From Lentisphaera profundi (GTDB lineage: Bacteria > Verrucomicrobiota > Lentisphaeria > Lentisphaerales > Lentisphaeraceae): DNA of 64,000 bases. The position numbers and the translations under genes were made by a program. The DNA lies in the NCBI RefSeq assembly GCF_028728065.1, contig NZ_CP117812.1:186001-250000 (forward strand). The letters run 5' to 3'. Positions 1 to 64,000 of this stretch are shown here, piece after piece (positions within the stretch are counted from its first letter, which is position 1; the number at the start of each line of letters is the position of its first letter). Under the pieces are notes generated by a model. That model saw only the letters and a list, made by a program, of their open reading frames with translations, did no database searches and had not been told where the DNA came from.

Positions 1-1197
1 GTCTTCTTTCATATAAGGACTGACTAAGTCTAAACCTTTTTGTACGAGTGGATCAGCTGCGTATATATTTCTAACGAGGCCTTGATGAAGATAATTGGAG
101 ATGGCTAAAAATAACATGCCTTGATCCAGTGATAAGTAGTGATCATCCCACTGTTTTTTCTTCATGTCGTAGGCATCACGTAAGCCCCAATTTTTATTTT
201 CATAACCTTTAGGGCCTTGTGTGCCACCGGTATCGACTAAGCCCCGTAGTGCAGAAATCGCATGTTTTGGGTAATGTTCAATCATGAGTGCAATCGCATG
301 AGGAGTAATCACATTTTCTGAGAGATGACCACCTTCAGTATAGCCACTACCAGGCATATATGAGTTTGACCAACCCCAAAATGGGTAGCCGCGTTTTTTT
401 GAAAATCGAATTTGCTGCCAAGCTAAATTGCCTGAAGATTCTCCGATTTCAGTAGTGATCTCAGGTAAAAAAATACTATCCATGGCCATCATGAAAAGGC
501 CGCCCATACCATAGCCAGTTAAGATATTGCCGTAAGCCGTGCGCTTGAGGTTTTTCTCCATTTTCGGCCATATATTTGCGGGGGCCGCATCGTTTGCAAT
601 CATGAGAAATGCAGCGGATCGAGTATCGGCAGCTAGCCATAAAGAACCCCATCCGGTGACGGTGTCATTATCAAAGTCATAACCCCAGCTCACTTGGCCA
701 GTATCCTTATTATAGAGACGATGCCATTCTATCGCCCCAATAAACGTATCAATCCGTGTTTGAAGTTGTGGCCACACTTGGCGAACCATAATGAGCCCTA
801 CGACAAGTTTATTGAAATCTGATATGGCGACAATACCGTGAGCTTTACGCGACTTTAATTGTACATCAATGATATGTGGCATAAAGCCATGCATACGATC
901 AAAACTTTCGAGCGAAGTCAGTATTTTTTCGGCGCGTGCATAAGCGTGTTGATCTGAGCTGAGTCCGGTTTTTGTGGCGACACAGAGCGAGGCCAGATAA
1001 AGGCCGATATTAGTGGTGTTGGTATGCCCTCCTGGGGATTGTGTGTCTTGAGGAAAGCCGGTAGTCTCATCAATCATAGCATCGAGGCAGTGCCAAGTAT
1101 CAGTAGCAAGTTGAGTTAAAAATTCATTGTCCGCAGAATTTTGTCCTTTGATCGAAACGGAAAGGATGAGTATTAAAAAAAGAAGTGTGTGTTTCAT
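1..1197 (-). CDS. Glucoamylase-like (DUF3131/PF10091-type) secreted protein, C-terminus cut by window edge
   Basis: The frame is open from the ATG at 1197 to the window edge (399 codons, no stop seen). The protein starts with a signal peptide of the MKHTLLFLILILSVS type, so it is probably exported. The rest is a helical glycosidase-like domain. Motifs include YGMGGLFMMAMDS, FWGWSNSYMPGSGY, ENVITPHAIALMI and a late HYLSLDQGMLFLAI stretch. These match the order seen in the glucoamylase-like family of PF10091 (W-G-x-S, then V-x-P-x-A-x-x-L, then the region around H-x-G-M). I infer an alpha/alpha-toroid enzyme acting on a glycan; the substrate cannot be read. It is divergent from the ECF sigma gene at 1340 and has the ECF-like promoter at 1225-1255 just upstream, giving a leader of about 20 nt. 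It belongs to the same polysaccharide cluster as the sulfatase and GH95 genes. Confidence 0.72.
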   Translation of the reverse strand, partial: MKHTLLFLILILSVSIKGQNSADNEFLTQLATDTWHCLDAMIDETTGFPQDTQSPGGHTNTTNIGLYLASLCVATKTGLSSDQHAYARAEKILTSLESFDRMHGFMPHIIDVQLKSRKAHGIVAISDFNKLVVGLIMVRQVWPQLQTRIDTFIGAIEWHRLYNKDTGQVSWGYDFDNDTVTGWGSLWLAADTRSAAFLMIANDAAPANIWPKMEKNLKRTAYGNILTGYGMGGLFMMAMDSIFLPEITTEIGESSGNLAWQQIRFSKKRGYPFWGWSNSYMPGSGYTEGGHLSENVITPHAIALMIEHYPKHAISALRGLVDTGGTQGPKGYENKNWGLRDAYDMKKKQWDDHYLSLDQGMLFLAISNYLHQGLVRNIYAADPLVQKGLDLVSPYMKED

Positions 1198-1224
1198 GTT
1201 TTTCTCATTATTGATTTTACCAAT

Positions 1225-1255
1225 GGTACGTCGAGCTGAGTTCTTTTTTTGACAA
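1225..1255 (-). promoter_or_regulatory. ECF-type promoter signature TTGTCA-N19-CGTACC
   Basis: Read on the minus strand, TTGTCA (1255-1250) is followed after exactly 19 nt by CGTACC (1230-1225), 27 nt before the ATG at 1197. The same pair with the same spacing precedes the prepilin gene (9235-9265) and, with TGTATC, the sulfatase (5473-5503). A CGTA-like -10 with an AT-rich run after the -35 is typical of ECF sigma promoters. The role is inferred from recurrence and position. Confidence 0.55.
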
Positions 1256-1277
1256 GAGTGAGATATATATCTAAAAT
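1249..1277 (+). promoter_or_regulatory. Sigma-70-like promoter of the ECF sigma gene
   Basis: TTGACA at 1249-1254, a 17-nt spacer, then TAAAAT at 1272-1277, about 63 nt upstream of the ECF start at 1340. This is close to the housekeeping consensus. Its -35 box lies on the same base pairs as the TTGTCA of the divergent ECF-type promoter (1250-1255), so the two promoters would compete. A second TTGACA at 1287-1292 is followed 17 nt later only by a weak TAGGGT. Confidence 0.6.
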
Positions 1278-1339
1278 TTTATTGGTTTGACAAAAGAGTG
1301 TATTGGTTTTAGGGTTTTGAAAATAAGCAAGGAAATTTT

Positions 1340-1942
1340 ATGGGCCAGGAATCACTTCATACGCGTCATACTTTACTGCAGAAAATTTGTGATCGTCACG
1401 ATGATAAAGCCTGGGAAGATTTTGTTTATTATTACGAAAAATATATCTATCTCATCTGCCGTCGAACTAATTTGAATCATCTTGAAGCGCAAGAACTTGT
1501 ACAACAGGTCATGGTGAAATTGTGGACGAAACTCCCCGAGTTTAAACTGGATGTAAACAAGCGTTTCCGCAGCTGGTTATGCCAGGTGACTAGAAACACG
1601 GTGATGGATCATTTTCGGGTCATACAACGTCGTGAAAAAAGGCTTGAAAAGGCTTATGATAGTGAGCACTGGGCCTATTACCGAGAAGATAGTTTGCCAG
1701 AATTTGAGGCTCTTGCCGAAAAGGAATGGGAAAATTACTTAGTAAATATGGCTTTACAGAATTTGAAGAATAAAGTTTCTGAAAAAATGTTTAATGTTTT
1801 TCTAGAGTTACAAAAGGGGAAACTTCACAAGCAGATTTGCGAAGAAATGGAGATGCCACTCAACTCTGTCTATGTTTATCAAAAGCGGATGATGGCTAAA
1901 ATCAAAGAAGAAGTGAGTCGTTTAAGCCAGGAATTAAGCTAG
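1340..1942 (+). CDS. ECF RNA polymerase sigma factor (kinase-linked type)
   Basis: This is a 200-residue sigma-70 family protein with region 2 at about residues 25-95 (DFVYYYEKYIYLICRR, then a LVQQVMVKLW core and a FRSWLCQVTRNTVMDHFR helix) and a region 4 helix-turn-helix near the C-terminus (QICEEMEMPLNSVYVYQKRM). The ATG at 1340 follows an AAGGA ribosome site. It is convergent with the transmembrane kinase ending at 1980 and divergent from the glucoamylase-like gene. Its sequence resembles the ECF at 16491: both share an N-terminal HTR.xLL, ALAE.EW in the linker and SVYVY.KR in region 4. That second ECF also lies close to a kinase of the same unusual type. Kinase-linked ECFs are common in Planctomycetes and relatives, where phosphorylation rather than an anti-sigma factor is thought to control them. 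No anti-sigma gene is seen here. Confidence 0.9.
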   Translation: MGQESLHTRHTLLQKICDRHDDKAWEDFVYYYEKYIYLICRRTNLNHLEAQELVQQVMVKLWTKLPEFKLDVNKRFRSWLCQVTRNTVMDHFRVIQRREKRLEKAYDSEHWAYYREDSLPEFEALAEKEWENYLVNMALQNLKNKVSEKMFNVFLELQKGKLHKQICEEMEMPLNSVYVYQKRMMAKIKEEVSRLSQELS

Positions 1943-1979
1943 CATTTTATTTGGAAATGAAGTGCAAGTGCAGTAAGCT

Positions 1980-3947
1980 CTATTTAAATTCAATGATTAA
2001 ATGAGGGAAGTCTGCGTAATTTAAATAGTTGTAAGCGCCCTTTGAGATAGTGACTTTTTTAAGCTTGGGCAGGTATAAGATATCGTGAAATAAGTCGATA
2101 TTGGTGTTTTCTAAATTGATTTCTCTTGCCCTGATATACTTAAACTCACTAGAGTGAAGGATATTGGTGTTGTTGAGATTGAGCTTATTAATTTCAAGGC
2201 CATTTAAAGCAATCAGATAACGGGTTTTTTGAGTTTTTGAAAGATCGATATTTAACTTACTACCATCGTAATTAATTGATATTTCACTTTCATTAATGAG
2301 TCTATTGGAGCGCTTAATCAGCCTTTTTAAGATAATTTTTTTGAGTTCATTAGAATCTGAGTTTTGAATAAAATAAAGGCAGAGCATTTGCTCAAGCTCA
2401 ATATAATTCAGGTCGTCGGTGAGCTCAAATAGACTTTTTTCATTGAGAGCAGAGCTATCTTTAAATTTCTCGAGAGTTTTAAAAAAGTGACTCGTATAGG
2501 GCTGCAAGTTTTCCAGTTTTATATAGTCATAGGCTTTTTTGTATTCTTGCCTAATAAAATAGAGTTCCGCAAGTAGCACTTTTGCGGGAGTATAATTTTT
2601 ATCTCGTTTAATTGTAAGCAAAATTTGTTCATGGGATTTATTAAATTCACCAGTTCTCATCAGGCTTAGGGCTTTTTCATAAAGCGCTGGAGCGGCTTCA
2701 ATACTGGCCATGGAAGCGACTATTTTCTCCTGTTTATAAAGCCTTAAAGCCTCTATGGCTTTTTCTTCATTTTTCATGGCGAGTAGAGCATTGGATTCGG
2801 CGAGTATTTTTTGCTCGAGGGCATTCCCTTCACTGAGCTTGAGTTGGTAAATGAAAATGAGGCATATAAATAGAAACGAGAGTGAAAGGCTAGTCAAAAC
2901 TTTATGCCGTTTGAAGAGTAAGCTTGTGAGTATCAAAAAGCTGGCATTTTCAGCTCCCGTGGCAAAGCCCTCGCGCCATTTCAGGATTTCACGGCGAAGT
3001 TCTTTCACAGACTCGTAACGTAGCGCTTTATTTTTGTTGAGTGCTTTCATGGCAACAGCAGCAAGACTGGGAGGAATTCTGAATTGTGGATTGCGGACTT
3101 CGCTAAGTTCAGTTACGGGCTCATTGAGGGTTTGTTGGAGACATTCATTGACATCGTCATGAGCGTGAGGTGGATGAAAAGAGAGTAGGAAATAAAGAAT
3201 GCCACCGAGAGCATAAATATCACTTTGAAAATCCTTGTTGCCGAGGCTGGAATCAATTTGTTCGGGAGCGAGGTAACCGGGAGAGCCTTTGATAAAACCA
3301 TCTAGGGTGACGTCGTTGATAATGTTGGGATCGAGTGAAGAAGGATCCTGCTCGTGCTCATCGTCGTCAGTGAGTATTTTTGCTATGCCCCAATCGCAGA
3401 CCAGAACTTCACCGTATTTACCCATGCGAATATTGGCAGGTTTAATGTCGAGGTGAATGATATTTTTTGAATGGGCGTATTCAATAGCATCACAAATTTT
3501 AAGAAAAATATCAATCGCTTGCTGAAGAGAAAAATCTTCTGGATGTTTTTTCATGAGCTGTTCTAGATTCTCCCCTTCCACGAGTTTCATCGTAAAAAAA
3601 GGTTTTCGCTCTTCATTAAGCCCGGCATCATAGACGGGAATGATATTGGGATGTTCGAGAGAAGAGGTCAGGAAAATTTCGCTAAAAAACCTTTCAGATA
3701 ATTCGGGATCATCGGTGTTGATGAGTTCGGCTAAAGCAATCTGCCGGGAAGTCATATTATCGAGTACACTACTGATTTTTTTGGAACCACCACAATCAAT
3801 GCTTTGGTTATTCTCATAGCGCTGTGTGCAGGAGTGTATACTTTCTAAGATCGGACAAAGTTGATCTGAAGAATTGTCATTTTTAATGAAATCATCTACT
3901 TCGATTAAGTCCTGATAAAATTCTTCATTACTAATTTTTTTTGGCAT
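1980..3947 (-). CDS. Transmembrane Hanks-type Ser/Thr kinase with relocated lysine, TPR-like and LRR-like C-terminal part
   Basis: A 655-residue protein. The kinase domain spans about residues 45-330, with catalytic loop HLDIKPANI, metal site DWG instead of DFG, and activation segment end GSPGYLAPEQ. The VAIK lysine is absent (QIALAEL, Ala in the slot). The glycine loop reads D-C-G-G-S-K-K (51-57), with Lys56 where the third glycine normally sits. HLD instead of HRD makes it a non-RD kinase. A membrane segment (about 345-370) and a coiled coil follow, then TPR-like helices and a short leucine/asparagine-rich repeat region (INKLNLNNTNI, REINLENTNI) that resembles leucine-rich repeats. I infer that the C-terminal half is outside the membrane. 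It sits tail to tail with the ECF at 1340 and probably forms a signalling pair with it. Activity is not certain given the altered loop. Confidence 0.85.
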   Translation of the reverse strand: MPKKISNEEFYQDLIEVDDFIKNDNSSDQLCPILESIHSCTQRYENNQSIDCGGSKKISSVLDNMTSRQIALAELINTDDPELSERFFSEIFLTSSLEHPNIIPVYDAGLNEERKPFFTMKLVEGENLEQLMKKHPEDFSLQQAIDIFLKICDAIEYAHSKNIIHLDIKPANIRMGKYGEVLVCDWGIAKILTDDDEHEQDPSSLDPNIINDVTLDGFIKGSPGYLAPEQIDSSLGNKDFQSDIYALGGILYFLLSFHPPHAHDDVNECLQQTLNEPVTELSEVRNPQFRIPPSLAAVAMKALNKNKALRYESVKELRREILKWREGFATGAENASFLILTSLLFKRHKVLTSLSLSFLFICLIFIYQLKLSEGNALEQKILAESNALLAMKNEEKAIEALRLYKQEKIVASMASIEAAPALYEKALSLMRTGEFNKSHEQILLTIKRDKNYTPAKVLLAELYFIRQEYKKAYDYIKLENLQPYTSHFFKTLEKFKDSSALNEKSLFELTDDLNYIELEQMLCLYFIQNSDSNELKKIILKRLIKRSNRLINESEISINYDGSKLNIDLSKTQKTRYLIALNGLEINKLNLNNTNILHSSEFKYIRAREINLENTNIDLFHDILYLPKLKKVTISKGAYNYLNYADFPHLIIEFK

Positions 3948-4070
3948 ATACTTAAGCTCAATAGAGTTTATTATCTAAATCAAGTTCGACTTGCTATGAT
4001 TTTAAACTCTTAAAGTTCTAAGCGGAAGGGGGGAAGATGCATTTTTGACAGAATTAATCATTGTAGATCC

Positions 4071-5435
4071 TTAGCGCTTCCTGTTACTAGGGCCACCCCA
4101 CCATTTATTGTCAGGTAAACGGCTATCCCAGTGATCAAATTTGTGTTGTAGGTCCTCAGCAATTTCGGGATATTGTTGAATGAGGTTTCTTTCTTCCTTG
4201 GGATCATCGGCTAAATTGAAAAGCATGGGAACACGGGGGCCATTGTAATCATTCCAAGTAAGTTTCCAATCTTTTTTACGAATAGCATAATCATCATCAC
4301 GACGCCAATACAGAGTATCGTGTGGGCGCGTTTTATTCGTTCCATGGATGTAGGGCATAAGGTTGACGCCACTTAAGTGTTTTTTGGAATTTGGAGCCTG
4401 ACTAATACTCATCAGCGTAGGTACGACATCTAAGCCACTAACTGGGTATTTATAAGTAGAGGCAGCTTGGATGTGATTTGGCCAAGAGATGATAAATGGG
4501 ACACGGATGCCACCTTCATAAGTATCGCCTTTACGGCCATGTAGAGAGCCGTTTGACGCCAAGTAATCGTTTTCTCTAGTGGCTTCGTTTAATTTGTTGG
4601 GAGCACCATTATCACTCATGAAAATGACGATGGTCTTATCGTAGATACCTTCATCTTTGAGATTTTTTACGATCCTGCCTAAGCCATCGTCCATAGAAAT
4701 CAGCATGGCACTATAGATTCTACGCCACTTCTTCTTGATGTGGGCTGAACGTTGAAGGTCTTTTTCCTGAGCTTCCCAGGGGCCGTGGACGGAATTATAT
4801 GACATGTAGAGGAAAAAAGGTTTATCTTTATTACGCTTGATGAAGTTAACACCCTCGTCATTGAAAACTTCAGTGGTGTAGCCGGAAAAAGGGACGGGCT
4901 CGTTATTGCGAAAAATAGGCCATGTCATGGGAGCTCCAGACATATCCATTTTGGCTTCACGGTAAGAATGGGCACCATTGAGGAAACCATAAAAATAATC
5001 AACCGAGCGCTGGCTGGGGCGTTGATTATGACTCAGCCCCATGTGCCATTTTCCAATAACTCCCGTGGTATATCCTGCTGGTTTCAAGAGCTCAAAAATC
5101 ATTTGCTCATTTAAAGGAACACCTGCATCCGGAAATTGTTTGGCGAGAGGACCCGTTTCTGGAGGGTTTTCACCACAGCCAAAAAGTTGTTGATGGCGCC
5201 CAGTCAACAGGCCTGCACGAGCTGGGCCACAGACTGAGGCCGATTGGTAGCCTTGGCTAAAACTCATACCTGATTCTGCCAAAGCATCGATGTGAGGTGT
5301 GCGAATATCTTTAGCACCTAGATATCCCAAATCTCCATAGCCCAAGTCATCGGCAAGGATAAGAATGATATTTGGTTTTTGATTAGACCAAAGCGAGCTA
5401 AGACTTAAAATTATTATGAGCTTAAAAAGTTTGAT
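4071..5435 (-). CDS. Secreted arylsulfatase (family S1), apparent ATC start
   Basis: A type I sulfatase of about 454 residues. It shows N-I-I-L-I-L-A-D-D near the N-terminus (metal-binding Asp pair), the formylglycine motif C-G-P-A-R with downstream TGR, a late IFMSDNGAPN segment (metal-binding D-N) and the HGRKGDTYEGGIRVPF block. It therefore hydrolyses sulfate esters, probably of algal polysaccharide, after Cys to formylglycine conversion. The first in-frame ATG/GTG/TTG codon is a TTG at 5345, inside the ADDLGYGD motif, so it cannot be the start. Extending upstream gives KLFKLIIILSLSSLWS, a good signal peptide, beginning at an ATC codon at 5435-5433, about 8 nt after GGAG. An in-frame TAA lies just upstream. 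Either ATC is used, or one base has changed. It follows the GH95 gene by 135 nt and has its own ECF-type promoter (5473-5503). Confidence 0.85.
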   Translation of the reverse strand: MKLFKLIIILSLSSLWSNQKPNIILILADDLGYGDLGYLGAKDIRTPHIDALAESGMSFSQGYQSASVCGPARAGLLTGRHQQLFGCGENPPETGPLAKQFPDAGVPLNEQMIFELLKPAGYTTGVIGKWHMGLSHNQRPSQRSVDYFYGFLNGAHSYREAKMDMSGAPMTWPIFRNNEPVPFSGYTTEVFNDEGVNFIKRNKDKPFFLYMSYNSVHGPWEAQEKDLQRSAHIKKKWRRIYSAMLISMDDGLGRIVKNLKDEGIYDKTIVIFMSDNGAPNKLNEATRENDYLASNGSLHGRKGDTYEGGIRVPFIISWPNHIQAASTYKYPVSGLDVVPTLMSISQAPNSKKHLSGVNLMPYIHGTNKTRPHDTLYWRRDDDYAIRKKDWKLTWNDYNGPRVPMLFNLADDPKEERNLIQQYPEIAEDLQHKFDHWDSRLPDNKWWGGPSNRKR

Positions 5436-5472
5436 ACTAAAAGTCTCCGATATTTATTGTTAATCATAGAAG

Positions 5473-5503
5473 GATACACTTGTGAATAAACAGTTTTTGA
5501 CAA
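5473..5503 (-). promoter_or_regulatory. ECF-type promoter signature TTGTCA-N19-TGTATC
   Basis: On the minus strand TTGTCA (5503-5498) and TGTATC (5478-5473) are 19 nt apart, 37 nt before the sulfatase start. No plus-strand gene lies near, so TTGACA on the other strand has no obvious use here. This supports reading the element in the minus direction at all three sites. Confidence 0.5.
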
Positions 5504-5570
5504 GGTAAAGCATCATGCCCTTTATTATGCTTAATCGTGAGAAAGTTTTTTGCTTAAGCAAGTAAATTTA

Positions 5571-8510
5571 TCATAAGGTGATTTCAAATGAATATACTTG
5601 TCCGGCTTCTAGATTGATAGAAATTCTTTTGTCCGCAAAGGAGTGAATTTTCCCTTGGAGTTTTAAAGAGCTGATTTTCTTAGGTAGGATAATCGAAAGT
5701 TCTTGTGCATGTGGACTTTGCAATTTAAGTGTGATTTTGCTACCTTCTTTAGACCAAGAGAGCTGATCAATATCTATGGCGCCACGGCCACGCATACCTT
5801 TGATTTCGCCTTCGCTCCAATCGCTAGGAAGTGCAGGAAGTAGCTTGAGGACTCCTGGTCTAGAAGTGAAAATCATTTCTTGGACGGCCGAGACCCAGCC
5901 CATATTGGATTCTATCTGGAAAATCGGAGCTTGATTCATAGTGTAGCCACTTTCTCGCCAGTCATTATGAGTGGTTAATAAGTTTTCTAAAATAGAACTA
6001 GCCGCTAACCATTTCAGGGCTTGATAGGCTTTGTCGGCATCGCCACCACGTGCAAGCACATTGGCATTATGTAAAAGTGACCACGCAGATTGTGATTCAA
6101 GACCGGCGTCGAGACGATTGTGTGAACTTTGAACGAAAGCATTGAAGAGTTTCGGGTCGGTATCTTCTTTGTTAATTTCATAACCAGGCATAATAGGATA
6201 AAGGTGAGTTAAATGACGGTGAGCGGGGTTATCGTAGAAACCATCAGTAAGCCACTCACGTACGCCGCCTTGAGCATTGATTTCATAAGGGCGTAATTTA
6301 CTAATCATTTTTTCCCACTTAGGAATTTGCTGGCTATTGATATTTAAGATTTGCGAGGCTTCGACTAAGTTTGTAAACATTTCGCGAATGGCGGCATATT
6401 CCCAAGTTGAGTTTTTGTGTGTATCAATATGGCGATTGGGGAATAAGCGAGTTCCCTGGGCATTATGAGGAGAGTTTTCTGGTGAGTTAGATGGTGAGAT
6501 ATCATAAAAGCCATCTTTATTTTCGACCAAGAAGTCTTCGTAAAATAAGGCGGATTCTTCCATGAGCGGAACCGCGCGTTCAGCTAGAAACTTTTTATCC
6601 ATTGTGAAGGTGTAATAATCCCAGTAATGCTGCGCTACCCAAGCATTGTTACCAATCATATGCAGTAGGTGAGGTGAGTTGACCTTAACTAAACCATCTT
6701 CATTATTACCGAATAAAGGATTAATATAAATGCCTTTCATTCCATAAAGATTTTTGGCATTCACCCGTGAAGCGGGCCGATGGCGATCAAACAAATCAAA
6801 AAATGGGAGCATGAGCTCGGACAAATTGCCGTCCATAAGGTGCCAGTGAATCATCGGCATATTGATATTCATCAAATGAATGGCCCACATTGGACTATAA
6901 TCACCACTCCACAAGCCCGTTAAATGAACGGGTAGACCGCCTTTTCTAGAGCCTACAATGGATAAGTAGCGGCCCATGGCCCACATGCGTTCAACTAGAG
7001 CTTTTTCAAGTTTGAGTTCACGAGCCTCCGCAATTAAGGCTTCGTTACTTAGTGCCCTTTCTGACTGAGATGCATGTAGGTTTAAAGAGGCCGAATTAAA
7101 GAGCCCTTGATGAGCGAGTAAGTGAGGTGTGATGAAAGAATTATAATCTCCCTTTAACTTATAGAGATCTCTAGTGATGCGGTCAATAGCTTCTTTGCCA
7201 TCGACTGAATGGAAAGTTTTTACTGCGACTAAAGCATGAGTCGCATTTTCGATTCTAATATGATCCAGTTTTTGAACGACTTGGCCATCATGGGAAATGA
7301 CTCGTGCAACCGCACCAAAATCTTTTAAAGCCGAAGTCGTGTGGGCATTATGAGCGGTGTATTGGACGTGCCCTGCAAAATCAATATTGATTTGTGGTTT
7401 AAACTCCTTTGAATTGCTACCTTGAGCATTTTTTGGATTGTGTAAGCCAAGGTGAACGCCGAAGTTTAAGCGGCCTTTTTTATCTGCTTCAAGTTTAACA
7501 AAAAGTATATCTTTACTTTCTCCGACACGTGAAATGAATGCTTTACGACTATAATTGACGCCCTCATTGGACCATTGTGTAAGGGTCTCAGAGCGCTCTA
7601 GATCGAGGCTACGCTTATAATTTTTGTAATCAGGAGCATCAGTACTTAAGACCAAATCGCCAATAGCTAAGGGGGAACCCACGCGTCCTTTATATTTTGA
7701 GTCTTTAATCATTTGGCGATAAATCTGATTGGCGTCAACAAAATTTCCACTAGCCTGTAATGAACGAACTTTTTGTAGTTGTGCTGAAACATCGGGGAAG
7801 TTTTTTGGGCTATTCTGATGACGCCAGTGACGGGCATCTTGCAACATGAAACGAGCTTCTTGAACATCGCCGTAAACCATTCCGCCTAACTGGCCACTGC
7901 CAATGGGGTAGGCGTCCCGCCAGTGATCTTTGTATTCAGTGCCTTTAAATGGGCCAGAAGTCCAATTGGCAGCGTGCTCACTATTTAGGATATAAGCAGG
8001 AGTGCTACTGGGAGCTAAAAAAGTTTTTTGAATCTCTTTTGGGATATCGCCAATACGCTTCAGCTTGAGTGCGCGAATATTAAGGGCTTCCCATTGATTA
8101 CGATGAGGGTTTAAAGAAAGTGTATTAAGTCCCTGTTTAAGTTGAATGACAGCCAATTTAGTGGGTGTAAACTTATCGTATGAGCCTGTGCCCTTTAAAT
8201 GGACCATGACTTTGTCGTCATTATAATTGAGGTACAAGCCTGAGTGTTTAGCAATAGAAGCGACTTCAGACCACACTTCGTAAAGTCCTGCTTCGTCAGC
8301 CAAAAACTTCCACGAGGCCCAAGAATCGGCCTTAGACCAATACGCAAAATGGTTTTCATCAGTACCCTTTGCAATTCCCAAGGGACCATTGTTAGGATTT
8401 CCGACCTGGCTTTGCTCTGGCTGTAGAGTGATTTGGTTTTGAGCATGACTCATATTCGTTGTAGCGAACAGCAGACAGCTTAAAATTTGAAAGCATGTTA
8501 AGTTTTTCAA
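5571..8510 (-). CDS. Secreted GH95-family alpha-L-fucosidase/galactosidase with N-terminal CBM-like domain
   Basis: A 979-residue exported glycosidase. After a signal peptide, residues about 27-155 form a beta-rich module with the look of a CBM35/CBM6 domain (YWSKADSWASWKF, AGLYEVWSEVA). From about residue 180 the GH95 catalytic part follows: WRDAYPIGSGQLGGMVYG, the N-x-N pair in LMNINMPMIHW, SPSNSPENS (site of the general acid Glu in the family) and FQIESNMGW. In characterised GH95 enzymes that last motif usually reads QIDGN; here it is QIESN, so the acidic residue is Glu rather than Asp. The enzyme should release fucose or a related sugar by inversion. It lies 32 nt after the prepilin-like gene and probably shares its promoter; the downstream sulfatase fits degradation of a sulfated fucan-like glycan (inference). 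Confidence 0.87.
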   Translation of the reverse strand: MKNLTCFQILSCLLFATTNMSHAQNQITLQPEQSQVGNPNNGPLGIAKGTDENHFAYWSKADSWASWKFLADEAGLYEVWSEVASIAKHSGLYLNYNDDKVMVHLKGTGSYDKFTPTKLAVIQLKQGLNTLSLNPHRNQWEALNIRALKLKRIGDIPKEIQKTFLAPSSTPAYILNSEHAANWTSGPFKGTEYKDHWRDAYPIGSGQLGGMVYGDVQEARFMLQDARHWRHQNSPKNFPDVSAQLQKVRSLQASGNFVDANQIYRQMIKDSKYKGRVGSPLAIGDLVLSTDAPDYKNYKRSLDLERSETLTQWSNEGVNYSRKAFISRVGESKDILFVKLEADKKGRLNFGVHLGLHNPKNAQGSNSKEFKPQINIDFAGHVQYTAHNAHTTSALKDFGAVARVISHDGQVVQKLDHIRIENATHALVAVKTFHSVDGKEAIDRITRDLYKLKGDYNSFITPHLLAHQGLFNSASLNLHASQSERALSNEALIAEARELKLEKALVERMWAMGRYLSIVGSRKGGLPVHLTGLWSGDYSPMWAIHLMNINMPMIHWHLMDGNLSELMLPFFDLFDRHRPASRVNAKNLYGMKGIYINPLFGNNEDGLVKVNSPHLLHMIGNNAWVAQHYWDYYTFTMDKKFLAERAVPLMEESALFYEDFLVENKDGFYDISPSNSPENSPHNAQGTRLFPNRHIDTHKNSTWEYAAIREMFTNLVEASQILNINSQQIPKWEKMISKLRPYEINAQGGVREWLTDGFYDNPAHRHLTHLYPIMPGYEINKEDTDPKLFNAFVQSSHNRLDAGLESQSAWSLLHNANVLARGGDADKAYQALKWLAASSILENLLTTHNDWRESGYTMNQAPIFQIESNMGWVSAVQEMIFTSRPGVLKLLPALPSDWSEGEIKGMRGRGAIDIDQLSWSKEGSKITLKLQSPHAQELSIILPKKISSLKLQGKIHSFADKRISINLEAGQVYSFEITL

Positions 8511-8542
8511 TTTATATATTTCCTTATGTGTGTTTGAATATT

Positions 8543-9199
8543 TTAGCGATCGAAAAGTAACCAGCCATAAGTCTCTTGGTCAGGCCATCGATAATGATTG
8601 AGTGTAGTGCTTTGTACTACCGTGTTAGTTTTGAAACTCACCGAGCCGTCAAGATAGAGCACATTGTAGCGCAGACCTTTGTGATTATAAGGACCCGACC
8701 AAGGAGGTGTGAAGTGATCTGCTGCAATACTTAAAGTACCTGAGTCAGTAGATTGGGGGGGATCTCCATTGGAAGAGCCATTAGCACCGTAACTACGACG
8801 GTAATAATAAGACATGTCAACCCAACCGTTAAGATTATTGAAGCCACGTGTGGCATCGATGTCAATATCAGAGGAATCTTCTGTCGGGCAATAGTAGATT
8901 TCACCCGAAGTTATGTACGATTCCTCGTATAAATGTCCGAGTCCATACCATTGATGCGTACCTGTCCAGATTGAGCCATTTCCCGCTGAACCAGTGGGAT
9001 GATTAGGTGGCAGTAAATTATGTGCATTATCGGCATAATTCATGGTGGCAATCCCTAACATTTTTAAATTGTTGGTACAACCTGCTTCTTTTGCTTTAGT
9101 TCGTGCTTTCCCTAAGACGGGAAGTAGTAGCGAAGCTAAGATACCAATGATCGCAATGACGACGAGAAGTTCAATGAGTGTAAAGTGCGGCTTTTTCAT
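8543..9199 (-). CDS. Prepilin-type protein (type II secretion pseudopilin-like), H-x9-DG type
   Basis: A 218-residue protein opening with [24 protein letters not shown], the class III prepilin leader and transmembrane helix, followed by a globular part rich in Tyr, Gly and Asn and ending with an LYLDGSVSF segment. Such proteins are very numerous in Lentisphaerae and Planctomycetes and are often placed next to sulfatases and glycosidases. The residue before the Phe is His (K-K-P-H), whereas prepilin peptidase normally needs Gly there. It is the first gene of a likely prepilin-GH95 unit and has the ECF-type promoter at 9235-9265. A role in surface display or glycan binding is conjecture. A second member of the family starts at 61763. 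Confidence 0.85.
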
Positions 9200-9234
9200 G
9201 ATAAAATGGTCCTTTATCTATATTTATAAACTGA

Positions 9235-9265
9235 GGTACGCAGATCAAATCTTGTTTTTTGACAA
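9235..9265 (-). promoter_or_regulatory. ECF-type promoter signature TTGTCA-N19-CGTACC
   Basis: TTGTCA (9265-9260) and CGTACC (9240-9235) on the minus strand are 19 nt apart, 35 nt before the prepilin ATG. Both boxes are identical to those at 1225-1255. On the plus strand the same bases form TTGACA with TAAAGT 17 nt downstream (9282-9287), so a plus-strand sigma-70 promoter cannot be excluded. Confidence 0.5.
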
Positions 9266-9598
9266 TAAGAACGAAAAAATGTAAAGTATTTATTACTTAA
9301 GGTGAATTACTCGTCAGATCGACACGGGCAATGGCGTATTGATATCTAAGAGTGCTAGGGGCCGAGTCTTTAGTTCGTGTCAGCATAATCGTGACACCAC
9401 ACATTTGTTGAGACATGATAAAACCCAAAACTAGAGTTTCGGCGCCTACACTCTTGTTTTATTCTAATACAAAAATGTTGTGATCCATAATAAAAGTTAT
9501 AAAATATGTTATATTTATGTTTCGAAAGGCTGTCATCTTACGTGTACATATTCTGATGAGCCTATAGCTTACTGACTTACAATTTATTAGGAGATACC
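9266..9598. other. Intergenic region before ThuA gene, with possible gene remnant
   Basis: No complete gene is seen in this stretch. A short open frame on the minus strand (listed separately, 9297-9416) looks like the tail of a lost gene. Upstream of the ThuA gene there is an AT-rich segment with TTGTGA, about 16 nt and TAAAAT (around 9479-9506), a weak candidate promoter. AGGAG at about 9590 is the ribosome site of the ThuA gene. Confidence 0.4.
9297..9416 (-). pseudogene. Possible C-terminal remnant of an unidentified gene
   Basis: An open frame runs on the minus strand from a TAA near 9465 to a stop at 9297. It encodes GAETLVLGFIMSQQMCGVTI followed by about 30 residues ending ARVDLTSNSP. 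The only ATG (9416) has no ribosome site. The amino acid composition looks protein-like rather than random, and the fragment ends just upstream of the prepilin promoter. I do not recognise the family. It could equally be a chance frame. Confidence 0.25.
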
Positions 9599-10609
9599 AT
9601 GAGATTAAAAAACTTTATTTTTTCAGCTTTGGCACTGGCTAGTGTTGCGACTTTCGCAAATGAAGACAAAAACGCCAAAATTAAACAGATTAATCAAGAG
9701 ATCCAAACTTTACAAGAAGGATCAAAGGCTAAGAAAAAACCATCCAAGGCGACCAAGCAGAAAATCAGTTTACTAAAAGCGAATAAAAAAGTCATTGAGA
9801 AAGAAGCTGAGCTCAATAAAATGTTTTCTGCTTTTGATGTCGTTAAATCAAAGTCTCCTAGAAAAGTTTTAATTTATTCGCGAACAACTGGTTTCCGTCA
9901 TGGCTCAATCGAAATGGGTGCGGTCCTACTGCAACAACTCGGTGATAAAACGGGTGCTTATACGTCCGTACATACAGAAGACGAAGCAATGTTTAATGAT
10001 GCGGAACTCGCAAAATATGATGTTATTCTTATGCTGAGCACAACAAGGAATCCGATTGCGAGTCCTAAAGCACGTGCAGCTTTTGAGAAATTCATGGCTT
10101 CGGATAAAGGTTTAGTGGGCATTCACGCTGCGACTGATTGTCATAAAGATTGGCCTAATTACCTCGAAGCCATGGGCGGTATTTTTGATGGTCACCCTTG
10201 GGGCGGAGGCGATAAAGTCACAATTTACAATGAAGATCCCGATCATGTTTGTGCAAAAATGGTACCACAAGGTTTTGTGATCCAAGACGAGATCTACCAA
10301 TATAAAGATGACAAGTATTTCACTCGTGATAAAATGCGCGTTCTTTTAAGCCTTGATTTATCTGGCCCTAATATGATGAAGAATAAGAAGAAAATGAAGC
10401 GCAAAGATAATGATTACGCTGTTTCATGGTTGAGATCTTTTACGGGATCAAAAGTCTTTTATACTAACCTCGGTCATAATGATGCAACTTTTATGAATCC
10501 AGTAGCGATGCAACATATCCTCACGGGTATTCAGTATGCAGCGGGCGATATCGAAGCTGATGCCACTCCAAGTGCAAAGCTCGGTAAGTTCCCTAAGGCA
10601 GTTAAGTAA
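9599..10609 (+). CDS. Secreted ThuA-domain protein
   Basis: A 336-residue protein with a signal peptide ending near ATFA, then a lysine-rich coiled segment (residues about 22-80) and a ThuA domain (about 90-325). The core motifs KVLIYSRTTGFRHGSI, YDVILMLSTT, LVGIHAATDC and HPWGGGDKV fit the ThuA family, which has a class I glutamine amidotransferase-like fold and is linked to trehalose and other sugar metabolism. Its reaction is not established for secreted members such as this, which abound in the PVC group near sulfatases and DUF1501 genes. It follows AGGAG by 5 nt and is closed by a strong hairpin terminator at 10640-10668. A second, shorter ThuA-like protein is encoded at 17195. Confidence 0.85.
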   Translation: MRLKNFIFSALALASVATFANEDKNAKIKQINQEIQTLQEGSKAKKKPSKATKQKISLLKANKKVIEKEAELNKMFSAFDVVKSKSPRKVLIYSRTTGFRHGSIEMGAVLLQQLGDKTGAYTSVHTEDEAMFNDAELAKYDVILMLSTTRNPIASPKARAAFEKFMASDKGLVGIHAATDCHKDWPNYLEAMGGIFDGHPWGGGDKVTIYNEDPDHVCAKMVPQGFVIQDEIYQYKDDKYFTRDKMRVLLSLDLSGPNMMKNKKKMKRKDNDYAVSWLRSFTGSKVFYTNLGHNDATFMNPVAMQHILTGIQYAAGDIEADATPSAKLGKFPKAVK

Positions 10610-10639
10610 AGCTGACTTAGCATTAGTAAGTTTCAAAAA

Positions 10640-10668
10640 AAGCGTTTCCCTTTAGGGAAGCGCTTTTT
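10640..10668 (+). terminator. Rho-independent terminator after ThuA gene
   Basis: AGCGTTTCCC and GGGAAGCGCT pair around a TTTA loop (one G-T pair) and are followed by a run of T. It lies about 30 nt after the stop codon of the ThuA gene. Confidence 0.85.
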
Positions 10669-10759
10669 TATTGTGAGAAGACTCGTAGGTTTAGGAAAAT
10701 ATTGTTAAGCTCTAGATTAGCTTTAAAAATGTATTAAAGGTTTATAGCGGAGATTATTG

Positions 10760-12700
10760 ATGTCAGACAAGTTGAAAGTTAAGCGTGATTTAGTAGACTT
10801 TTTTGATGAGGCATTGGAGCCCCATCAAGGAGAGCTATATAAGCAGCTTAGTACTTGTGAAACACGCTATGAATTTTCAAATGATCTCGGCGAAGGAGGA
10901 ATGAAGAAAATTATTCTCGTTCAGGATAAGCTCACAGGTCGTCAAGTAGCCAAAGCTCTTTTGAAAAAGAATGCCGATAGTCAAGCAATTGAGCGATTTT
11001 TGCGGGAAGCGCGAATCCATGCGATGCTTGAGCATCCCAATATTGTTCCCATTCACGATGTGGGTATAGATGAAAATGGCGATGCATATTTCACCATGAA
11101 AGTTATTCACGGTAAAAATTTGAAGGAAATCCTAAATGACATAAAAGCTGGTAATAGTTTTTTAGATCTTAATGCTTTATTAGACATCTTTGTCAAAATT
11201 TGTGATGCCATTTCCTACGCTCATTCATTGGATATAGTCCATATGGATTTGAAACCAGAAAACATTCAGATTAGTCAATTTGGGGAAGTATTGGTTTGTG
11301 ATTGGGGTTTAGCTAGAAACCTAAAAGTCAAAGATGAAGTACAAGATGAATATTTAAAGACAGATGAGCTTTTAGGATCTTTTGTTACAATGGATGGCGT
11401 AGTAAGAGGTACGCCAGGTTACATGTCACCAGAGCAAGCCGAGGGTGCAATTTCTCGAAGTGGTAAGCATTCCGATGTTTACTCAATGGGCGCGCTTTTA
11501 TATTCTATTTTGACTTTAGAGAGTCCAGGGACTGGAACCGTTGAAGAGGTCTTAGAGCAAACTATATCAGGAGATATTTTAAGTTCGGGCAAAATAAAAA
11601 AATCAGTGGCCTCTGCTCTGAAAGCTATTTGCTGTAAAGCGATGAATCTAAAAATAGAGGATCGTTATGAAGATGTGGAAAGCCTTAAAAAAGATATGCT
11701 GTCTTATCTGCATGGGTTTTCCACTAGTGCCGAAACCATTGGTTTTAGTGGTCAAATAAAACTGCTAGTTAAGCGCAATAAGATGAGCTTTACACTCATT
11801 AGTTTTTTTAGTACAGTCCTTTTGATAGCGGGACTAATATTTTTGTGGTCTTTAAAAGAAAGCGAAAATCAGGCACGTGAAGCAGAAGAATCAGCCCGGA
11901 AATCTGAAGCTGAAGCAAAAAATCACTTAGAGAAGTGGCAGAAATCGGAGGGTTTGAAGCAGCTTATTGCTGGAGAATCTATGAATAAAGTGATGCATTT
12001 AGCTCAAGATGCACTGCATACTTATGACTTTGAAAAGGGTGTGGACCTCGCAAATACAGCATTAGAACTCGATGAGAATTTGAATCAAGCGCATGCAATA
12101 ATGGGCTACTTACAATTAAGTTTATTTGAATTTAAGTCAGCTCTAAGATCTTTTGATAAATCAGGTAAAGTACAAGATCACAAAGCGGTAAAAGCCTGTG
12201 GGATTTTTATAGAGAAATTTGGCGATCGTAAGAATTTAGATTTCGAAGAAATAATCTGGATGGCAGAATATTATGCTTCTACCGAGATGAATCAAATGCT
12301 CAATGAGCATACCTTTAGCCCTAAACTGGATTTTTTATCTCTTAATCAGAGAAGGGTTTATGCAAAGGTCGTTTTGAAATTACAAAGTCCTAAGTTAAAA
12401 GTCATTAATTTTGAAGCTACTGAACTTATCTGTGATTGGGAAAATCTTACCGATATAAATGCACTTTATAAAACAGGTATTACAGAATTGGATATGAGAC
12501 ACTCAAAAATCAAAAGCAATGTTATTGCGATTAAAGGTTTACCCCTGAGGAAATTAGTTTGGCCACGTTCTAATCCAGGCGAACACTTTATCACCATTCA
12601 AAAATGTGAAGATTTAGAAGAGTTATATTTACCCAGTGAATTTAAGTCTACAATCGATTTAACTATCGTTCCGAAATCTGTGAGAGTCTTTTTTTATTAA
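10760..12700 (+). CDS. Transmembrane Hanks-type Ser/Thr kinase with WNK-like lysine position, TPR and LRR-like tail
   Basis: A 646-residue protein from the ATG at 10760 (GGAG 7 nt upstream; a TTG lies just before it). The kinase domain spans about residues 38-325: glycine loop G44-E-G-G-M-K49-K, VAKALL at the beta-3 strand (canonical lysine slot is Ala66; Lys65 is one position early), catalytic loop HMDLKPENI, DWG in place of DFG, and GTPGYMSPEQA. Lys49 stands where the third glycine is expected, as the catalytic lysine of WNK kinases does. A membrane helix follows at about 345-367, then a charged coiled coil, TPR-like helices (about 420-480) and a C-terminal segment with leucine-rich-repeat character. 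It has the same architecture as the kinase at 1980. It leads a same-direction series with the PSD1, DUF1501 and ECF genes, so kinase and sigma factor are probably co-expressed. Confidence 0.87.
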   Translation: MSDKLKVKRDLVDFFDEALEPHQGELYKQLSTCETRYEFSNDLGEGGMKKIILVQDKLTGRQVAKALLKKNADSQAIERFLREARIHAMLEHPNIVPIHDVGIDENGDAYFTMKVIHGKNLKEILNDIKAGNSFLDLNALLDIFVKICDAISYAHSLDIVHMDLKPENIQISQFGEVLVCDWGLARNLKVKDEVQDEYLKTDELLGSFVTMDGVVRGTPGYMSPEQAEGAISRSGKHSDVYSMGALLYSILTLESPGTGTVEEVLEQTISGDILSSGKIKKSVASALKAICCKAMNLKIEDRYEDVESLKKDMLSYLHGFSTSAETIGFSGQIKLLVKRNKMSFTLISFFSTVLLIAGLIFLWSLKESENQAREAEESARKSEAEAKNHLEKWQKSEGLKQLIAGESMNKVMHLAQDALHTYDFEKGVDLANTALELDENLNQAHAIMGYLQLSLFEFKSALRSFDKSGKVQDHKAVKACGIFIEKFGDRKNLDFEEIIWMAEYYASTEMNQMLNEHTFSPKLDFLSLNQRRVYAKVVLKLQSPKLKVINFEATELICDWENLTDINALYKTGITELDMRHSKIKSNVIAIKGLPLRKLVWPRSNPGEHFITIQKCEDLEELYLPSEFKSTIDLTIVPKSVRVFFY

Positions 12701-12754
12701 AAAAGTGTAAGAAAGCTAAAAAGGTCTCCGTTTGTATCAGAAAAAGGTTTTTTG

Positions 12755-15103
12755 ATGCGATACTTGATGACTTTATTATTTGCGTTCAGCGCTAATGCGG
12801 GGATAGATTTCACGAAAGATATTCGTCCTATCTTTGAGAAAAACTGTTATAAATGCCATGGTGAAAAAAAGCAGAAAGGCGGGGTTGCCCTCCATGAAAA
12901 ACATTTGGCTTTTCAAGAAGCCGATGGCGGTGAAGCGGTCATTATTCCACATGATATGGAAAGTATTTTACTTGAGGTGATTCAGGAAGAAGACGAAGAT
13001 TTTCGTATGCCTCCCAAAAAAGCACTCGACAAAAATGAAATCAGCCTACTGAAGCAATGGATTAAAGAGGGCGCCGTGTGGCCATCTACCGGTAAGGCTG
13101 AAGAAGAGAAAGTTCATTGGGCTTATATAAAACCCGAAAGTAAATCTTTGCCCAAAGTTAAAGATAAAGAATGGGCGCAGAATTTCATTGATTATTTTGT
13201 TATACAGAAAATTGAGGAAGAAGGACTCAAACCAGAAGCAAGAGCCTCCGCGGAAACTTTGATTAGACGTTTGAGTTTCGATCTTACTGGCTTGCCACCG
13301 AGTCTCGACTTATTGGATAAGTACAGCTCAAATTTGAAGCAAGAGAACTATGAACAGCTCGTGGATGAATTATTGGCTCAAACTGCTTTTGGGGAGAATT
13401 GGGCGCGTCATTGGTTAGATCTTGCACGTTACGCAGATTCTAATGGTTATCAACGTGATGGCTTTCAGACTTTATGGCCCTATCGAGATTGGGTGATCAA
13501 AGCTTTTAATCAAGATATGCCCTATGATCAATTTACAGTCGAACAACTTGCTGGAGATCTTTTGCCTGAACCGAGTCAAAGTCAGCGGGTAGCAACTGGT
13601 TTTAATCGCTGTAATACACTTAATCTAGAGGCCGGAACTGACGTTGAAGAAGACCGAGTTAAGCAGGTAATGGAAAGAGTTAATACTATGGGGACTGTGT
13701 GGTTAGGGAGTTCAGTGAGTTGCGCTCAGTGTCACAATCACAAATACGATCCCTTTACAATAAAGCAGTATTATCAGTTCTATGCCTTTTTTAATAATAC
13801 TCCTATTGAAGGAGAAAAAAGTAATGCAAAAAGTGCTAGTTTGAAGTATAGCGGAAATGGTTTGATGATCGCTTTGGAAGGAGTGAATCCAAAAATTCAT
13901 AAACAGAGTCAAGTCTTAGTAAAAAAACTAGAGAAAGACTATCTCACCGAGCTACAGAGCCTTGCTCAAGGAAAGAAAAAATTAAACTTAAAAACGGCTC
14001 GTCAAATTCACCAGAAAAAATTTAAAGCTAATGATAAGATCAATAAGATCTGGGCTGATCTAGCAAAAAATAAAAAATCGCTTGCTAAGCATAAACCCAT
14101 TATTACTGAAGTGATGAAAGAAATGGACCAGCCGCGAGAAACTCGTATTTTGCGTAAGGGGAATTTTTTGGATCCTGATAAAAGAGTCGAGATGGAGGTC
14201 CCCAATTTTCTAAATTCTATGCCCGCGGATGCACCGAAAAATCGACTTGGGTTGGCTTATTGGCTCATCTCAAAAGATAATCCACTCACCGCAAGAGCGG
14301 CGGTGAATCGTTTTTGGCGAGAATTTATGGGTACGGGAATATATGAAAGTTTAGAGGATATTGGCAAGCAGGGAGAAGTGCCGCTTAACCCCGACCTCTT
14401 AGATGCCTTAGCAGTGGACTTCATGGAAAATGATTGGTCGATGAAAAAATTGATGAAGAATATTGTGATGTCAGCAACTTATCAGCAACAATCTACATGC
14501 TCAGATGAAAAACGGGGGGAAGATCCGTTTAATCGACTTTATGCTCGTGGTCCTTCTTTTCGTTTAAATGCAGAAGCTATACGAGATAATGCTTTGAAGT
14601 TAAGTGGTGCGCTTTCAGCAAAAATGTTTGGCCCAACTGCTCGTCCTTATCAACCCGATAATATTTGGCGCGTAGCTGGAGATGTTGATAATAATTATCG
14701 TCAATCAAAAGGTGAAGATACTTATCGTAGAGGCTTATATACCGTGTGGCGGAGAAGCTCTCATTACCCCTCTTTTGCAAATTTTGACGCTCCGAATCGT
14801 TCGGCTTGTACAGTGAAGCGCTCAAGAAGCAATACACCGATGCAGGCACTGACTTTGATGAATGATCCTGTCTATGTCGATCTAGCTCAAAAGCTAGGAA
14901 AACGAATCATACTCTTGGGGACTAATGATCAAGAGCGAGTGACGCAAGCCTTTCGACTGTGTACCTCTCGTCAAGCCAGCAAGGAAGAGCAGCAGATTAT
15001 GTTAGAGATTCTCGATCAGGAAAAAAGTGATGTAGGCTATGACAAATGGTTTACCTTAGCCTCGGTCTTACTCAATCTTCACGAAACAATAAACAGGGAC
15101 TAA
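12755..15103 (+). CDS. PSD1 cytochrome c-type, DUF1549/DUF1553 domain protein
   Basis: A 782-residue exported protein. After a short signal peptide (LLFAFSANA) a planctomycete cytochrome c-like domain follows, with one haem site C-Y-K-C-H and a distal RMPPKK segment. The DUF1549 block then begins with LIRRLSFDLTGLPP and contains ARHWLDLARYADSNGYQRDG and the C-A-Q-C-H motif. The DUF1553 block lies at the end (NPLTARAAVNRFW, SATYQQ, RSNTPMQALTLMNDP). These proteins always travel with DUF1501 partners in Planctomycetes and Lentisphaerae; their biochemical role is unknown, perhaps redox chemistry on polymers at the cell surface. The ATG at 12755 is preceded by a TTG. The stop is one base from the next start, indicating translational coupling. 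Confidence 0.9.
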   Translation: MRYLMTLLFAFSANAGIDFTKDIRPIFEKNCYKCHGEKKQKGGVALHEKHLAFQEADGGEAVIIPHDMESILLEVIQEEDEDFRMPPKKALDKNEISLLKQWIKEGAVWPSTGKAEEEKVHWAYIKPESKSLPKVKDKEWAQNFIDYFVIQKIEEEGLKPEARASAETLIRRLSFDLTGLPPSLDLLDKYSSNLKQENYEQLVDELLAQTAFGENWARHWLDLARYADSNGYQRDGFQTLWPYRDWVIKAFNQDMPYDQFTVEQLAGDLLPEPSQSQRVATGFNRCNTLNLEAGTDVEEDRVKQVMERVNTMGTVWLGSSVSCAQCHNHKYDPFTIKQYYQFYAFFNNTPIEGEKSNAKSASLKYSGNGLMIALEGVNPKIHKQSQVLVKKLEKDYLTELQSLAQGKKKLNLKTARQIHQKKFKANDKINKIWADLAKNKKSLAKHKPIITEVMKEMDQPRETRILRKGNFLDPDKRVEMEVPNFLNSMPADAPKNRLGLAYWLISKDNPLTARAAVNRFWREFMGTGIYESLEDIGKQGEVPLNPDLLDALAVDFMENDWSMKKLMKNIVMSATYQQQSTCSDEKRGEDPFNRLYARGPSFRLNAEAIRDNALKLSGALSAKMFGPTARPYQPDNIWRVAGDVDNNYRQSKGEDTYRRGLYTVWRRSSHYPSFANFDAPNRSACTVKRSRSNTPMQALTLMNDPVYVDLAQKLGKRIILLGTNDQERVTQAFRLCTSRQASKEEQQIMLEILDQEKSDVGYDKWFTLASVLLNLHETINRD

Positions 15104-15104
15104 T

Positions 15105-16472
15105 ATGATGAATCGAAGAAATTTTTTAAATACGAGTGCCATGTCACTTGGCGCCCTAGCTTTAAACAAAATTAAAGCGGCAGATACATCATTTACTGCT
15201 GGCACACATTTTCCAGCCAAAGCAAAAAGCGTAATTTTTATGCATATGGTGGGAGGTCCCTCTCAGCTGGATTTATTTGACCATAAACCAGAATTAAAAA
15301 AGTATGACGACAAGCTAGCACCGGATCATATGTTTAAGGGCAAGCGTTTAGCTTTTATTACGGGCCACCCGAAACTTATGGCGAGTCCTTATAAATTTGA
15401 GCAATGCGGTCAAAGTGGGCAATGGATTTCAGATCGTATGCCTCATTTAAAAACGGTGGCAGATGAACTGTGTTTTGTGAAAAGCATGCATACAGAAGAT
15501 TTTAATCACGCTCCTGCTCAATTGGCTTTTCATACCGGCCTAAATCGCAATGGTAACCCTGGTTTAGGTTCGTGGATGAGTTATGGACTTGGCAGTGCCA
15601 ATAAAAACTTGCCTCCTTATGTGGTTATGGTTTCGGGCCAAATGCCAGGTGCAGGTTCAGCTTTGTGGAATAATGCCTTTTTACCAAGTGTTCATCAAGG
15701 TGTTGAGCTACGTTCAAAAGGGGACCCGATTTTATTTTTAAATAACCCGAAAGGAATGACTCGAGCGCAAAGAAGTCGAATTATCACAAAGATTAATAGC
15801 CTGAATCAGCAGAAGTTTAATAGTGTGAGAGATCCTGAGATCTCAACTCGCATGGCTCAGTACGAGCTTGCGCAACGGATGCAAAGTTCAGTTCCTGAAA
15901 TCAACGATTTAAGTACCGAGCCAGAACATATTCGCAAAATGTATGGTGACACCCAGTTTGGAAGACATTGCTTACTTGCACGTCGACTTGTGGAGAAAGG
16001 CGTCCGCTTTGTGGAATTATTTAACGCTGATTGGGATCATCATTTGAACTTAAACAAGCGTCTTAATGCCAGCTGTGCAGAAATTGATCAAGCACAAACC
16101 GCCTTAATTATGGATCTGAAGCAGCGTGGACTGCTTGCTGACACCCTTGTGGTTTGGGGTGGAGAGTTCGGTAGGACGCCTTTACGTGAGCTCCGCGGAG
16201 GTAAGCCTGAAAATGGTGGTAGAGATCACCATAAAGAAGCTTTTACGGTTTGGATGGCAGGTGGAGGCGTTAAAGGTGGTATGTCTTATGGTGCTACAGA
16301 TGAATTAGGTTATGGAGTCGTCGATAAAAAAACTCATGTTCGAGATCTACATGCGACGATAATGAAGCTCATGGGCTTGGACCACAAAAAAGTTAGCTAC
16401 AAGTTCAAGGGCTTGGATCAGCGCTTGACTGGCGTAGAAGAATCACATATCATAAAGGAAATCATTTCTTAA
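15105..16472 (+). CDS. DUF1501 family protein, Tat-exported
   Basis: A 455-residue protein with an N-terminal Tat-like signal (N-R-R-N-F-L-N then a hydrophobic stretch). The body has the alkaline-phosphatase/sulfatase-like fold expected for DUF1501: MHMVGGPSQLDLFDHKP, a middle RMAQYELAQRMQ, GVRFVELFNADWDHHLNL, and WGGEFGRTPLRE with NGGRDHH (likely metal ligands). It has no sulfatase formylglycine motif. It starts one base after the PSD1/DUF1553 gene, its usual partner, and is followed 18 nt later by the ECF sigma factor. The function of the pair is not known. Confidence 0.9.
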   Translation: MMNRRNFLNTSAMSLGALALNKIKAADTSFTAGTHFPAKAKSVIFMHMVGGPSQLDLFDHKPELKKYDDKLAPDHMFKGKRLAFITGHPKLMASPYKFEQCGQSGQWISDRMPHLKTVADELCFVKSMHTEDFNHAPAQLAFHTGLNRNGNPGLGSWMSYGLGSANKNLPPYVVMVSGQMPGAGSALWNNAFLPSVHQGVELRSKGDPILFLNNPKGMTRAQRSRIITKINSLNQQKFNSVRDPEISTRMAQYELAQRMQSSVPEINDLSTEPEHIRKMYGDTQFGRHCLLARRLVEKGVRFVELFNADWDHHLNLNKRLNASCAEIDQAQTALIMDLKQRGLLADTLVVWGGEFGRTPLRELRGGKPENGGRDHHKEAFTVWMAGGGVKGGMSYGATDELGYGVVDKKTHVRDLHATIMKLMGLDHKKVSYKFKGLDQRLTGVEESHIIKEIIS

Positions 16473-16490
16473 ACTTATTCCTGGAAATAA

Positions 16491-17078
16491 ATGTCGGATA
16501 TCCAACACACCCGTGAAAGTCTGCTGCTGCGTCTGCAAAATAAGCGAGATCAGTTTTCTTGGAAAGAATTCTGTGAGGCATATGAAAGATATATTTATCT
16601 AGTCATTCGTGGCATGAAGATGGATCATCATGATGCGGAAGATTTAACGCAGAATGTATTGATTAAAGTTTATGAAAATATTGCGGCTTATGATTATAGT
16701 CCAGAACATTCACGCTTTCGTACCTGGTTATCGAAAATTTGCCGCAATCAGGTCATTGATTATGTGCGTAAAATGAATGCTGAGAGTAAGAGAGTTGAAA
16801 ACTATTATCAAAAAGCAGCACAGATGACTCAACCACAAGTAGATGCTTTGGCGGAATCGGAATGGAAGGCTCACGTGACCACAAGTGCTTGGGATAATAT
16901 TCAGAATAAGTTCCGTGGAAATGCGACGAGCTGTTTTGAAAAGATTAATGGAGGCCAAAAAGTTGCGGAGGTCGCACAAGAACTCGGACTTTCTGAGAGC
17001 TCAGTTTATGTCTATTTTAAACGAGTAAAAGATCATTTAATTGCCGAAGTACGCCGTTTGGAAAATGCATGGGGTTAA
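16491..17078 (+). CDS. ECF RNA polymerase sigma factor (kinase-linked type)
   Basis: A 195-residue ECF sigma factor. Region 2 lies at about residues 25-95 (FCEAYERYIYLVIRG, AEDLTQNVLIKVYENI, FRTWLSKICRNQVIDYVRK) and region 4 near the end (VAQELGLSESSVYVYFKRV). The linker has DALAESEWKAHV, close to the ALAEKEW of the ECF at 1340; the two are clearly paralogous. It is the last gene of the kinase, PSD1, DUF1501 series, 18 nt after the DUF1501 stop. No anti-sigma gene is adjacent, so control by the kinase encoded three genes upstream is the natural inference. Confidence 0.9.
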   Translation: MSDIQHTRESLLLRLQNKRDQFSWKEFCEAYERYIYLVIRGMKMDHHDAEDLTQNVLIKVYENIAAYDYSPEHSRFRTWLSKICRNQVIDYVRKMNAESKRVENYYQKAAQMTQPQVDALAESEWKAHVTTSAWDNIQNKFRGNATSCFEKINGGQKVAEVAQELGLSESSVYVYFKRVKDHLIAEVRRLENAWG

Positions 17079-17194
17079 TGTAAATTCCAGATTAAATCTT
17101 TCTTAGTTTTAATATGTAATTTTCAAGCATCTCTCTGTTGAGATTAGTATCTAAAGACTAAGTAAGTTTAAAAAGATAATTAAAGGAGAGTGTT

Positions 17195-18058
17195 TTGAAA
17201 TATTTAATGTTAATAATGCTTGGTGTATTAGTAGGCTGTTCGAGTGTGTCCAAGACACAAAAAGTTTTATATGTAACGACCGAGCCAGGTAAGCATCACG
17301 ACTATACCGCACAGCGTTTAATTTTTGAGAAAGTGGCTCTAGAAGCCGGGTGGGATTATACAGTGCATAGCAATGAGCATTATGAACAACTTAAGCAGCT
17401 CGCTGATTCTGATTTAACCAAAGGCTATGATGCCGTTATTTATAACTTCTGTTTTGCGAATTCAAAAGATTTATTGACCACTGAAAACCTCATTAAGCAG
17501 ACTCGTGAAAAGGGAACACCGGCGATGGTGATTCACTGTTCGATGCACAGTTTCTGGGCAACATTCAAAAATGGAGACCCCAAGGCTTTGGGCAGTGATT
17601 ATAAAGGGCAGGCAAAAGCTGATGCTGAAGAAGTGAAAAAATGGAAAGCGACATACCCAGATCGCGAGTTTCCAGTTTGGGGTGATTTCACCGGTATTGC
17701 ATCCACTGGCCATGGTCCAAAAATTCCAATGAAAGTTGAGAAATGCTGCGAGCACGAAGCTACCAAATCTTTGGCTAAAGGTGGTTACACAACAGTGAAT
17801 GCAGAGCTCTATAACAATTATTATCTCGTTGATGGCGTACAGCCGCTTTTGCGCGGTGTGCAAAAAGGTATGGGAACAAAAGGCCGTGGCAAGAATAAAA
17901 AAACTTATAAAGTTGACGACGAAGCGATCATTATGTGGCAAGTTCCTCAAGGTAAATCTGAAGTGGTGGGTCTCACAACGGGTCACTCAACAGAAGAATG
18001 GCAGCAAAAAGAATTTCAGTTGCTCATTAAAGACGCAGTGAATTACTTATTGAAGTAA
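17195..18058 (+). CDS. ThuA-like lipoprotein
   Basis: A 287-residue lipoprotein: TTG start at 17195 behind AAAGGAG, then a leader ending L-V-G-C (lipobox, Cys15). The domain has KVLYVTTEPGKHHDYTAQR, YDAVIYNFCFA, TPAMVIHCSMHSFW and GLTTGHSTEEW, in the order seen in ThuA-fold proteins, though more diverged than the ThuA protein at 9599. It follows the ECF gene by 116 nt and may have its own promoter. A role in surface sugar metabolism is only suggested by family and neighbours. Confidence 0.78.
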   Translation: MKYLMLIMLGVLVGCSSVSKTQKVLYVTTEPGKHHDYTAQRLIFEKVALEAGWDYTVHSNEHYEQLKQLADSDLTKGYDAVIYNFCFANSKDLLTTENLIKQTREKGTPAMVIHCSMHSFWATFKNGDPKALGSDYKGQAKADAEEVKKWKATYPDREFPVWGDFTGIASTGHGPKIPMKVEKCCEHEATKSLAKGGYTTVNAELYNNYYLVDGVQPLLRGVQKGMGTKGRGKNKKTYKVDDEAIIMWQVPQGKSEVVGLTTGHSTEEWQQKEFQLLIKDAVNYLLK

Positions 18059-18104
18059 AGGTTTACGGCTAAAAGAGATTTCTTTAATAAGAACTTTATA
18101 TACC

Positions 18105-18275
18105 TTTAAAGTTCATGATAGAGCTTTTTTATATGCCTGGTCAAGGAAAGGCATTTCCCTGCGGGGGAGCTCGAGGGGACTGAGTCCTCTCGTGTGCACA
18201 GCACCAATATAATTCTTTCCGGCCTTAGATGGTGGTTAATCGAGAGAATATTTGAATACTTTTAAAGTTCATGAT
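18105..18275. repeat. 15-nt direct repeat flanking a 141-nt GC-rich block
   Basis: TTTAAAGTTCATGAT occurs at 18105-18119 and again at 18261-18275. Between them lies a block with a GC-rich hairpin. The arrangement could be an inserted small element with a target duplication, but 15 nt is long for that, or a recombination scar. Confidence 0.5.
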
Positions 18276-18293
18276 CAAGGTTTCACAAGTATA

Positions 18294-18321
18294 AAAAAGC
18301 GCAGCCAAAACTGCGCTTTTT
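18294..18321 (+). terminator. Bidirectional rho-independent terminator
   Basis: AAAAAGCGCAG and CTGCGCTTTTT form a perfect 11-bp stem around CCAAAA. It would end transcription from the ThuA-like lipoprotein gene 236 nt upstream and also works in reverse. Confidence 0.8.
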
Positions 18322-18628
18322 TAGTTTAAGGAAAAACGGGAACAGGCTAAATTCTGAGGGTTAAAAATAGCTATACTTTTTTTCTTTTAGCTGATCTTAC
18401 TCGAATGCCTGCCTAAAGCTTATCCGCCTGACTGGCAAGTCCTCCCCGCTGGAGTGAGGCGGGCGTGTTGAGGGCTGCGCCCTAGATATAAATACCTCCG
18501 GTGGCCGAGGAGCCCTCGGAGCCATACTAAAAAATATATATATGAGCATAAAAAAAGCTTAAGATTCCACTCATTGAAGTCATGGGGATCTCACCTACAC
18601 TGCAGTACTTAAATTCTCGAGACTTATT

Positions 18629-20887
18629 ATGCCCATTTCTGCCTACATAGTGCACTGCTTTTCCCGTTACCATCAGGGGAACTGCTGTATTTATCTGATT
18701 GGACGTCTCGAAAATGGCGAAACATTTGGCTATATCAACAATAGTTTCGAGCCTTTTTTCCATATCCGTGAGAGCGATCAAGGCAGTGCTCAAAAGTATG
18801 CTCGTGAATTAGGCTTGCGGTTTAAAGCGAGTCCGCGAAAATGCATGGATGACGAAGCCACGCAGGTAGTGACTCATGCTAATAAAACCTTGCTCGATAA
18901 ATTGGCGCGTTCACTCAAAACAAACAAAATTCGTACTTATGAAGCCGATTTAAAAGTTGAGACCCAGTACCTCATAGAGCTTGGTGTAGAGAGTGTCTGT
19001 CAGCTTTCAGGAAAATGGACGAAAGGGCGCGGGGTTGATCGTATTTATTCTAAAACTACGCTTCTGCCAACTCAAATTAAGCAGCAGGATTTAAAACTCA
19101 GGACAGTTATTATCGAGACTTTTTTTGATGATGAGGTACTGACATCATTCTCGATAATAGATCTTGAAGAACAAAAGACTTTAGTTAAAAAACAAAGCGA
19201 TGACGAAATCACCTTACTCCTTCATTTAAAACAATCATTAAAAGATATTGATCCGGATGTGATTTGCGCTTGGTCGGTCCAAGAGCAAGTTTTTCTGCCA
19301 CTACAGAAACGCTTTCATTGGCATGGTCTAGCTTTCGATTTAGGCCGGAGTCGCGAAGATTATTGGTTTATTGAGCGTAAGTATCGAGGCCGTGACTTAG
19401 CGGTACTTCAGGGACGTCAATTACTCGATATTGAACAACTCATGAGTCACACCTGGGAACGCTACGACGAATCGACTCCCGAGTGTATTATCAAAGAAGT
19501 TTTTGATACTGATTTAGCAGAGAAGAATGCTGAAAATACGGATGCACGAGCACTTGAACTTACACGCTTAGTTGAGCATAAAAACCTCGTCGCACTCAGT
19601 TTGCGTCGGAGCTTACTTACCGGACTGCAGCTAGAACGCTGTTGGGGTAGTATTGCGAGCTTTGAATTTCTTTACTTACTTGAACTCCATAAGAAAGACT
19701 TTGTGGCCCCAACTCTTGGGGTGGATCAGGAATTGCGAGACTCAAATCCAGGGGGATTAGTAATGTCGCCTCATGCAGGGATTCACAAAAACATTTTTGT
19801 CTTCGATTTCAAGAGCCTTTATCCATCTATTATCCGGAGTTTTAATATTGATCCTCTTGCCTACTCCAAAGTTGTGGGATCGGACGATGCTAGCGCTATT
19901 GTCACACTACCCAACAAAGTGAGTTTTCATCGTGATAAGGGTATTTTACCAAAGACCCTCGAAAGTTTTTTTGCTAGCCGTGAAGCCGCAAAAAATGATA
20001 AGGATGAACTAGCGTCTTTTGTCTGTAAAATTTTGATGAATTCTTTCTTTGGTGTTCTTGGAACACCGGGCTGCCGCTTTGCTCAGGGAGCGGTGGTTTC
20101 ATCGGTATCTCAAACGAGTCATTACCTCTTACGTTGGATGAAAGCGGTTTTGGAAAAGCGTCATTATAAAGTGCTTTATGGCGATACGGATTCACTCTTT
20201 GTTGATCTCAAGATTAAGGATGATTTAAGTCATGCTGAGGCACATGAAATGGGTAATAAGCTGCATCAAGAGCTCAACCTTGCTTTGCGAGAACATTTAA
20301 AAGAGGACTTTGGCCTCGAATCCTGCCTCGACTTAGAATTTGAAAAGTTTTATCCCGCTTTTTTTCAGCCTTCCATGCGCGGAGATGATGCTAAGGGACG
20401 AGCCAAAAGTTATGCCGCTTTAAAGTCCACTAGTTCAGGAACTGAACTCGAAATTGTGGGCTTAGAAGCAGTACGTCGCGACTGGACTGAGGTGGCTCGT
20501 GAACTGCAGCGTGACTTACTGAAAAAAATGTTCAATCAAGTTCCTGGGCAAGAACTGGAAACCCATGTCCAAGAATTGATTAGTTCAGTAAAATCGGGTG
20601 CCTTAGATAAGCAACTCATCTACCGAAAATCTCTAACAAAATCCCTGGATTCATATACCAGTACCACTCCTCCACACGTTAAAGCTGCCCGCCAGCTTAG
20701 CGTAGTCCCACGGGTCATTTTTTATTACATGACGATTGCTGGTCCTGAAGCTAAACAAATCCTCTCGAGTCCGCTTGATTATCAGCACTATATTGATAAA
20801 CAAATTCAGCCGATCGTGAAAAGCTTAGCACAACACTATGATTTTTCTTGGCAAGTGGCGGTACTCAATCAGCAGGAATTATTCTGA
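18629..20887 (+). CDS. polB: DNA polymerase II (family B) with degenerate 3'-5' exonuclease site
   Basis: A 752-residue family-B polymerase that aligns end to end with E. coli Pol II (783 residues). The polymerase site is intact: motif A DFKSLYPSII (393-402), motif B KILMNSFFG (467-475) and motif C YGDTDS (517-522). The exonuclease site is not. Exo I, normally D-I-E, reads I-I-E (VIIETF, 160-165). Exo II, normally W-N-V-x-x-F-D, reads WSVQEQV (215-221). In Exo III the Y-x-x-x-D pair is replaced (around 303-310; Arg at the Asp position in an ungapped alignment). It should therefore copy DNA without proofreading, useful for lesion bypass. It is alone, with no LexA-box that I can recognise upstream. 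The ATG at 18629 is the first in frame and the protein starts as Pol II does. Confidence 0.9.
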   Translation: MPISAYIVHCFSRYHQGNCCIYLIGRLENGETFGYINNSFEPFFHIRESDQGSAQKYARELGLRFKASPRKCMDDEATQVVTHANKTLLDKLARSLKTNKIRTYEADLKVETQYLIELGVESVCQLSGKWTKGRGVDRIYSKTTLLPTQIKQQDLKLRTVIIETFFDDEVLTSFSIIDLEEQKTLVKKQSDDEITLLLHLKQSLKDIDPDVICAWSVQEQVFLPLQKRFHWHGLAFDLGRSREDYWFIERKYRGRDLAVLQGRQLLDIEQLMSHTWERYDESTPECIIKEVFDTDLAEKNAENTDARALELTRLVEHKNLVALSLRRSLLTGLQLERCWGSIASFEFLYLLELHKKDFVAPTLGVDQELRDSNPGGLVMSPHAGIHKNIFVFDFKSLYPSIIRSFNIDPLAYSKVVGSDDASAIVTLPNKVSFHRDKGILPKTLESFFASREAAKNDKDELASFVCKILMNSFFGVLGTPGCRFAQGAVVSSVSQTSHYLLRWMKAVLEKRHYKVLYGDTDSLFVDLKIKDDLSHAEAHEMGNKLHQELNLALREHLKEDFGLESCLDLEFEKFYPAFFQPSMRGDDAKGRAKSYAALKSTSSGTELEIVGLEAVRRDWTEVARELQRDLLKKMFNQVPGQELETHVQELISSVKSGALDKQLIYRKSLTKSLDSYTSTTPPHVKAARQLSVVPRVIFYYMTIAGPEAKQILSSPLDYQHYIDKQIQPIVKSLAQHYDFSWQVAVLNQQELF

Positions 20888-20930
20888 GTATTGTGAAGGC
20901 ATAAAATAAATCTTTCAAGTGTACCTTTAC

Positions 20931-20944
20931 TTTGTGTACACAAA
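20931..20944. promoter_or_regulatory. Operator palindrome of the YefM-YoeB type operon
   Basis: TTTGTGTACACAAA is a perfect 14-bp palindrome with a TGTACA core, 44 nt before the antitoxin ATG. YefM proteins bind palindromes with such cores. A half-like ATGTGTATA follows. Autoregulation by the antitoxin/toxin complex is inferred. Confidence 0.65.
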
Positions 20945-20987
20945 TGTGTATATTTAGTGAAATATTTAATACATGAGGACTTTAATA

Positions 20988-21314
20988 ATGGAAATCACCA
21001 CAAGAGAAGCAAGAGCACATTTCTCTACATATCTCGATAATGCAGAGCAAGGCGAAAGCATAACTATTGCACGTAGAGGTCATGCAAAAGTTGCTTTAGT
21101 AAAAGAAGAAGAGTTAGAGAAATTAAAGAATTACCAAGCAACATTGAAAGCAAAACTTTTTGATCTCTTTATGACTAAGAGTCCTAATGAAATAAATGAG
21201 ATGCATGATGTCTTATGTGTGTTGATGGATGCAGACGAAATTACTAACCCAGATGTGGTAGCATCCATTGAAGATGCTGAAAACGGTAATACTGAAGCTT
21301 GGGTGATGCCTTAG
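20988..21314 (+). CDS. Antitoxin, Phd/YefM family
   Basis: A 108-residue protein starting at the ATG 20988 behind GAGGAC; an in-frame ATG at 20973 has no ribosome site. The N-terminal half is a Phd/YefM DNA-binding fold (MEITTREARAHFSTYLDNAE, then ITIARRGHAKVALV). The C-terminal part, rich in Asp and Glu, should bind and mask the toxin. It is longer than E. coli YefM (83 residues). The toxin gene starts one base after its stop, the standard layout. Confidence 0.9.
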   Translation: MEITTREARAHFSTYLDNAEQGESITIARRGHAKVALVKEEELEKLKNYQATLKAKLFDLFMTKSPNEINEMHDVLCVLMDADEITNPDVVASIEDAENGNTEAWVMP

Positions 21315-21315
21315 T

Positions 21316-21579
21316 ATGGAAGTTAAGTGGACTAAAAAAGCTATCAAAGATGCCCAGTATTTACACTCCAAGGATGTAGAGAGTTATAAGAAATTGAAAG
21401 AGTTGATTGCTGAAATTGAAAAAAATCCTTTTACTGGAATAGGCAAACCCGAACCTTTGAAGCATAAGCTCAAAGGCTGGTGGAGTAGACGAATTAATCA
21501 CAAGGATAGATTAGTTTATAGAGTGAGTGGAAAAACACCACAGTTATTAGAAATTGCTTCATGTAGAGGACATTATTAA
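21316..21579 (+). CDS. Toxin, Txe/YoeB family mRNA interferase
   Basis: An 87-residue RelE-fold protein. The sequence VKWTKKAIKDAQYL, GKPEPLKHKLKGWWSRRIN, RLVYRV and the terminal CRGHY follow YoeB closely, with the catalytic Glu (in KPEPLK), Arg (in SRRIN) and terminal His-Tyr retained. YoeB cleaves mRNA on the ribosome at the A site. It is coupled to the antitoxin gene. I see no sign of decay. Confidence 0.9.
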   Translation: MEVKWTKKAIKDAQYLHSKDVESYKKLKELIAEIEKNPFTGIGKPEPLKHKLKGWWSRRINHKDRLVYRVSGKTPQLLEIASCRGHY

Positions 21580-21734
21580 TGAATAAGAAAAACGGCTTAT
21601 TTATTTTGTGATTTTAACATGGTTATGTCTGTCATCAGATCCAGAAAAAAAAGTTAGGGGCAGGGCTTAAAAGCCGATCTTGTGTTTCATGGATTAGAGA
21701 GTCCTAATAGAACAGTGCGTTCTCTCAATATATC

Positions 21735-21825
21735 TTGTGAAGACATAGAATAAATCTCTCCATTACACTTTTACTTAGTGTAGACGAATGTGTATCTTCA
21801 GTGAGCTGTTTAATAATGGGAATAC
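21735..21825 (+). repeat. Degenerate second copy of the toxin-antitoxin promoter and antitoxin start
   Basis: From TTGTGAAGACATAGAATAAA to the TTTAATAATGGGAATACA stretch, this segment matches 20891-20999 over about 80 nt with scattered changes and one short gap. It includes the ACTT.GTGTA.ACGAATGTGTAT operator core (palindrome broken) and the ATGG.AAT start of the antitoxin, here followed at once by a stop. It lies 156 nt after the toxin gene, so the toxin-antitoxin pair sits between two copies of its own regulatory region. Confidence 0.65.
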
Positions 21826-21836
21826 AATAATTACAG

Positions 21837-22718
21837 ATGCTTAAAGTTTATATAGATGGTCAATACGGCACGAGTGGATTGATTTTACATTCATTAGTAG
21901 AGAATCACCCCCTTTTAAAATGTATTACTATATCAGCAAATAAACGGCGTGATGAAAAATTGAGGGTACAATGCTTTACGGAAGCGGATTTAGTCGTTTT
22001 ATGCCTACCCGATAATGAAGTACAGAAAACATTAACATTAATCCCTAAGCATAAAAGAGTGATAGATTGCGGCGTCAGTTTACGTTCCGACCCTAAGTGG
22101 ATTTATGGTTTACCTGAGTTGGGAGAGAAGCAAAGAAAAACTATTCGTGATGCTAAGTATGTGGCTAATCCAGGGTGTTTTGCTTTAGCGTTTATTTTAC
22201 TGGTTAAACCTTTAATTGATTCGGATTATATTAGTTCCAGCAGTTTAGTTTCAGTATTTGCAGTAAATGGTTATTCCGCTGGAGGTCAACGAATGATTAA
22301 GCATTATGAAAGTGGACGTAGTAAAGGACAAATTCATAACCTAAATCAAAGCCACAAGCATATTCCAGAAATGATGAGATTTTGTGGTTTAAATCAAAGG
22401 CCAAATTTCATACCAAGTGTAGGAGCTCATAAAGAAGGTTTAGTTTTAACGTTGCCCTTGATCAACAGTAAGAGAAGTGAATTACTAAAACTGTATAGAG
22501 AAAAATATTTAAATGAAAAGTTAATAATACTCTATGATAATACAGTAAATAATCTGTCTCCTGTCTATCTTAAGAATGATATAGAGATATACATTAATAG
22601 GGAAGAGGATTGTGTTATCTCAGTTCGTATGAGTAATTTACTCAAAGGTGCGGCAGGAACCGCACTACAGAATATTAATATAATGTTAGGGATGGATGAG
22701 TGTCTAGGTCTTTATTAA
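21837..22718 (+). CDS. argC: N-acetyl-gamma-glutamyl-phosphate reductase, type 2
   Basis: A 293-residue protein of the short (type 2) ArgC family: VYIDGQYGTSGLIL nucleotide-binding start, ADLVVLCLPDNEVQ, YGLPELGEKQR, NPGCFALAF with the catalytic Cys, FAVNGYSAGGQ and a C-terminal KGAAGTALQNINIMLG. It reduces N-acetylglutamyl phosphate in arginine synthesis. No other arg gene is near, and it lies between two toxin-antitoxin pairs, right after a broken toxin-antitoxin promoter. It has no clear ribosome site at the ATG (21837). It overlaps the next gene by 19 nt. It may be a second, acquired copy or work in another pathway. Confidence 0.85.
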   Translation: MLKVYIDGQYGTSGLILHSLVENHPLLKCITISANKRRDEKLRVQCFTEADLVVLCLPDNEVQKTLTLIPKHKRVIDCGVSLRSDPKWIYGLPELGEKQRKTIRDAKYVANPGCFALAFILLVKPLIDSDYISSSSLVSVFAVNGYSAGGQRMIKHYESGRSKGQIHNLNQSHKHIPEMMRFCGLNQRPNFIPSVGAHKEGLVLTLPLINSKRSELLKLYREKYLNEKLIILYDNTVNNLSPVYLKNDIEIYINREEDCVISVRMSNLLKGAAGTALQNINIMLGMDECLGLY

Positions 22719-23293
22719 ATAAAGTGCAGTTCAAATCTAAAGGTGCATTGATCATTGTTGGAGGCACTCATGGTGCGGGTAAATCAACGCTATGTAGAGA
22801 ACTTCAAGATATTTTAAAATGGCCATATTTAACTCCTCAAGAAATACTAAAAGAGCAGAGAGAGTTGACAAAAAATCAAGTTTTTAGATTAATTGTAAAA
22901 AGAGCGAAGAGTTATTTAAATGAAAATAAATCATTTGTTTTTGAGCATGTCATGTCGGGATCATTTGTTGATAAATTGATAAGCTGGGCAGAGCAAGAGA
23001 AGTTTGATATACATCTCGTATATATGAATATATCATCTACTCAAAAGGCTAATCAACGTATTATTAAAAGAGTAGCAGAAGGCGGTCATCAATTAGCTGA
23101 TCAAGATATCAATTATCGTTTAAGTGAAAGCCGAATGCATTTTTGGGAGGACTATAGGCATAAAGCGCATACCTGGACTTTATATGATAACTCAGCCGAA
23201 AAAAGACAATTATTAGCTTGTTCGAGTAAAGAAAAACTATCTATTGAGATACAGCAGAAATTCCTTGATTTTAAGAACAGTATTGAACTCTGA
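22700..23293 (+). CDS. P-loop kinase, zeta-toxin-like (COG4185 type)
   Basis: A 197-residue protein with Walker A GGTHGAGKST (about residues 21-30), a long helical middle, and RVAEGGHQLADQDINYRLSES near residue 140, the arginine-rich lid motif seen in COG4185/zeta-toxin-like ATPases. FVFEHVMSG is the likely strand with the catalytic acid. Zeta toxins phosphorylate UDP-N-acetylglucosamine; many COG4185 proteins have unknown substrates. The GTG at 22700 lies inside argC; a GTG at 22724 is an alternative. I see no epsilon antitoxin beside it, so calling it a toxin would be unsafe. Confidence 0.65.
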   Translation: MSRSLLNKVQFKSKGALIIVGGTHGAGKSTLCRELQDILKWPYLTPQEILKEQRELTKNQVFRLIVKRAKSYLNENKSFVFEHVMSGSFVDKLISWAEQEKFDIHLVYMNISSTQKANQRIIKRVAEGGHQLADQDINYRLSESRMHFWEDYRHKAHTWTLYDNSAEKRQLLACSSKEKLSIEIQQKFLDFKNSIEL

Positions 23294-23305
23294 GGTGGTG
23301 CGGAA

Positions 23306-23917
23306 ATGAATTGGTTAGCACACGTATTCTTATCAGAGCATAATTCGGAGTTTCAAATCGGAAACTTTTTGGCGGATCCCTTGAAAGGAAAAGCATGGGC
23401 GTCAGCAAGCGATGATCTGATTAAAGGAATGAAAACACATATTTTAATAGATGTGTATACCGATAGTCATCAAATAGTTTCTAGAAGTAAAGCGAGATTA
23501 CGGGAAAAAGGTTTATTGAAATCAGTTGTCATTGATGTTGTTTACGATTATTTTTTAAGCAAGAATTGGGATAAATATGTAGGACTTTCAAAAGTAGATT
23601 TCCTGTTGGAATTTAGTCATAATGCGAGAGCGGATATTCTTAATTATCCTGATAAACCAAAAACTTTAGTCAAAAACCTCATTGAGGGAAATCGACTGGA
23701 TAAATATAACACATTAGATCAATTGAAAAACGCTTTTGAAAGAATCGACTCTCGCTTATCACCTAAACTATTAGCCAGAGAAAGTACCTGTAGCTATTTT
23801 GAAAAAGTTTGTAAAATTGAATCAGAGCTAGAATCTGATTTTCTCATGTTTTTCCCAGAGTTGTGTGAGTATGTAAAAAGTAATGTTGATTCAAAGAAAC
23901 TCACACACTGGAGATAA
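23306..23917 (+). CDS. ACP phosphodiesterase-like protein (AcpH, DUF479)
   Basis: A 203-residue protein with MNWLAHVFLS, QIGNFLADPLKG, HILIDVYTDSH and DVVYDYFLSKNWDKY, the ordered His/Asp motifs of the AcpH family (HD-like phosphodiesterase that removes phosphopantetheine from acyl carrier protein). Its length matches E. coli AcpH (193). It starts 12 nt after the P-loop kinase stop. Some homologues of this family have other roles, so the substrate is inferred. Confidence 0.8.
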   Translation: MNWLAHVFLSEHNSEFQIGNFLADPLKGKAWASASDDLIKGMKTHILIDVYTDSHQIVSRSKARLREKGLLKSVVIDVVYDYFLSKNWDKYVGLSKVDFLLEFSHNARADILNYPDKPKTLVKNLIEGNRLDKYNTLDQLKNAFERIDSRLSPKLLARESTCSYFEKVCKIESELESDFLMFFPELCEYVKSNVDSKKLTHWR

Positions 23918-23990
23918 CATATAAGATTGAAGACAAAGTGATGATATAAGTTAATAGAATATATATCATCTGCCAAGCGTGATATAAAAA

Positions 23991-24013
23991 AGGCTATAAT
24001 TATGTTATAGCCC
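23991..24013 (-). terminator. Rho-independent terminator after HigA-type gene
   Basis: On the minus strand GGCTATAA pairs with TTATAGCC around a 5-nt loop, followed by TTTTTTAT. It begins 2 nt past the antitoxin stop. Confidence 0.8.
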
Positions 24014-24014
24014 T

Positions 24015-24353
24015 CTACTGTGCTACCGCAAGTGGAAGTTTTTCGATTTCTTCAAGCTGTGATTTTTCTATATAATTAACTTCAAAGTTATTTTGTAGAT
24101 TCACCCAAAAAGGAAAAGATTGGCTAAAGTAATGAGAGAGCTTAACTCCAATAGCAATAGTGATTTTGCGATCCCCGTTAATAATCCCACTGATACCCGA
24201 ACGGGGGATGTTTAGGTCTTGAGCCAATTTATAAGCGGATATGTTCATGTCCTCTAAAAATTCCTTCACATGCTCACCGGGGTGAGCCATTAGGGGATAG
24301 CCGTTATCCTTCAGCCAATCGCACATATCTTTGTTTGTTAAATTCGTTTTCAT
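24015..24353 (-). CDS. Antitoxin, HigA/VapI family (XRE helix-turn-helix)
   Basis: A 112-residue protein. After a short leader, AHPGEHVKEFLEDMNISAYKLAQDLNIPRSGISGIINGDRKIT forms the HigA-type helix-turn-helix (quoted in part: start AHPGEHVKEF, recognition helix PRSGISGIING). A second half with SHYFSQSFPFWVNLQNNFEV is typical for HigA. It is downstream of its toxin, the reversed order usual for HigBA. It should neutralise the toxin and repress the operon at 24730-24756. Confidence 0.88.
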   Translation of the reverse strand: MKTNLTNKDMCDWLKDNGYPLMAHPGEHVKEFLEDMNISAYKLAQDLNIPRSGISGIINGDRKITIAIGVKLSHYFSQSFPFWVNLQNNFEVNYIEKSQLEEIEKLPLAVAQ

Positions 24354-24422
24354 TTTCTTGTCCTTTTTTAATTTTCATACATTTTAAAGCAAAGAGCAGA
24401 GTGGTGTTTTAGCCTCCATTCA

Positions 24423-24701
24423 TCAATGGTAGTCTGTTATCTCAACTCTCACGGGGCCTTTTTCCCAAGCCCAACAAATTCGCCATTGATTATTGATTCG
24501 CACGGAGTAATCACCTTGGCGATCGCCCTTCAAGATTTCCCAACGATTGCCCGGAGGGTTCATCATATCTTCAGGACAAGTAGCTGCATCAAGTCTCTGA
24601 ATAAGTCTCAGCGCTTTGGCTTGGATTTGTTGAGGAAGCTTGCGACTCATTTGACCTTGAGCAACTTTGGCGGTCTCCTTGTCTTTAAACTGCATCTTCA
24701 T
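24423..24701 (-). CDS. Toxin, HigB/RelE-like mRNA interferase
   Basis: A 92-residue RelE-fold protein: KLPQQIQAKALRLIQRLDAA, PGNRWEILKGDRQGDYSVRIN, WRICWAWEKGPVRVEITDYH. These are the HigB motifs, with the C-terminal D-Y-H. It should cleave translated mRNA on the ribosome. It is the first gene of the pair, 69 nt ahead of the antitoxin. Confidence 0.88.
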   Translation of the reverse strand: MKMQFKDKETAKVAQGQMSRKLPQQIQAKALRLIQRLDAATCPEDMMNPPGNRWEILKGDRQGDYSVRINNQWRICWAWEKGPVRVEITDYH

Positions 24702-24729
24702 CCTTAGTTTATATTAGTATACAACAAAA

Positions 24730-24756
24730 GAACGTTCATTCAACAAGAACGTTCAT
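24730..24756. promoter_or_regulatory. Putative HigA operator: two GAACGTTCAT sites
   Basis: GAACGTTCAT occurs at 24730-24739 and 24747-24756, 17 nt apart; each holds the palindrome GAACGTTC. They lie about 30-55 nt upstream of the toxin ATG, where a helix-turn-helix antitoxin would bind. Confidence 0.6.
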
Positions 24757-24853
24757 AAAAAAAGATCATAGTAGGGTTGCTTCGTACTCACCTTAGATAC
24801 TTAATCATGTTAATTTATGATGAGTGAATTCTTAGAGAGATTTATACAGGCAC

Positions 24854-24885
24854 AAAAAAAACGCAGTGTAAACTGCGCTTTTTTG
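24854..24885 (-). terminator. Bidirectional rho-independent terminator
   Basis: CGCAGT pairs with ACTGCG around a GTAA loop, flanked by A-runs and T-runs on the two sides. It lies 20-50 nt after the stop of the beta-propeller gene (24904). Confidence 0.75.
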
Positions 24886-24903
24886 ATTGTGATGAGTTAA
24901 GAA

Positions 24904-26415
24904 TTATTTCTTTTTCTTGACGACCTTCTTTTTCTTTTTGGGAGCGGGGTTTACTGCGGGAACAATGTGGACTTCGCCCAAGACTTCATTCACCGTGTAG
25001 TAAGCGTTGCTATGAAGCAGAGGATTACCTTTGGCAGATTTAATGGATCCGAAATCAAAATTATGAGTGTGACCTTTATAGATTTTATCTAAAGTGATGT
25101 GGGCCGACATGGCATCATTAGCAAATTTCACATCAGTGATTTTTAGATCAATGATATCAACTTCAGGGCTGCCATAACCACTTTGGTAAATCCATGTGTT
25201 AGCGTTAGCCTTAATGCTTTCTGACGTCAAAGAAGCCGGGTCAATTTTTTCTGTAAAGACAAGATTAAATCCAGTTTTGGTGATTTGCATGTGATGAACT
25301 TCAAAAGGCGTTTTTCCCGTCCAGTTAACACGTTCTAAAGCACCGGGTTTACGGCCTGTACTATTCCATCCTCGATTTGTACCACCGATAAATAAGGCGC
25401 CATCGGGAGACATCACTGCGGGTACATTGCCCGAGCCAAATCCCTCTCTGAATTTAATTGCCATGCCTTGGTAAACGCCATTGACTTGTTCAAGTGCGAG
25501 GCGAGAGATGAGCGATTGTCCTTGATCGTTGGCAAAAAGTTGATTTTGAAAGGGACCAAATTTGCCATTTGTGGTATCGCAAGCAATACCGCTTGTCGAC
25601 GTACCTAATTTTTGGTGAGGTAAATTAGCCGCAGGAGGAACAAAGTCTTTGATTGTTTCTCTTTCAGTGACGATGCGACCACCGGACTTTGGATCTGGAG
25701 TCTTTGGGCCTATTTCATCGGTTAAACTGTAGAATTTATTGCCAGTAGGGTTGCCTTGGAAAGAGCCGATCTTAAGGTGCTTGACTGAACTGGTGCCATT
25801 CCATAAACCTTGATTATCGGAGTAAAAAACATCACCTAAATGATTGATGCCCATTCCCCCAGGGGAACGAATGCCCGAAGCAGTAGGGATGAGATCGCCA
25901 TTTTCATTTATGCGCACACACCAGCCACGGAAATCGCTTGCTGCCCCGCCAGAGCCTGTAAGGCATAAGACAACCCATATATTACCCTCTTTATCGTGCT
26001 TGGTGCCAAATGCGTATTCGTGGTAATTACCATTAATACCCCAATCATCGCTGATACATTCATATTTGTCGGCGAAACCATCGCCATCAACATCTTTCAT
26101 ACGGGTAACTTCTGGGCGTTGTGTGCACCACAGCCAGCCCTTGTAATAGGAGAGACCGAGAGGCTCGTGAATGCCTGTAGCAAAGAGCGTCCATTTATCA
26201 TTCTTGGGGTCATTATCATAAGCATTTTCAATGATATAAATATCACCTCGACGCGAACCCACAGCGATTTTTTTATTGGGTAAAACTTCGATACAAGTAA
26301 CTTCAAAACCTTCTGGTACAGGGATGTCAGTTATGGTGTAATAATCATTTTCATTGGCAGCACTTAGAATGAATGAACAAGTGATTAGAAAAGTCAGGAA
26401 AAATTGCTTAAACAT
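24904..26415 (-). CDS. Secreted beta-propeller protein (PVC membrane-bound dehydrogenase-like)
   Basis: A 503-residue exported protein. After the signal peptide it starts DIPVPEGFEVTCIEVLPNKK and runs through repeated blade-like segments (GLSYYKGWLWCTQRPEVTRMKDVDGDGFADKYE, GIRSPGGMGINHLGDVFYSDNQG, ALFIGGTNRGWN, quoted in part). This is the PQQ-dehydrogenase-like beta-propeller that in PVC bacteria accompanies cytochrome c proteins. A C-terminal beta domain (about 380-480) and a lysine-rich end (KKKKKVVKKKK) follow. Its start overlaps the stop of the cytochrome gene (TAATG), so the two are translated together and probably work as one electron-transfer unit. Substrate unknown. Confidence 0.78.
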   Translation of the reverse strand: MFKQFFLTFLITCSFILSAANENDYYTITDIPVPEGFEVTCIEVLPNKKIAVGSRRGDIYIIENAYDNDPKNDKWTLFATGIHEPLGLSYYKGWLWCTQRPEVTRMKDVDGDGFADKYECISDDWGINGNYHEYAFGTKHDKEGNIWVVLCLTGSGGAASDFRGWCVRINENGDLIPTASGIRSPGGMGINHLGDVFYSDNQGLWNGTSSVKHLKIGSFQGNPTGNKFYSLTDEIGPKTPDPKSGGRIVTERETIKDFVPPAANLPHQKLGTSTSGIACDTTNGKFGPFQNQLFANDQGQSLISRLALEQVNGVYQGMAIKFREGFGSGNVPAVMSPDGALFIGGTNRGWNSTGRKPGALERVNWTGKTPFEVHHMQITKTGFNLVFTEKIDPASLTSESIKANANTWIYQSGYGSPEVDIIDLKITDVKFANDAMSAHITLDKIYKGHTHNFDFGSIKSAKGNPLLHSNAYYTVNEVLGEVHIVPAVNPAPKKKKKVVKKKK

Positions 26416-28172
26416 TAGAGTACTCCTTTAAAGGTATATTGGAGGGTAAGAGTGGCTTCACCATTAGTGAATTTTACGGGTACAAGTAATTCTTGGGCAT
26501 TGCCGATAGCGCGGAGTTGAGCACCTTTAAGCTGAATGACACTTTTTGAGAGGGTGTATGAATCACCATTTTGTGAAATCTTATCCATGGCGACACGGAA
26601 CCACAAGTTTTTAGAACTGCCCTTAATTTTTATGGTGCGAATGAAGCCAGTTTTTGTTTTATTCGGAGTAAAGAAGTCATGAAATTGAGTTTCGCCTAAG
26701 CTATATTCAAAAGTTGGATAGCGATTTTTATCTAAAGAGTAGCCACGGAAACGTAAATTATGAGTCCGGCGAACATTTGAATTACGGTTGAGTTCCAGTG
26801 GCCATTTAGAATTTTTATTTGCGAGCTCAGCAAATTGTAAATCCGTGCCATAGTTGATGAGTTCATCACTGAGGGGGATAAGGTGGCTAGTGCCACGGCG
26901 ATGCCACATGGGTGCAATATCAAAGAACTGGCCATTCCAGAAGGAAACAAAACTCATGTTTGTCGCATCAAAGATTAAATTCATCTTCCCCGGGTAGGCA
27001 ACGCCAATGGAGCGGGCATTTTTATTATTGAGGAAGTTGCGCATCAGTAGAGCTTTGCCATCTTGAGCAGCGAGAATCTTAGGAGGGAGCTTAGGTCCCT
27101 TACCTTTCTTGCTAGCGGATGTAGTCGCAGATAGGTAGCGATTTGTAAAGTGGTTTTTGAGACTCCAACTAAGAACGAGTTCCTTTTGCCCGGCACCATC
27201 GAAGTAGTCAACTAAAATTTTAGTACGACCCTTTTTTAACTGAATGTACTTACTTGTTTTATCATTGGCGCCGTGAATGCCATCATTATTTATAATTAAA
27301 TTAGAGCGATCATTCAAGTAAAGTTTCGAGCCATCGTCAGAGCGTAGGGTGAATTTGTATTCGCCATCAGTGGGAACTTCGAGGTAGCCTTCAAAAGCCA
27401 TGCCGAAGCCATTTTTTTGTTCAGAAACTTGAAGATCTAATAAACCATCAGAAAGTTTCCCGCTTTTTACAGGAGTTATCTCTGCAAAATTTGGAAGTTT
27501 GGACCACTTGCCTTTGTAGACCTTGAAAGTGAGATCCTGAATTTTAGTGGGGCTATCATCAAGTGAGCATATGTAAGCAGCGATATCTTTGTACTCATCT
27601 TCACTCATATCTTTCATGAGGGCCTGCATCTGTAAGGCACCCGCAGTTTCAGTACCGCGGATATTTTGTTTGAAGTGCTTGAGTTGTTCAAATATGTAGT
27701 AGTTAGATTGGCCAAGGAGTCGAGGTGCCGGTAAGCCCGCGTTGTGGTAACCCATGGCATCTGTGCCATGGCAATGAATACATTTTTCGTAGGCTTTTTT
27801 ACCCTTGATAGCATTGCCCTCATAAAAATTATGTGAGGGGGCTTCCGGAAGCTTTAGGGCATAATCAAGTGCGGCATTGAGTTCTACGGGCGTGAGTGCC
27901 ATGGAAGCAAGAACCGCTTTCATTGTGGTACTACCGACACTTTTTCTTTTCCCGCTCAAAATAGCGGCCATTTGTTCTTTGGCGTAAACTTTTTTGAGGA
28001 TTGTTAAGTTTGGAGCCCCAGCGGGACCAGCTAAACCAGCGCCATTGGGTGTATGGCAGACGACGCATGATTTGGTGTAGATCTCTTTTCCTTTATTGGG
28101 AGCCGCATAGAGAGAGGCGGCATAGAAGAGGCTTACTGTGAAAATCAGTAAGTGTTGACGAAATTTATTCAT
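26415..28172 (-). CDS. Diheme cytochrome c protein with PA14 domain
   Basis: A 585-residue exported protein. Two cytochrome c domains come first, with haem sites C-V-V-C-H and C-I-H-C-H. A PA14 domain (about 225-340: GMAFEGYLEVPTDGEYKFTL, DDGSKLYLND, YFDGAGQKELVLSW) follows, then a C-terminal beta domain found in similar PVC proteins (FDATNMSFVSFWNGQF). PA14 domains bind glycans, so the protein may anchor a redox centre on polysaccharide. It is co-translated with the beta-propeller gene. No shared ECF-type promoter is seen upstream. Confidence 0.85.
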   Translation of the reverse strand: MNKFRQHLLIFTVSLFYAASLYAAPNKGKEIYTKSCVVCHTPNGAGLAGPAGAPNLTILKKVYAKEQMAAILSGKRKSVGSTTMKAVLASMALTPVELNAALDYALKLPEAPSHNFYEGNAIKGKKAYEKCIHCHGTDAMGYHNAGLPAPRLLGQSNYYIFEQLKHFKQNIRGTETAGALQMQALMKDMSEDEYKDIAAYICSLDDSPTKIQDLTFKVYKGKWSKLPNFAEITPVKSGKLSDGLLDLQVSEQKNGFGMAFEGYLEVPTDGEYKFTLRSDDGSKLYLNDRSNLIINNDGIHGANDKTSKYIQLKKGRTKILVDYFDGAGQKELVLSWSLKNHFTNRYLSATTSASKKGKGPKLPPKILAAQDGKALLMRNFLNNKNARSIGVAYPGKMNLIFDATNMSFVSFWNGQFFDIAPMWHRRGTSHLIPLSDELINYGTDLQFAELANKNSKWPLELNRNSNVRRTHNLRFRGYSLDKNRYPTFEYSLGETQFHDFFTPNKTKTGFIRTIKIKGSSKNLWFRVAMDKISQNGDSYTLSKSVIQLKGAQLRAIGNAQELLVPVKFTNGEATLTLQYTFKGVL

Positions 28173-28340
28173 ATTAAATCCTTGTGCTAGTTAGAGTATG
28201 TATACGCTAAAAATAATTAAGTCGAAACAGCAAACGCAAATAAATGTTATATTTTATGTTAATAAACCGCCTAAAGGCTATATATATTGTATGAATACGG
28301 CACATTCTTGTAGATTATTAGATTTCTCTAGGTACAAAAA

Positions 28341-28372
28341 AACATATCCTTGGATATTTCCAAGGATATGTT
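28341..28372 (-). terminator. Strong rho-independent terminator of the large PEPCK-like gene
   Basis: AACATATCCTTGGA and its exact reverse complement form a 14-bp stem with a 4-nt loop. On the minus strand it is followed by TTTTTGTACC. It lies about 20 nt after the stop at 28391. Confidence 0.85.
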
Positions 28373-28390
28373 CATTTAACTAGCTAGTTA

Positions 28391-31300
28391 TTAAGGGCAG
28401 ATCGGGTCGGCTCCTAAAGTACCTGTAAGCTTTGTGATTTGCTTAGCTTTAGCTAATGGCTTGTTCAAGACTTTGAGTCTGTCTTCCAAAGTTTTTTTAA
28501 GTTCTTCTTTGACATTAGGTTTTTGTAATTTTTTGTTGAGGTAAGCAATACTCGCTAAACGATATTGTTCATCTTTAGATACTTTGAGTTCAAGTCTTGC
28601 TTGGTACCATTCGCTACTAATGACTTCTTGGCGTGAAAAGAGATCACGAAAAGCTTGATCAGTAACGATCATGCCTTCGTACTCACCATAAGCCATTATG
28701 TGGACAAGAGCTTTTAAAGGTGGGATGGCACTTAAGTCTGAACCTTCATCAATAAAGCGTCTCGCAATGAGAGTTTGATTCTCAACAATATTATTGATGC
28801 CATCAACAAAATTTTCTATGGACTGTAGTTCGGGTTTGAGCATGTCATCGGGGAAAATAGTATGAGGGTTATCGAAGATTTTTCCCATGAAACGAGTAGT
28901 GAATTCTTTCGTGATGCGATAGCCCAAGCGACTAGCTTTTACTGATTCACCTTGATGTTCAAAATCCTCAATTTTTTCAAGGAAGCGATTTTTGAGTAGG
29001 TATTCAGCACTGCGTTCTTGTGGTGTGAGGCGAGACCAAATTTCTGGGATGATAAGGCTTATATCGTGATCCAATTTATAGCGTGTGCCAATGTAACCCG
29101 CAGCGGAAGAAAAGCCTTGGTAATCGGTTAAGATATAAGAGAGTAGGGCATTGTTGAGATCCGCGGTTGCAGGAAGGCAATTGAATGGGCCTTTAGTAAG
29201 TGCGCCTTCAGAACCTGCGCCAGTCGTGGAAGGAGACTTGCCAGTTAAACTACAGATGAAATCCATGAAAAGTTCAGGGAGATCTTGGTAGTGAAGTGGG
29301 CTATAAACCGCGAGGGGTCTAATACCTGGTTCAGCCGGATTATTACGTCGCCCAGGGAGAACAGCATTCACAGGGTTATAGAGCGCTTGTTCAGGAGTAA
29401 GTTGACGACTGATACGTGCACTCACTTCAGCTAAATAATGAGGTTCCTGGCAAAGTAAATCACCGCGGGTTTGGAGGTAGCGAGGATTTTTGGAAGGGGC
29501 GCCGTTGACAATGCGCGGAGCATCAGACGCCACGAAGTAATCATCACCTGCGGCAGCTTGTTTTATATTATCTTGCATAGCTTCTGTATACTCAGAAAGT
29601 AAAATGCTGTGCTCAAGCATTTCTTTGGCACTTTCGGCTGGGAGAGCTTCAAAATTACAGACAAATAAGTCATCACTCGCTAGATCAGCTTCAGCTTCTA
29701 AGTCAAAGCCACGGATGATGGCATCATCTGGGCGTTGGAAGAAGCGGTACTCACAGTTTTCGGTGATTTTCACGCTAGGATTATTATAATCGGGGTTGAG
29801 ACCTTTTAAGGCTTCACTAGGAACGACTGCGGATGCGGAGATATCATCTTCCCATTGGATTTTATAGCTCGGGAGGAAGTCTTGACGCAGCTTGAAAGTA
29901 CGCCAGCTGGCATCGGTATTTTGCGCAACACGCAAATAAATCCCCGTGAGTTTGCGATTGTCGCATTTGAGTTCGTGCCCATCTTCGCCATTAACTTCAT
30001 CAACGGAGAAATGGCTTTGCCATTCTTCGGCCCATTCTTCGCGGTAAAAGCGTTTCACCATAAAGACGATAGCTTTGATGTATCCGGGGATAGAGCGTAG
30101 CCAGGTATTATAGGATTCGCTATATTTTGAAAGTGGAGTGAGTAGTTTAATAACAGAACCTAAACTTCTCTCTGAGCTTAAAATATCACGACTTATAGGA
30201 TCTGAAGAACCGGCATCTTTGAAACGTCCACGGTAATTACGACCAATAATTTCTTCGACGAGTTTCATATCATCAGAGAATTTACTGACAAAAACAGGAC
30301 CCGCAAAAGTAGCGTTGGAGAGGGATTTTGAGATTTCGGATTTTCCGCCGCCAGAGACGGTACAAGGTTTGTGGCAGAGGGTGCCTTCGGCTTCAGTGCC
30401 CACGAGACGCCAAGAATCGGTATAAGGATGTTTCTCTAAGGAGACTTTGTAGCCATTGGGCAGGACATAGTGTGCATCTTCCGCAATGGCAATACTCAGT
30501 TCGTCACCCCAGCTGACTCGCTGTGTGGATAGATCGAAATAAGCATCGTTGGGCAGGTAGAAAATATTTTCGTAGTTTTGATCTGAGGCATAACCCTCTG
30601 GGTGAGTTTTCACACTGTCCCCTAGGCTTGCCAACATTTTTTTGAATGTGGCTTCAGGATCTTTATTGAGTGTCTCAGCAGATATTTTACTTGCAAGGTG
30701 ATAACGAGGGAGGGCAAGAGCACCACCCGCGTGTTCTTCTTCAGCTAAGCCAAAGAGATTGGCGGAATAGGAAATCTGAGTTTTAACTTCTTTTTTACAG
30801 TAGCCGAAATAATTATCAGTAATGATAGTAATGACTTGGCCTTCTTTGTTGCGTGAGCAAATTTTGAAAGGTTGGCCATCATTATAGAGTTCGTCTTCAT
30901 TGGCCCAGCACATACCATCGTGTTTTTGACGTTCCGTCGCTTGAGCAATAGGAGGTAGACCTAGTTCTTTTTTACGTAGAGTGAGTAATTGTGGAGCGAG
31001 GATCACACAGCCAGTGTGACCCGTCCAAGTTTCAGGATCCAAGGCAGCATCATTGGCAGCTTGATAGGGATCGCCACCATTGCCGAAAATTGATTCAACA
31101 AAATCCAGACTTGAGACGAGACCTGCAGGGGCAATGAAGCGGATTTCTAATGACTTGGCTGAAGTGAAGCCAGGAATATCTGGTACAACGAGTGGGCGTA
31201 GTAATAAGGAGGTGAAAGCATGGGCAGGAGTTTTGAGTTCACTAGTGAAAGGAATGCGCATGAGTTCTTCGGGAACATCGCTGAATGAATGATGAAGCAT

Positions 31301-31795
31301 TTTTTCAAAGATTGCGAGGGGGACTTCTTTTTTGTCAAAAGCTACAGGAATTTCACCCGCGACAATATGAAAAACGCCTTTAGTCGTACGACGATCATTT
31401 TTTGGGTTGTGTAAAACACCTTGTTTGATGCGTACAGAATTAACGTAAGGCGTTTTATATTCTTTGGCATCGGGAGGCAAAGAAAGTTCGCGTGCCATAC
31501 CGTAGATATCTAAGGAGTATGTCGTAGCAGGAAGGGAGACTTTGTTTTCGCCAAAGAGAGAATCAATATAGGCCTGTATTCTGGTGTCGACTGGTGAGAG
31601 ATCAGTTTTTGAAAAGCGCTTGCGTGCGAGGATATTATTGATGATATTTTGGCCAATGCCGATATCATCGTTATCAAGAGTGGTAGGTTCCCCAAGCAAG
31701 GATAAGCGTAGGTTGAGGTATTGGATAAGTTGTTCGCGGTCGCGGAAAGTAGGACTTGTTCCCGTTTGTAAGCGGGCAGAATCGAGATTTTTCAT
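28391..31795 (-). CDS. Probable PPi-type phosphoenolpyruvate carboxykinase
   Basis: A 1134-residue cytosolic protein from the ATG at 31795 (GGAGACACT just upstream; an in-frame ATG at 31852 has none). There is no signal peptide or membrane segment. I recognise it mainly from its great length and the central block CHKPCTVSGGGKSEISKSL, which corresponds to the kinase-1-like loop of PPi-dependent PEPCK described in Propionibacterium and Entamoeba. GTP- and ATP-PEPCKs are half this size. That enzyme interconverts PEP plus CO2 plus Pi with oxaloacetate plus PPi. An ACT-malic enzyme at 37833 acts in the same part of metabolism. It is a single gene closed by a strong terminator. The name rests on memory of the family and should be confirmed by a search. 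Confidence 0.62.
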   Translation of the reverse strand: MKNLDSARLQTGTSPTFRDREQLIQYLNLRLSLLGEPTTLDNDDIGIGQNIINNILARKRFSKTDLSPVDTRIQAYIDSLFGENKVSLPATTYSLDIYGMARELSLPPDAKEYKTPYVNSVRIKQGVLHNPKNDRRTTKGVFHIVAGEIPVAFDKKEVPLAIFEKMLHHSFSDVPEELMRIPFTSELKTPAHAFTSLLLRPLVVPDIPGFTSAKSLEIRFIAPAGLVSSLDFVESIFGNGGDPYQAANDAALDPETWTGHTGCVILAPQLLTLRKKELGLPPIAQATERQKHDGMCWANEDELYNDGQPFKICSRNKEGQVITIITDNYFGYCKKEVKTQISYSANLFGLAEEEHAGGALALPRYHLASKISAETLNKDPEATFKKMLASLGDSVKTHPEGYASDQNYENIFYLPNDAYFDLSTQRVSWGDELSIAIAEDAHYVLPNGYKVSLEKHPYTDSWRLVGTEAEGTLCHKPCTVSGGGKSEISKSLSNATFAGPVFVSKFSDDMKLVEEIIGRNYRGRFKDAGSSDPISRDILSSERSLGSVIKLLTPLSKYSESYNTWLRSIPGYIKAIVFMVKRFYREEWAEEWQSHFSVDEVNGEDGHELKCDNRKLTGIYLRVAQNTDASWRTFKLRQDFLPSYKIQWEDDISASAVVPSEALKGLNPDYNNPSVKITENCEYRFFQRPDDAIIRGFDLEAEADLASDDLFVCNFEALPAESAKEMLEHSILLSEYTEAMQDNIKQAAAGDDYFVASDAPRIVNGAPSKNPRYLQTRGDLLCQEPHYLAEVSARISRQLTPEQALYNPVNAVLPGRRNNPAEPGIRPLAVYSPLHYQDLPELFMDFICSLTGKSPSTTGAGSEGALTKGPFNCLPATADLNNALLSYILTDYQGFSSAAGYIGTRYKLDHDISLIIPEIWSRLTPQERSAEYLLKNRFLEKIEDFEHQGESVKASRLGYRITKEFTTRFMGKIFDNPHTIFPDDMLKPELQSIENFVDGINNIVENQTLIARRFIDEGSDLSAIPPLKALVHIMAYGEYEGMIVTDQAFRDLFSRQEVISSEWYQARLELKVSKDEQYRLASIAYLNKKLQKPNVKEELKKTLEDRLKVLNKPLAKAKQITKLTGTLGADPICP

Positions 31796-31940
31796 AGTGT
31801 CTCCAGTATTTTGAATGCTGGATAAACTATGTCCTAAGTCTTTGGAAACCAAAGGTGAAAAAATTAATATGACGTAAAACCGAGCTATATAAGTAGACTA
31901 ATTAAAGGGCTAGAGACTCTTAGAGTGATTCGAGCTTGGT

Positions 31941-32423
31941 TCAGCCGTAAGCCTTAATGATCTTTTCGATCATGAGCGTGGTAGAAAAACCAGCTTTAAA
32001 CTTGAGGATTTGGATTTCAATATCTCTTTCTTCAAGTGCCCGACGTTCATTTTGATTAATGGTGTCGATGGTATAATCTCCGCCTTTAACGTAAATATGT
32101 GGCTGGATCTCTAAAAGAGTATTAAGGGCTTCTAGGTCGTCAAAGATGACAACTTTAGTAACGCAATCGAGTGAAGCGAGCATGTAGGCGCGATCTTCTT
32201 CATTGATAATGGGGCGACGTGGATCTTTAAGGGCTTTTACTGAAGCATCACTATTAAGGGCGATCACTAAAGCATTGCCAAGTTCCGAGGCTTCTTCAAG
32301 ATATTCCATATGTCCAGGGTGAAGTAAGTCAAAGACACCATTGGTGGCCACTACTTTTCCTTGGAATTCAGCTTTCCACTGAATGAACTGTGAAAGGCTT
32401 ATGATTTTATCTTTATTAGCCAT
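31941..32423 (-). CDS. rfaE2: D-glycero-beta-D-manno-heptose 1-phosphate adenylyltransferase (RfaE2/HldE C-domain)
   Basis: A 160-residue nucleotidyltransferase from the ATG at 32423 (MANKDKII; an upstream in-frame ATG at 32450 adds nine residues). VVATNGVFDLLHPGHMEYLEEA holds the H-x-G-H site; NSDASVKALKDPRRPI, YVKGGDY and KFKAGFSTTLMIEKI complete the family pattern. It makes ADP-heptose for the lipopolysaccharide core; the separate kinase domain (HldE-N) is not in this window. It lies after the L28 gene and its terminator. Confidence 0.9.
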   Translation of the reverse strand: MANKDKIISLSQFIQWKAEFQGKVVATNGVFDLLHPGHMEYLEEASELGNALVIALNSDASVKALKDPRRPIINEEDRAYMLASLDCVTKVVIFDDLEALNTLLEIQPHIYVKGGDYTIDTINQNERRALEERDIEIQILKFKAGFSTTLMIEKIIKAYG

Positions 32424-32454
32424 AGTATGCAGACCCTTAAATTTGTACAAAAAA

Positions 32455-32477
32455 AAGCGCCGAACGAGTCGGCGCTT
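32455..32477 (-). terminator. Rho-independent terminator after rpmB
   Basis: AAGCGCCGA and TCGGCGCTT form a perfect 9-bp stem around a 5-nt loop, followed on the minus strand by a run of T. It is 21 nt after the rpmB stop. Confidence 0.88.
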
Positions 32478-32497
32478 AAAAAATCAATCTTCGTGGA

Positions 32498-32722
32498 TTA
32501 CTTTACCACAAGACCTGTACGAATACATGCTGTGCAAACATTAATAGTGCAAGCAGTGCCGTTGATTTTGGCCTTAACTTTCTGGATGTTTGGTTTAAAA
32601 ACACGCTTGTTAGTTTTAACAAGTTTTAAACCGATACCACCAGCTTTCTTCGCAATACCACGGTGAACAATTGTTCCACCAACATGTGGTTTTTTTCCGC
32701 AAAAGTGACATTCTTTAGCCAT
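32498..32722 (-). CDS. rpmB: Ribosomal protein bL28
   Basis: A 74-residue protein, MAKECHFCGKKPHVGG, then KKAGGIGLKLVKTNKRVFKPNIQ and VCTACIRTGLVVK. Two C-x-x-C pairs (HFCG preceded by Cys, and C-T-A-C) show the zinc-binding form of L28. The start is the ATG at 32722; the longer open frame upstream runs through the tRNA and is not coding. tRNA-Lys lies 41 nt upstream on the same strand. Confidence 0.95.
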   Translation of the reverse strand: MAKECHFCGKKPHVGGTIVHRGIAKKAGGIGLKLVKTNKRVFKPNIQKVKAKINGTACTINVCTACIRTGLVVK

Positions 32723-32763
32723 CGTTATTCTCTCAATATAATCATTTTTAAAACAAGAGGAAG

Positions 32764-32836
32764 TGAGTTGTCTGGGGCTCGAACCCAGGACCCACGCCTT
32801 AAAAGGGCGTTGCTCTACCGACTGAGCTAACAACTC
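32764..32836 (-). tRNA. tRNA-Lys (anticodon UUU)
   Basis: On the minus strand the acceptor arms GAGTTGT and ACAACTC pair, with discriminator A. The D arm reads TAGCTCAGTCGGTAGAGCA, the anticodon loop CTTTTAA sits on an ACGCC/GGCGT stem, and the T loop is GTTCGAGCC. CCA is not encoded. It is 73 nt long and lies directly upstream of rpmB. Confidence 0.95.
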
Positions 32837-32989
32837 GAGTTCCTGAAAAATTTGTGTGCTAACAATACGCAAAAGAGAGATTTATGCAAACCGTATTTTT
32901 TAGAAAAATCAAAAAAAAGTAAATAATATGCTTTGGGCTTTTGATCTCTGGGCAATTACGGCGTATTAATATAAAAATTTGAGAGCCTT

Positions 32990-35014
32990 ATGAGTGTATT
33001 ACTAGATCGTTTAAATGATGAACAGCGTCAAGCAGTTATGACTACTGAAAAGCCTTTGTTAATTCTGGCAGGGGCGGGAACTGGCAAAACTATGGTGGTG
33101 ACGAGCCGTATTGCCTTTATTGTGCAGAGCGGACGCGCTGAACCGGACGAAATCCTTGCTGTGACCTTTACCAACAAAGCCGCGAACGAGATGAAAGAGC
33201 GCGCGGGCAAGCTTATTGGCCAGAAAGCCGTGAAAGACCTTTGGGTGAGTACTTTTCACTCATTTGGGATGAAAATTTTGCGTAAATACGCCTATCAGGC
33301 CGGGTATGCACCCAATTTCACCTTAGCGGAATATGGAGATCAGGTTGGTTTAGTTAAGCAAGGACTTAATGAACTGGGGTTAATTGAAGATGGGATGAGT
33401 CAGGATCCCAAAGCACTTCTTTCTTTAATCAGTATGGCAAAAGCAAAAAATCAGACACCGGAGGACTTGGAAGAATCGGGGGATGCTTGGGAGCAACGTG
33501 TAGGATCTATCTATCGTTATTATCAAGAATACTTGCATGCACTCAATATTATGGACTTTGATGATTTGTTGATGCTCACCGTGCGCTTACTACAAAAGGA
33601 TGAAAAAGTTCGCAGTTTACTGCAACAAAAATTCAAATACGTGATGGTAGATGAATTTCAGGATACAAATCATATTCAGATGGAATTATTGCATGCTCTG
33701 CTACCAAAAGAGAATCCCAATATTTGTGTCGTGGGTGACGATGATCAATCTATCTATAGCTGGCGTGGTGCTGAAGTAGCCAATATTCTTTCTTTTCCTG
33801 AGATCTTCCCCGGGGGGACTTTAATCAAGCTGGAGCAAAATTACCGCTCCACCAATGTGATTTTGAATGCGGCTAATAAAGTGATTAGTATTAACTCGCA
33901 GCGGCATGTTAAAAACCTATGGTCAGCACAAGAAGGCGGAGAAAAACTCAAAGTAGTGGCCTGTGGAAGTGAAGAGCGCGAAGCAAAAACTATTGCTGAT
34001 TCGATTTTAAATAAAGTAAATGGTCGTGAAAATACCTATGGTGATTGTGCTATCTTGTACCGCTCGAATCATCAGAGCCGTGCGTTAGAAGATGCGATGC
34101 GCCGAGGACGCATTCCCTATAAAGTCATTGGAGACACCTCTTTTTATGAACGAAAAGAAGTTCGTGATGCCTTCGCATTTTTAAAGATAATTCAAAATCC
34201 CCGCGACGATTTCTCCTTTTTACGAGTCTTAGATGTACCGCCTCGTGGGATTGGGCCGCGAACCATAAAAACTTTGCGCGAGAAAGCAGTAGAACACAAA
34301 ACCTCGGTATATGATCTGGTATGTAATCAGGAATTCATGGAGAATTTTGGGCGTTCTAGTGATGCGGTAGTTAAATTCAATAATCGTGTCGCAGAGTTTC
34401 GGGAGAAATTCCAAGAACAGACTTCCTTAGCCAAGTTAGTTGATGATTATTTTGAAGGCGTAGGCTATATAGAAGGCTTAGGGCGTATGTATAAGCCGCG
34501 GGAAGATGCTGAAAAGCGTTATAAGAATGTGATAGAGATTGTGCATACTATTGAAGCTCGCGAAAAGGATGAAAAGCGTTGCATCCCTTTACAAGAGTAT
34601 TTAGAAGCAGTGGGTTTAATGGAAGAGTATCGTCGTCGCCAAGAGAAAGATGAAGATCCTAATACAGTGATGTTATTAACGGTACATGCCTCTAAAGGTT
34701 TAGAATTCCCTTGTGTTTATGTAACGGGAATGGAGAAAAATTTGTTTCCTCATGAAAAGTCATCGGGTTTAAAGGCTTTGGCGGAGGAGCGTCGACTTTT
34801 TTATGTTGCCCTAACGCGTGCCAAGAGTGATTTGATTTTGACTTGGGCAAAGATGCGCAAAGCTGGACGACGCATGAGTCAACGTATGCCCTCGCAGTTT
34901 TTAGGTGAGTTACCGGCAGATTTGGTTGACCATTGCCGGCCTCAGGATTTGCTGAAAAAACTTAGTAAAGAAGAATTCTTGGCACAATTAAAAACGCTTA
35001 AATTTGATAAGTAA
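32990..35014 (+). CDS. UvrD/Rep-family ATP-dependent DNA helicase
   Basis: A 674-residue superfamily 1A helicase: Q motif LNDEQRQAV, Walker A GAGTGKT, motif Ia TFTNKAANEM, motif II DEFQDTN, motif III GDDDQSIYSWRGA, motif IV QNYRS, motif V TVHASKGLEF and motif VI VALTRAKSDL. The length and order fit Rep/PcrA/UvrD, which unwind DNA 3' to 5' in repair and replication restart. It shows no exonuclease domain. It stands alone, divergent from tRNA-Lys/rpmB, followed after 105 nt by an ECF sigma gene. Confidence 0.95.
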   Translation: MSVLLDRLNDEQRQAVMTTEKPLLILAGAGTGKTMVVTSRIAFIVQSGRAEPDEILAVTFTNKAANEMKERAGKLIGQKAVKDLWVSTFHSFGMKILRKYAYQAGYAPNFTLAEYGDQVGLVKQGLNELGLIEDGMSQDPKALLSLISMAKAKNQTPEDLEESGDAWEQRVGSIYRYYQEYLHALNIMDFDDLLMLTVRLLQKDEKVRSLLQQKFKYVMVDEFQDTNHIQMELLHALLPKENPNICVVGDDDQSIYSWRGAEVANILSFPEIFPGGTLIKLEQNYRSTNVILNAANKVISINSQRHVKNLWSAQEGGEKLKVVACGSEEREAKTIADSILNKVNGRENTYGDCAILYRSNHQSRALEDAMRRGRIPYKVIGDTSFYERKEVRDAFAFLKIIQNPRDDFSFLRVLDVPPRGIGPRTIKTLREKAVEHKTSVYDLVCNQEFMENFGRSSDAVVKFNNRVAEFREKFQEQTSLAKLVDDYFEGVGYIEGLGRMYKPREDAEKRYKNVIEIVHTIEAREKDEKRCIPLQEYLEAVGLMEEYRRRQEKDEDPNTVMLLTVHASKGLEFPCVYVTGMEKNLFPHEKSSGLKALAEERRLFYVALTRAKSDLILTWAKMRKAGRRMSQRMPSQFLGELPADLVDHCRPQDLLKKLSKEEFLAQLKTLKFDK

Positions 35015-35119
35015 AAGCACGGCTTTTGTAAAAAAGTTAGGAAAAGTTATATTGCTAGGACAATAAGTGATAAAGTTTTACGTCTTAAGACTAAGAAACT
35101 AAAAATCGAGATAAGCAGT

Positions 35120-35665
35120 ATGCAGAGTGATAAGCAAGTTATAAAAAAATACTTAAATGGTGATGATAGCGCATTTGACGAACTTTATGGTCGTTATCGT
35201 TTACCCTTGTATGCTTACCTCAGCCGACTTGCTCCAGGGCAAAGTCAGCTCGTGGATGATCTTTTTCAAAAAACATGGATGAAGGTCGTCGCTTATTTGC
35301 CTCGTTATGAAGATCGCCAGACCTTTTTAGCTTGGAGTATGCGCATCTCGCATAATTTACTCATCGATCATTTTCGAAAAGAAAATCGTCGTTATATGGA
35401 TGAATTACCAGAGGATGTGTCCTGTTCGGATCATGTTCCAGGGGAGAGTTTAGTTTTTGGTGAATTGAGTGATGCGCTTAAAAGGGCCATCTCTAAGTTG
35501 CCCAATGAGCAGCGCCAAGTACTGGATTTACGCCAAGAAAACATACCTTTTAAAGAAATAGCAGTCATCCAAGGCGTGAGTCTAAATACCGCACTTGGCC
35601 GTATGCATTACGCAGTGAAACGCCTACGTGACTTATTGAAGTCTTGGGATCAGCCTCATGGATAA
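35120..35665 (+). CDS. ECF RNA polymerase sigma factor
   Basis: A 181-residue classical ECF factor: region 2 with DDSAFDELYGRYRLPLYAYL, DLFQKTWMKVVAYLPRY, TFLAWSMRISHNLLIDHFRK, and region 4 with LPNEQRQVLDLRQENIPFKEIAVIQGVSLNTALGRMHYAVKRLR (quoted in part). It differs from the two kinase-linked ECFs in the window, which lack the L-P-x-x-Q-R-x-V region 4 entry. Its stop overlaps the start of a 46-residue membrane protein gene by 8 nt, suggesting that protein is its partner or a reduced anti-sigma factor. Confidence 0.92.
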   Translation: MQSDKQVIKKYLNGDDSAFDELYGRYRLPLYAYLSRLAPGQSQLVDDLFQKTWMKVVAYLPRYEDRQTFLAWSMRISHNLLIDHFRKENRRYMDELPEDVSCSDHVPGESLVFGELSDALKRAISKLPNEQRQVLDLRQENIPFKEIAVIQGVSLNTALGRMHYAVKRLRDLLKSWDQPHG

Positions 35666-35798
35666 TGAGCCACCACTCGAAACGGATCGCTTTATCAAGG
35701 CCTATGCACGTGAAAATAGACCTAAGAACTTATGGCAGAAATTCTGGCCTTGGAGTTTTGCCTTACTTTTAGGGTGTGGAGTTTTTTACGCTCTGTAG
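35658..35798 (+). CDS. Small single-pass membrane protein coupled to the ECF gene
   Basis: A 46-residue protein, MDNEPPLETDRFIKAYAREN, a basic stretch RPKNLWQKFWPW, then one hydrophobic segment SFALLLGCGVFYAL at the C-terminus. The ATG (35658) lies inside the last codons of the ECF gene, a layout typical of sigma/anti-sigma pairs. The N-terminal part is much shorter than known anti-sigma domains. Topology with the N-terminus inside follows from the basic residues. It overlaps the end of the convergent cyclase gene by 13 nt. I infer an anti-sigma or membrane-tether role; the sequence alone does not prove it is made. Confidence 0.6.
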   Translation: MDNEPPLETDRFIKAYARENRPKNLWQKFWPWSFALLLGCGVFYAL

Positions 35799-36907
35799 TA
35801 TTTGACTTTGTAGTCAAATCCCTTGACCTCAGCCTCTTCAACAAAACTTACTTCTTTATCGCATGTAATTTGTAGTTTTACATTGTGAGAAATCAAAATT
35901 TCATTGGGTCCAGCTTTGGCGCAGAGTCTTGCAGCCATGTTAGTTACAGGGCCAATAGCGGCGTAATCGAGTCGCCCTTCAAAGCCGATCGTTCCTGTCG
36001 TGGCTTCACCGGTAGCAATTCCCATTGACATATCTAAGGGTAGTAGTTCACCGTGTTCAATTTTTTCTTGCTCATATACCGTTCGTATTTCTCTTGCCAT
36101 ATCAAGCGCTACCGTTGAATGATCAAGGATGGTGTTCGGCGCTCCGATAATGCACATCAGTCCATCGCCGGTAAAACGTTCAATAGTCGCCTGATGTTTG
36201 AAAATCACAGGGCCAATCGTCTTATGAAAATGCTGGAGGCTGGTCATTAAACTTTCAGGGCTAGCAGAGTTGGCATAGGCAGTGAATCCCCTAAGGTCTA
36301 AAAAGAGTACCGATATTTTGCGACGTTCGCTAATGGTGAGTAAATCTTTAGATTCAGTCATCAAAGAATCGATAACTTGTGGCGCCATAAAACGTTTGAG
36401 ACGGTTCGATTGCTCTAGTTCATTCACTTGCTCTTTTACAGTGACTTCGAGGCCCTTGTTGAGACTATCTAATTGTGCATTGACATGGCGAAGTTGAGCA
36501 TAGGTGTCTCGAAGTTTTAAAGTGGCTTGCATACGAGCAAGCATCTCTAAATGATGATAGGGTTTTTTGATAAAATCATCGGCGCCCAACATAAAGCCTT
36601 TGATGAGTACATCACTTGAACTTGTGGCGGTTAAAATAATAATCCCGGTATGAATGAGGCTGGGCTCTTGTCGGATTTCTTGAAGTACTTCAACGCCGTT
36701 GATATCGGGGAGAGAAAGGTCGAGTAAGACGAGGTCGGGTTTTTCTTCAAAACAGATTTCTAGAGCAGACCTACCTGTATAGGCACCAAGTACTTTATAG
36801 TTTTGTGAAGTGAGTAAAGATTTTAGAATGAAAACATTATCTTCTAAATCATCAACAATGAGTACCGTGTGTTGTCCGCTATCTTTTAAAGAGTCTTTTA
36901 AGCGCAT
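35786..36907 (-). CDS. Response regulator with class III adenylate/guanylate cyclase domain
   Basis: A 373-residue protein. Residues about 14-130 form a receiver domain (TVLIVDDLEDN, phospho-acceptor Asp in LVLLDLSLPD, switch residues T-A and K-K-P). A coiled coil joins it to a class III cyclase domain (about 190-370). Metal-binding Asp residues are in VLFLDLRGFTAY and FTGDGLM; DYAAIGPVTNMAARL gives the base-contact Asp and the transition-state Asn and Arg. The Lys usually found three residues before GDG is Arg here (IERFTGDG), so the preferred nucleotide is uncertain. Phosphorylation by an unlinked histidine kinase probably sets cyclic nucleotide output. It is convergent with the ECF/small membrane protein pair. 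Confidence 0.88.
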   Translation of the reverse strand: MRLKDSLKDSGQHTVLIVDDLEDNVFILKSLLTSQNYKVLGAYTGRSALEICFEEKPDLVLLDLSLPDINGVEVLQEIRQEPSLIHTGIIILTATSSSDVLIKGFMLGADDFIKKPYHHLEMLARMQATLKLRDTYAQLRHVNAQLDSLNKGLEVTVKEQVNELEQSNRLKRFMAPQVIDSLMTESKDLLTISERRKISVLFLDLRGFTAYANSASPESLMTSLQHFHKTIGPVIFKHQATIERFTGDGLMCIIGAPNTILDHSTVALDMAREIRTVYEQEKIEHGELLPLDMSMGIATGEATTGTIGFEGRLDYAAIGPVTNMAARLCAKAGPNEILISHNVKLQITCDKEVSFVEEAEVKGFDYKVKYYRA

Positions 36908-37029
36908 AAAAATATTATTTTGTCGTTAATGTTACAAAGTTGTGTGAGTTTTACGATAGACATAGCGATAATGTAACATTATTATTCCATGGAACCAAGC
37001 AATAAAATATGATAAAGGGGAATTAGGTC

Positions 37030-37749
37030 GTGAAAAGAAGAGGCGCCAAAGAAGAAGACGGTAAGATGAGTCCAGATGCGGCGCGCTTAATGATGGCTAT
37101 GGGTTTTTTACAGATGTTCAATCCAAAAGGTGGGGTTGATGATGTCATGGAGAAAGCTCTTAGTGTCTACATGGAAATGACCGGTTTAGAACGTGGTTTT
37201 GCCTTTATCAATGCGGGCGAAAATGGTGAAGAAGATTTACGTGAATGTGCTCGTGTTCAACCTAAGCCAGGTGATGCTTCCTATAACTTGAGCCGAAGCT
37301 TTATAAAGTTGGCGATCGAGAAGAAAAAAATCATTATTGAAGATGCCTTGGATCAAGCAGTAGAAAAATCACAAACAGTCGTAGACTTCAAAATATGTTC
37401 AGCTGTCGTCGTACCTGTATTTATTGACGACGAACTCAAAGCTGTGTTCTATATGGATAAGCAATTAGCTTCTAAAAAATTGCCAATGCATTTGAGTTAC
37501 TCGACACGTCTCCTTAGAGATTTGATTGCCCGTGCGCTATCACGTGAAATTGCTGGTGTAGGCAAAGCTAACCTAGATCAATATAGTGATTTTCTTCGTC
37601 AAATACTTAATGAAATGGAAATTGTCGTTGAAAACTTAGGTGTAATTACCGATGCTTTCACTGACTATGAATTAAGTGACATTAAAGAAGGTATCGATAG
37701 TCAAGTAGCGAAACTTGATGAAGTACTTGAGGCCTTAGCACAAGTTTAG
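37030..37749 (+). CDS. GAF-domain protein
   Basis: A 239-residue soluble protein with GTG start at 37030. Residues about 30-180 fit a GAF domain: VDDVMEKALSVYMEMTGLERGFAFI, KIIIEDALDQ, VVDFKICSAVVVPVFIDDELKAVFYMDKQL (quoted in part). The C-terminal 60 residues are helical. There is no output domain, so it may be a ligand or redox sensor acting through a partner. It is divergent from the receiver-cyclase with 122 nt between; GAF domains often bind cyclic nucleotides, which makes that neighbour interesting. Confidence 0.75.
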   Translation: MKRRGAKEEDGKMSPDAARLMMAMGFLQMFNPKGGVDDVMEKALSVYMEMTGLERGFAFINAGENGEEDLRECARVQPKPGDASYNLSRSFIKLAIEKKKIIIEDALDQAVEKSQTVVDFKICSAVVVPVFIDDELKAVFYMDKQLASKKLPMHLSYSTRLLRDLIARALSREIAGVGKANLDQYSDFLRQILNEMEIVVENLGVITDAFTDYELSDIKEGIDSQVAKLDEVLEALAQV

Positions 37750-37832
37750 AAAGTTCTAAACTCTTTTGCCATTTGATTTAGAAGTAGCCCTCAGACTCCT
37801 TGGAACAAGAAGACTGAGTAAACCCCTTATAT

Positions 37833-39212
37833 CTATTTGGCAGCTTTCTTTACAGCACGAGCCACTTTACGAGCTACGTCTTTATTAAAGACGCCTGGAA
37901 TAATATATTCAGCACATAGTTCACTACTTTTTACTGTGTCCGCAATGGCAGTAGCGGCAGCCAATTTCATTTTTTCAGTAATGGATGTCGCACGACATTT
38001 AAGTGCGCCTTTAAAAATCCCAGGGAAACAGAGAACGTTGTTGAGTTGATTAGGATAATCACTCCGTCCTGTGGCCATGACAGCTACATGGGGTAGGGCA
38101 ATTTCGGGCATGATTTCTGGAGTCGGATTAGACATCGCAAAAACGATCGGGTCTTTGGCCATCTTTTTGACTTGCTCAAGCGAAAGTACTCCAGGACCAG
38201 ATAAACCAACAAATAAATCGGCATCCTTAATCGCTTCATCCATGGATCCTTGAATTTTGTGCGGATTCGTCATTTCTGCATAGGCCTGTTTTTCCTCATT
38301 CATATTATCTCGACCAGGATATAGAATGCCAGTGCGATCGAGACCAATGATATTTTTGAGACCTAAATCAAGCATCATTTTGGTGCAGGCAGTCCCCGCC
38401 GCGCCGACGCCGGCAACCACAGCTTTAATATCTTTAGGTTTTTTATTGACAAATTTTAGAGCATTGATAAGGCCTGCAATGAGCACAATAGCGGTGCCGT
38501 GCTGATCGTCGTGAAAGACAGGAATATTGAGTTCTTCTTGTAAACGTCGTTCAATCTCGAAGCAACGTGGTGCGGAAATATCTTCTAAATTAATACCTCC
38601 AAAACCCGGTGCAATAGCTTTCACCGTACGAATGATTTCTTCCGTATCAGTGGTATTTAAACAGATAGGGAAGGCATCAACACCGCCGAATTCTTTAAAA
38701 AGCATAGCTTTGCCTTCCATGACGGGCATGGCAGCTTCGGGGCCAATATCGCCAAGGCCAAGTACTGCAGTGCCATCAGAGACGATCGCAACAGTATTTT
38801 TTTTGATCGTAAGGTTATGAGCTAGTTGAGGGTCTTTATGAATAGCTTGGCAAACACGAGCAACGCCAGGGGTGTAAGCCATCGATAATTCATCGCGAGA
38901 TTTGAGCGGGAAGCGACTATTGACTTCAATTTTCCCGCCGAGGTGCATGAGGAAGACGCGGTCAGAACTATGAACGACTTTGATACCGGGTTCATTGCTT
39001 AGGGCGGTTATAATCGTTTGTTTATGTTCGTCGCTACTTGTGTCGACCGTCACATCACGAGTGATTTTCCCTTTATTAATCTTGACTATGTCAATAGCGC
39101 CTATGTTGCCTCCAGTAGTGCCAATAATTTCTGTGGCACGAGCAAAAAGGCCTGGCTGATGATTCATTTGTAAACGTAGAGTAATAGAATGACTGGCACC
39201 GGTATTTGGCAT
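37833..39212 (-). CDS. Malic enzyme with N-terminal ACT domain
   Basis: A 459-residue protein. Residues about 8-80 are an ACT domain (ITLRLQMNHQPGLFARATEII). The malic enzyme part follows: SRDELSMAYTPGVARVC, GDIGPEAAMPVMEGKAMLFKEF, INLEDISAPRCFEIE, the catalytic VFHDDQHGTAIV and the NAD(P)-binding VVAGVGAAGTA. It decarboxylates malate to pyruvate. It lacks the phosphotransacetylase extension of MaeB. The ACT domain suggests amino acid control. With the PPi-PEPCK-like gene it forms part of the PEP/pyruvate/C4-acid node. Confidence 0.93.
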   Translation of the reverse strand: MPNTGASHSITLRLQMNHQPGLFARATEIIGTTGGNIGAIDIVKINKGKITRDVTVDTSSDEHKQTIITALSNEPGIKVVHSSDRVFLMHLGGKIEVNSRFPLKSRDELSMAYTPGVARVCQAIHKDPQLAHNLTIKKNTVAIVSDGTAVLGLGDIGPEAAMPVMEGKAMLFKEFGGVDAFPICLNTTDTEEIIRTVKAIAPGFGGINLEDISAPRCFEIERRLQEELNIPVFHDDQHGTAIVLIAGLINALKFVNKKPKDIKAVVAGVGAAGTACTKMMLDLGLKNIIGLDRTGILYPGRDNMNEEKQAYAEMTNPHKIQGSMDEAIKDADLFVGLSGPGVLSLEQVKKMAKDPIVFAMSNPTPEIMPEIALPHVAVMATGRSDYPNQLNNVLCFPGIFKGALKCRATSITEKMKLAAATAIADTVKSSELCAEYIIPGVFNKDVARKVARAVKKAAK

Positions 39213-39295
39213 AAGAAAGTCCCTAAATGATTTAGATAATTAATTGAACGAAGCATAAACGAAAATAGCAGTAAAAAAAAGAGTCTTATTTGAAA

Positions 39296-40912
39296 TTAGA
39301 TGATGTTTTCAGCACAAAGCTCCATGGAGCCTTCCTTTTTTGGGAAAACGGAAAGTGATTCGCTCGCAAAGCCAGCGCCTGCAGAAGTATAGAAATTGAA
39401 GATGTAGTCAACGCCGTTCTCTTTGAGTAACTGTTCATCTTCTTTGTATTTCACAGTGGCAAAAATTTTACCACTAAATTTATTTGAGCGTAATTGTTGA
39501 GCGGCAAATAGGTTATTTGAGGTCTGTGGCATACTGAGTAAAACCATGTAGATGGAAGGGTGATTAATACAGAATCGTTCCCAGAAATCGGGATCGACTG
39601 AGTTGGCCAATATAGCATGTCGATTGTTTTTCAAGTGGCGCTTCACTACTGAGGAATCATTGTCAAAGCCGACTATTTTATCGACGCCTTGACTGACGAA
39701 TTCATCGTAAGCACCTGTTCCAAGACGACCTAGCCCAATGATAATAATATTGACATCTCCAGGATCGATAATTGTTTCTTCGGGGAGGCGTATTTTAGAC
39801 TCGAATTTTTTTGCTTTGCTGATGGTAAAAGCAATTAATTTTTCAGTATTAGCGGAAATAGGAGAGGCATAGAGAAAACTGATGGCGAGAGAAAGGGCAA
39901 TGATAGTGAGCCATTCTGGCGAGAGAACTTGGGTGTCGACGCCGACTTTAGCCACAATGAGTCCAAACTCAGAATAATTAAAGAGCAAGGCAGATGAGAG
40001 GATTGCAGTACGGCTAGTGACCCTGAATTTGGTGAGTAGAAGGAAGAAGAGACCGGCTTTCAATGGAAGTACTAATGAGAGTATGATTGCAATAATAATG
40101 ATATTTGAATCGGGTAAGCCATTGAGGCCAATGGAAAGGAAGAATCCCACGAGAAAGAGATCTTTAAAATTAAAGAGTTCTTTGGCAAGGTTAGTAGCGT
40201 ATTTATGTTTGGCAAGCATGATGCCAAGGATCAGTGCTCCTAGATCTCCTTTGATGCCAAAGGAGTCAAATAAAACAGCCCCGCCAAGGGCAATGAGTAA
40301 GCCGAATAAAAGTAAGAGTTCACCCTGTTGAATAAAGTTTAAAAACTTTTTCATGAGCAGATAAATGGGGTAGAGTCCAACTAAGAGTGCCAAGGCCCAG
40401 GGAGAAGGGACCTCGCCCGTCGATGCGGCTAGATAAATGACAGCGGCACCATCTTGGATAATTAAAATCCCAACAGCCAGGGTGCCGTAAAAGGAATTCA
40501 TCGCCCCTTTTTCTTCGAGTACCTTAACGACAAAAACGGTGCTCGAAAAACTTAAGGCAAAGCCGATGAGCACAATGGCCTTAAGGTCTAGGCCACTCAA
40601 GTGGCTGAGGCCGGTGGCAGAGAGTAAAAATATTAAGCCTGACATAGCGACGGTAATTAAAGCCATGTGACCTAAGCCTGTAGCCCAAATAGGTACTTTT
40701 AGTAGATTGCTAACTTTGAGTTTCAGGCCAATGGTGAAGAGTAGTAGGGTGACGCCGAGATCGGCAAATTGATTGAGCGCATCACGATCATCAAAGCCGA
40801 TGACTGGTAACAGAAAACCTGCAGCTAAGTAGCCTATGAGTGGTGGGAGTTTAATGATTTTTGCAAGGGTTCCAAAAAAGAAGGCAATACCCAACCAAAT
40901 AATAGCACTCAT
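39296..40912 (-). CDS. KefB-type potassium/proton antiporter (CPA2) with TrkA-N domain
   Basis: A 538-residue membrane protein. About 11-12 hydrophobic segments (residues 1-370) include PPLIGYLAAGFLLP, FADLGVTLLLFTIGLKL and GFALSFSSTVFVVKVLEEKG, the CPA2 motifs. A cytosolic Rossmann RCK domain follows (NIIIIGLGRLGTGAYDEF, FDNDSSVVKRHLKN). It exchanges K+ or Na+ for H+ and is gated by nucleotide. It overlaps the upstream channel gene by 4 nt, so both are made together. Confidence 0.9.
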   Translation of the reverse strand: MSAIIWLGIAFFFGTLAKIIKLPPLIGYLAAGFLLPVIGFDDRDALNQFADLGVTLLLFTIGLKLKVSNLLKVPIWATGLGHMALITVAMSGLIFLLSATGLSHLSGLDLKAIVLIGFALSFSSTVFVVKVLEEKGAMNSFYGTLAVGILIIQDGAAVIYLAASTGEVPSPWALALLVGLYPIYLLMKKFLNFIQQGELLLLFGLLIALGGAVLFDSFGIKGDLGALILGIMLAKHKYATNLAKELFNFKDLFLVGFFLSIGLNGLPDSNIIIIAIILSLVLPLKAGLFFLLLTKFRVTSRTAILSSALLFNYSEFGLIVAKVGVDTQVLSPEWLTIIALSLAISFLYASPISANTEKLIAFTISKAKKFESKIRLPEETIIDPGDVNIIIIGLGRLGTGAYDEFVSQGVDKIVGFDNDSSVVKRHLKNNRHAILANSVDPDFWERFCINHPSIYMVLLSMPQTSNNLFAAQQLRSNKFSGKIFATVKYKEDEQLLKENGVDYIFNFYTSAGAGFASESLSVFPKKEGSMELCAENII

Positions 40913-41613
40913 TCTTTATTCTTTTTAGCCTTTAAATGAAAATGGCTATTACTAGCCGAACTAATAATACCAGCAACAATGACGACGAGATAGATCTGAC
41001 CAATTAAGGCTTCGGTGATACAGAGCATACGAGAGAGGCCATCGCGTGGATGGATATCACCATAACCAAGAGTGGAGAGAGTCACAAAGCTATGATACAT
41101 TAAATCGAACATGTGGGGGAGTCCAGATTCCTTGTTCAGTTCCATTAAAACCCTTGTTTCGGGGAACGAAAAAGAACCCGGGTGCTTTAATTCAAGCAAA
41201 GTATAGAAATAGGTAAAGGCAATGCCAATCATTAAATAGGTACACAAACTAGCCGCTAATTTGTTGTAGAGTGAATGATCTATGCGTAAAACTTCACGGG
41301 TAATGATGAAAATATAAAAAGTGTAGAAAAGTGAACCAGAGATTAATAATATTTCGGGTGAACTATAGAGATGGTTGGAGTGAACCCAATAAGATATCAC
41401 CGCGGGGAAACTGAGGACAGCAGAAATGGCCAATAAATGTTTTTCTTTTCGACACGTAAAAATGGCCGTTCCCAAGATGCATGAATAGGCGATACTGGAA
41501 AAGAATTCTGCGCCAGGAAAGTCAGTTGCTCTGAAAGGAGCAAGAAACAGAAAGATCCCTAAACTACTGAGTAGCCAGATATATTTATTTTTTGTGTAAA
41601 TTGTTTTATCCAT
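40909..41613 (-). CDS. Potassium channel (two-pore-helix Ion_trans_2 type)
   Basis: A 234-residue membrane protein with about six hydrophobic segments. The pore near the C-terminus reads YHSFVTLSTLGYGDIHPRDGLSRM, with the K+ selectivity filter T-L-G-Y-G-D, followed by the last helix. There is no RCK domain of its own; the coupled antiporter supplies one in a separate chain. The ATGA overlap with the next gene indicates coupled translation. Confidence 0.88.
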   Translation of the reverse strand: MDKTIYTKNKYIWLLSSLGIFLFLAPFRATDFPGAEFFSSIAYSCILGTAIFTCRKEKHLLAISAVLSFPAVISYWVHSNHLYSSPEILLISGSLFYTFYIFIITREVLRIDHSLYNKLAASLCTYLMIGIAFTYFYTLLELKHPGSFSFPETRVLMELNKESGLPHMFDLMYHSFVTLSTLGYGDIHPRDGLSRMLCITEALIGQIYLVVIVAGIISSASNSHFHLKAKKNKE

Positions 41614-41635
41614 GAATGGAATCTAACTTTGTATT

Positions 41636-41739
41636 GATAAGGCTCAAGTAAGAGGGGCCGGATAATTCAAAGAAATCAACGAATTAATGGGGGAGAATAC
41701 CTAGAATGGCTTTAGTTTAGAAAAGACAAAGTTAATTTT
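41636..41739 (+). repeat. Upstream copy of a ~100-nt intergenic repeat
   Basis: Starts GATAAGGCTCAAGTAAGAGG, has GATAATTCAA in the middle, and ends with CCTAGAATGGCTTTAGTTTA and an AATTTT. It matches 43069-43160 in order over its whole length, with small gaps. It separates the channel gene from the CPA1 antiporter gene. Confidence 0.6.
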
Positions 41740-41791
41740 CAGGTAAAAACTATATGGTATATACATTTTGTATCAGCTAGGGAGGTGATAA

Positions 41792-43006
41792 ATGACGGTT
41801 GAAATTGGTATTTTGATACTAGGCATACTGTTACTTGCGGCAGTTTTTTCGAGTAAATTGGCCGATCGTTTCGGTGTTCCAGCACTATTATTTTTTCTTG
41901 GGGTGGGAATGCTTGCTGGATCAGAAGGTATTGGGGGCGTGGAGTTCGATAGTCCCCAAATAATGCAGGCAATTGGTTCGTCCGCTTTAATGGTGATACT
42001 GTTTGCAGGTGGACTAGAGACTAGTTGGAAAAATGTACGGCCGGTGTTAGCTCAGGGAGTCGTTCTATCAACTGTTGGTGTTTTAGTACCGATGTTACTA
42101 CTTGCATCCTTCGCCTGGTTCATGCTAGGGACCTATACTACTTTTGAGTTGGGAACAGGTGGTTTATCCTGGACGGAGGCTCTTTTACTGGCGGCCATTG
42201 TCTCTTCAACAGACGCCGCTGCAGTATTCTCAGTATTCCGTACAAGTAAGATTCAGCCACGGCCTCATTTAAGAAGTATACTGGAATTGGAATCCGGAAG
42301 TAATGACCCCATGGCCATATTACTGACGACGACAATTATAGGGGTTATAATGGGGACTAGCGGTTCAGTTCCGAGCATTATCGGGGGCTTATTGATACAA
42401 ATTCTGTTTGGAGGAATCGTCGGCGGAATAGTTGGTTGGCTTGGTATGAAATTGATCAATAGAATGACGCTTTCAGCAAATGGACTCTATCCAATTTTGG
42501 CACTAGCTTTTGGTTGTCTAGCTTTTGGTTTGTCTGATGTGAGTGGTGGAAACAGCTATCTTTCCGTTTATATTGCAGGATTAGTTTTGGGCAACGGAAT
42601 CAAAAAACGCAAAACTGAAATTTTGAGCTTTCATGATGGTCTTGACTCACTGATGCAGATTGTAATGTTTATCATGCTGGGGTTGCTGGTTTATCCTAGT
42701 CAGTTACTGCCTGTAGCAGGGGTCTCAATTACAATCGCTCTGTTTCTTATGTTTGTCGCACGACCTCTGAGTGTTTTTCTTTGTTTAAGTCCCTTCAAAA
42801 TGAAAAAAAATGAGAAACTATATATTTCTTGGGTGGGTCTTCGTGGGTCAGTTCCAATTATGCTCGCGACGCTACCCGCTATGTATGGTCTAGAAGATGC
42901 AGCTATGATTTTTAATGTGATTTTTTTCATTGTCTTAACATCGGTTTTCATTCAGGGGCTCACACTTGTTCCGGCAGCAAAATGGCTAAAAGTAACGAAA
43001 GATTAG
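41792..43006 (+). CDS. CPA1-family cation/proton antiporter (NhaP2/CvrA-like core only)
   Basis: A 404-residue membrane protein with 12-13 hydrophobic segments. FGVPALLFFLGVGMLAGSEG, SSALMVILFAGGLETSW, AIVSSTDAAAVFSVFR, LESGSNDPMAILL (the ion-binding N-D pair) and WVGLRGSVPIMLATLPAM are NhaP2/CvrA motifs. NhaP2 proteins normally have a further C-terminal TrkA-C/CorC region of about 170 residues; here the protein ends after the membrane part. A strong ribosome site (GGGAGGTGATAA) precedes the ATG. The gene stands between two copies of a ~100-nt repeat. Confidence 0.9.
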   Translation: MTVEIGILILGILLLAAVFSSKLADRFGVPALLFFLGVGMLAGSEGIGGVEFDSPQIMQAIGSSALMVILFAGGLETSWKNVRPVLAQGVVLSTVGVLVPMLLLASFAWFMLGTYTTFELGTGGLSWTEALLLAAIVSSTDAAAVFSVFRTSKIQPRPHLRSILELESGSNDPMAILLTTTIIGVIMGTSGSVPSIIGGLLIQILFGGIVGGIVGWLGMKLINRMTLSANGLYPILALAFGCLAFGLSDVSGGNSYLSVYIAGLVLGNGIKKRKTEILSFHDGLDSLMQIVMFIMLGLLVYPSQLLPVAGVSITIALFLMFVARPLSVFLCLSPFKMKKNEKLYISWVGLRGSVPIMLATLPAMYGLEDAAMIFNVIFFIVLTSVFIQGLTLVPAAKWLKVTKD

Positions 43007-43068
43007 GGTATTGATATTGAATACTTTTTTCTGGTTCTCCATGTGGCGATGAGGTCCTTCCTTGCATG

Positions 43069-43160
43069 GATAAGTCTCAAGCAAGGCGAGACGAATAATT
43101 CAATAGTAGGGTGTGAAAATGCCTAGGAGAGCTTTAGTTTGAGGAAACTTATATAATTTT
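43069..43160 (+). repeat. Downstream copy of the ~100-nt intergenic repeat
   Basis: GATAAGTCTCAAGCAAGGCG, AATAATTCAA, GCCTAGGAGAGCTTTAGTTT and AATTTT match 41636-41739 in the same order and orientation. It ends 11 nt before the mnmC ATG, so it probably contains its promoter or leader. Confidence 0.6.
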
Positions 43161-43171
43161 GAGAAACAAAG

Positions 43172-45076
43172 ATGAATTCTGCAGATAATACTTGGACTTT
43201 TACTGAAGGCGGAACACTCTATTCGGAGAAGTTTGCGGATACTTACTTTATGGATGAATGTGGCTTGGAAGAAAGTCGCAGCATTTTTCTTGAAGGTAAT
43301 AATTTTAGTGAACGCCTCGAAACTGCAGAAGAATTGATTGTTGGCGAAACGGGTTTCGGCACGGGCTTAAATTTTTTAGCGGCATGGGATGCTTGGCGTC
43401 AATCTTCCAAGACTTGCCGACTTATCTTTTTTTCCTGTGAACTTTACCCTCTTGAAAAGAGTCTACACAAAAAAGCACTAGAGCCCTATGGTGAACTTGC
43501 GGAACTCGCCAAAAAACTTTTGGAGCGTCTTCCCAAAACAAAGCAGGGCTTTCACCTCATTGATTTTGAAGAAGGGCAGGTTCAACTGCTATTGATGTTT
43601 GGTGATGTCAAAGAAACTTTTAAAGAATGCTCACTCAAAGCGGATGCTTGGTTTTTGGATGGTTTTGCCCCCTCAGGAAATCCTGAGATGTGGAATGAAG
43701 ATGTGTTTCGTCTCTTGGCCAATCATTCAAAAGAGGGTACAACCCTAGCGACTTTTACGGCAGCAGGTTTTGTACGCAGAGGTTTAGCAGACGCAGGTTT
43801 TGAGATGAAAAAAGTACCCGGTTTTCGAGGCAAGCGTCATCGACTTGATGGAAAGTTTGAGCCAGGGACAAGACGTTTTGCCAAATTAGAATTGCCTTGG
43901 TATAGCCATCAAAAGCAAACACCGAAGCATAAGCCCGTCATTATTGGTGCGGGAATTGCGGGTACGAGTATTGCTAGGGAATTTAAGCGAAAAAATATAG
44001 AGTCAATCATAATTGACACTGCAGGTGAAGTGGCCACGGCAGCATCAGGTAATCGCCGAGGTATGATTATGCCTCTATTTACCATGCATGGAAATCATCA
44101 GGAAATGTTGACTGTGTGCGGAGCTGAATATTCTTTACAAACTTTAAAAGACCTGGATATTACGGTAGATACGGGCGCACTTGAGTTGGATAAAGATGGT
44201 GAAAATACTGAGCTTTATAAAAATGCTGAGGCACGTCATGGCAGTGAATACATTTCAGTGGATAAACAGAGTACATACGCACAACAAGCTTTGCGTATGC
44301 AGCAATCCGCAGTAATTGATCCCCTTGCTATCTGCCAAAGATTTTTTGATGAATCAGGAGCTGAATTAATCAAGGCTGAAGTTATCAAAATTGAGAGCAA
44401 GCAAGATCTTTGGATGATACATTTAAGTGATAATTCAATTCTTGAAACCGATACGCTTATTATTGCGGCGGGGACAAGCACGGCGAATCTAGTGGAAAGC
44501 ATCTATGGCGAATCGATCCTTAATTTATCGAGTCTCCGTGGTCAGTTGGCTTACATTAAAGGCAAGGACTTGGCAGGTTTTCCTGATTTGCCCAATATGT
44601 ATGGAGATAAATACCTGCTTAAGGATGGGAATGACTTTTTGCTTGGTGCAACTTTTCAAGAAGATGATGAAGATACTAGCTTACGAGAGAGTGATTTTGC
44701 GGAGCTCGCAGAATCTTTGAAGAAGCTGCTACCAGATTTTGAAGGCGAGCCAGAGTTTTGCGGTGGTCGTACCGCTTTTCGCTGTAAATCAAAAGATTAC
44801 CTTCCGGTGGTCGGGCCAATGCCGGATCTCGCTTATTTCCAAGAAACTTATGGGGGCAATAAGAGGACTCATGCAGCCTCTCGCTTAGCCGAAGCGAAAT
44901 ATATGCCAGGACTCTTTGTCGCCAGTGGCTTTGGTTCTCGTGGTTTTACGACTGCACCGCTTTGTGCTCGTATGCTTGTGGAAGAAATTTGCCATGGGCG
45001 AACATTCTTTCCTGCAGATTTTCGCCGTCACTTACATCCGGCTAAATTCACCATACGCAAACTTCGCCGCGGTTAA
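43172..45076 (+). CDS. mnmC: Bifunctional tRNA 5-methylaminomethyl-2-thiouridine synthesis enzyme MnmC
   Basis: A 634-residue fusion. The N-terminal part (about 1-245) is the SAM methyltransferase MnmD: SRSIFLEGNNFSERL, VGETGFGTGLNFLAAW, WFLDGFAPSGNPEMW. The C-terminal part (from about 250) is the FAD oxidoreductase: PVIIGAGIAGTSIAREF, ASGNRRGMIMPL, SLRGQLAYIKG and CGGRTAFRCKSKDYLPVVG. Together they turn cmnm5s2U34 to mnm5s2U34 in tRNAs such as tRNA-Lys(UUU), one of which is encoded in this window. The length is near the E. coli protein (668). Confidence 0.95.
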   Translation: MNSADNTWTFTEGGTLYSEKFADTYFMDECGLEESRSIFLEGNNFSERLETAEELIVGETGFGTGLNFLAAWDAWRQSSKTCRLIFFSCELYPLEKSLHKKALEPYGELAELAKKLLERLPKTKQGFHLIDFEEGQVQLLLMFGDVKETFKECSLKADAWFLDGFAPSGNPEMWNEDVFRLLANHSKEGTTLATFTAAGFVRRGLADAGFEMKKVPGFRGKRHRLDGKFEPGTRRFAKLELPWYSHQKQTPKHKPVIIGAGIAGTSIAREFKRKNIESIIIDTAGEVATAASGNRRGMIMPLFTMHGNHQEMLTVCGAEYSLQTLKDLDITVDTGALELDKDGENTELYKNAEARHGSEYISVDKQSTYAQQALRMQQSAVIDPLAICQRFFDESGAELIKAEVIKIESKQDLWMIHLSDNSILETDTLIIAAGTSTANLVESIYGESILNLSSLRGQLAYIKGKDLAGFPDLPNMYGDKYLLKDGNDFLLGATFQEDDEDTSLRESDFAELAESLKKLLPDFEGEPEFCGGRTAFRCKSKDYLPVVGPMPDLAYFQETYGGNKRTHAASRLAEAKYMPGLFVASGFGSRGFTTAPLCARMLVEEICHGRTFFPADFRRHLHPAKFTIRKLRRG

Positions 45077-45298
45077 TTCTACTTAGGGCTTACTGAATAA
45101 TTGCGTTTTTTAGGAAAGATCTTTTGTGGCAAGGCGAATTTGTATGGACATACTTAAGAGCCGTAGGCGCAATTATCCTTCCATAAAACGGTTTATAGGG
45201 ATCGCTTATGCAAAGTAGCCCAAAAACATTATCTCTGACCTTAGGTGAAATCTATCAAAATGTTAATAGTTAAGTAAAAACATCCCGTTCAGCAAGCC

Positions 45299-46240
45299 CT
45301 ATTTAAGAAAGCTACTGTTATAGGCTTGCTTGAGATCTGTAGGAATAGATTTTAGCACGCCAGATTCGTGGAGCTGTTTTGCAAGCGTATTCCAACGTTC
45401 GGGAGTCATTTGACCAAAGGGGTCAGCATTCATCATGCCTGGAAGCAGTGCAGAACTTCGCTTAAGCGTAGCGCCAAGTTCGGGGTTGCGTTCGAGGATG
45501 ATTTTATTGGCCGAGCTAGGATCTTGCAAGTATTCGAGCCAAGCTTTTTGAGTGGCTTGCACCATCGCTTTAACTAAGTCAGGCTTTTCTTGGATGACTT
45601 GTTCACTGCAGATGAGTACCGAAGCATAGGGATTATAACCTAGATCTGCAAGAGAGAGGGTTTTGATTTGGAAGCTTTTGTCGCGGATGATGAGGGGCTC
45701 ACTATTGATATAGCCTTGCATGATACTTTGTAAATCGCCGAGGAAAAGTGCCTGGCTATAAGCGACAGTTTGAACTTTTTTTATTTCTGGATGTTTATGG
45801 ACCAAGTATTTATAAAAGGGCTTGGTATCGTTGATGATCAGGCGATTCGCTTTTGCGATATCCGCAAAACTTTCGAGGCTTTCGTTTTCGTGGGCAATGA
45901 GACAGCGCGGTGAAGTTTGATAGGGGGCAAGTAAGCCTACAACTTTCAGACCATTTTCACGAACGGCAAGGATTTTATCCGCATTAGCAATGCCGAATTC
46001 AAAACGTCCAATCGCCACTTCCGTCTCAACGGGATTGCCAGGACCACCATCAACGATTTCTACATCGAGGCCAGCCTTTTCATAGATACCGGAACTCAAA
46101 CCATGGAAATAACCACCATGTTCTGCTTCGGGAAACCAATTGAGTTTAATTTTCACTTTTGTAAGTTCGCTTTCTTTTGGAGTCTCGTCTTTACAGGAAT
46201 AGAGGAACAGAAGACTGAAGAGGAGCATAAGTTTATTCAT
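45299..46240 (-). CDS. NMT1/THI5-like ABC transporter substrate-binding lipoprotein
   Basis: A 313-residue lipoprotein with lipobox L-Y-S-C (Cys16). KLNWFPEAEHGGYFHGLSSGIYEKAGLDVEI and DGGPGNPVETEVAIGRFEFGIANAD (quoted in part) are NMT1/ThiY-type signatures; this family binds pyrimidine precursors of thiamine, riboflavin, or sulfonate/nitrate-like ligands. No TPP or FMN riboswitch is visible upstream of the operon, so the substrate stays open. It is the last gene of a three-gene ABC operon and overlaps the permease gene by 4 nt. Confidence 0.87.
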   Translation of the reverse strand: MNKLMLLFSLLFLYSCKDETPKESELTKVKIKLNWFPEAEHGGYFHGLSSGIYEKAGLDVEIVDGGPGNPVETEVAIGRFEFGIANADKILAVRENGLKVVGLLAPYQTSPRCLIAHENESLESFADIAKANRLIINDTKPFYKYLVHKHPEIKKVQTVAYSQALFLGDLQSIMQGYINSEPLIIRDKSFQIKTLSLADLGYNPYASVLICSEQVIQEKPDLVKAMVQATQKAWLEYLQDPSSANKIILERNPELGATLKRSSALLPGMMNADPFGQMTPERWNTLAKQLHESGVLKSIPTDLKQAYNSSFLK

Positions 46241-47001
46241 GGTGTTTTCCTATCAAAATGGGCGCGTTTAAGAATGAAGTCTCCACAAATGGAGACAGAA
46301 ATAAAGATGATCCAGCCAAGCAGTGCGGCACAAAGGCTAGAAGCAAAGAGGTAGGGGTAGTTGGCGTTTTGCTGATTGCTTTGAATGAGGTAGGCCAGCC
46401 CACGAGATTCACCGCTGAGGCCAGTGAAATATTCTCCAACAATGGCGCCGACAACTGCGAGACCTGCGGAAGTTTTTGCCCCAGTAATCAGATTGGGGAT
46501 GGCCGAAGGGATACGGATTTTACACATGATTTGCCATTTGCTCGCTTTATAAAAATTCATGAGCTCCAGTACTTGGCTATCAATTCTGGTGAGGCCAGTA
46601 GTGACGGCAGTAATGATGGGAAAAAGAGAAATGATAAAAGAGATCAAAATCATTGATGGTGTACCGGCGCCAAACCAAAGAATAAAAATGGGGGCGATTG
46701 CCACAATCGGGACTGATTGTAAAAAAATAGCATAGGGATAAATGCTGTTTTCGATGACTTTGGATTGCGACATAAAGAAAGCAATGAGGGAGCCTCCAAT
46801 GAGAGAGAGCAAAAATCCACATAAGGAGACGAGGCCACTATTAAAGCTTGCTCTAAATAAGTCCTGTTTATATTCGATGCAGGTTTTTAGTACTGTGATC
46901 GGAGAGGGCAAGACAAAAGGATTGATCTTGAAGATGTGAATGCTGCTTTCCCAAATAAGTAAAAAGAGGCCAAAGAAAATTATGGGAGCTAGTTTTTTCA
47001 T
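46237..47001 (-). CDS. ABC transporter permease (SsuC/TauC/ThiX type)
   Basis: A 254-residue membrane protein with six predicted helices and the EAA loop ELMNFYKASKWQIMCKIRIPSAIPNLITGAK (quoted in part: start ELMNFYKASK, end RIPSAIPNLI) that contacts the ATPase. PFVLPSPITVLK at the N-terminus is usual for this family. It overlaps both neighbours by 4 nt. Confidence 0.9.
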   Translation of the reverse strand: MKKLAPIIFFGLFLLIWESSIHIFKINPFVLPSPITVLKTCIEYKQDLFRASFNSGLVSLCGFLLSLIGGSLIAFFMSQSKVIENSIYPYAIFLQSVPIVAIAPIFILWFGAGTPSMILISFIISLFPIITAVTTGLTRIDSQVLELMNFYKASKWQIMCKIRIPSAIPNLITGAKTSAGLAVVGAIVGEYFTGLSGESRGLAYLIQSNQQNANYPYLFASSLCAALLGWIIFISVSICGDFILKRAHFDRKTP

Positions 47002-47732
47002 CGCTCAGCCTCCCTAAGCACTTGGCGGACTTCGCAAAGTTTTTCTTGGAATAAGTTTTCATTGAAAAAGCTAGCCTCACGAGGAAAATTTTGGTCAACA
47101 GTGATCTCAGCTTCAATTCTACCTGAATTCAGACCCATAACAAAAATCCGGTGGCTCATGAAGACAGCTTCGCTGAGATTGTGAGTGACGAGAATAATGG
47201 TGGAGGGTTTTTGCTGATGAATTTGCTGAATCTCTAAATTCAGTTTTTCGCGAGTCATTTCATCTAAGGCGCCAAAGGGCTCATCCAGAAAAATGAGTTT
47301 TGGTTGAGTGATGAGTGCTCGTGCTAAGGACGCTCGCATGCGCATTCCGCCCGAGAGTTCGTGAGGATACTTTTGGCGATGTTCGCATAAATTTGTGAGT
47401 GCAAGAACTTCCTGAAGCAGAGTTTCTTTGGATTTTTCTTGAGGGGCGGTAATTTCTAACGGTAGAGAAATATTGGCTTCTAGTTTACGCCAATCGAGCA
47501 GTAGCGGATCCTGAAAAACAAAACTACGGGAATGCTCTAGCTCGGGATCAATAAGAACTGAACCGGAATCGCTGTCCTCTAGACCCGCAATGACACGCAG
47601 CAAAGTGGATTTACCACAGCCAGAAGCTCCAATAATCGAGACGATTTCGCCAGGAACAATTTCGAGAGAGATATCCTCGAGTACCTGCAACTCGCCAAAG
47701 CTCTTGCAAACTTTTTTTAATTTAACACTCAT
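46998..47732 (-). CDS. ABC transporter ATP-binding protein (SsuB/TauB/ThiZ type)
   Basis: A 244-residue ATPase: Walker A GASGCGKST, Q-loop FVFQDPLLLDW, signature LSGGMRMRASLARAL, Walker B LIFLDEPFGALD and switch THNLSEA. It is the first gene of the ATPase-permease-binding protein operon. Confidence 0.94.
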   Translation of the reverse strand: MSVKLKKVCKSFGELQVLEDISLEIVPGEIVSIIGASGCGKSTLLRVIAGLEDSDSGSVLIDPELEHSRSFVFQDPLLLDWRKLEANISLPLEITAPQEKSKETLLQEVLALTNLCEHRQKYPHELSGGMRMRASLARALITQPKLIFLDEPFGALDEMTREKLNLEIQQIHQQKPSTIILVTHNLSEAVFMSHRIFVMGLNSGRIEAEITVDQNFPREASFFNENLFQEKLCEVRQVLREAER

Positions 47733-47949
47733 AAGGCTCTCATTGATAATAAGTCTCCAAATCTAGCGTCCTCATGAACTGATGCAATAAGGCAGAGTTA
47801 AAATGAGCTCTATTTGAAAGGATTTCACCACTTAGTCATCTTCCTGTGATTAAATGCCGATTCTTGGCAAGATTTGCGCAGTCTTTCTTTATTTTCGTGT
47901 TTAATAGCACCCAAGTCCCCTTTAATTTAAGCACAATATTTAAGGAGCT

Positions 47950-48231
47950 ATGATCTCCGCAATTTTAACTGGATGGAATGAGATGTCGGATTTTAAGAAT
48001 ATGGAGGAGTGGGAACAGCGTTTATGGAATGCGCCGGTTCTCGGACGTAGTATGAAGTCTGTATACAGTAACAAATTAATAGTATCATGTTCAAAATGGT
48101 TACATTTTTTTGATAAATTTACCGAAGCAGTTTTTTACCAGGTGAAACCCCTTAAACGATCTGTTGTGTATTTAAAAACACAGCGTAGTATGCTTTTTCC
48201 CACGCTGATCTTAGACCAAGTTGAGCTATAG
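47950..48231 (+). CDS. Hypothetical protein
   Basis: A 93-residue frame, not recognised. It may start at 47950, where AAGGAG is only 2 nt away, or more likely at the in-frame ATG of MSDFKNMEEW (47983), behind GGAATGAG. It has tryptophans, basic patches and no signal peptide or membrane helix. It ends 3 nt before the next gene, so the two are probably one unit. Confidence 0.5.
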   Translation: MISAILTGWNEMSDFKNMEEWEQRLWNAPVLGRSMKSVYSNKLIVSCSKWLHFFDKFTEAVFYQVKPLKRSVVYLKTQRSMLFPTLILDQVEL

Positions 48232-48234
48232 TTT

Positions 48235-49788
48235 ATGGGGTATGTGCCTAATTATAGTCTTCGTGAATTAGCTCAAAGGATTTTTGTTACTTGGAAGCTT
48301 ACTATCATTGATCGTGATAATTTATCATTAATTCACAAACCCCTTCAATTAGATTGGGGTTTAGTTGACGATAAAGATATCTTGTCATTGCTGGAAATCA
48401 TTCAAAGAGCTACCGACAGAGGTTGGCGAGGAATTATTGAGTTCAGAAGATTTTTTGTAGAAAAGTGTGAGTTAATTTATCCACCTGAAGAAGAGATAGT
48501 GAAGGGAGCTGGTGTTCATATTCAAGATTACTTTGAAGACACTGAAGGGGCGTCATTAAACGACTATCAACTGAACCGACTTCTCTCTGGACATGAAAAT
48601 GTGGAGAAACTTCCAAGCCCTGTTTCTATGGAAAATAGTCCTTTGTCAGAGATGCTGAATCATGGTGCTTGGAGTATGCACTATTCAAAGTTCTTTCAGC
48701 ATTTTGATAATATTTGTGAACATATCAAGAATAGTCTGTGGTACAGAAGCCCTTGTCAGTATGTGCGTTCAGCTGATGGCGTTGAGCATGAATTTGCTAA
48801 GTTCGAGGACTTTTTGGTCGTGGCACCTTATTTCAGGATGCTATTAAAGAATGATGCAGTCTTGAAAAAAGCTATTGCGGTTCACGCAAAATTTGCTGAT
48901 GACAGTCTTCGCAGGCAATGCATAAAACTTCAGTGGGATGGGACGACCATACAAATTGAGGGTGATAATTATTTAGCTTTTTGGATGCAGGAATATTCAG
49001 TAATTGATTTATTGGATACGGCTATCTATGGGTCAGATTTATTTCATGCAGCGCCAGAAATTGATAAAGAAGGTGAAATCAAATCTAAGAAAGATCTTCG
49101 TGGTCAGAAGAGGGATATCAAACATCGTGAACGATTAGAAGAGATTTTAGACAAATATTCTAAGGCGGATTTCTTATATGCTTTATATCAAGGTTTGCGA
49201 TGTGCTTTTGATGTCATCTTAAAAATACAAAAAGCTATTACTGAAGATGTTCAAAATTGGTCAGAGCTTCATAAACTTGTTCAATCAAGCTATCATAAAC
49301 ATGAAGAACTGTATCACCACAGCTCATCTGAAATGGTTTATTTACCCTCTAGTGCAGATTTGATTACCTATAAATTTAAATCGGGAATGCCAATTAAAGA
49401 AATTGCGAAGTTTTTCGAAATTGAAGAAGAGTATTTACGTAAATATATCCTACAAAAAATGAATAAAAATGGACGTACTCTATCTGACTCCGAAGAATGG
49501 GTATTGCTAATTTCGTCTAACTTTAACGAGCCTTTTTCTTCGGAAATACTGCAAAGAATTAATTTTAATATTTCTTCTAATAGTGAGCGAGTTTTAGAAG
49601 TAATTGTTGCCGAAAAAGGTGTGTTAAGTCTAAATACCATTCTCGAGTTTTTAAGGCCTGGAGTCAATGAGCTAGATAAAATTGAAATAGCATTACGCAA
49701 AGTCTTAATGGCAGAGTTGACTCAACTACACTTTGGCTTGAAGTTCTTGAGGAAATTGGAAACAGTTAGAGAAAAAAATATCAACTAA
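48235..49788 (+). CDS. Hypothetical protein, 517 residues
   Basis: I do not recognise this protein. It is soluble, acidic and mostly helical by composition, with no signal peptide or membrane helix. A segment near residue 385 (SGMPIKEIAKFFEIEEEYLRKYI) could form a helix-turn-helix. An earlier part has KDLRGQKRDIKHRERLEEIL, strongly charged. The last 100 residues look like winged-helix or all-helical repeats. It follows the 93-residue gene by 3 nt and lies alone between the ABC operon and transketolase. Nothing in the neighbours points to a function. Confidence 0.65.
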   Translation: MGYVPNYSLRELAQRIFVTWKLTIIDRDNLSLIHKPLQLDWGLVDDKDILSLLEIIQRATDRGWRGIIEFRRFFVEKCELIYPPEEEIVKGAGVHIQDYFEDTEGASLNDYQLNRLLSGHENVEKLPSPVSMENSPLSEMLNHGAWSMHYSKFFQHFDNICEHIKNSLWYRSPCQYVRSADGVEHEFAKFEDFLVVAPYFRMLLKNDAVLKKAIAVHAKFADDSLRRQCIKLQWDGTTIQIEGDNYLAFWMQEYSVIDLLDTAIYGSDLFHAAPEIDKEGEIKSKKDLRGQKRDIKHRERLEEILDKYSKADFLYALYQGLRCAFDVILKIQKAITEDVQNWSELHKLVQSSYHKHEELYHHSSSEMVYLPSSADLITYKFKSGMPIKEIAKFFEIEEEYLRKYILQKMNKNGRTLSDSEEWVLLISSNFNEPFSSEILQRINFNISSNSERVLEVIVAEKGVLSLNTILEFLRPGVNELDKIEIALRKVLMAELTQLHFGLKFLRKLETVREKNIN

Positions 49789-49807
49789 TTGAAACAACCA
49801 CTAAAAG

Positions 49808-49888
49808 CTAAGAGTGCTTTATCTAAAGTAAGGCACCTGTTACTCCTGTGATAGCATCTTCGTGCCTGAAGTACTGCATAACTCTTAG
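49808..49888 (+). ncRNA. Candidate structured RNA with nested inverted repeats
   Basis: CTAAGAGT (49808-49815) pairs with ACTCTTAG (49881-49888), and inside that AGGCAC (49831-49836) pairs with GTGCCT (49862-49867). The nested pairs define an 81-nt two-stem structure in a 293-nt gene-free stretch between the 517-residue gene and tkt. No U-run follows directly, so it is not a standard terminator. The rest of the stretch (49889-50081) holds nothing I can name beyond the tkt leader. Confidence 0.35.
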
Positions 49889-50081
49889 TTTTGGTACGTG
49901 TAATCATATTAGGCAAATTTACTTAAAATTCTCTAAAAAAAGTGCGCAATCACTAAGTTCCTATGGTAAGAAATTTAAACTTTGTCTTAAAGTCTTCAGA
50001 AGTACTTGAAATTTATGGGCTAAAAGCGATATATAGACGTATAAACTTTATTAACATAAATTATAACACGGAATATTTGAT

Positions 50082-52055
50082 ATGAGTCAAGAAAAATTAA
50101 AAGAGCTTTCAGATCACATCGCAGTACTCAGTGCAGAGGGTGTTCAAGCCGCTAATTCAGGTCACCCAGGTATGCCAATGGGATGTTCAGACATCGGTAG
50201 CGTACTTTGGAGCAAGCATTTAAAACACAATCCAGCCGATTCAAACTGGTTCAACCGCGATAGATTCGTACTTTCCGCTGGTCATGGTTCTATGTTCATT
50301 TATTCGCTTTTACACCTTTTCGGTTACGACGTAAGTAAAAAAGATCTTCAAGATTTCCGTCAACTAGGTTCAAAAACTCCTGGTCACCCAGAGTTTGGTC
50401 ACACTGATGGTGTTGAAACAACGACTGGTCCTTTGGGCGCAGGCATTTCAAATGCAGTTGGTATGGCACTTGCAGCTAAAGTCCAAGGCGAAAAATTCAA
50501 TACAGCGGATCACACAATTGTTGATTCAAATATCTACGCTATCTGTGGCGACGGCTGTCTTATGGAAGGTGTTTCTTCAGAAGCGGCATCTACTGCTGGT
50601 CACCTTGGTCTTGATAACTTAGTTCTCGTGTACGATTCAAATAGCATCACAATTGAAGGCTCAACTGATCTTGCTTTCACTGAAGATGTAGCGATGCGTT
50701 TCCGCGCTTATAACTGGGAAGTTATCGAATGTAATGGTAATGATCTCGACGCGGTTGACTCGGCTTTAACTCTTGCGAAGCAATCTGATAAGCCAGTTAT
50801 CATCGTTGCGACTACTATCATTGGTAAAGGTTCACCAACGAAAGCTGGGACTCATAAAGTTCACGGTGCTCCACTAGGTGCTGAAGAAGTTTCTGGTCTT
50901 CGTGCAACACTACTTGGCGGCGAAGCTTTCGGCGTAAGTGATTCGGTAAAAGATTTCTGTGCAATAACAGCTGCCGCTGGTGCTGAAGCTCAAAAAGTTT
51001 GGGAAGCGGATTTCGCTGCTTGGTCACAAGCTAACCCTGAACTTCTTAAAGAGTGGAACGCTTACCAAAACCACGAGCTTCCTGCTGAATTCTCTTTCCC
51101 TGACTTTCCTGTCGGCGAATCAATTGCTTCACGCAAATCTTCTCACATGGTTTTAAACTCACTCGCAGCACAAGTTCCTTACCTCCTAGGTGGATCTGCT
51201 GACCTTGATTGCTCAAACCTTACTCGTTTAGATGCTGAAGGCGATATCAATACTGGTAAGTTCGATGGTCGCAACCTTCACTTTGGTGTACGTGAGCACG
51301 GTATGGGCGGAATTGTCAATGGTATGATCAACTTCGGTGGCATGCGCGTTTACTGTTCAACTTTTCTTGTTTTCGCTGACTACATGCGTCCAACGATCCG
51401 CTTGGCAGCTTTGATGAATACTCCAGCAATTTACATTTTCACTCACGATTCCTTCTTCGTAGGTGAAGATGGACCGACTCACCAACCAGTAGAGCACAAA
51501 GCGGCTCTCGAGTGTATTCCTGGCCTTACAGTTCTCCGTCCTGCTGATGCTAACGAAGTTAAAGCTGCTTGGGAAGTTGCTATCAGAAAAACTGATGGTC
51601 CTACTGCGCTTCTTATGTCTCGTCAAAACTTAACGACTCTTGCGGGTACAGTTGACAATGATGTAGCTAAAGGTGCTTACGTCGTGAAAGCTGAAAGTGG
51701 CGCTACAATTGATCTTATCCTTATGGCTTCTGGTTCAGAAGTTGATCTAGCCGTTCAAACAGCTAACAATCTCGAAGCTGATGGTAAATCAGTTCGCGTT
51801 GTGAGTATGCCTTCTTCAACTCTTTTCGAAGAGCAGAATGCTGAATACAAAGAAAGCGTCCTTCCTGGCGCAGTAAGCAGTCGTTTTGCGATTGATTACG
51901 GTTCTTCAATCAGCTGGTACCGTTACATCGGACTTCAAGGTGCTAGCCACTGCCTAGATCGTTTCGGTGAGTGTGGACCGGGTGGTAAAGTTGCAGAGTT
52001 CTTCGGTTACACTGTGGATGCTCTTACAACAGAAGTTCGCGACTACCTCGCATAA
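50082..52055 (+). CDS. tkt: Transketolase
   Basis: A 657-residue thiamine-diphosphate enzyme. Motifs in order: SGHPGMPMGCSD, HLFGYDVSKKDLQDFRQLGSKTPGHPEF (quoted in part), TGPLGAGISNAVGMAL, the TPP-binding CGDGCLMEG followed by YDSNSITIEG, and the second-domain FGVREHGMGGI with the catalytic Glu, then HDSFFVGEDGPTHQPVE. It transfers two-carbon units in the pentose phosphate pathway. Codons are rich in C-ending forms compared with neighbours, as expected for a highly expressed gene. It has its own terminator. Confidence 0.96.
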   Translation: MSQEKLKELSDHIAVLSAEGVQAANSGHPGMPMGCSDIGSVLWSKHLKHNPADSNWFNRDRFVLSAGHGSMFIYSLLHLFGYDVSKKDLQDFRQLGSKTPGHPEFGHTDGVETTTGPLGAGISNAVGMALAAKVQGEKFNTADHTIVDSNIYAICGDGCLMEGVSSEAASTAGHLGLDNLVLVYDSNSITIEGSTDLAFTEDVAMRFRAYNWEVIECNGNDLDAVDSALTLAKQSDKPVIIVATTIIGKGSPTKAGTHKVHGAPLGAEEVSGLRATLLGGEAFGVSDSVKDFCAITAAAGAEAQKVWEADFAAWSQANPELLKEWNAYQNHELPAEFSFPDFPVGESIASRKSSHMVLNSLAAQVPYLLGGSADLDCSNLTRLDAEGDINTGKFDGRNLHFGVREHGMGGIVNGMINFGGMRVYCSTFLVFADYMRPTIRLAALMNTPAIYIFTHDSFFVGEDGPTHQPVEHKAALECIPGLTVLRPADANEVKAAWEVAIRKTDGPTALLMSRQNLTTLAGTVDNDVAKGAYVVKAESGATIDLILMASGSEVDLAVQTANNLEADGKSVRVVSMPSSTLFEEQNAEYKESVLPGAVSSRFAIDYGSSISWYRYIGLQGASHCLDRFGECGPGGKVAEFFGYTVDALTTEVRDYLA

Positions 52056-52085
52056 GAATTTCTTTCGCACTTTGAAAAGTGTTTA

Positions 52086-52111
52086 AAAGGTCGGCGTAAA
52101 AGCCGGCCTTT
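52086..52111 (+). terminator. Rho-independent terminator after tkt
   Basis: AAAGGTCGGC pairs with GCCGGCCTTT around a short loop (one T-G pair) and a T-run follows. It begins 31 nt after the stop. Confidence 0.85.
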
Positions 52112-52201
52112 TTCTATTTTTAGGCCTGCCGATGTGGAATAAATGGCGAGATCAGCTTTATTATCAAAAAATTATTAAAGTCTAACAGGAACACAAAAGA
52201 T

Positions 52202-53839
52202 ATGAGCTATCACGCCGATACCGTGCACGGTGAATCCATTCGCATTACGGGCCATATTCCCGAAGATAAACCTTGTTTTGTCATTTCATGTAATCGCGGC
52301 GAAATTGCTGCCGATACTTTACGTGCTGCCAAAGAAATCATGAAGCCCCATGTACTCACAGCCACACTGCATACTGCAGGTGATGCTCAGTACCCTTACG
52401 TTGAGCAATCCGAGTACCACATTTGTATTGGTCCAGATAACTTCACTCCCGAGCAAGTTGCTGCGGGTCGCGCAAAAACTCCTTACATGGATATCCCTAC
52501 TTTATTGACGGCTTGTGGTATTGTCCGCAAAATCGGCGAAGATCTCTTCGGCAAAGACGGTTTCAAAATTGGCGTTCATCCTGGTTATGGCATGCTTTCA
52601 GAAGAACCTGAATTCGCTAAAGCGATTGTTGATGAAGGTTATATCTTCATTGGTCCAGGTGAAAAAACTCAAGCAATGATGGGCCCGAAAGATAATGCCC
52701 GTGATTTAGCGATTGAATCAGGCTTACAAGTTGTTCCAGGTGCGGGTGATATTCGCACCGTAGAAGATGCGCTAAAAGCTCACAAGAAAATGATTACTGA
52801 TAGTCCCGAACTCGCCGATCGTCGCTTCCGCTTAAAAGCGGTTGCAGGTGGTGGTGGTCGTGGTCAGATCATTTTTAAAGGTGCAGAAGAATTGCCCGCA
52901 AAATTTGAAGAAGTTCAGAATATTTCTTACGCACTTGGCTGGCCTTCTCATTTCGTGATGGAACTCAATATCGAAGTTTCCCGTCATTACGAAATTCAAC
53001 TTTTCAAAGACCTGACTTTTTATGGTCGTGAATGTACGCTTATGCGTTCATCGCAAAAAGAGATCGAAGAATTCTTAGCGCCAGAAAGTTTAATGGACAC
53101 CGATCCTATTGCCGCTAAGCAAGTCGAAAAAATGCTTTTAGCTGCCCCTAAATTGGCTCGCTTATGTGACTTAGATTCTGTTTCAACACTCGAATGTATT
53201 TACGATGAAGAATCTCAGAACTTATATTTCCTCGAAATGAATACGCGTATTCAGGTTGAGCACCCAGTGACAAACCTCGCTACGGGTATTGACTTGCTAA
53301 GATCGCAAATCCTTTACGGCTTTGGCGCACCTATCACTCTTAAACAAGAAGATGTGGAATTCCGCGGTCACTCAATTGAAGCAAGAATTACCAACCTTGA
53401 CCCGTATAGCAAAACTTACGGTCCCATGGGCGGTAAAACTATCGAGCGCTACCTACCTCCAAAAAGAACGGATCGTATGCGTCATTATGGCTATGTGAAT
53501 AGTGGTAATACTCTTACCAGTTTTGACCCGATGTTTGCGAAATTATTAGGTCGTGGTCACGATCGTCAAGAAGCGATAGAAGCTCTCTTCCGTGCGCTCT
53601 CTGAGTTTATTGTAGAAGGTCCTGCCTTCCGTCACAATATTCCTCATCAGCTCTTTGTGATTTGTCACCCAAAATTCCTTGAGCGTGATTATAATTCCGA
53701 GACGATGGACGAAATTCGTGAGCTCTTCTTAGAGAAGTTTGTCCCTTTCTTTGACGAAAAATTCGGCAAAGAGAATCGTTATCATTCTCCTATTGTAGCC
53801 GATGCAGTCAATCTTTTCTACGGACAGCACTTCCACTAA
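52202..53839 (+). CDS. Biotin carboxylase-like ATP-grasp enzyme
   Basis: A 545-residue ATP-grasp protein related to AccC and the N-terminal half of pyruvate carboxylase: GVHPGYGMLSEEPEFAKA, FIGPGEKTQAMMGPKD, the glycine-rich KAVAGGGGRGQ, EMNTRIQVEHPVTNLATGIDLL and GHSIEARITNLDP. It is about 95 residues longer than AccC. There is no biotin-carrier or carboxyltransferase domain, so it would need partners encoded elsewhere. ATP-dependent carboxylation of biotin is the family reaction. A kinase gene starts 3 nt after its stop, so they are co-translated. Confidence 0.82.
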   Translation: MSYHADTVHGESIRITGHIPEDKPCFVISCNRGEIAADTLRAAKEIMKPHVLTATLHTAGDAQYPYVEQSEYHICIGPDNFTPEQVAAGRAKTPYMDIPTLLTACGIVRKIGEDLFGKDGFKIGVHPGYGMLSEEPEFAKAIVDEGYIFIGPGEKTQAMMGPKDNARDLAIESGLQVVPGAGDIRTVEDALKAHKKMITDSPELADRRFRLKAVAGGGGRGQIIFKGAEELPAKFEEVQNISYALGWPSHFVMELNIEVSRHYEIQLFKDLTFYGRECTLMRSSQKEIEEFLAPESLMDTDPIAAKQVEKMLLAAPKLARLCDLDSVSTLECIYDEESQNLYFLEMNTRIQVEHPVTNLATGIDLLRSQILYGFGAPITLKQEDVEFRGHSIEARITNLDPYSKTYGPMGGKTIERYLPPKRTDRMRHYGYVNSGNTLTSFDPMFAKLLGRGHDRQEAIEALFRALSEFIVEGPAFRHNIPHQLFVICHPKFLERDYNSETMDEIRELFLEKFVPFFDEKFGKENRYHSPIVADAVNLFYGQHFH

Positions 53840-53842
53840 AAC

Positions 53843-54898
53843 GTGGCCGCAGCTCAAAGACAGATAGGTCCCTATAAAATCATCGGTCGCCCACTGGGCA
53901 CCGGTGGTATGGCGACTGTATACCGCGTAGACGATGGTAGCGGTCAGCATGCCGCTCTCAAAGTTCTTCACGCTCACCTCAATCGTGAACAAAAAGTTGT
54001 TAAACGCTTTAAGCAGGAATTTGCCATTGGTCAAAAGATGGCTCACTTCAATAATTTTGTTAATATGCGGACTTTGGAAAAAGTCGATAATTCCTGGTGC
54101 ATTCTCATGCAGCTCGTCGAGGGTAAGACTTTGGAGCACCGTTTGCTCGAAATTCCCCAAGCGATTGCGGTGGTCGCAAGCTTAGCCAATGCCCTGCATA
54201 GTTTTCATGGCAAAGGCCTTGTTCACCGTGATATAAAACCAGAGAACATAATTTTAAGTCATGCCGGCGAACTGAAAATTATGGACTATGGCATTACCCG
54301 TGAACTAGCCAATAATATGACCCGTACAGGTACGGCCATGGGAACACTGCTCTACATGTCTCCGGAGCAATTAAAAGCGGAAAAATCACTTGATCACCGA
54401 GCTGATATTTATTCTTTAGGCGTTATTTTTTATCGTCTGCTAAGTAAACGCGACCCCCAGGCTTTAAGTAATAAAGCAGAATATGTGCAAGTCATGGATA
54501 GTCGACTGAAGAGAAAGATGCGTCCACTTCCGGGCATCAAAGACGAAAAATTAAATAATTTGCTTGAGCGCATGATGGCGATGGATCCCAATGATCGCCC
54601 CAAAGATTGCAAAGTACTCGTGAGTGAATTACAGAAGCTTTCTGCCACTCCCAGTAATATTAAAAAAGTTCTTAGCGCAATAGCTAAAGAAGAGCCGAAG
54701 AAAACTAAGGCAGCCAGTAAAGCAAGCCCAAAAGTCAATAAGACAATTCAGCGTGCAGCTACTAAGAATGAGGCAAAAAAGGCGCCAGCCACTTTTATTA
54801 TGATTGGTTTCATTATTTTTGTTTTGGCCTTTGCAGGGCTTTATTTCTTTGGTCCGCAGCAACTCCGTGACGAATTACAAAAAATAGTCTCTGGATAA
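53843..54898 (+). CDS. Canonical Hanks-type Ser/Thr kinase with C-terminal membrane anchor
   Basis: A 351-residue kinase with GTG start 3 nt after the carboxylase stop. All standard motifs are present: G-T-G-G-M-A-T-V-Y, A-A-L-K with the normal lysine, HRDIKPENI, DYG in place of DFG, and GTLLYMSPEQL. A lysine/alanine-rich linker (about 275-320) leads to one hydrophobic segment (FIMIGFIIFVLAFAGLYFF) near the C-terminus, with only a short tail beyond. It thus lacks a large outside sensor. It is a useful contrast to the two lysine-shifted kinases in this window. ftsA follows after 102 nt. Confidence 0.9.
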   Translation: MAAAQRQIGPYKIIGRPLGTGGMATVYRVDDGSGQHAALKVLHAHLNREQKVVKRFKQEFAIGQKMAHFNNFVNMRTLEKVDNSWCILMQLVEGKTLEHRLLEIPQAIAVVASLANALHSFHGKGLVHRDIKPENIILSHAGELKIMDYGITRELANNMTRTGTAMGTLLYMSPEQLKAEKSLDHRADIYSLGVIFYRLLSKRDPQALSNKAEYVQVMDSRLKRKMRPLPGIKDEKLNNLLERMMAMDPNDRPKDCKVLVSELQKLSATPSNIKKVLSAIAKEEPKKTKAASKASPKVNKTIQRAATKNEAKKAPATFIMIGFIIFVLAFAGLYFFGPQQLRDELQKIVSG

Positions 54899-55000
54899 AG
54901 TTATTTTCATTGATCTTTTTAGAGTCACTGAATTGATTAAATAAGTCTCGAAAGTTACAATGAAGCAGACTTAAAAACTATCTGCGAGCAAGCTTCCCAC

Positions 55001-56263
55001 ATGTCATCAAAAAAAACGCCAGTAATCTGTGCCCTCGATTTGGGTTCTATGAATATTCGCGTGATTTTAGCCGAAGTCGTCGAAGGAAAACCGCGCTTGC
55101 TTTCTTGTGCGAGTCGCCCATCACTTAAGATCAATAATGGTGATATCCAAGTCGTACAAGTTGTAGGTGAACAACTTCTCTTGGCACTTCAGCACGCAGA
55201 AGAATTAGCCCATGATGTGAATATTGATCACGTCTATGTGAATATTTCTGGAAGTGGCTTACATACCGATCTCGCCAATGCGAATGTCTATATATCTGAT
55301 ACTGAGGGCGTCGTTACTGCAGAAGCCATACGTGAATTAGATATTTTGATAAACGATCACAAAATCCCAGCGAACCGCGAATTACTCTGTGTGGAGTTTT
55401 GTAAATTTTTCATTGATAATCAAAAAGAAGTGCTCGATCCTACAGGACAAGTGGCGGTCGCACTTTCTTGTGATGGCGTCATCGTTAGTGCCGACCAAAA
55501 TTATGTCGGTGGTGTACGTCGACTCATTAAAGAAAACTTGGGACGCGATATCATGCGCTTATTGCCCAGTAGCCGAGTCCTTCCTCATGCTTTTCAAAAT
55601 ACTCAAGATCCTGATCGTGGAACTCTGTGCTTAAACTTAGGTTATGGAACGCTGGATTACTCAGTTTATAAAGGCAATAAGCAATACCTCAATACTTTGC
55701 CTATTGGCTTGGATCATATTTGTATGGACCTCGCCGAATGTTTCGACCTTCATTCAAAAGAATCAGAAAAACTTTTAAAAGCTTATATCGAAGTCTATGG
55801 ATCTTTGCCTGAAGGCGAAGATGGCATGATAGAACTTAAAGGTCTACCAGGAACTGCCCCACGACGTGTATCGCTACAATCAGTCGAAAAAGTGGTGGTT
55901 GCCCGTCTAGGTGAAATGCTTGCATTTGTTTGGCACGATATCTGTCATGCAAAAAAAGATAGCTCAGTGAGTGCCGTGCTCATCACTGGCGGTGGCGCCA
56001 AGCTACAAGTTTTAGAACGTTTGATTCCCGAAGTCATGGGACTGAATTTAAGCAAAGCTCACTACGAGCCTCAATACATACTTCCCGACATGCGTGATGA
56101 ACCCGAACTCTGGGCAAATTGTCTTGGAACGCTCGTTTCTGGTGCCCGTGATTATGAAGTGAGTGTAAGTAAAGGTAACATGCCCATCGCTAGTCAGTTC
56201 ATTGCAGAATTCCGACGTGTCGGTGGCTTAGTGACAGACATCTTCTCCCACCTTAAGTGGTAG
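55001..56263 (+). CDS. ftsA: Cell division protein FtsA
   Basis: A 420-residue actin-fold ATPase: ICALDLGSMNIRVILAEV (phosphate 1), VYVNISGSGLHT (1C domain), LNLGYGTLDYSVYKG (phosphate 2), VLITGGGAKLQVLERLIPEVMG (adenosine site), and a C-terminal amphipathic helix GGLVTDIFSHLKW that would bind the membrane. FtsA tethers FtsZ to the membrane. Usually it sits with ftsQ and ftsZ in the dcw cluster; here no division gene is adjacent, only a membrane-anchored kinase. The phosphate 2 loop has L-G-Y-G-T in place of the usual D-x-G-x-G-T. Confidence 0.88.
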   Translation: MSSKKTPVICALDLGSMNIRVILAEVVEGKPRLLSCASRPSLKINNGDIQVVQVVGEQLLLALQHAEELAHDVNIDHVYVNISGSGLHTDLANANVYISDTEGVVTAEAIRELDILINDHKIPANRELLCVEFCKFFIDNQKEVLDPTGQVAVALSCDGVIVSADQNYVGGVRRLIKENLGRDIMRLLPSSRVLPHAFQNTQDPDRGTLCLNLGYGTLDYSVYKGNKQYLNTLPIGLDHICMDLAECFDLHSKESEKLLKAYIEVYGSLPEGEDGMIELKGLPGTAPRRVSLQSVEKVVVARLGEMLAFVWHDICHAKKDSSVSAVLITGGGAKLQVLERLIPEVMGLNLSKAHYEPQYILPDMRDEPELWANCLGTLVSGARDYEVSVSKGNMPIASQFIAEFRRVGGLVTDIFSHLKW

Positions 56264-56314
56264 TATGTTCCTAAGTTTATAAGCCTCAAAAAATAGAGAT
56301 TGATCAAAGTTTGT

Positions 56315-57589
56315 CTATGTTTTTTTCCTAAAGATAACTCTAGAAGAAATGAAAATCAGGACTACTAAGCCCATAAAAAAACTTAGGGAAAGACAAAAAT
56401 CATGCCTAAGGCTTTTAGAGATATTATGAGCTAGTAGGGATATAATGATTGCGCTAAGACTTGCTAACCATAGTATGAATAAGAGTTTATTGATTTCGAT
56501 TTTATGTTTTGTCAGTCTAAGTACATGGTAAAATACAATCAAGAAAATCAGCCAAGAAATAAAAGCAATGAGGACATCCAACAATAAAGAAGGGGGAGTT
56601 TTTTTTACTATTGATTGAATCGAGTGGCTCATAACAAGACAAATCAAAGCCATGAAGAAAGAATAACTTTTGATGATCATAGAAAATGATAAGGTACTAA
56701 AAACTTTTCTTTGTTTTAAAAAGTGAGGTAGTAAAAGCATCCCCTGAATAAGCCGACTAAAATCACCATCAATGATGATGGCTTTAAGTTGATTTTTAAT
56801 TTGGACAACTTTGCTGATAAAATACTTACCAAGAGCTTTGATCTTATCTTTAGACCTAGCAATCACCTTATTAATAAAAATGAAAGAAACGGTATTTTCA
56901 TCCAGTACTTCGATAGAGGGGCTATTAGCTTCATCATTCTCAAAAGAATCTGGGCGTATTTGTTTTAGACGTGCCATGATCAGAAAGTAGAGCGAGGGAC
57001 CAAACGCAAAAACCATGACTGCGAAGCCACAGATAATACCAATAAAATTCATCCAGTCTGCACAACAGGTTTTCCTACCCCGAATAGTGATATGAACTCC
57101 AAGTGCGATGATAAGTTCTAGCGCACTTCCAGACCATAAGTATGTTTGAATTTTTTTGACTTTATCTTGAGCCTTAACTTTTGATGTGACCCGATAAAAG
57201 TACCACGACCAAAAAACCCAAAAAATCACTATGATCAATACTGTGCTTACAAAAAAGAAATCCTTAACGAATACGATTAGAAAAAGAGTACCCATAAGTA
57301 AACCAAAAATGAGTAAGGCCATCATGAATGCTGCAGAAATTATGGTGAAATGAATAGAGCGTTGGGGGATGTGTCGTTTTTTACTAATGGCAACGGGAAG
57401 ACGAAGCATAGTGAATTGGGCGATGCCAAATGCAAAGATGATAAGAAAAAAAAGCCAAATTTCATCATTCTTGAATGGGAAATGGAATAATCCCCTTTTA
57501 TTAGGAAACGCAAGAGCTTCAAGAGCAGGGAAACACAGCGCTAAAATCAAACAGTAGACTAAGGCAACAACTAAGGACCAGTGCTTCAT
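56315..57589 (-). CDS. Polytopic membrane protein of unknown function
   Basis: A 424-residue protein with about 10 hydrophobic segments in two groups (residues 1-225 and 305-420), separated by a charged cytosolic-looking stretch (about 225-300). A GRKTCCADWMNFIGI segment with a Cys pair lies between helices of the first group; comparable R-x-x-C-C segments occur in unclassified membrane proteins of PVC bacteria. No transporter motif is visible. It is convergent with ftsA and follows a lipoprotein gene on the same strand. Confidence 0.7.
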   Translation of the reverse strand: MKHWSLVVALVYCLILALCFPALEALAFPNKRGLFHFPFKNDEIWLFFLIIFAFGIAQFTMLRLPVAISKKRHIPQRSIHFTIISAAFMMALLIFGLLMGTLFLIVFVKDFFFVSTVLIIVIFWVFWSWYFYRVTSKVKAQDKVKKIQTYLWSGSALELIIALGVHITIRGRKTCCADWMNFIGIICGFAVMVFAFGPSLYFLIMARLKQIRPDSFENDEANSPSIEVLDENTVSFIFINKVIARSKDKIKALGKYFISKVVQIKNQLKAIIIDGDFSRLIQGMLLLPHFLKQRKVFSTLSFSMIIKSYSFFMALICLVMSHSIQSIVKKTPPSLLLDVLIAFISWLIFLIVFYHVLRLTKHKIEINKLLFILWLASLSAIIISLLAHNISKSLRHDFCLSLSFFMGLVVLIFISSRVIFRKKT

Positions 57590-57664
57590 AAAGGAGGGCT
57601 TTGGAAAGAATTTAAGATGAGAGAAAGCTTAAAATAACAATAAAGATATTTATGATTTACTTCA

Positions 57665-58534
57665 TTATTTCTTTACCTCTCCAATTAACTTGCTTCGACC
57701 GTGATAATCAGCAAATGCCCAGCCTTTAAACTGATTATTTTCATAGTAGTAATGAATAGTCACATCAAAATCATTAATTTGATTAAATAAATTAATATAT
57801 ATGAAATCATGAGGGCCTTTGCTAGCTGTAATAACAGCCTTGTTTTGTATTTTAACATTTGACTTTATATCTGCCACTACATCATTAATGTTATTTTTTC
57901 TAAATATTATTTCATAATTTCTCTCTAAACTAAAGTTTCTTTGAGTAAGTGACTCACCTTTAATTCGATAATCACTTTTTTTAAAATTAATTTTTAGTTC
58001 GAATAAAATCTTCTCATCTTTGACGATGTATAAATCTTGATAAAAACTATTTTTAAATTTTTTATTTGAGAGACCCTTGAAAGTGTTTTTGTAATCATCA
58101 AGAAAAACTTCGAATTGTATTAGTTGTGCCAAAAGCTTTTTTTGACTATCACTATCAAAATTTTTCGATGACAAAATATTTAAAACCTTATCAAATTCAT
58201 GCTGAAGATCTGTTATATACTGTTCAAGTAATGTTTCCGAAATATATCGCTGATTATCATCAAACTTAATCGCATCGTCGAAAAAATATTTATAATTATC
58301 TATTTTGTTATGGGCATCAGCTAATGTACCTTTAACAGTACTAGACATGCCATCAGCAGTGGCTTCTTCAGTTAATACATATTTTGCAATACGAGTCTGT
58401 TTTTTTAAAATTGAAGTATAATCATCTATCATTTCATAAGAATATTTTAAATCATTGCCATTTTTAGAAGTGCAAGAATTTAAAATAAAAACAGTAGCTA
58501 TAAGCAAAAGTATTTTAACAATTTTTTGTATCAT
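57665..58534 (-). CDS. Lipoprotein of unknown function
   Basis: A 289-residue protein from the ATG at 58534: MIQKIVKILLLIATVFILNS then Cys (lipobox L-N-S-C). The earlier in-frame ATG at 58591 gives a His-rich start inside the previous gene's repeat and is unlikely. The mature part is Lys/Asn-rich, AT-biased and mostly helical, then beta-rich at the end. Not recognised. It starts 8 nt after a small gene encoding a proline-tailed protein. Confidence 0.65.
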   Translation of the reverse strand: MIQKIVKILLLIATVFILNSCTSKNGNDLKYSYEMIDDYTSILKKQTRIAKYVLTEEATADGMSSTVKGTLADAHNKIDNYKYFFDDAIKFDDNQRYISETLLEQYITDLQHEFDKVLNILSSKNFDSDSQKKLLAQLIQFEVFLDDYKNTFKGLSNKKFKNSFYQDLYIVKDEKILFELKINFKKSDYRIKGESLTQRNFSLERNYEIIFRKNNINDVVADIKSNVKIQNKAVITASKGPHDFIYINLFNQINDFDVTIHYYYENNQFKGWAFADYHGRSKLIGEVKK

Positions 58535-58541
58535 TTTTTCT

Positions 58542-58775
58542 TCATGGCAGTGGAGGTGGAGGTGGAGGTGAACACTGTTGGCCGATCGCAAAACTCCTAT
58601 TGGCCGCTTGTTGTATAGACATATCTCCTATGTATAACAGAGATAATTGAGCAGTAGAGTAAGTTTCAAGAAGGCTATATAGCTCATCTGCGGTTGTATT
58701 TGAAGTATAAATGACTTCCACCATTACAAAGTCATTTTTAAAATTACATGGGTAAGATATATATTTATTATTCAT
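58542..58775 (-). CDS. Small hypothetical protein with proline-repeat tail
   Basis: A 77-residue protein from the ATG at 58775 (AAGGTATAT upstream); an earlier ATG at 58811 is possible. VMVEVIYTSNTTADELYSLLETY followed by LSLLYIGDMS resembles the small beta-alpha-beta unit at the C-terminus of ExbD/TolR proteins, weakly. The end reads Q-Q-C-S then six prolines, L-P, encoded by three GGAGGT hexamers (plus strand) that could change number by slippage. It lies 8 nt before the lipoprotein gene. Confidence 0.45.
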   Translation of the reverse strand: MNNKYISYPCNFKNDFVMVEVIYTSNTTADELYSLLETYSTAQLSLLYIGDMSIQQAANRSFAIGQQCSPPPPPPLP

Positions 58776-58840
58776 ATATACCTTACCTTTGTCCAATAAG
58801 ATTAAATTCAAAGGCCAAGCCCTAGGGTTAAGTTGAAAAA

Positions 58841-59136
58841 CTAACTCGTCCTATGAAGCCGGTAAAATGAACGAGAAGCAAGCTTTCCTCTTTGCACCTC
58901 ATCACGTTGCGGAAGAACTCTACGATCTCAAAAAAGACCCGCACGAGATCAACAACCTTGCAAAAGATTCCGAGTACGCTTCTACGCTGAAAGAGCACCA
59001 AGTGATCCTTACTAAATGGATTAAGGCCACTGATGACCAAGGTCAGTACGACGAAACTGTTCCTTTCTTGAAAGGTGTTTTATCACAATGGTCCGACGCT
59101 GCAGTTAACCCTGAGTACGCGAAAGCTAGAAAATAA
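58841..59136 (+). pseudogene. C-terminal fragment of a sulfatase
   Basis: The frame NSSYEAGKMNEKQAFLFAPH then AEELYDLKKDPHEINNLAKD matches the last ~95 residues of family S1 sulfatases, where E-L-Y-D-L-x-x-D-P-x-E-x-x-N-L-A is the C-terminal hallmark. It has a natural end (PEYAKARK, stop 59136), but an in-frame stop lies just upstream and there is no catalytic domain. The ATG at 58867 is internal. It is the remainder of a deleted or rearranged sulfatase gene. Confidence 0.8.
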
Positions 59137-59137
59137 T

Positions 59138-59344
59138 CAATATAGAATCGGTTCCTGTTTCTATAAAAAAAACCATGCCGACATGGGGGAAGTTACATTA
59201 CCCCACTTTACTTCAATTTTAGACATTATCACGACACCAATTCAAGCTGCTATTGTAGATCCTTTCAATATGAAAGACGATAGACAAAAACGGAAAGCTG
59301 CCAAAGAACTAAATGAAAACAAAGATAGATTTCAGGGTTATTAA
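59138..59344 (+). pseudogene. Possible C-terminal remnant of a small lipoprotein-like gene
   Basis: An open frame directly after the sulfatase fragment encodes GEVTLPHFTSILDIITTPIQ, then AAIVDPFNMKDDRQKRKAAKEL and a stop. An ATG lies at 59183 with no clear ribosome site. The hydrophobic centre and charged tail look protein-like; I do not recognise it with confidence. It could be a remnant or a chance frame. Confidence 0.3.
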
Positions 59345-59605
59345 AAACAACACCTAACCATGAGCTGCAGAGGAATTTCTTCACTTCGCTCGAAATCCCT
59401 AATCTCGGTCGTTATGATAGGCTCGTACCTTCAGCACGATCATGTTACTATTGATACTACCTGTGACGCTGCTTCGCTTGTCACAGGTTAAAATAGCACG
59501 ATGCCCACGGCATGTGAAATACTTAAGTTCCCACTCCTTACGGAGAGTTCGAGAATCTTACCAGACAAGCAAACTAAACGCATCCGCCTGTGCGGCGAGC
59601 ACCCT
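59345..59605. other. Gene-free stretch with a perfect 9-bp hairpin
   Basis: ACCTGTGAC (59459-59467) and GTCACAGGT (59480-59488) form a perfect stem around a 12-nt loop. It has no U-run, so it is not a simple terminator. Further on, ATCCGCCTGTGCGGCGAG (about 59581-59598) resembles ATCCGCCTGACTGGCAAG in the gene-free stretch at 18420. No gene is seen. Confidence 0.45.
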
Positions 59606-61104
59606 TTACTGAGTAATGGGAGCCCATTTTTTTCGGACGGGTGGGATCACTTTGCTGAAATCTAAGTTCGCCTGCTCAATTAATTCAGATCTCATTTTAT
59701 CTAGAGTCGACTTGTACTCCGGATTCGACGCGAGATTGGTCCATTCATTGGGATCTTCAAGATGATTATATAGCTCTTCTTTACCATTATTATAACGTAT
59801 ATAACGCCAATCCTTGCTACGAGTCGTCCAGTGCTGAAGATCGGGATCCATCTTAGTATGCGGTCCGGCGTACACCATAGTTAAAGCGGTCTTGGGTCCC
59901 TGCCAATCATTAGTCTGGGGATTAATCAAGAGCGGCTTCATACTAAAGCCATCCAATTTCGCGCCTTGTTCATTTTTACGTGTATCCCCCTTGAGATTAC
60001 ATAAATCTACGAGAGTTGGATAAAGGTCAATCAAAGCAACTGGATGCTCGGCCAAGTGCCCTGCCTTTTCTCTTTGAGCGGGCTCGAATTTACTGCATCT
60101 ATCACTTGCCCTATGCAATCATCTACTGCCGCAATACTCGCTAAGTATGCCTGCGTAAAAGCGCGAATTCCCGCTTCCTGATTGGGGTAGGATTGCTTGA
60201 GCAACTCAAAATATTTCAATCCTTTCTTATCACCATCAAATACCTCGGTATAAAAAGTATCGCTCGCATCATTTTTTTTGATTATCGGCAACTGTATTTT
60301 ATCCAAGGGAAACATGTCAAAATATTTTTGCGGTACGTGAAGTGGTGTGTGGGGACGAACAAAGCCCACCCCCAAGAAGAAGGGTTGATCCTGGCCATTT
60401 TTTTCAAATGATTTGATCTGCGCTGCGGCCCAAGCGGCATTCTCTTCATCTGGAGTCATGTCACGTCTTGCTGAATCATCAAAATTCAAACTTCGATCTT
60501 TGACTTTCCACGATCCTCTAAGCCAACCTTCCCCCTGAGCCCTATTTTTAGGTATAGCTTCCAAAGCTCCAAAAGATCCATCAATCGCCCCTATTGAATT
60601 AAAGGGTGCGGGTACGCCGGGGTGGGCTACCGATGCCTTTCCATTTAATGAATAAAAGGGGCCATAATCAGCCTGCTTATTGTAATACGGCCAAACATTT
60701 TTTGTAAAGTGGTGAAGTAGCTTTCCCGAGCCAGTGACATAATAACCATTATCGGCAAAATGCTCCATCATTGTCTTAGAATTTTTAAGTATTGCATTCT
60801 GAAACCACTTACCCCAAAATAAGTTCTTTGAGGTATGAGGATAGATACCCGTGAAAACGCTCGCACGTGATGGGGCACAAACCGGGTTGTTGCTATAGGC
60901 TCTTTTAAACATCACCGCAGATTCTGCAAAGCTGGCTAAGGCGGGAGTCTGGCTTTGATCGTGCCCCTTCATCCCCGAAATATAATCGTTGAGATCATCG
61001 CACATGATAAAGACCACATTGGGTCGCTTTTTATCCATCGATGCCGCAGAGGCCCATACTGAACCACATAGCGCGGCCACTAAAAAACTAAATTTGAAAT
61101 TCAT
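59606..61104 (-). pseudogene. Iduronate-2-sulfatase-like sulfatase broken by an internal deletion
   Basis: The 5' frame from the ATG at 61104 has a signal peptide (NFKFSFLVAALCGSVWA), NVVFIMCDDLND, the formylglycine motif CAPSRASVFTG and the IdsA-type middle, down to DDCIGQVIDAVNSSPLKE. In intact relatives this is followed by T-I-V-x-x-T-S-D-H-G, with the metal-binding D-H, and about 45-50 further residues before the block H-L-A-E-H-P-V-x-L-I-D-L. Here the second block (KAGHLAEHPVALIDLYPTLV) follows almost at once in a different frame, with the junction near 60060-60080. The 5' frame stops at 60031. The rest is intact to 59606. A deletion that also shifts the frame has removed the metal site, so no active enzyme can be made. 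It lies 35 nt after a prepilin-like gene. Confidence 0.85.
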
Positions 61105-61139
61105 ATATATAAGATCATTTTTATTATTAATAAGGACAT

Positions 61140-61763
61140 TTAAGGCAACCAAAAATCTGCCGTTGCATCATTCTTGCTTTGTAAATAGGTACTTCCCAAA
61201 GCCGCTACGTGACCATCAATAAAGCCCACATTCGCTTTATTATCATGACGCGCAATACGCTTTTCTTGATCACTATCTAATACCTTATCCGCCGTTAAAG
61301 TCGTTGCCCAAACTACCGGCATGATATTATAAGAATCCATCAAGAGCATGGTATCTGATCCGTGACTCGTATCCATGGGCACTGGAATTTGCCATGCGCC
61401 ATCATCATAGGCTAATTTCGCATTAAGCCCAATTGAGCTTGCCCAATATTTATCTGTATCCTGAATCGGTGAACCATTGGGACAGGCACGTAAATCTACT
61501 TCAAAGTTGGGCAAGTAATTCCCTGAAGCTAGCTGCCTAAACCAATTCAGGCCATCATCATACCTCACTGGAGCATAGTTCTCATTATCTTCTGCATACA
61601 TAGCCACTGCTACTGAGTGCTGCTTGATTTTATTTGTACAGATCGCCTGTTGAGCCTTTTTTCGCGCCTTCCCTAAGGAAGGAAGTAATAGACTCGCCAA
61701 AATCCCTATAATGGCCACTACCACCAAGAGTTCAATAAGAGTGAAAGGTGTAATCTTTTTCAA
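61140..61763 (-). CDS. Prepilin-type protein (type II secretion pseudopilin-like)
   Basis: A 207-residue protein with a TTG start at 61763 behind AAGGAG; the longer open frame upstream has no ribosome site and an odd basic leader. [19 protein letters not shown] begins the prepilin helix, and VGFIDGHVAAL near the end is the family's C-terminal D-G motif. The residue before Phe is Pro, not Gly. Like the prepilin gene at 8543 it heads a unit with a sulfatase, but that sulfatase is now broken. No TTGTCA-N19-YGTAYC element is seen upstream. Confidence 0.82.
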   Translation of the reverse strand: MKKITPFTLIELLVVVAIIGILASLLLPSLGKARKKAQQAICTNKIKQHSVAVAMYAEDNENYAPVRYDDGLNWFRQLASGNYLPNFEVDLRACPNGSPIQDTDKYWASSIGLNAKLAYDDGAWQIPVPMDTSHGSDTMLLMDSYNIMPVVWATTLTADKVLDSDQEKRIARHDNKANVGFIDGHVAALGSTYLQSKNDATADFWLP

Positions 61764-61945
61764 AATATATCTCCTTGTCTTTTTAAAAGAAAACCAAGTG
61801 AAAACAGGAAAGTGACTAAGTGGCTCACATTTATTTTTTCTTCGCTTACTCATCTAATCTACGTGACCAATGATCAATCTGTTAATTTTCAAAAACAATT
61901 CTTGAGTTAGTTTAAAGTAAAACCAGCCTAAAGTATATGAATGAC

Positions 61946-62692
61946 TTATTTCTTTAGACGATCCTGATACATGGATGCTGAAATTTCGCGGGTCGCCTTA
62001 TTAATATAATTAAAATATAACGGACTTTCGTATAAACTTATATATTTATTTAGGTCGTCTCCTTTTAAACTTTTAGGTTTTGTAAGTTTATAAGCTGAAT
62101 ATCCATGGTGCTCCGCGTTAAATATAGAGTTGTAATGCTTGTAATCACTTAAATTTTCGTTAACGGTAAGGTGTCTAGATGTATTAATTATTACCTGAGG
62201 AGAAGGGAGAGGTATATTAGACATCAATAATGATGCTTCGTTATTATCAATAGACCTTAATAACTTTTTTAAATCTCCAATAGTGGTGTTTTTCGTCACA
62301 TACACATCATACGTTGGGGGATTTAAAGCGGACCATCTCAATGTTTTTTCTTTTAAACTTTTCATACTCTGTATGATCTCACCATTGAATAATGTCTTTC
62401 CACCATCCATTACTAATTGAGGATTAGATGTAAAGTTATTTAAAAATTCTAAGCGAAAAGTATTATCTCGTAGGAATTTAAATTTTATCGGCCGACAAAA
62501 TAAATCGTTTAAGGAACCTAGTTTTAGTGATTTTTTGAATTCTACTTTTACACAATGTGATTTTAGCTTATTGTTAAGCTTTAAGATACTTTGGTCATCT
62601 GCATCATCATAAACAAAGTTATTCACACTGTTTCCATATACTGAGTAGCCACATATTATAAATAAAAAAATCATCGTTAAATATTTGGTCAT
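61946..62692 (-). CDS. Exported hypothetical protein
   Basis: A 248-residue protein with a signal peptide (MTKYLTMIFLFIICGYSVYG). It is Asn/Lys/Ser-rich and AT-biased, like the lipoprotein at 57665. A segment TYDVYVTKNTTIGDLKKLLR then EASLLMS resembles VIYTSNTTADELYSLL then LSLLYIG in the small protein at 58542, so both may share an ExbD/TolR-like subdomain. No family assigned. Confidence 0.6.
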   Translation of the reverse strand: MTKYLTMIFLFIICGYSVYGNSVNNFVYDDADDQSILKLNNKLKSHCVKVEFKKSLKLGSLNDLFCRPIKFKFLRDNTFRLEFLNNFTSNPQLVMDGGKTLFNGEIIQSMKSLKEKTLRWSALNPPTYDVYVTKNTTIGDLKKLLRSIDNNEASLLMSNIPLPSPQVIINTSRHLTVNENLSDYKHYNSIFNAEHHGYSAYKLTKPKSLKGDDLNKYISLYESPLYFNYINKATREISASMYQDRLKK

Positions 62693-62828
62693 TTTTATAA
62701 GCCTATTTTTATCATTCCAAGTATACGACTAACGAGAATCAGATACAAGATTTCCATCATCATCGTAAGTGAAAGATTCAGAAGCTTTTGGTATGTAGAC
62801 GATACCATTGTGAATCTTAATATGATAC

Positions 62829-64000
62829 TTAGAGATTAATCGGAAAACTGACTCTGACTTGGGTCCCTTTTTTGTCTGTAGGGGAAAGAAATTTGATTGT
62901 GGACTGATGATGAGTGAGGATTTCGCGGACGATGGCAAGACCGAGGCCGGAGCTTTTGCGGCCGTTATTGGGGCGTGGTAAAGAGTAGAAGCGGTCAAAT
63001 ATCTTTTCTAAGGCATAATCGGGGATGCCCGAGCCCTGATCGTTAATAGTGATGTGATAGCAATTATCATCTCGTTCCATTTTGACTTCAATCGTGCTCT
63101 CTTCAGGCGAGAATTCAACGGCGTTTTTGATGAGGTTATTGATCGCTAATTGGAGTAGAAAATCATTGCCTACAATGGGAGACTCGTCGACTTCGCTTTG
63201 CCAGGAAAATTGATAGTGGGGAAAGCGCTCACGGCTTTCGTCGAGGATTTTTTGACAGAGTTTTTTTAAGTCGAGTTTTTGCATCTCCATTGGCTTAGCT
63301 TGATTCTCTAGGCGACTGAGAAAGAGAATATTTTCCACCATTTGCGTCATTCGCGTTGTTTCTTTACGAAGATTGGAGCAAAGTTTTTCGGCTTGCTCCG
63401 GGGACGCTTCATCCAAGAGTTCCAAGGCCCCATGCATGGCCGCAAGGGGACTTTTGAGTTCATGACTTAAGGTTTGCATATAGGATTCAACATAGGCTTT
63501 GCCATCGAGTTTTTTGAGGATTTCTTCCATGGTGTGAGCCAATATTTTTATTTCACCATAGGGAGTAGCGGGAAGTTGTGGGCGTTGGCCTTCACCAACG
63601 GATTTGGCGTAATCAGTGAGAGCTTCGATGGGACGAACAATACGGCGCGTGAAATAAAAACAGAGTAGAATAAGTAGTGCAAGAGTCAGTAAGGCGGTGC
63701 GGATAATTTTTTCTCTAGCTCTATCTAGATAGAGGCTCAAGCGCTTGACGGGTTTGACGTAAGTAATGGTGCCAGAAATGTTTTTATTGTGGTCGTAAAT
63801 GGGGAGGCTGACATGCAAGACGGAGCTCGAGGGAAGATCTTTGTCTGCACGGGTTGCTCGTGCTCCGTAATCTCCGGCGAGGGCTAAAGTGATATTTCGC
63901 CAATGACTAAAATCATTGCCCATTTCCTGATTATTGGCAGAGTGGAAAATGATTTTTCCGGTGGCATCAGTGAGGTATAATTCGGTATCGCTACCCCATT
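62829..64000 (-). CDS. creC: CreC-like sensor histidine kinase, N-terminus beyond the window
   Basis: The frame is open to the window edge; 390 residues are seen. The N-terminal part (YLTDATGKIIFHSAN, GNDFSHWRNI, GDYGARATRAD, SSVLHVSLPIYD) matches the periplasmic sensor of E. coli CreC. A membrane helix, a HAMP-like segment (RRIVRPIEAL), the H box LSHELKSPLAAMHGAL with the phospho-acceptor His, the N box NNLIKNAVEF and G boxes GSGIP and GLGLAIV follow. It is probably preceded by a creB regulator gene outside the window. Confidence 0.88.
   Translation of the reverse strand, partial: WGSDTELYLTDATGKIIFHSANNQEMGNDFSHWRNITLALAGDYGARATRADKDLPSSSVLHVSLPIYDHNKNISGTITYVKPVKRLSLYLDRAREKIIRTALLTLALLILLCFYFTRRIVRPIEALTDYAKSVGEGQRPQLPATPYGEIKILAHTMEEILKKLDGKAYVESYMQTLSHELKSPLAAMHGALELLDEASPEQAEKLCSNLRKETTRMTQMVENILFLSRLENQAKPMEMQKLDLKKLCQKILDESRERFPHYQFSWQSEVDESPIVGNDFLLQLAINNLIKNAVEFSPEESTIEVKMERDDNCYHITINDQGSGIPDYALEKIFDRFYSLPRPNNGRKSSGLGLAIVREILTHHQSTIKFLSPTDKKGTQVRVSFPINL

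Follow-up and report, generated by a model that had tools for sequence, protein, structure and literature searches.

A possible division of DNA polymerase II between two complementary proteins in Lentisphaeraceae

Family B DNA polymerases are the standard textbook example of a single chain that both polymerises and proofreads. In a survey of >3000 complete bacterial genomes, both the exonuclease and the polymerase sites were conserved in group G1 (DNA polymerase II, Pol II), members of which are described with a clamp-binding motif, and an inactivated exonuclease was assigned to G2 (PMC12926913). Proofreading in trans has been reported for yeast Pol delta (PMC4351087). The literature that we searched (supplements and subscription papers excluded) yielded no description of an exonuclease-dead or polymerase-dead Pol II. 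Here we describe a Pol II-like gene (A1) from a window of Lentisphaera profundi DNA (the whole stretch analysed, 64,000 nucleotides, positions 186,001 to 250,000 of contig NZ_CP117812.1), together with a second Pol II-like gene (A2) encoded elsewhere in the same genome, the active-site motifs of which are in the reciprocal state.

Active sites of the Pol II-like gene in the window

The A1 protein matched the NCBIfam model for DNA polymerase II (NF004421) over residues 5-752 (E 1.7e-158), with a score of 529 bits that falls under the equivalog cut-off of 570, and its nearest solved structures were those of E. coli Pol II (3k57/1q8i, E about 1e-84), as anticipated by the initial annotation, which had aligned the protein with Pol II along its length. 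Only polymerase-domain models (PF00136 and PF03175) were recognised by Pfam, without an exonuclease domain, and the A1 gene was the sole PF00136 match in the source genome (5.46 Mb, two contigs). Phylogenetically, A1 lies inside the Pol II tree, alongside intact Pol II of the Lentisphaeria; it retains the polymerase carboxylates of Pol II motifs A and C (D393, D519 and D521) and ends in a Pol II-like clamp-type motif that matches at the level of the consensus only (Table 1), and it lacks the conserved 3'-5' exonuclease site of PolB G1. On tree position and profile match, A1 is thus a bacterial Pol II of PolB group G1, and because three of the four exonuclease carboxylates and Tyr331 are missing, we file it as an exonuclease-dead variant of that group by descent. 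Lentisphaera marina IMCC 11369 (L081) encodes a relative with 81% identity, and the sole conserved neighbour in the immediate surroundings, common to both species, is a ThuA-like gene. Two toxin–antitoxin loci lie close by, namely a Phd/YefM antitoxin and YoeB-like toxin pair immediately downstream of the A1 gene (20973-21579) and, <4 kb away, an HTH (HigA-like) and HigB-like toxin pair on the minus strand (24015-24701). The genome also encodes two Y-family (IMS) polymerases (G000:C2:1854504 and G000:C1:511075).

Table 1. Positions of A1, its motifs and the partner protein A2 (window coordinates unless a contig is given; residue remarks refer to A1 numbering, except catalytic Asp229, Tyr500 and the E158 equivalent, which refer to E. 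coli Pol II).
Feature	Sequence	Coordinates	Strand	Remarks
A1, predicted exo-dead, polymerase-competent DNA polymerase II-like protein		18629..20887	+	ATG start, 752 aa
Degenerate ExoI	V-I-I-E-T-F-F	19106..19126	+	I161 in place of catalytic Asp; E163 (E158 equivalent) kept
Degenerate ExoII	CAWSVQEQVFLPL	19265..19303	+	V221 in place of catalytic Asp229
ExoIII remnant	NTDARAL	19535..19555	+	YxxxD motif gone; preceding segment shortened
Motif A, intact	FDFKSLYPSIIR	19802..19837	+	D393 and SLYPS kept
Motif B	KILMNSFFGVLG	20027..20062	+	Lys/Asn (K467/N471) intact; Tyr500 equivalent is Phe
Motif C, intact	YGDTDS	20177..20194	+	D519-T-D521
Putative beta-clamp-binding motif, C-terminal, Qxx[LM]F type	QQELF	20870..20884	+	consensus assignment
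A2, predicted exo+/pol- Pol II-like protein		G000:C2:2415751-2418042		outside the window; 764-aa frame

Relative to E. coli Pol II, D156 is replaced by Ile161, D229 by Val221, Y331 by Asn and D335 by Arg (or by Ala in another alignment), so that three of the four exonuclease carboxylates, plus the ExoIII Tyr, are gone and the E158 equivalent (Glu163) alone remains. These are the losses that had been read from the single sequence at the outset (D-I-E to I-I-E in ExoI, Asp to Val in ExoII, and disappearance of both the Tyr and the Asp of ExoIII), and in the survey of homologues the residues at these positions are lost in all five Lentisphaeraceae orthologues. A profile built from 118 exonuclease-intact Pol II proteins placed ExoI and ExoII of A1 in the same register and found the ExoIII segment missing or unalignable. 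The objection that the initial annotation had raised against itself, that a shifted alignment might be hiding the catalytic acids, was ruled out with this profile and a column-by-column check, in which the acids were not recovered; given the losses in all five orthologues and the agreement of the profile, a shifted alignment is therefore no explanation. Divergence was concentrated in the same domain: compared with the intact Pol II of a relative from the same class (G016), A1 was 27% identical across the exonuclease region versus 49% across the palm and fingers (Fisher p 4e-6), a contrast absent from pairs of intact Pol II. Together, these motif states make a predicted loss of proofreading with retention of the polymerase well supported.

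The polymerase motifs had been described as perfect, which stands for motifs A and C and for the Lys and Asn of motif B; motif B itself is not quite perfect, because A1 and all five orthologues have Phe in place of its Tyr (E. coli Y500, NAF-Y-G). This position is Tyr in 115 of the 118 readable exonuclease-intact Pol II (changed in 3/118) and is changed in 9 of the 11 exonuclease-dead ones (Phe in five, from Lentisphaeraceae; Ala in four, from Chitinispirillia), a trend that is suggestive only, because the sequences are akin and do not represent independent events. By position, we take Y500 to be the counterpart of Y567 in RB69 polymerase. The latter residue, which is altered in base-selectivity mutants, contacts the primer-template in the minor groove (PMC3799440), and the catalytic parameters of the Y567A enzyme have been reported as unaffected (PMC3792054). 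The motif B change suggests that A1 may handle the nascent base pair in an altered way. An error-prone or lesion-bypass role specialised for mutagenesis, as first proposed for A1, is plausible, and the Tyr to Phe change may point the same way, although suggestively only; exonuclease loss alone does not imply an error-prone enzyme, because the exonuclease-dead archaeal family B polymerase Dpo2 copies undamaged DNA accurately and works as an extender (PMC8764526).

An exonuclease-intact, polymerase-dead counterpart

A family-wide protein search returned a weak second match in the source genome (G000:C2:2415823-2417046), which lies within the 764-aa frame of A2. A profile of A2 and its orthologues gave a full-length match to E. 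coli Pol II (E 2e-112), and in the four A2 proteins scanned with Pfam the exonuclease domain PF03104 alone scored above the cut-off. The ExoI, ExoII and ExoIII residues of A2 are complete in all six Lentisphaeraceae genomes; on the polymerase side, Arg or Glu occupies the Asp position of motif A, and none of the signatures SLYPS, NxxYG and DTD survives. By its motifs, then, the same genome appears to hold an intact-exonuclease, dead-polymerase partner for A1, and the two proteins mirror one another position by position (Table 2). Both also end in a clamp-type consensus, Q[LM]xLF in 6/6 A2 proteins and NQQxLF in 5/5 A1 proteins, with N747, Q748, Q749, L751 and F752 of A1 invariant among its five orthologues. 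AlphaFold2 models, built from five-sequence alignments, had pLDDT values of 43.5 (A1) and 40.3 (A2), too low to be informative.

Table 2. Residues at catalytic positions (E. coli Pol II numbering) in five A1 and six A2 proteins.
Position	A1	A2
D156	IV---	DDDDDD
D229	VVVCC	DDDDDD
Y331	NNHNN	YYYYYY
D335	RRRRR	DDDDDD
D419	DDDDD	RRREEE
D545	DDDDD	NNNSSD
D547	DDDDD	TTTHHE

The reciprocity extends to sequence constraint, the palm being better conserved than the exonuclease domain in A1 and the reverse holding in A2, a contrast that pairs of intact Pol II do not show. Between genomes G002 and G003, for example, A1 was 66% identical in the exonuclease domain versus 84% in the palm (p 2.7e-5), and A2 was 88% identical in the exonuclease domain versus 60% in the palm (p 1.5e-11). 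In every domain of both proteins pN was far below pS (dN/dS ratios were mostly not computable because synonymous sites were saturated), and therefore neither gene looks like a pseudogene; on this substitution pattern, both are maintained genes under purifying selection.

In L. profundi, about 2.2 Mb separates A1 from A2; the genes share no operon, and an SOS-like box common to their upstream regions was sought by eye, with nothing convincing found. The apparent start codon of A2 differs between the genera Lentisphaera (TTG) and g3 (GTG). The trxB gene adjoins A2 in Lentisphaera and is separated from it by one small ORF in g3, which is a sister genus; A2 has therefore been inherited with its locus.

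Ancestry and distribution

In the full-length tree, A1 grouped with the Pol II of the Lentisphaeria (98/93), adjoining the exonuclease-dead protein of G007 (97/89) with the intact proteins of G006, G016 and G021 nearby, and A2 grouped with the Pol II of Bacteroidota and Calditrichota (100/98). A single clade of A1 and A2 was rejected on thumb-only data (p-AU 0.001), in a tree where the long branches of A2 call for caution. Two different genes, from separate Pol II lineages, therefore reached complementary losses. A recent duplication of one Pol II followed by subfunctionalisation had been considered as an origin of the pair and is ruled out by the same test. The exonuclease-dead Pol II of G007 (L058) is sister to A1 in the full tree and falls outside A1 in the thumb tree.

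Both genes occur together in five of the six Lentisphaeraceae genomes; in the sixth (G001, of genus g2, a metagenome-assembled genome (MAG) that is 92% complete), A2 was present alone and a polymerase-competent Pol II was not found. Across the class (197 genomes, several of the surveyed genomes being MAGs), other Pol II genes were seen in G006, G016 and G021 (intact) and in G007 (exonuclease-dead), the last from a different Lentisphaeria family and 92% complete, in which an A2-type partner was not found. Exonuclease-dead Pol II also appeared, on a separate branch, in five MAGs of Chitinispirillia (Fibrobacterota; L092, L108, L139, L142 and L225). An exonuclease-intact, polymerase-dead partner was sought in Chitinispirillia and none was detected, and exonuclease-dead Pol II can therefore exist alone. 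In four of these MAGs (L108, L139, L142 and L225) the motif B change gives NSFAGVLG, and their exonuclease loss was apparently independent. Sampling of 387 genomes from the phylum, 395 from Bacteroidota, 167 from Fibrobacterota and 40 from Calditrichota revealed no exonuclease-intact, polymerase-dead protein outside Lentisphaeraceae, the matches read as loci having kept their polymerase motifs, bar one incomplete piece that could not be judged, with a few weak matches left unread. Matches on plasmids carried the annotation polB or none. One Pol II from another class of the phylum (L164, in G424) has ExoI changed from DIE to DIA and an in-frame TAG, and is possibly decaying.

A proposed shared clamp, its rivals and known systems

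Pol II is known to act at stalled or damaged forks, and the sliding clamp is a dimer with two binding pockets. The reading that we lean towards, while giving it somewhat short of an even chance, is that Pol II may have been divided in Lentisphaeraceae into a clamp-tethered polymerase (A1) and a separate clamp-tethered exonuclease (A2). In such a division, A1 would be held on the clamp and synthesise DNA without intrinsic proofreading, with primer extension probably taking place where forks are stalled or damaged, and A2 would dock on the second pocket of the same clamp and trim mismatched 3' ends in trans. A clamp-type motif on both proteins, taken with the two pockets of the clamp, is what favours a shared clamp; from the motifs, we infer activity at each remaining site, clamp binding by both proteins and joint action of the two. 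Against such a division speak the loose pairing (A2 alone in G001, and in G007 an exonuclease-dead Pol II for which no partner was found), the partner-less exonuclease-dead Pol II of Chitinispirillia, and the distance between the two genes in L. profundi, with neither an operon nor a recognisable upstream box in common. The full picture of a two-protein Pol II, in which family B proteins of different ancestry have become convergent complementary halves (a polymerase that does not proofread, and an exonuclease derived from a dead polymerase) that cooperate on one sliding clamp, is one that we hold a little more tentatively. With A2 in the genome, a division of activities over two proteins is no less good an interpretation than mutagenesis.

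The main and close rival, which we also regard as a serious possibility at a little below even chances, is that A1 works alone as an exonuclease-minus translesion or mismatch-extension polymerase, in the manner of Pol zeta or PolB2/Dpo2, and that A2 has independent roles (it could, for example, proofread for Pol III or trim 3' ends in repair). The recurrence of exonuclease-dead Pol II with no detected partner in Chitinispirillia and G007 speaks for a stand-alone enzyme, as do the motif B Tyr changes described above (among kin, not independent cases) and the precedent of Dpo2, a proofreading-free polymerase that is a proven extender (PMC8764526). However, a stand-alone A1 leaves unexplained why a Pol II of another lineage kept exactly the activity that A1 lost and shed exactly the one that A1 retained, and why A2, with its clamp motif, is conserved in all six Lentisphaeraceae genomes.

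Less probable by a wide measure is that A2 serves as a general clamp-bound editor, acting in trans for Pol III, DinB and Pol II alike, with the exonuclease loss of Pol II following from this; its clamp motif and its retention in G001, where no polymerase-competent Pol II was found, are consistent with such a role. Neutral decay of both genes towards pseudogenes would account for one dead catalytic domain in each, yet it is very improbable given full-length open frames in five (A1) and six (A2) genomes, the excess of pS over pN in all domains and the invariance of the remaining active-site motifs. Least credible of all is an A1 exonuclease still active through substituted acids, since the E158 equivalent, although conserved, is the sole conserved acid at any catalytic position in the five orthologues, the ExoIII segment is missing, and the profile and MAFFT alignments concur.

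If the shared-clamp reading is true, proofreading in trans would become testable in a bacterium by two simple gene removals, and the pair would illustrate a way in which a polymerase can hand over its editing domain to another protein. For genomes annotated with 'Pol II', neither proofreading nor polymerising can be taken for granted.

Among described systems, E. coli Pol II (PolB G1) resembles A1 in family, domain order (N-terminal, exonuclease, palm-fingers, thumb), polymerase motifs and C-terminal clamp-type motif, but A1 is without three of the four exonuclease carboxylates and the ExoIII Tyr and has Phe in motif B, and A2 is in the opposite state. PolB2/G2 polymerases (Sulfolobus Dpo2 and bacterial homologues) are likewise family B enzymes with an inactivated exonuclease domain and function in bypass or extension (PMC7544198, PMC8764526), a role that is putative for A1; their motif C is rearranged and contains one Asp, and their partner proteins are other ones, whereas A1 keeps both motif C aspartates (YGDTDS) and sits within the Pol II clade, in a tree that held no PolB2 rows. 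Eukaryotic Pol zeta and Pol alpha are also exonuclease-inactive family B enzymes (PMC7544198), but these polymerases and Pol delta are eukaryotic and have other subunits, and the trans proofreader of yeast is reportedly a complete polymerase and not a polymerase-dead one. In E. coli Pol III, alpha and epsilon (DnaQ) place polymerase and proofreader in separate proteins (PMC12926913), although that polymerase belongs to family C and its proofreader is not itself a degenerate member of the polymerase's family. The N- and C-terminal halves of Pol epsilon offer a further likeness, as two family B modules, one of them inactive, that have been retained together in evolution (PMC7544198); there, however, inactivation has struck one half as a whole module, which is fused to its partner, whereas A1 and A2 are separate proteins, each predicted to keep one activity.
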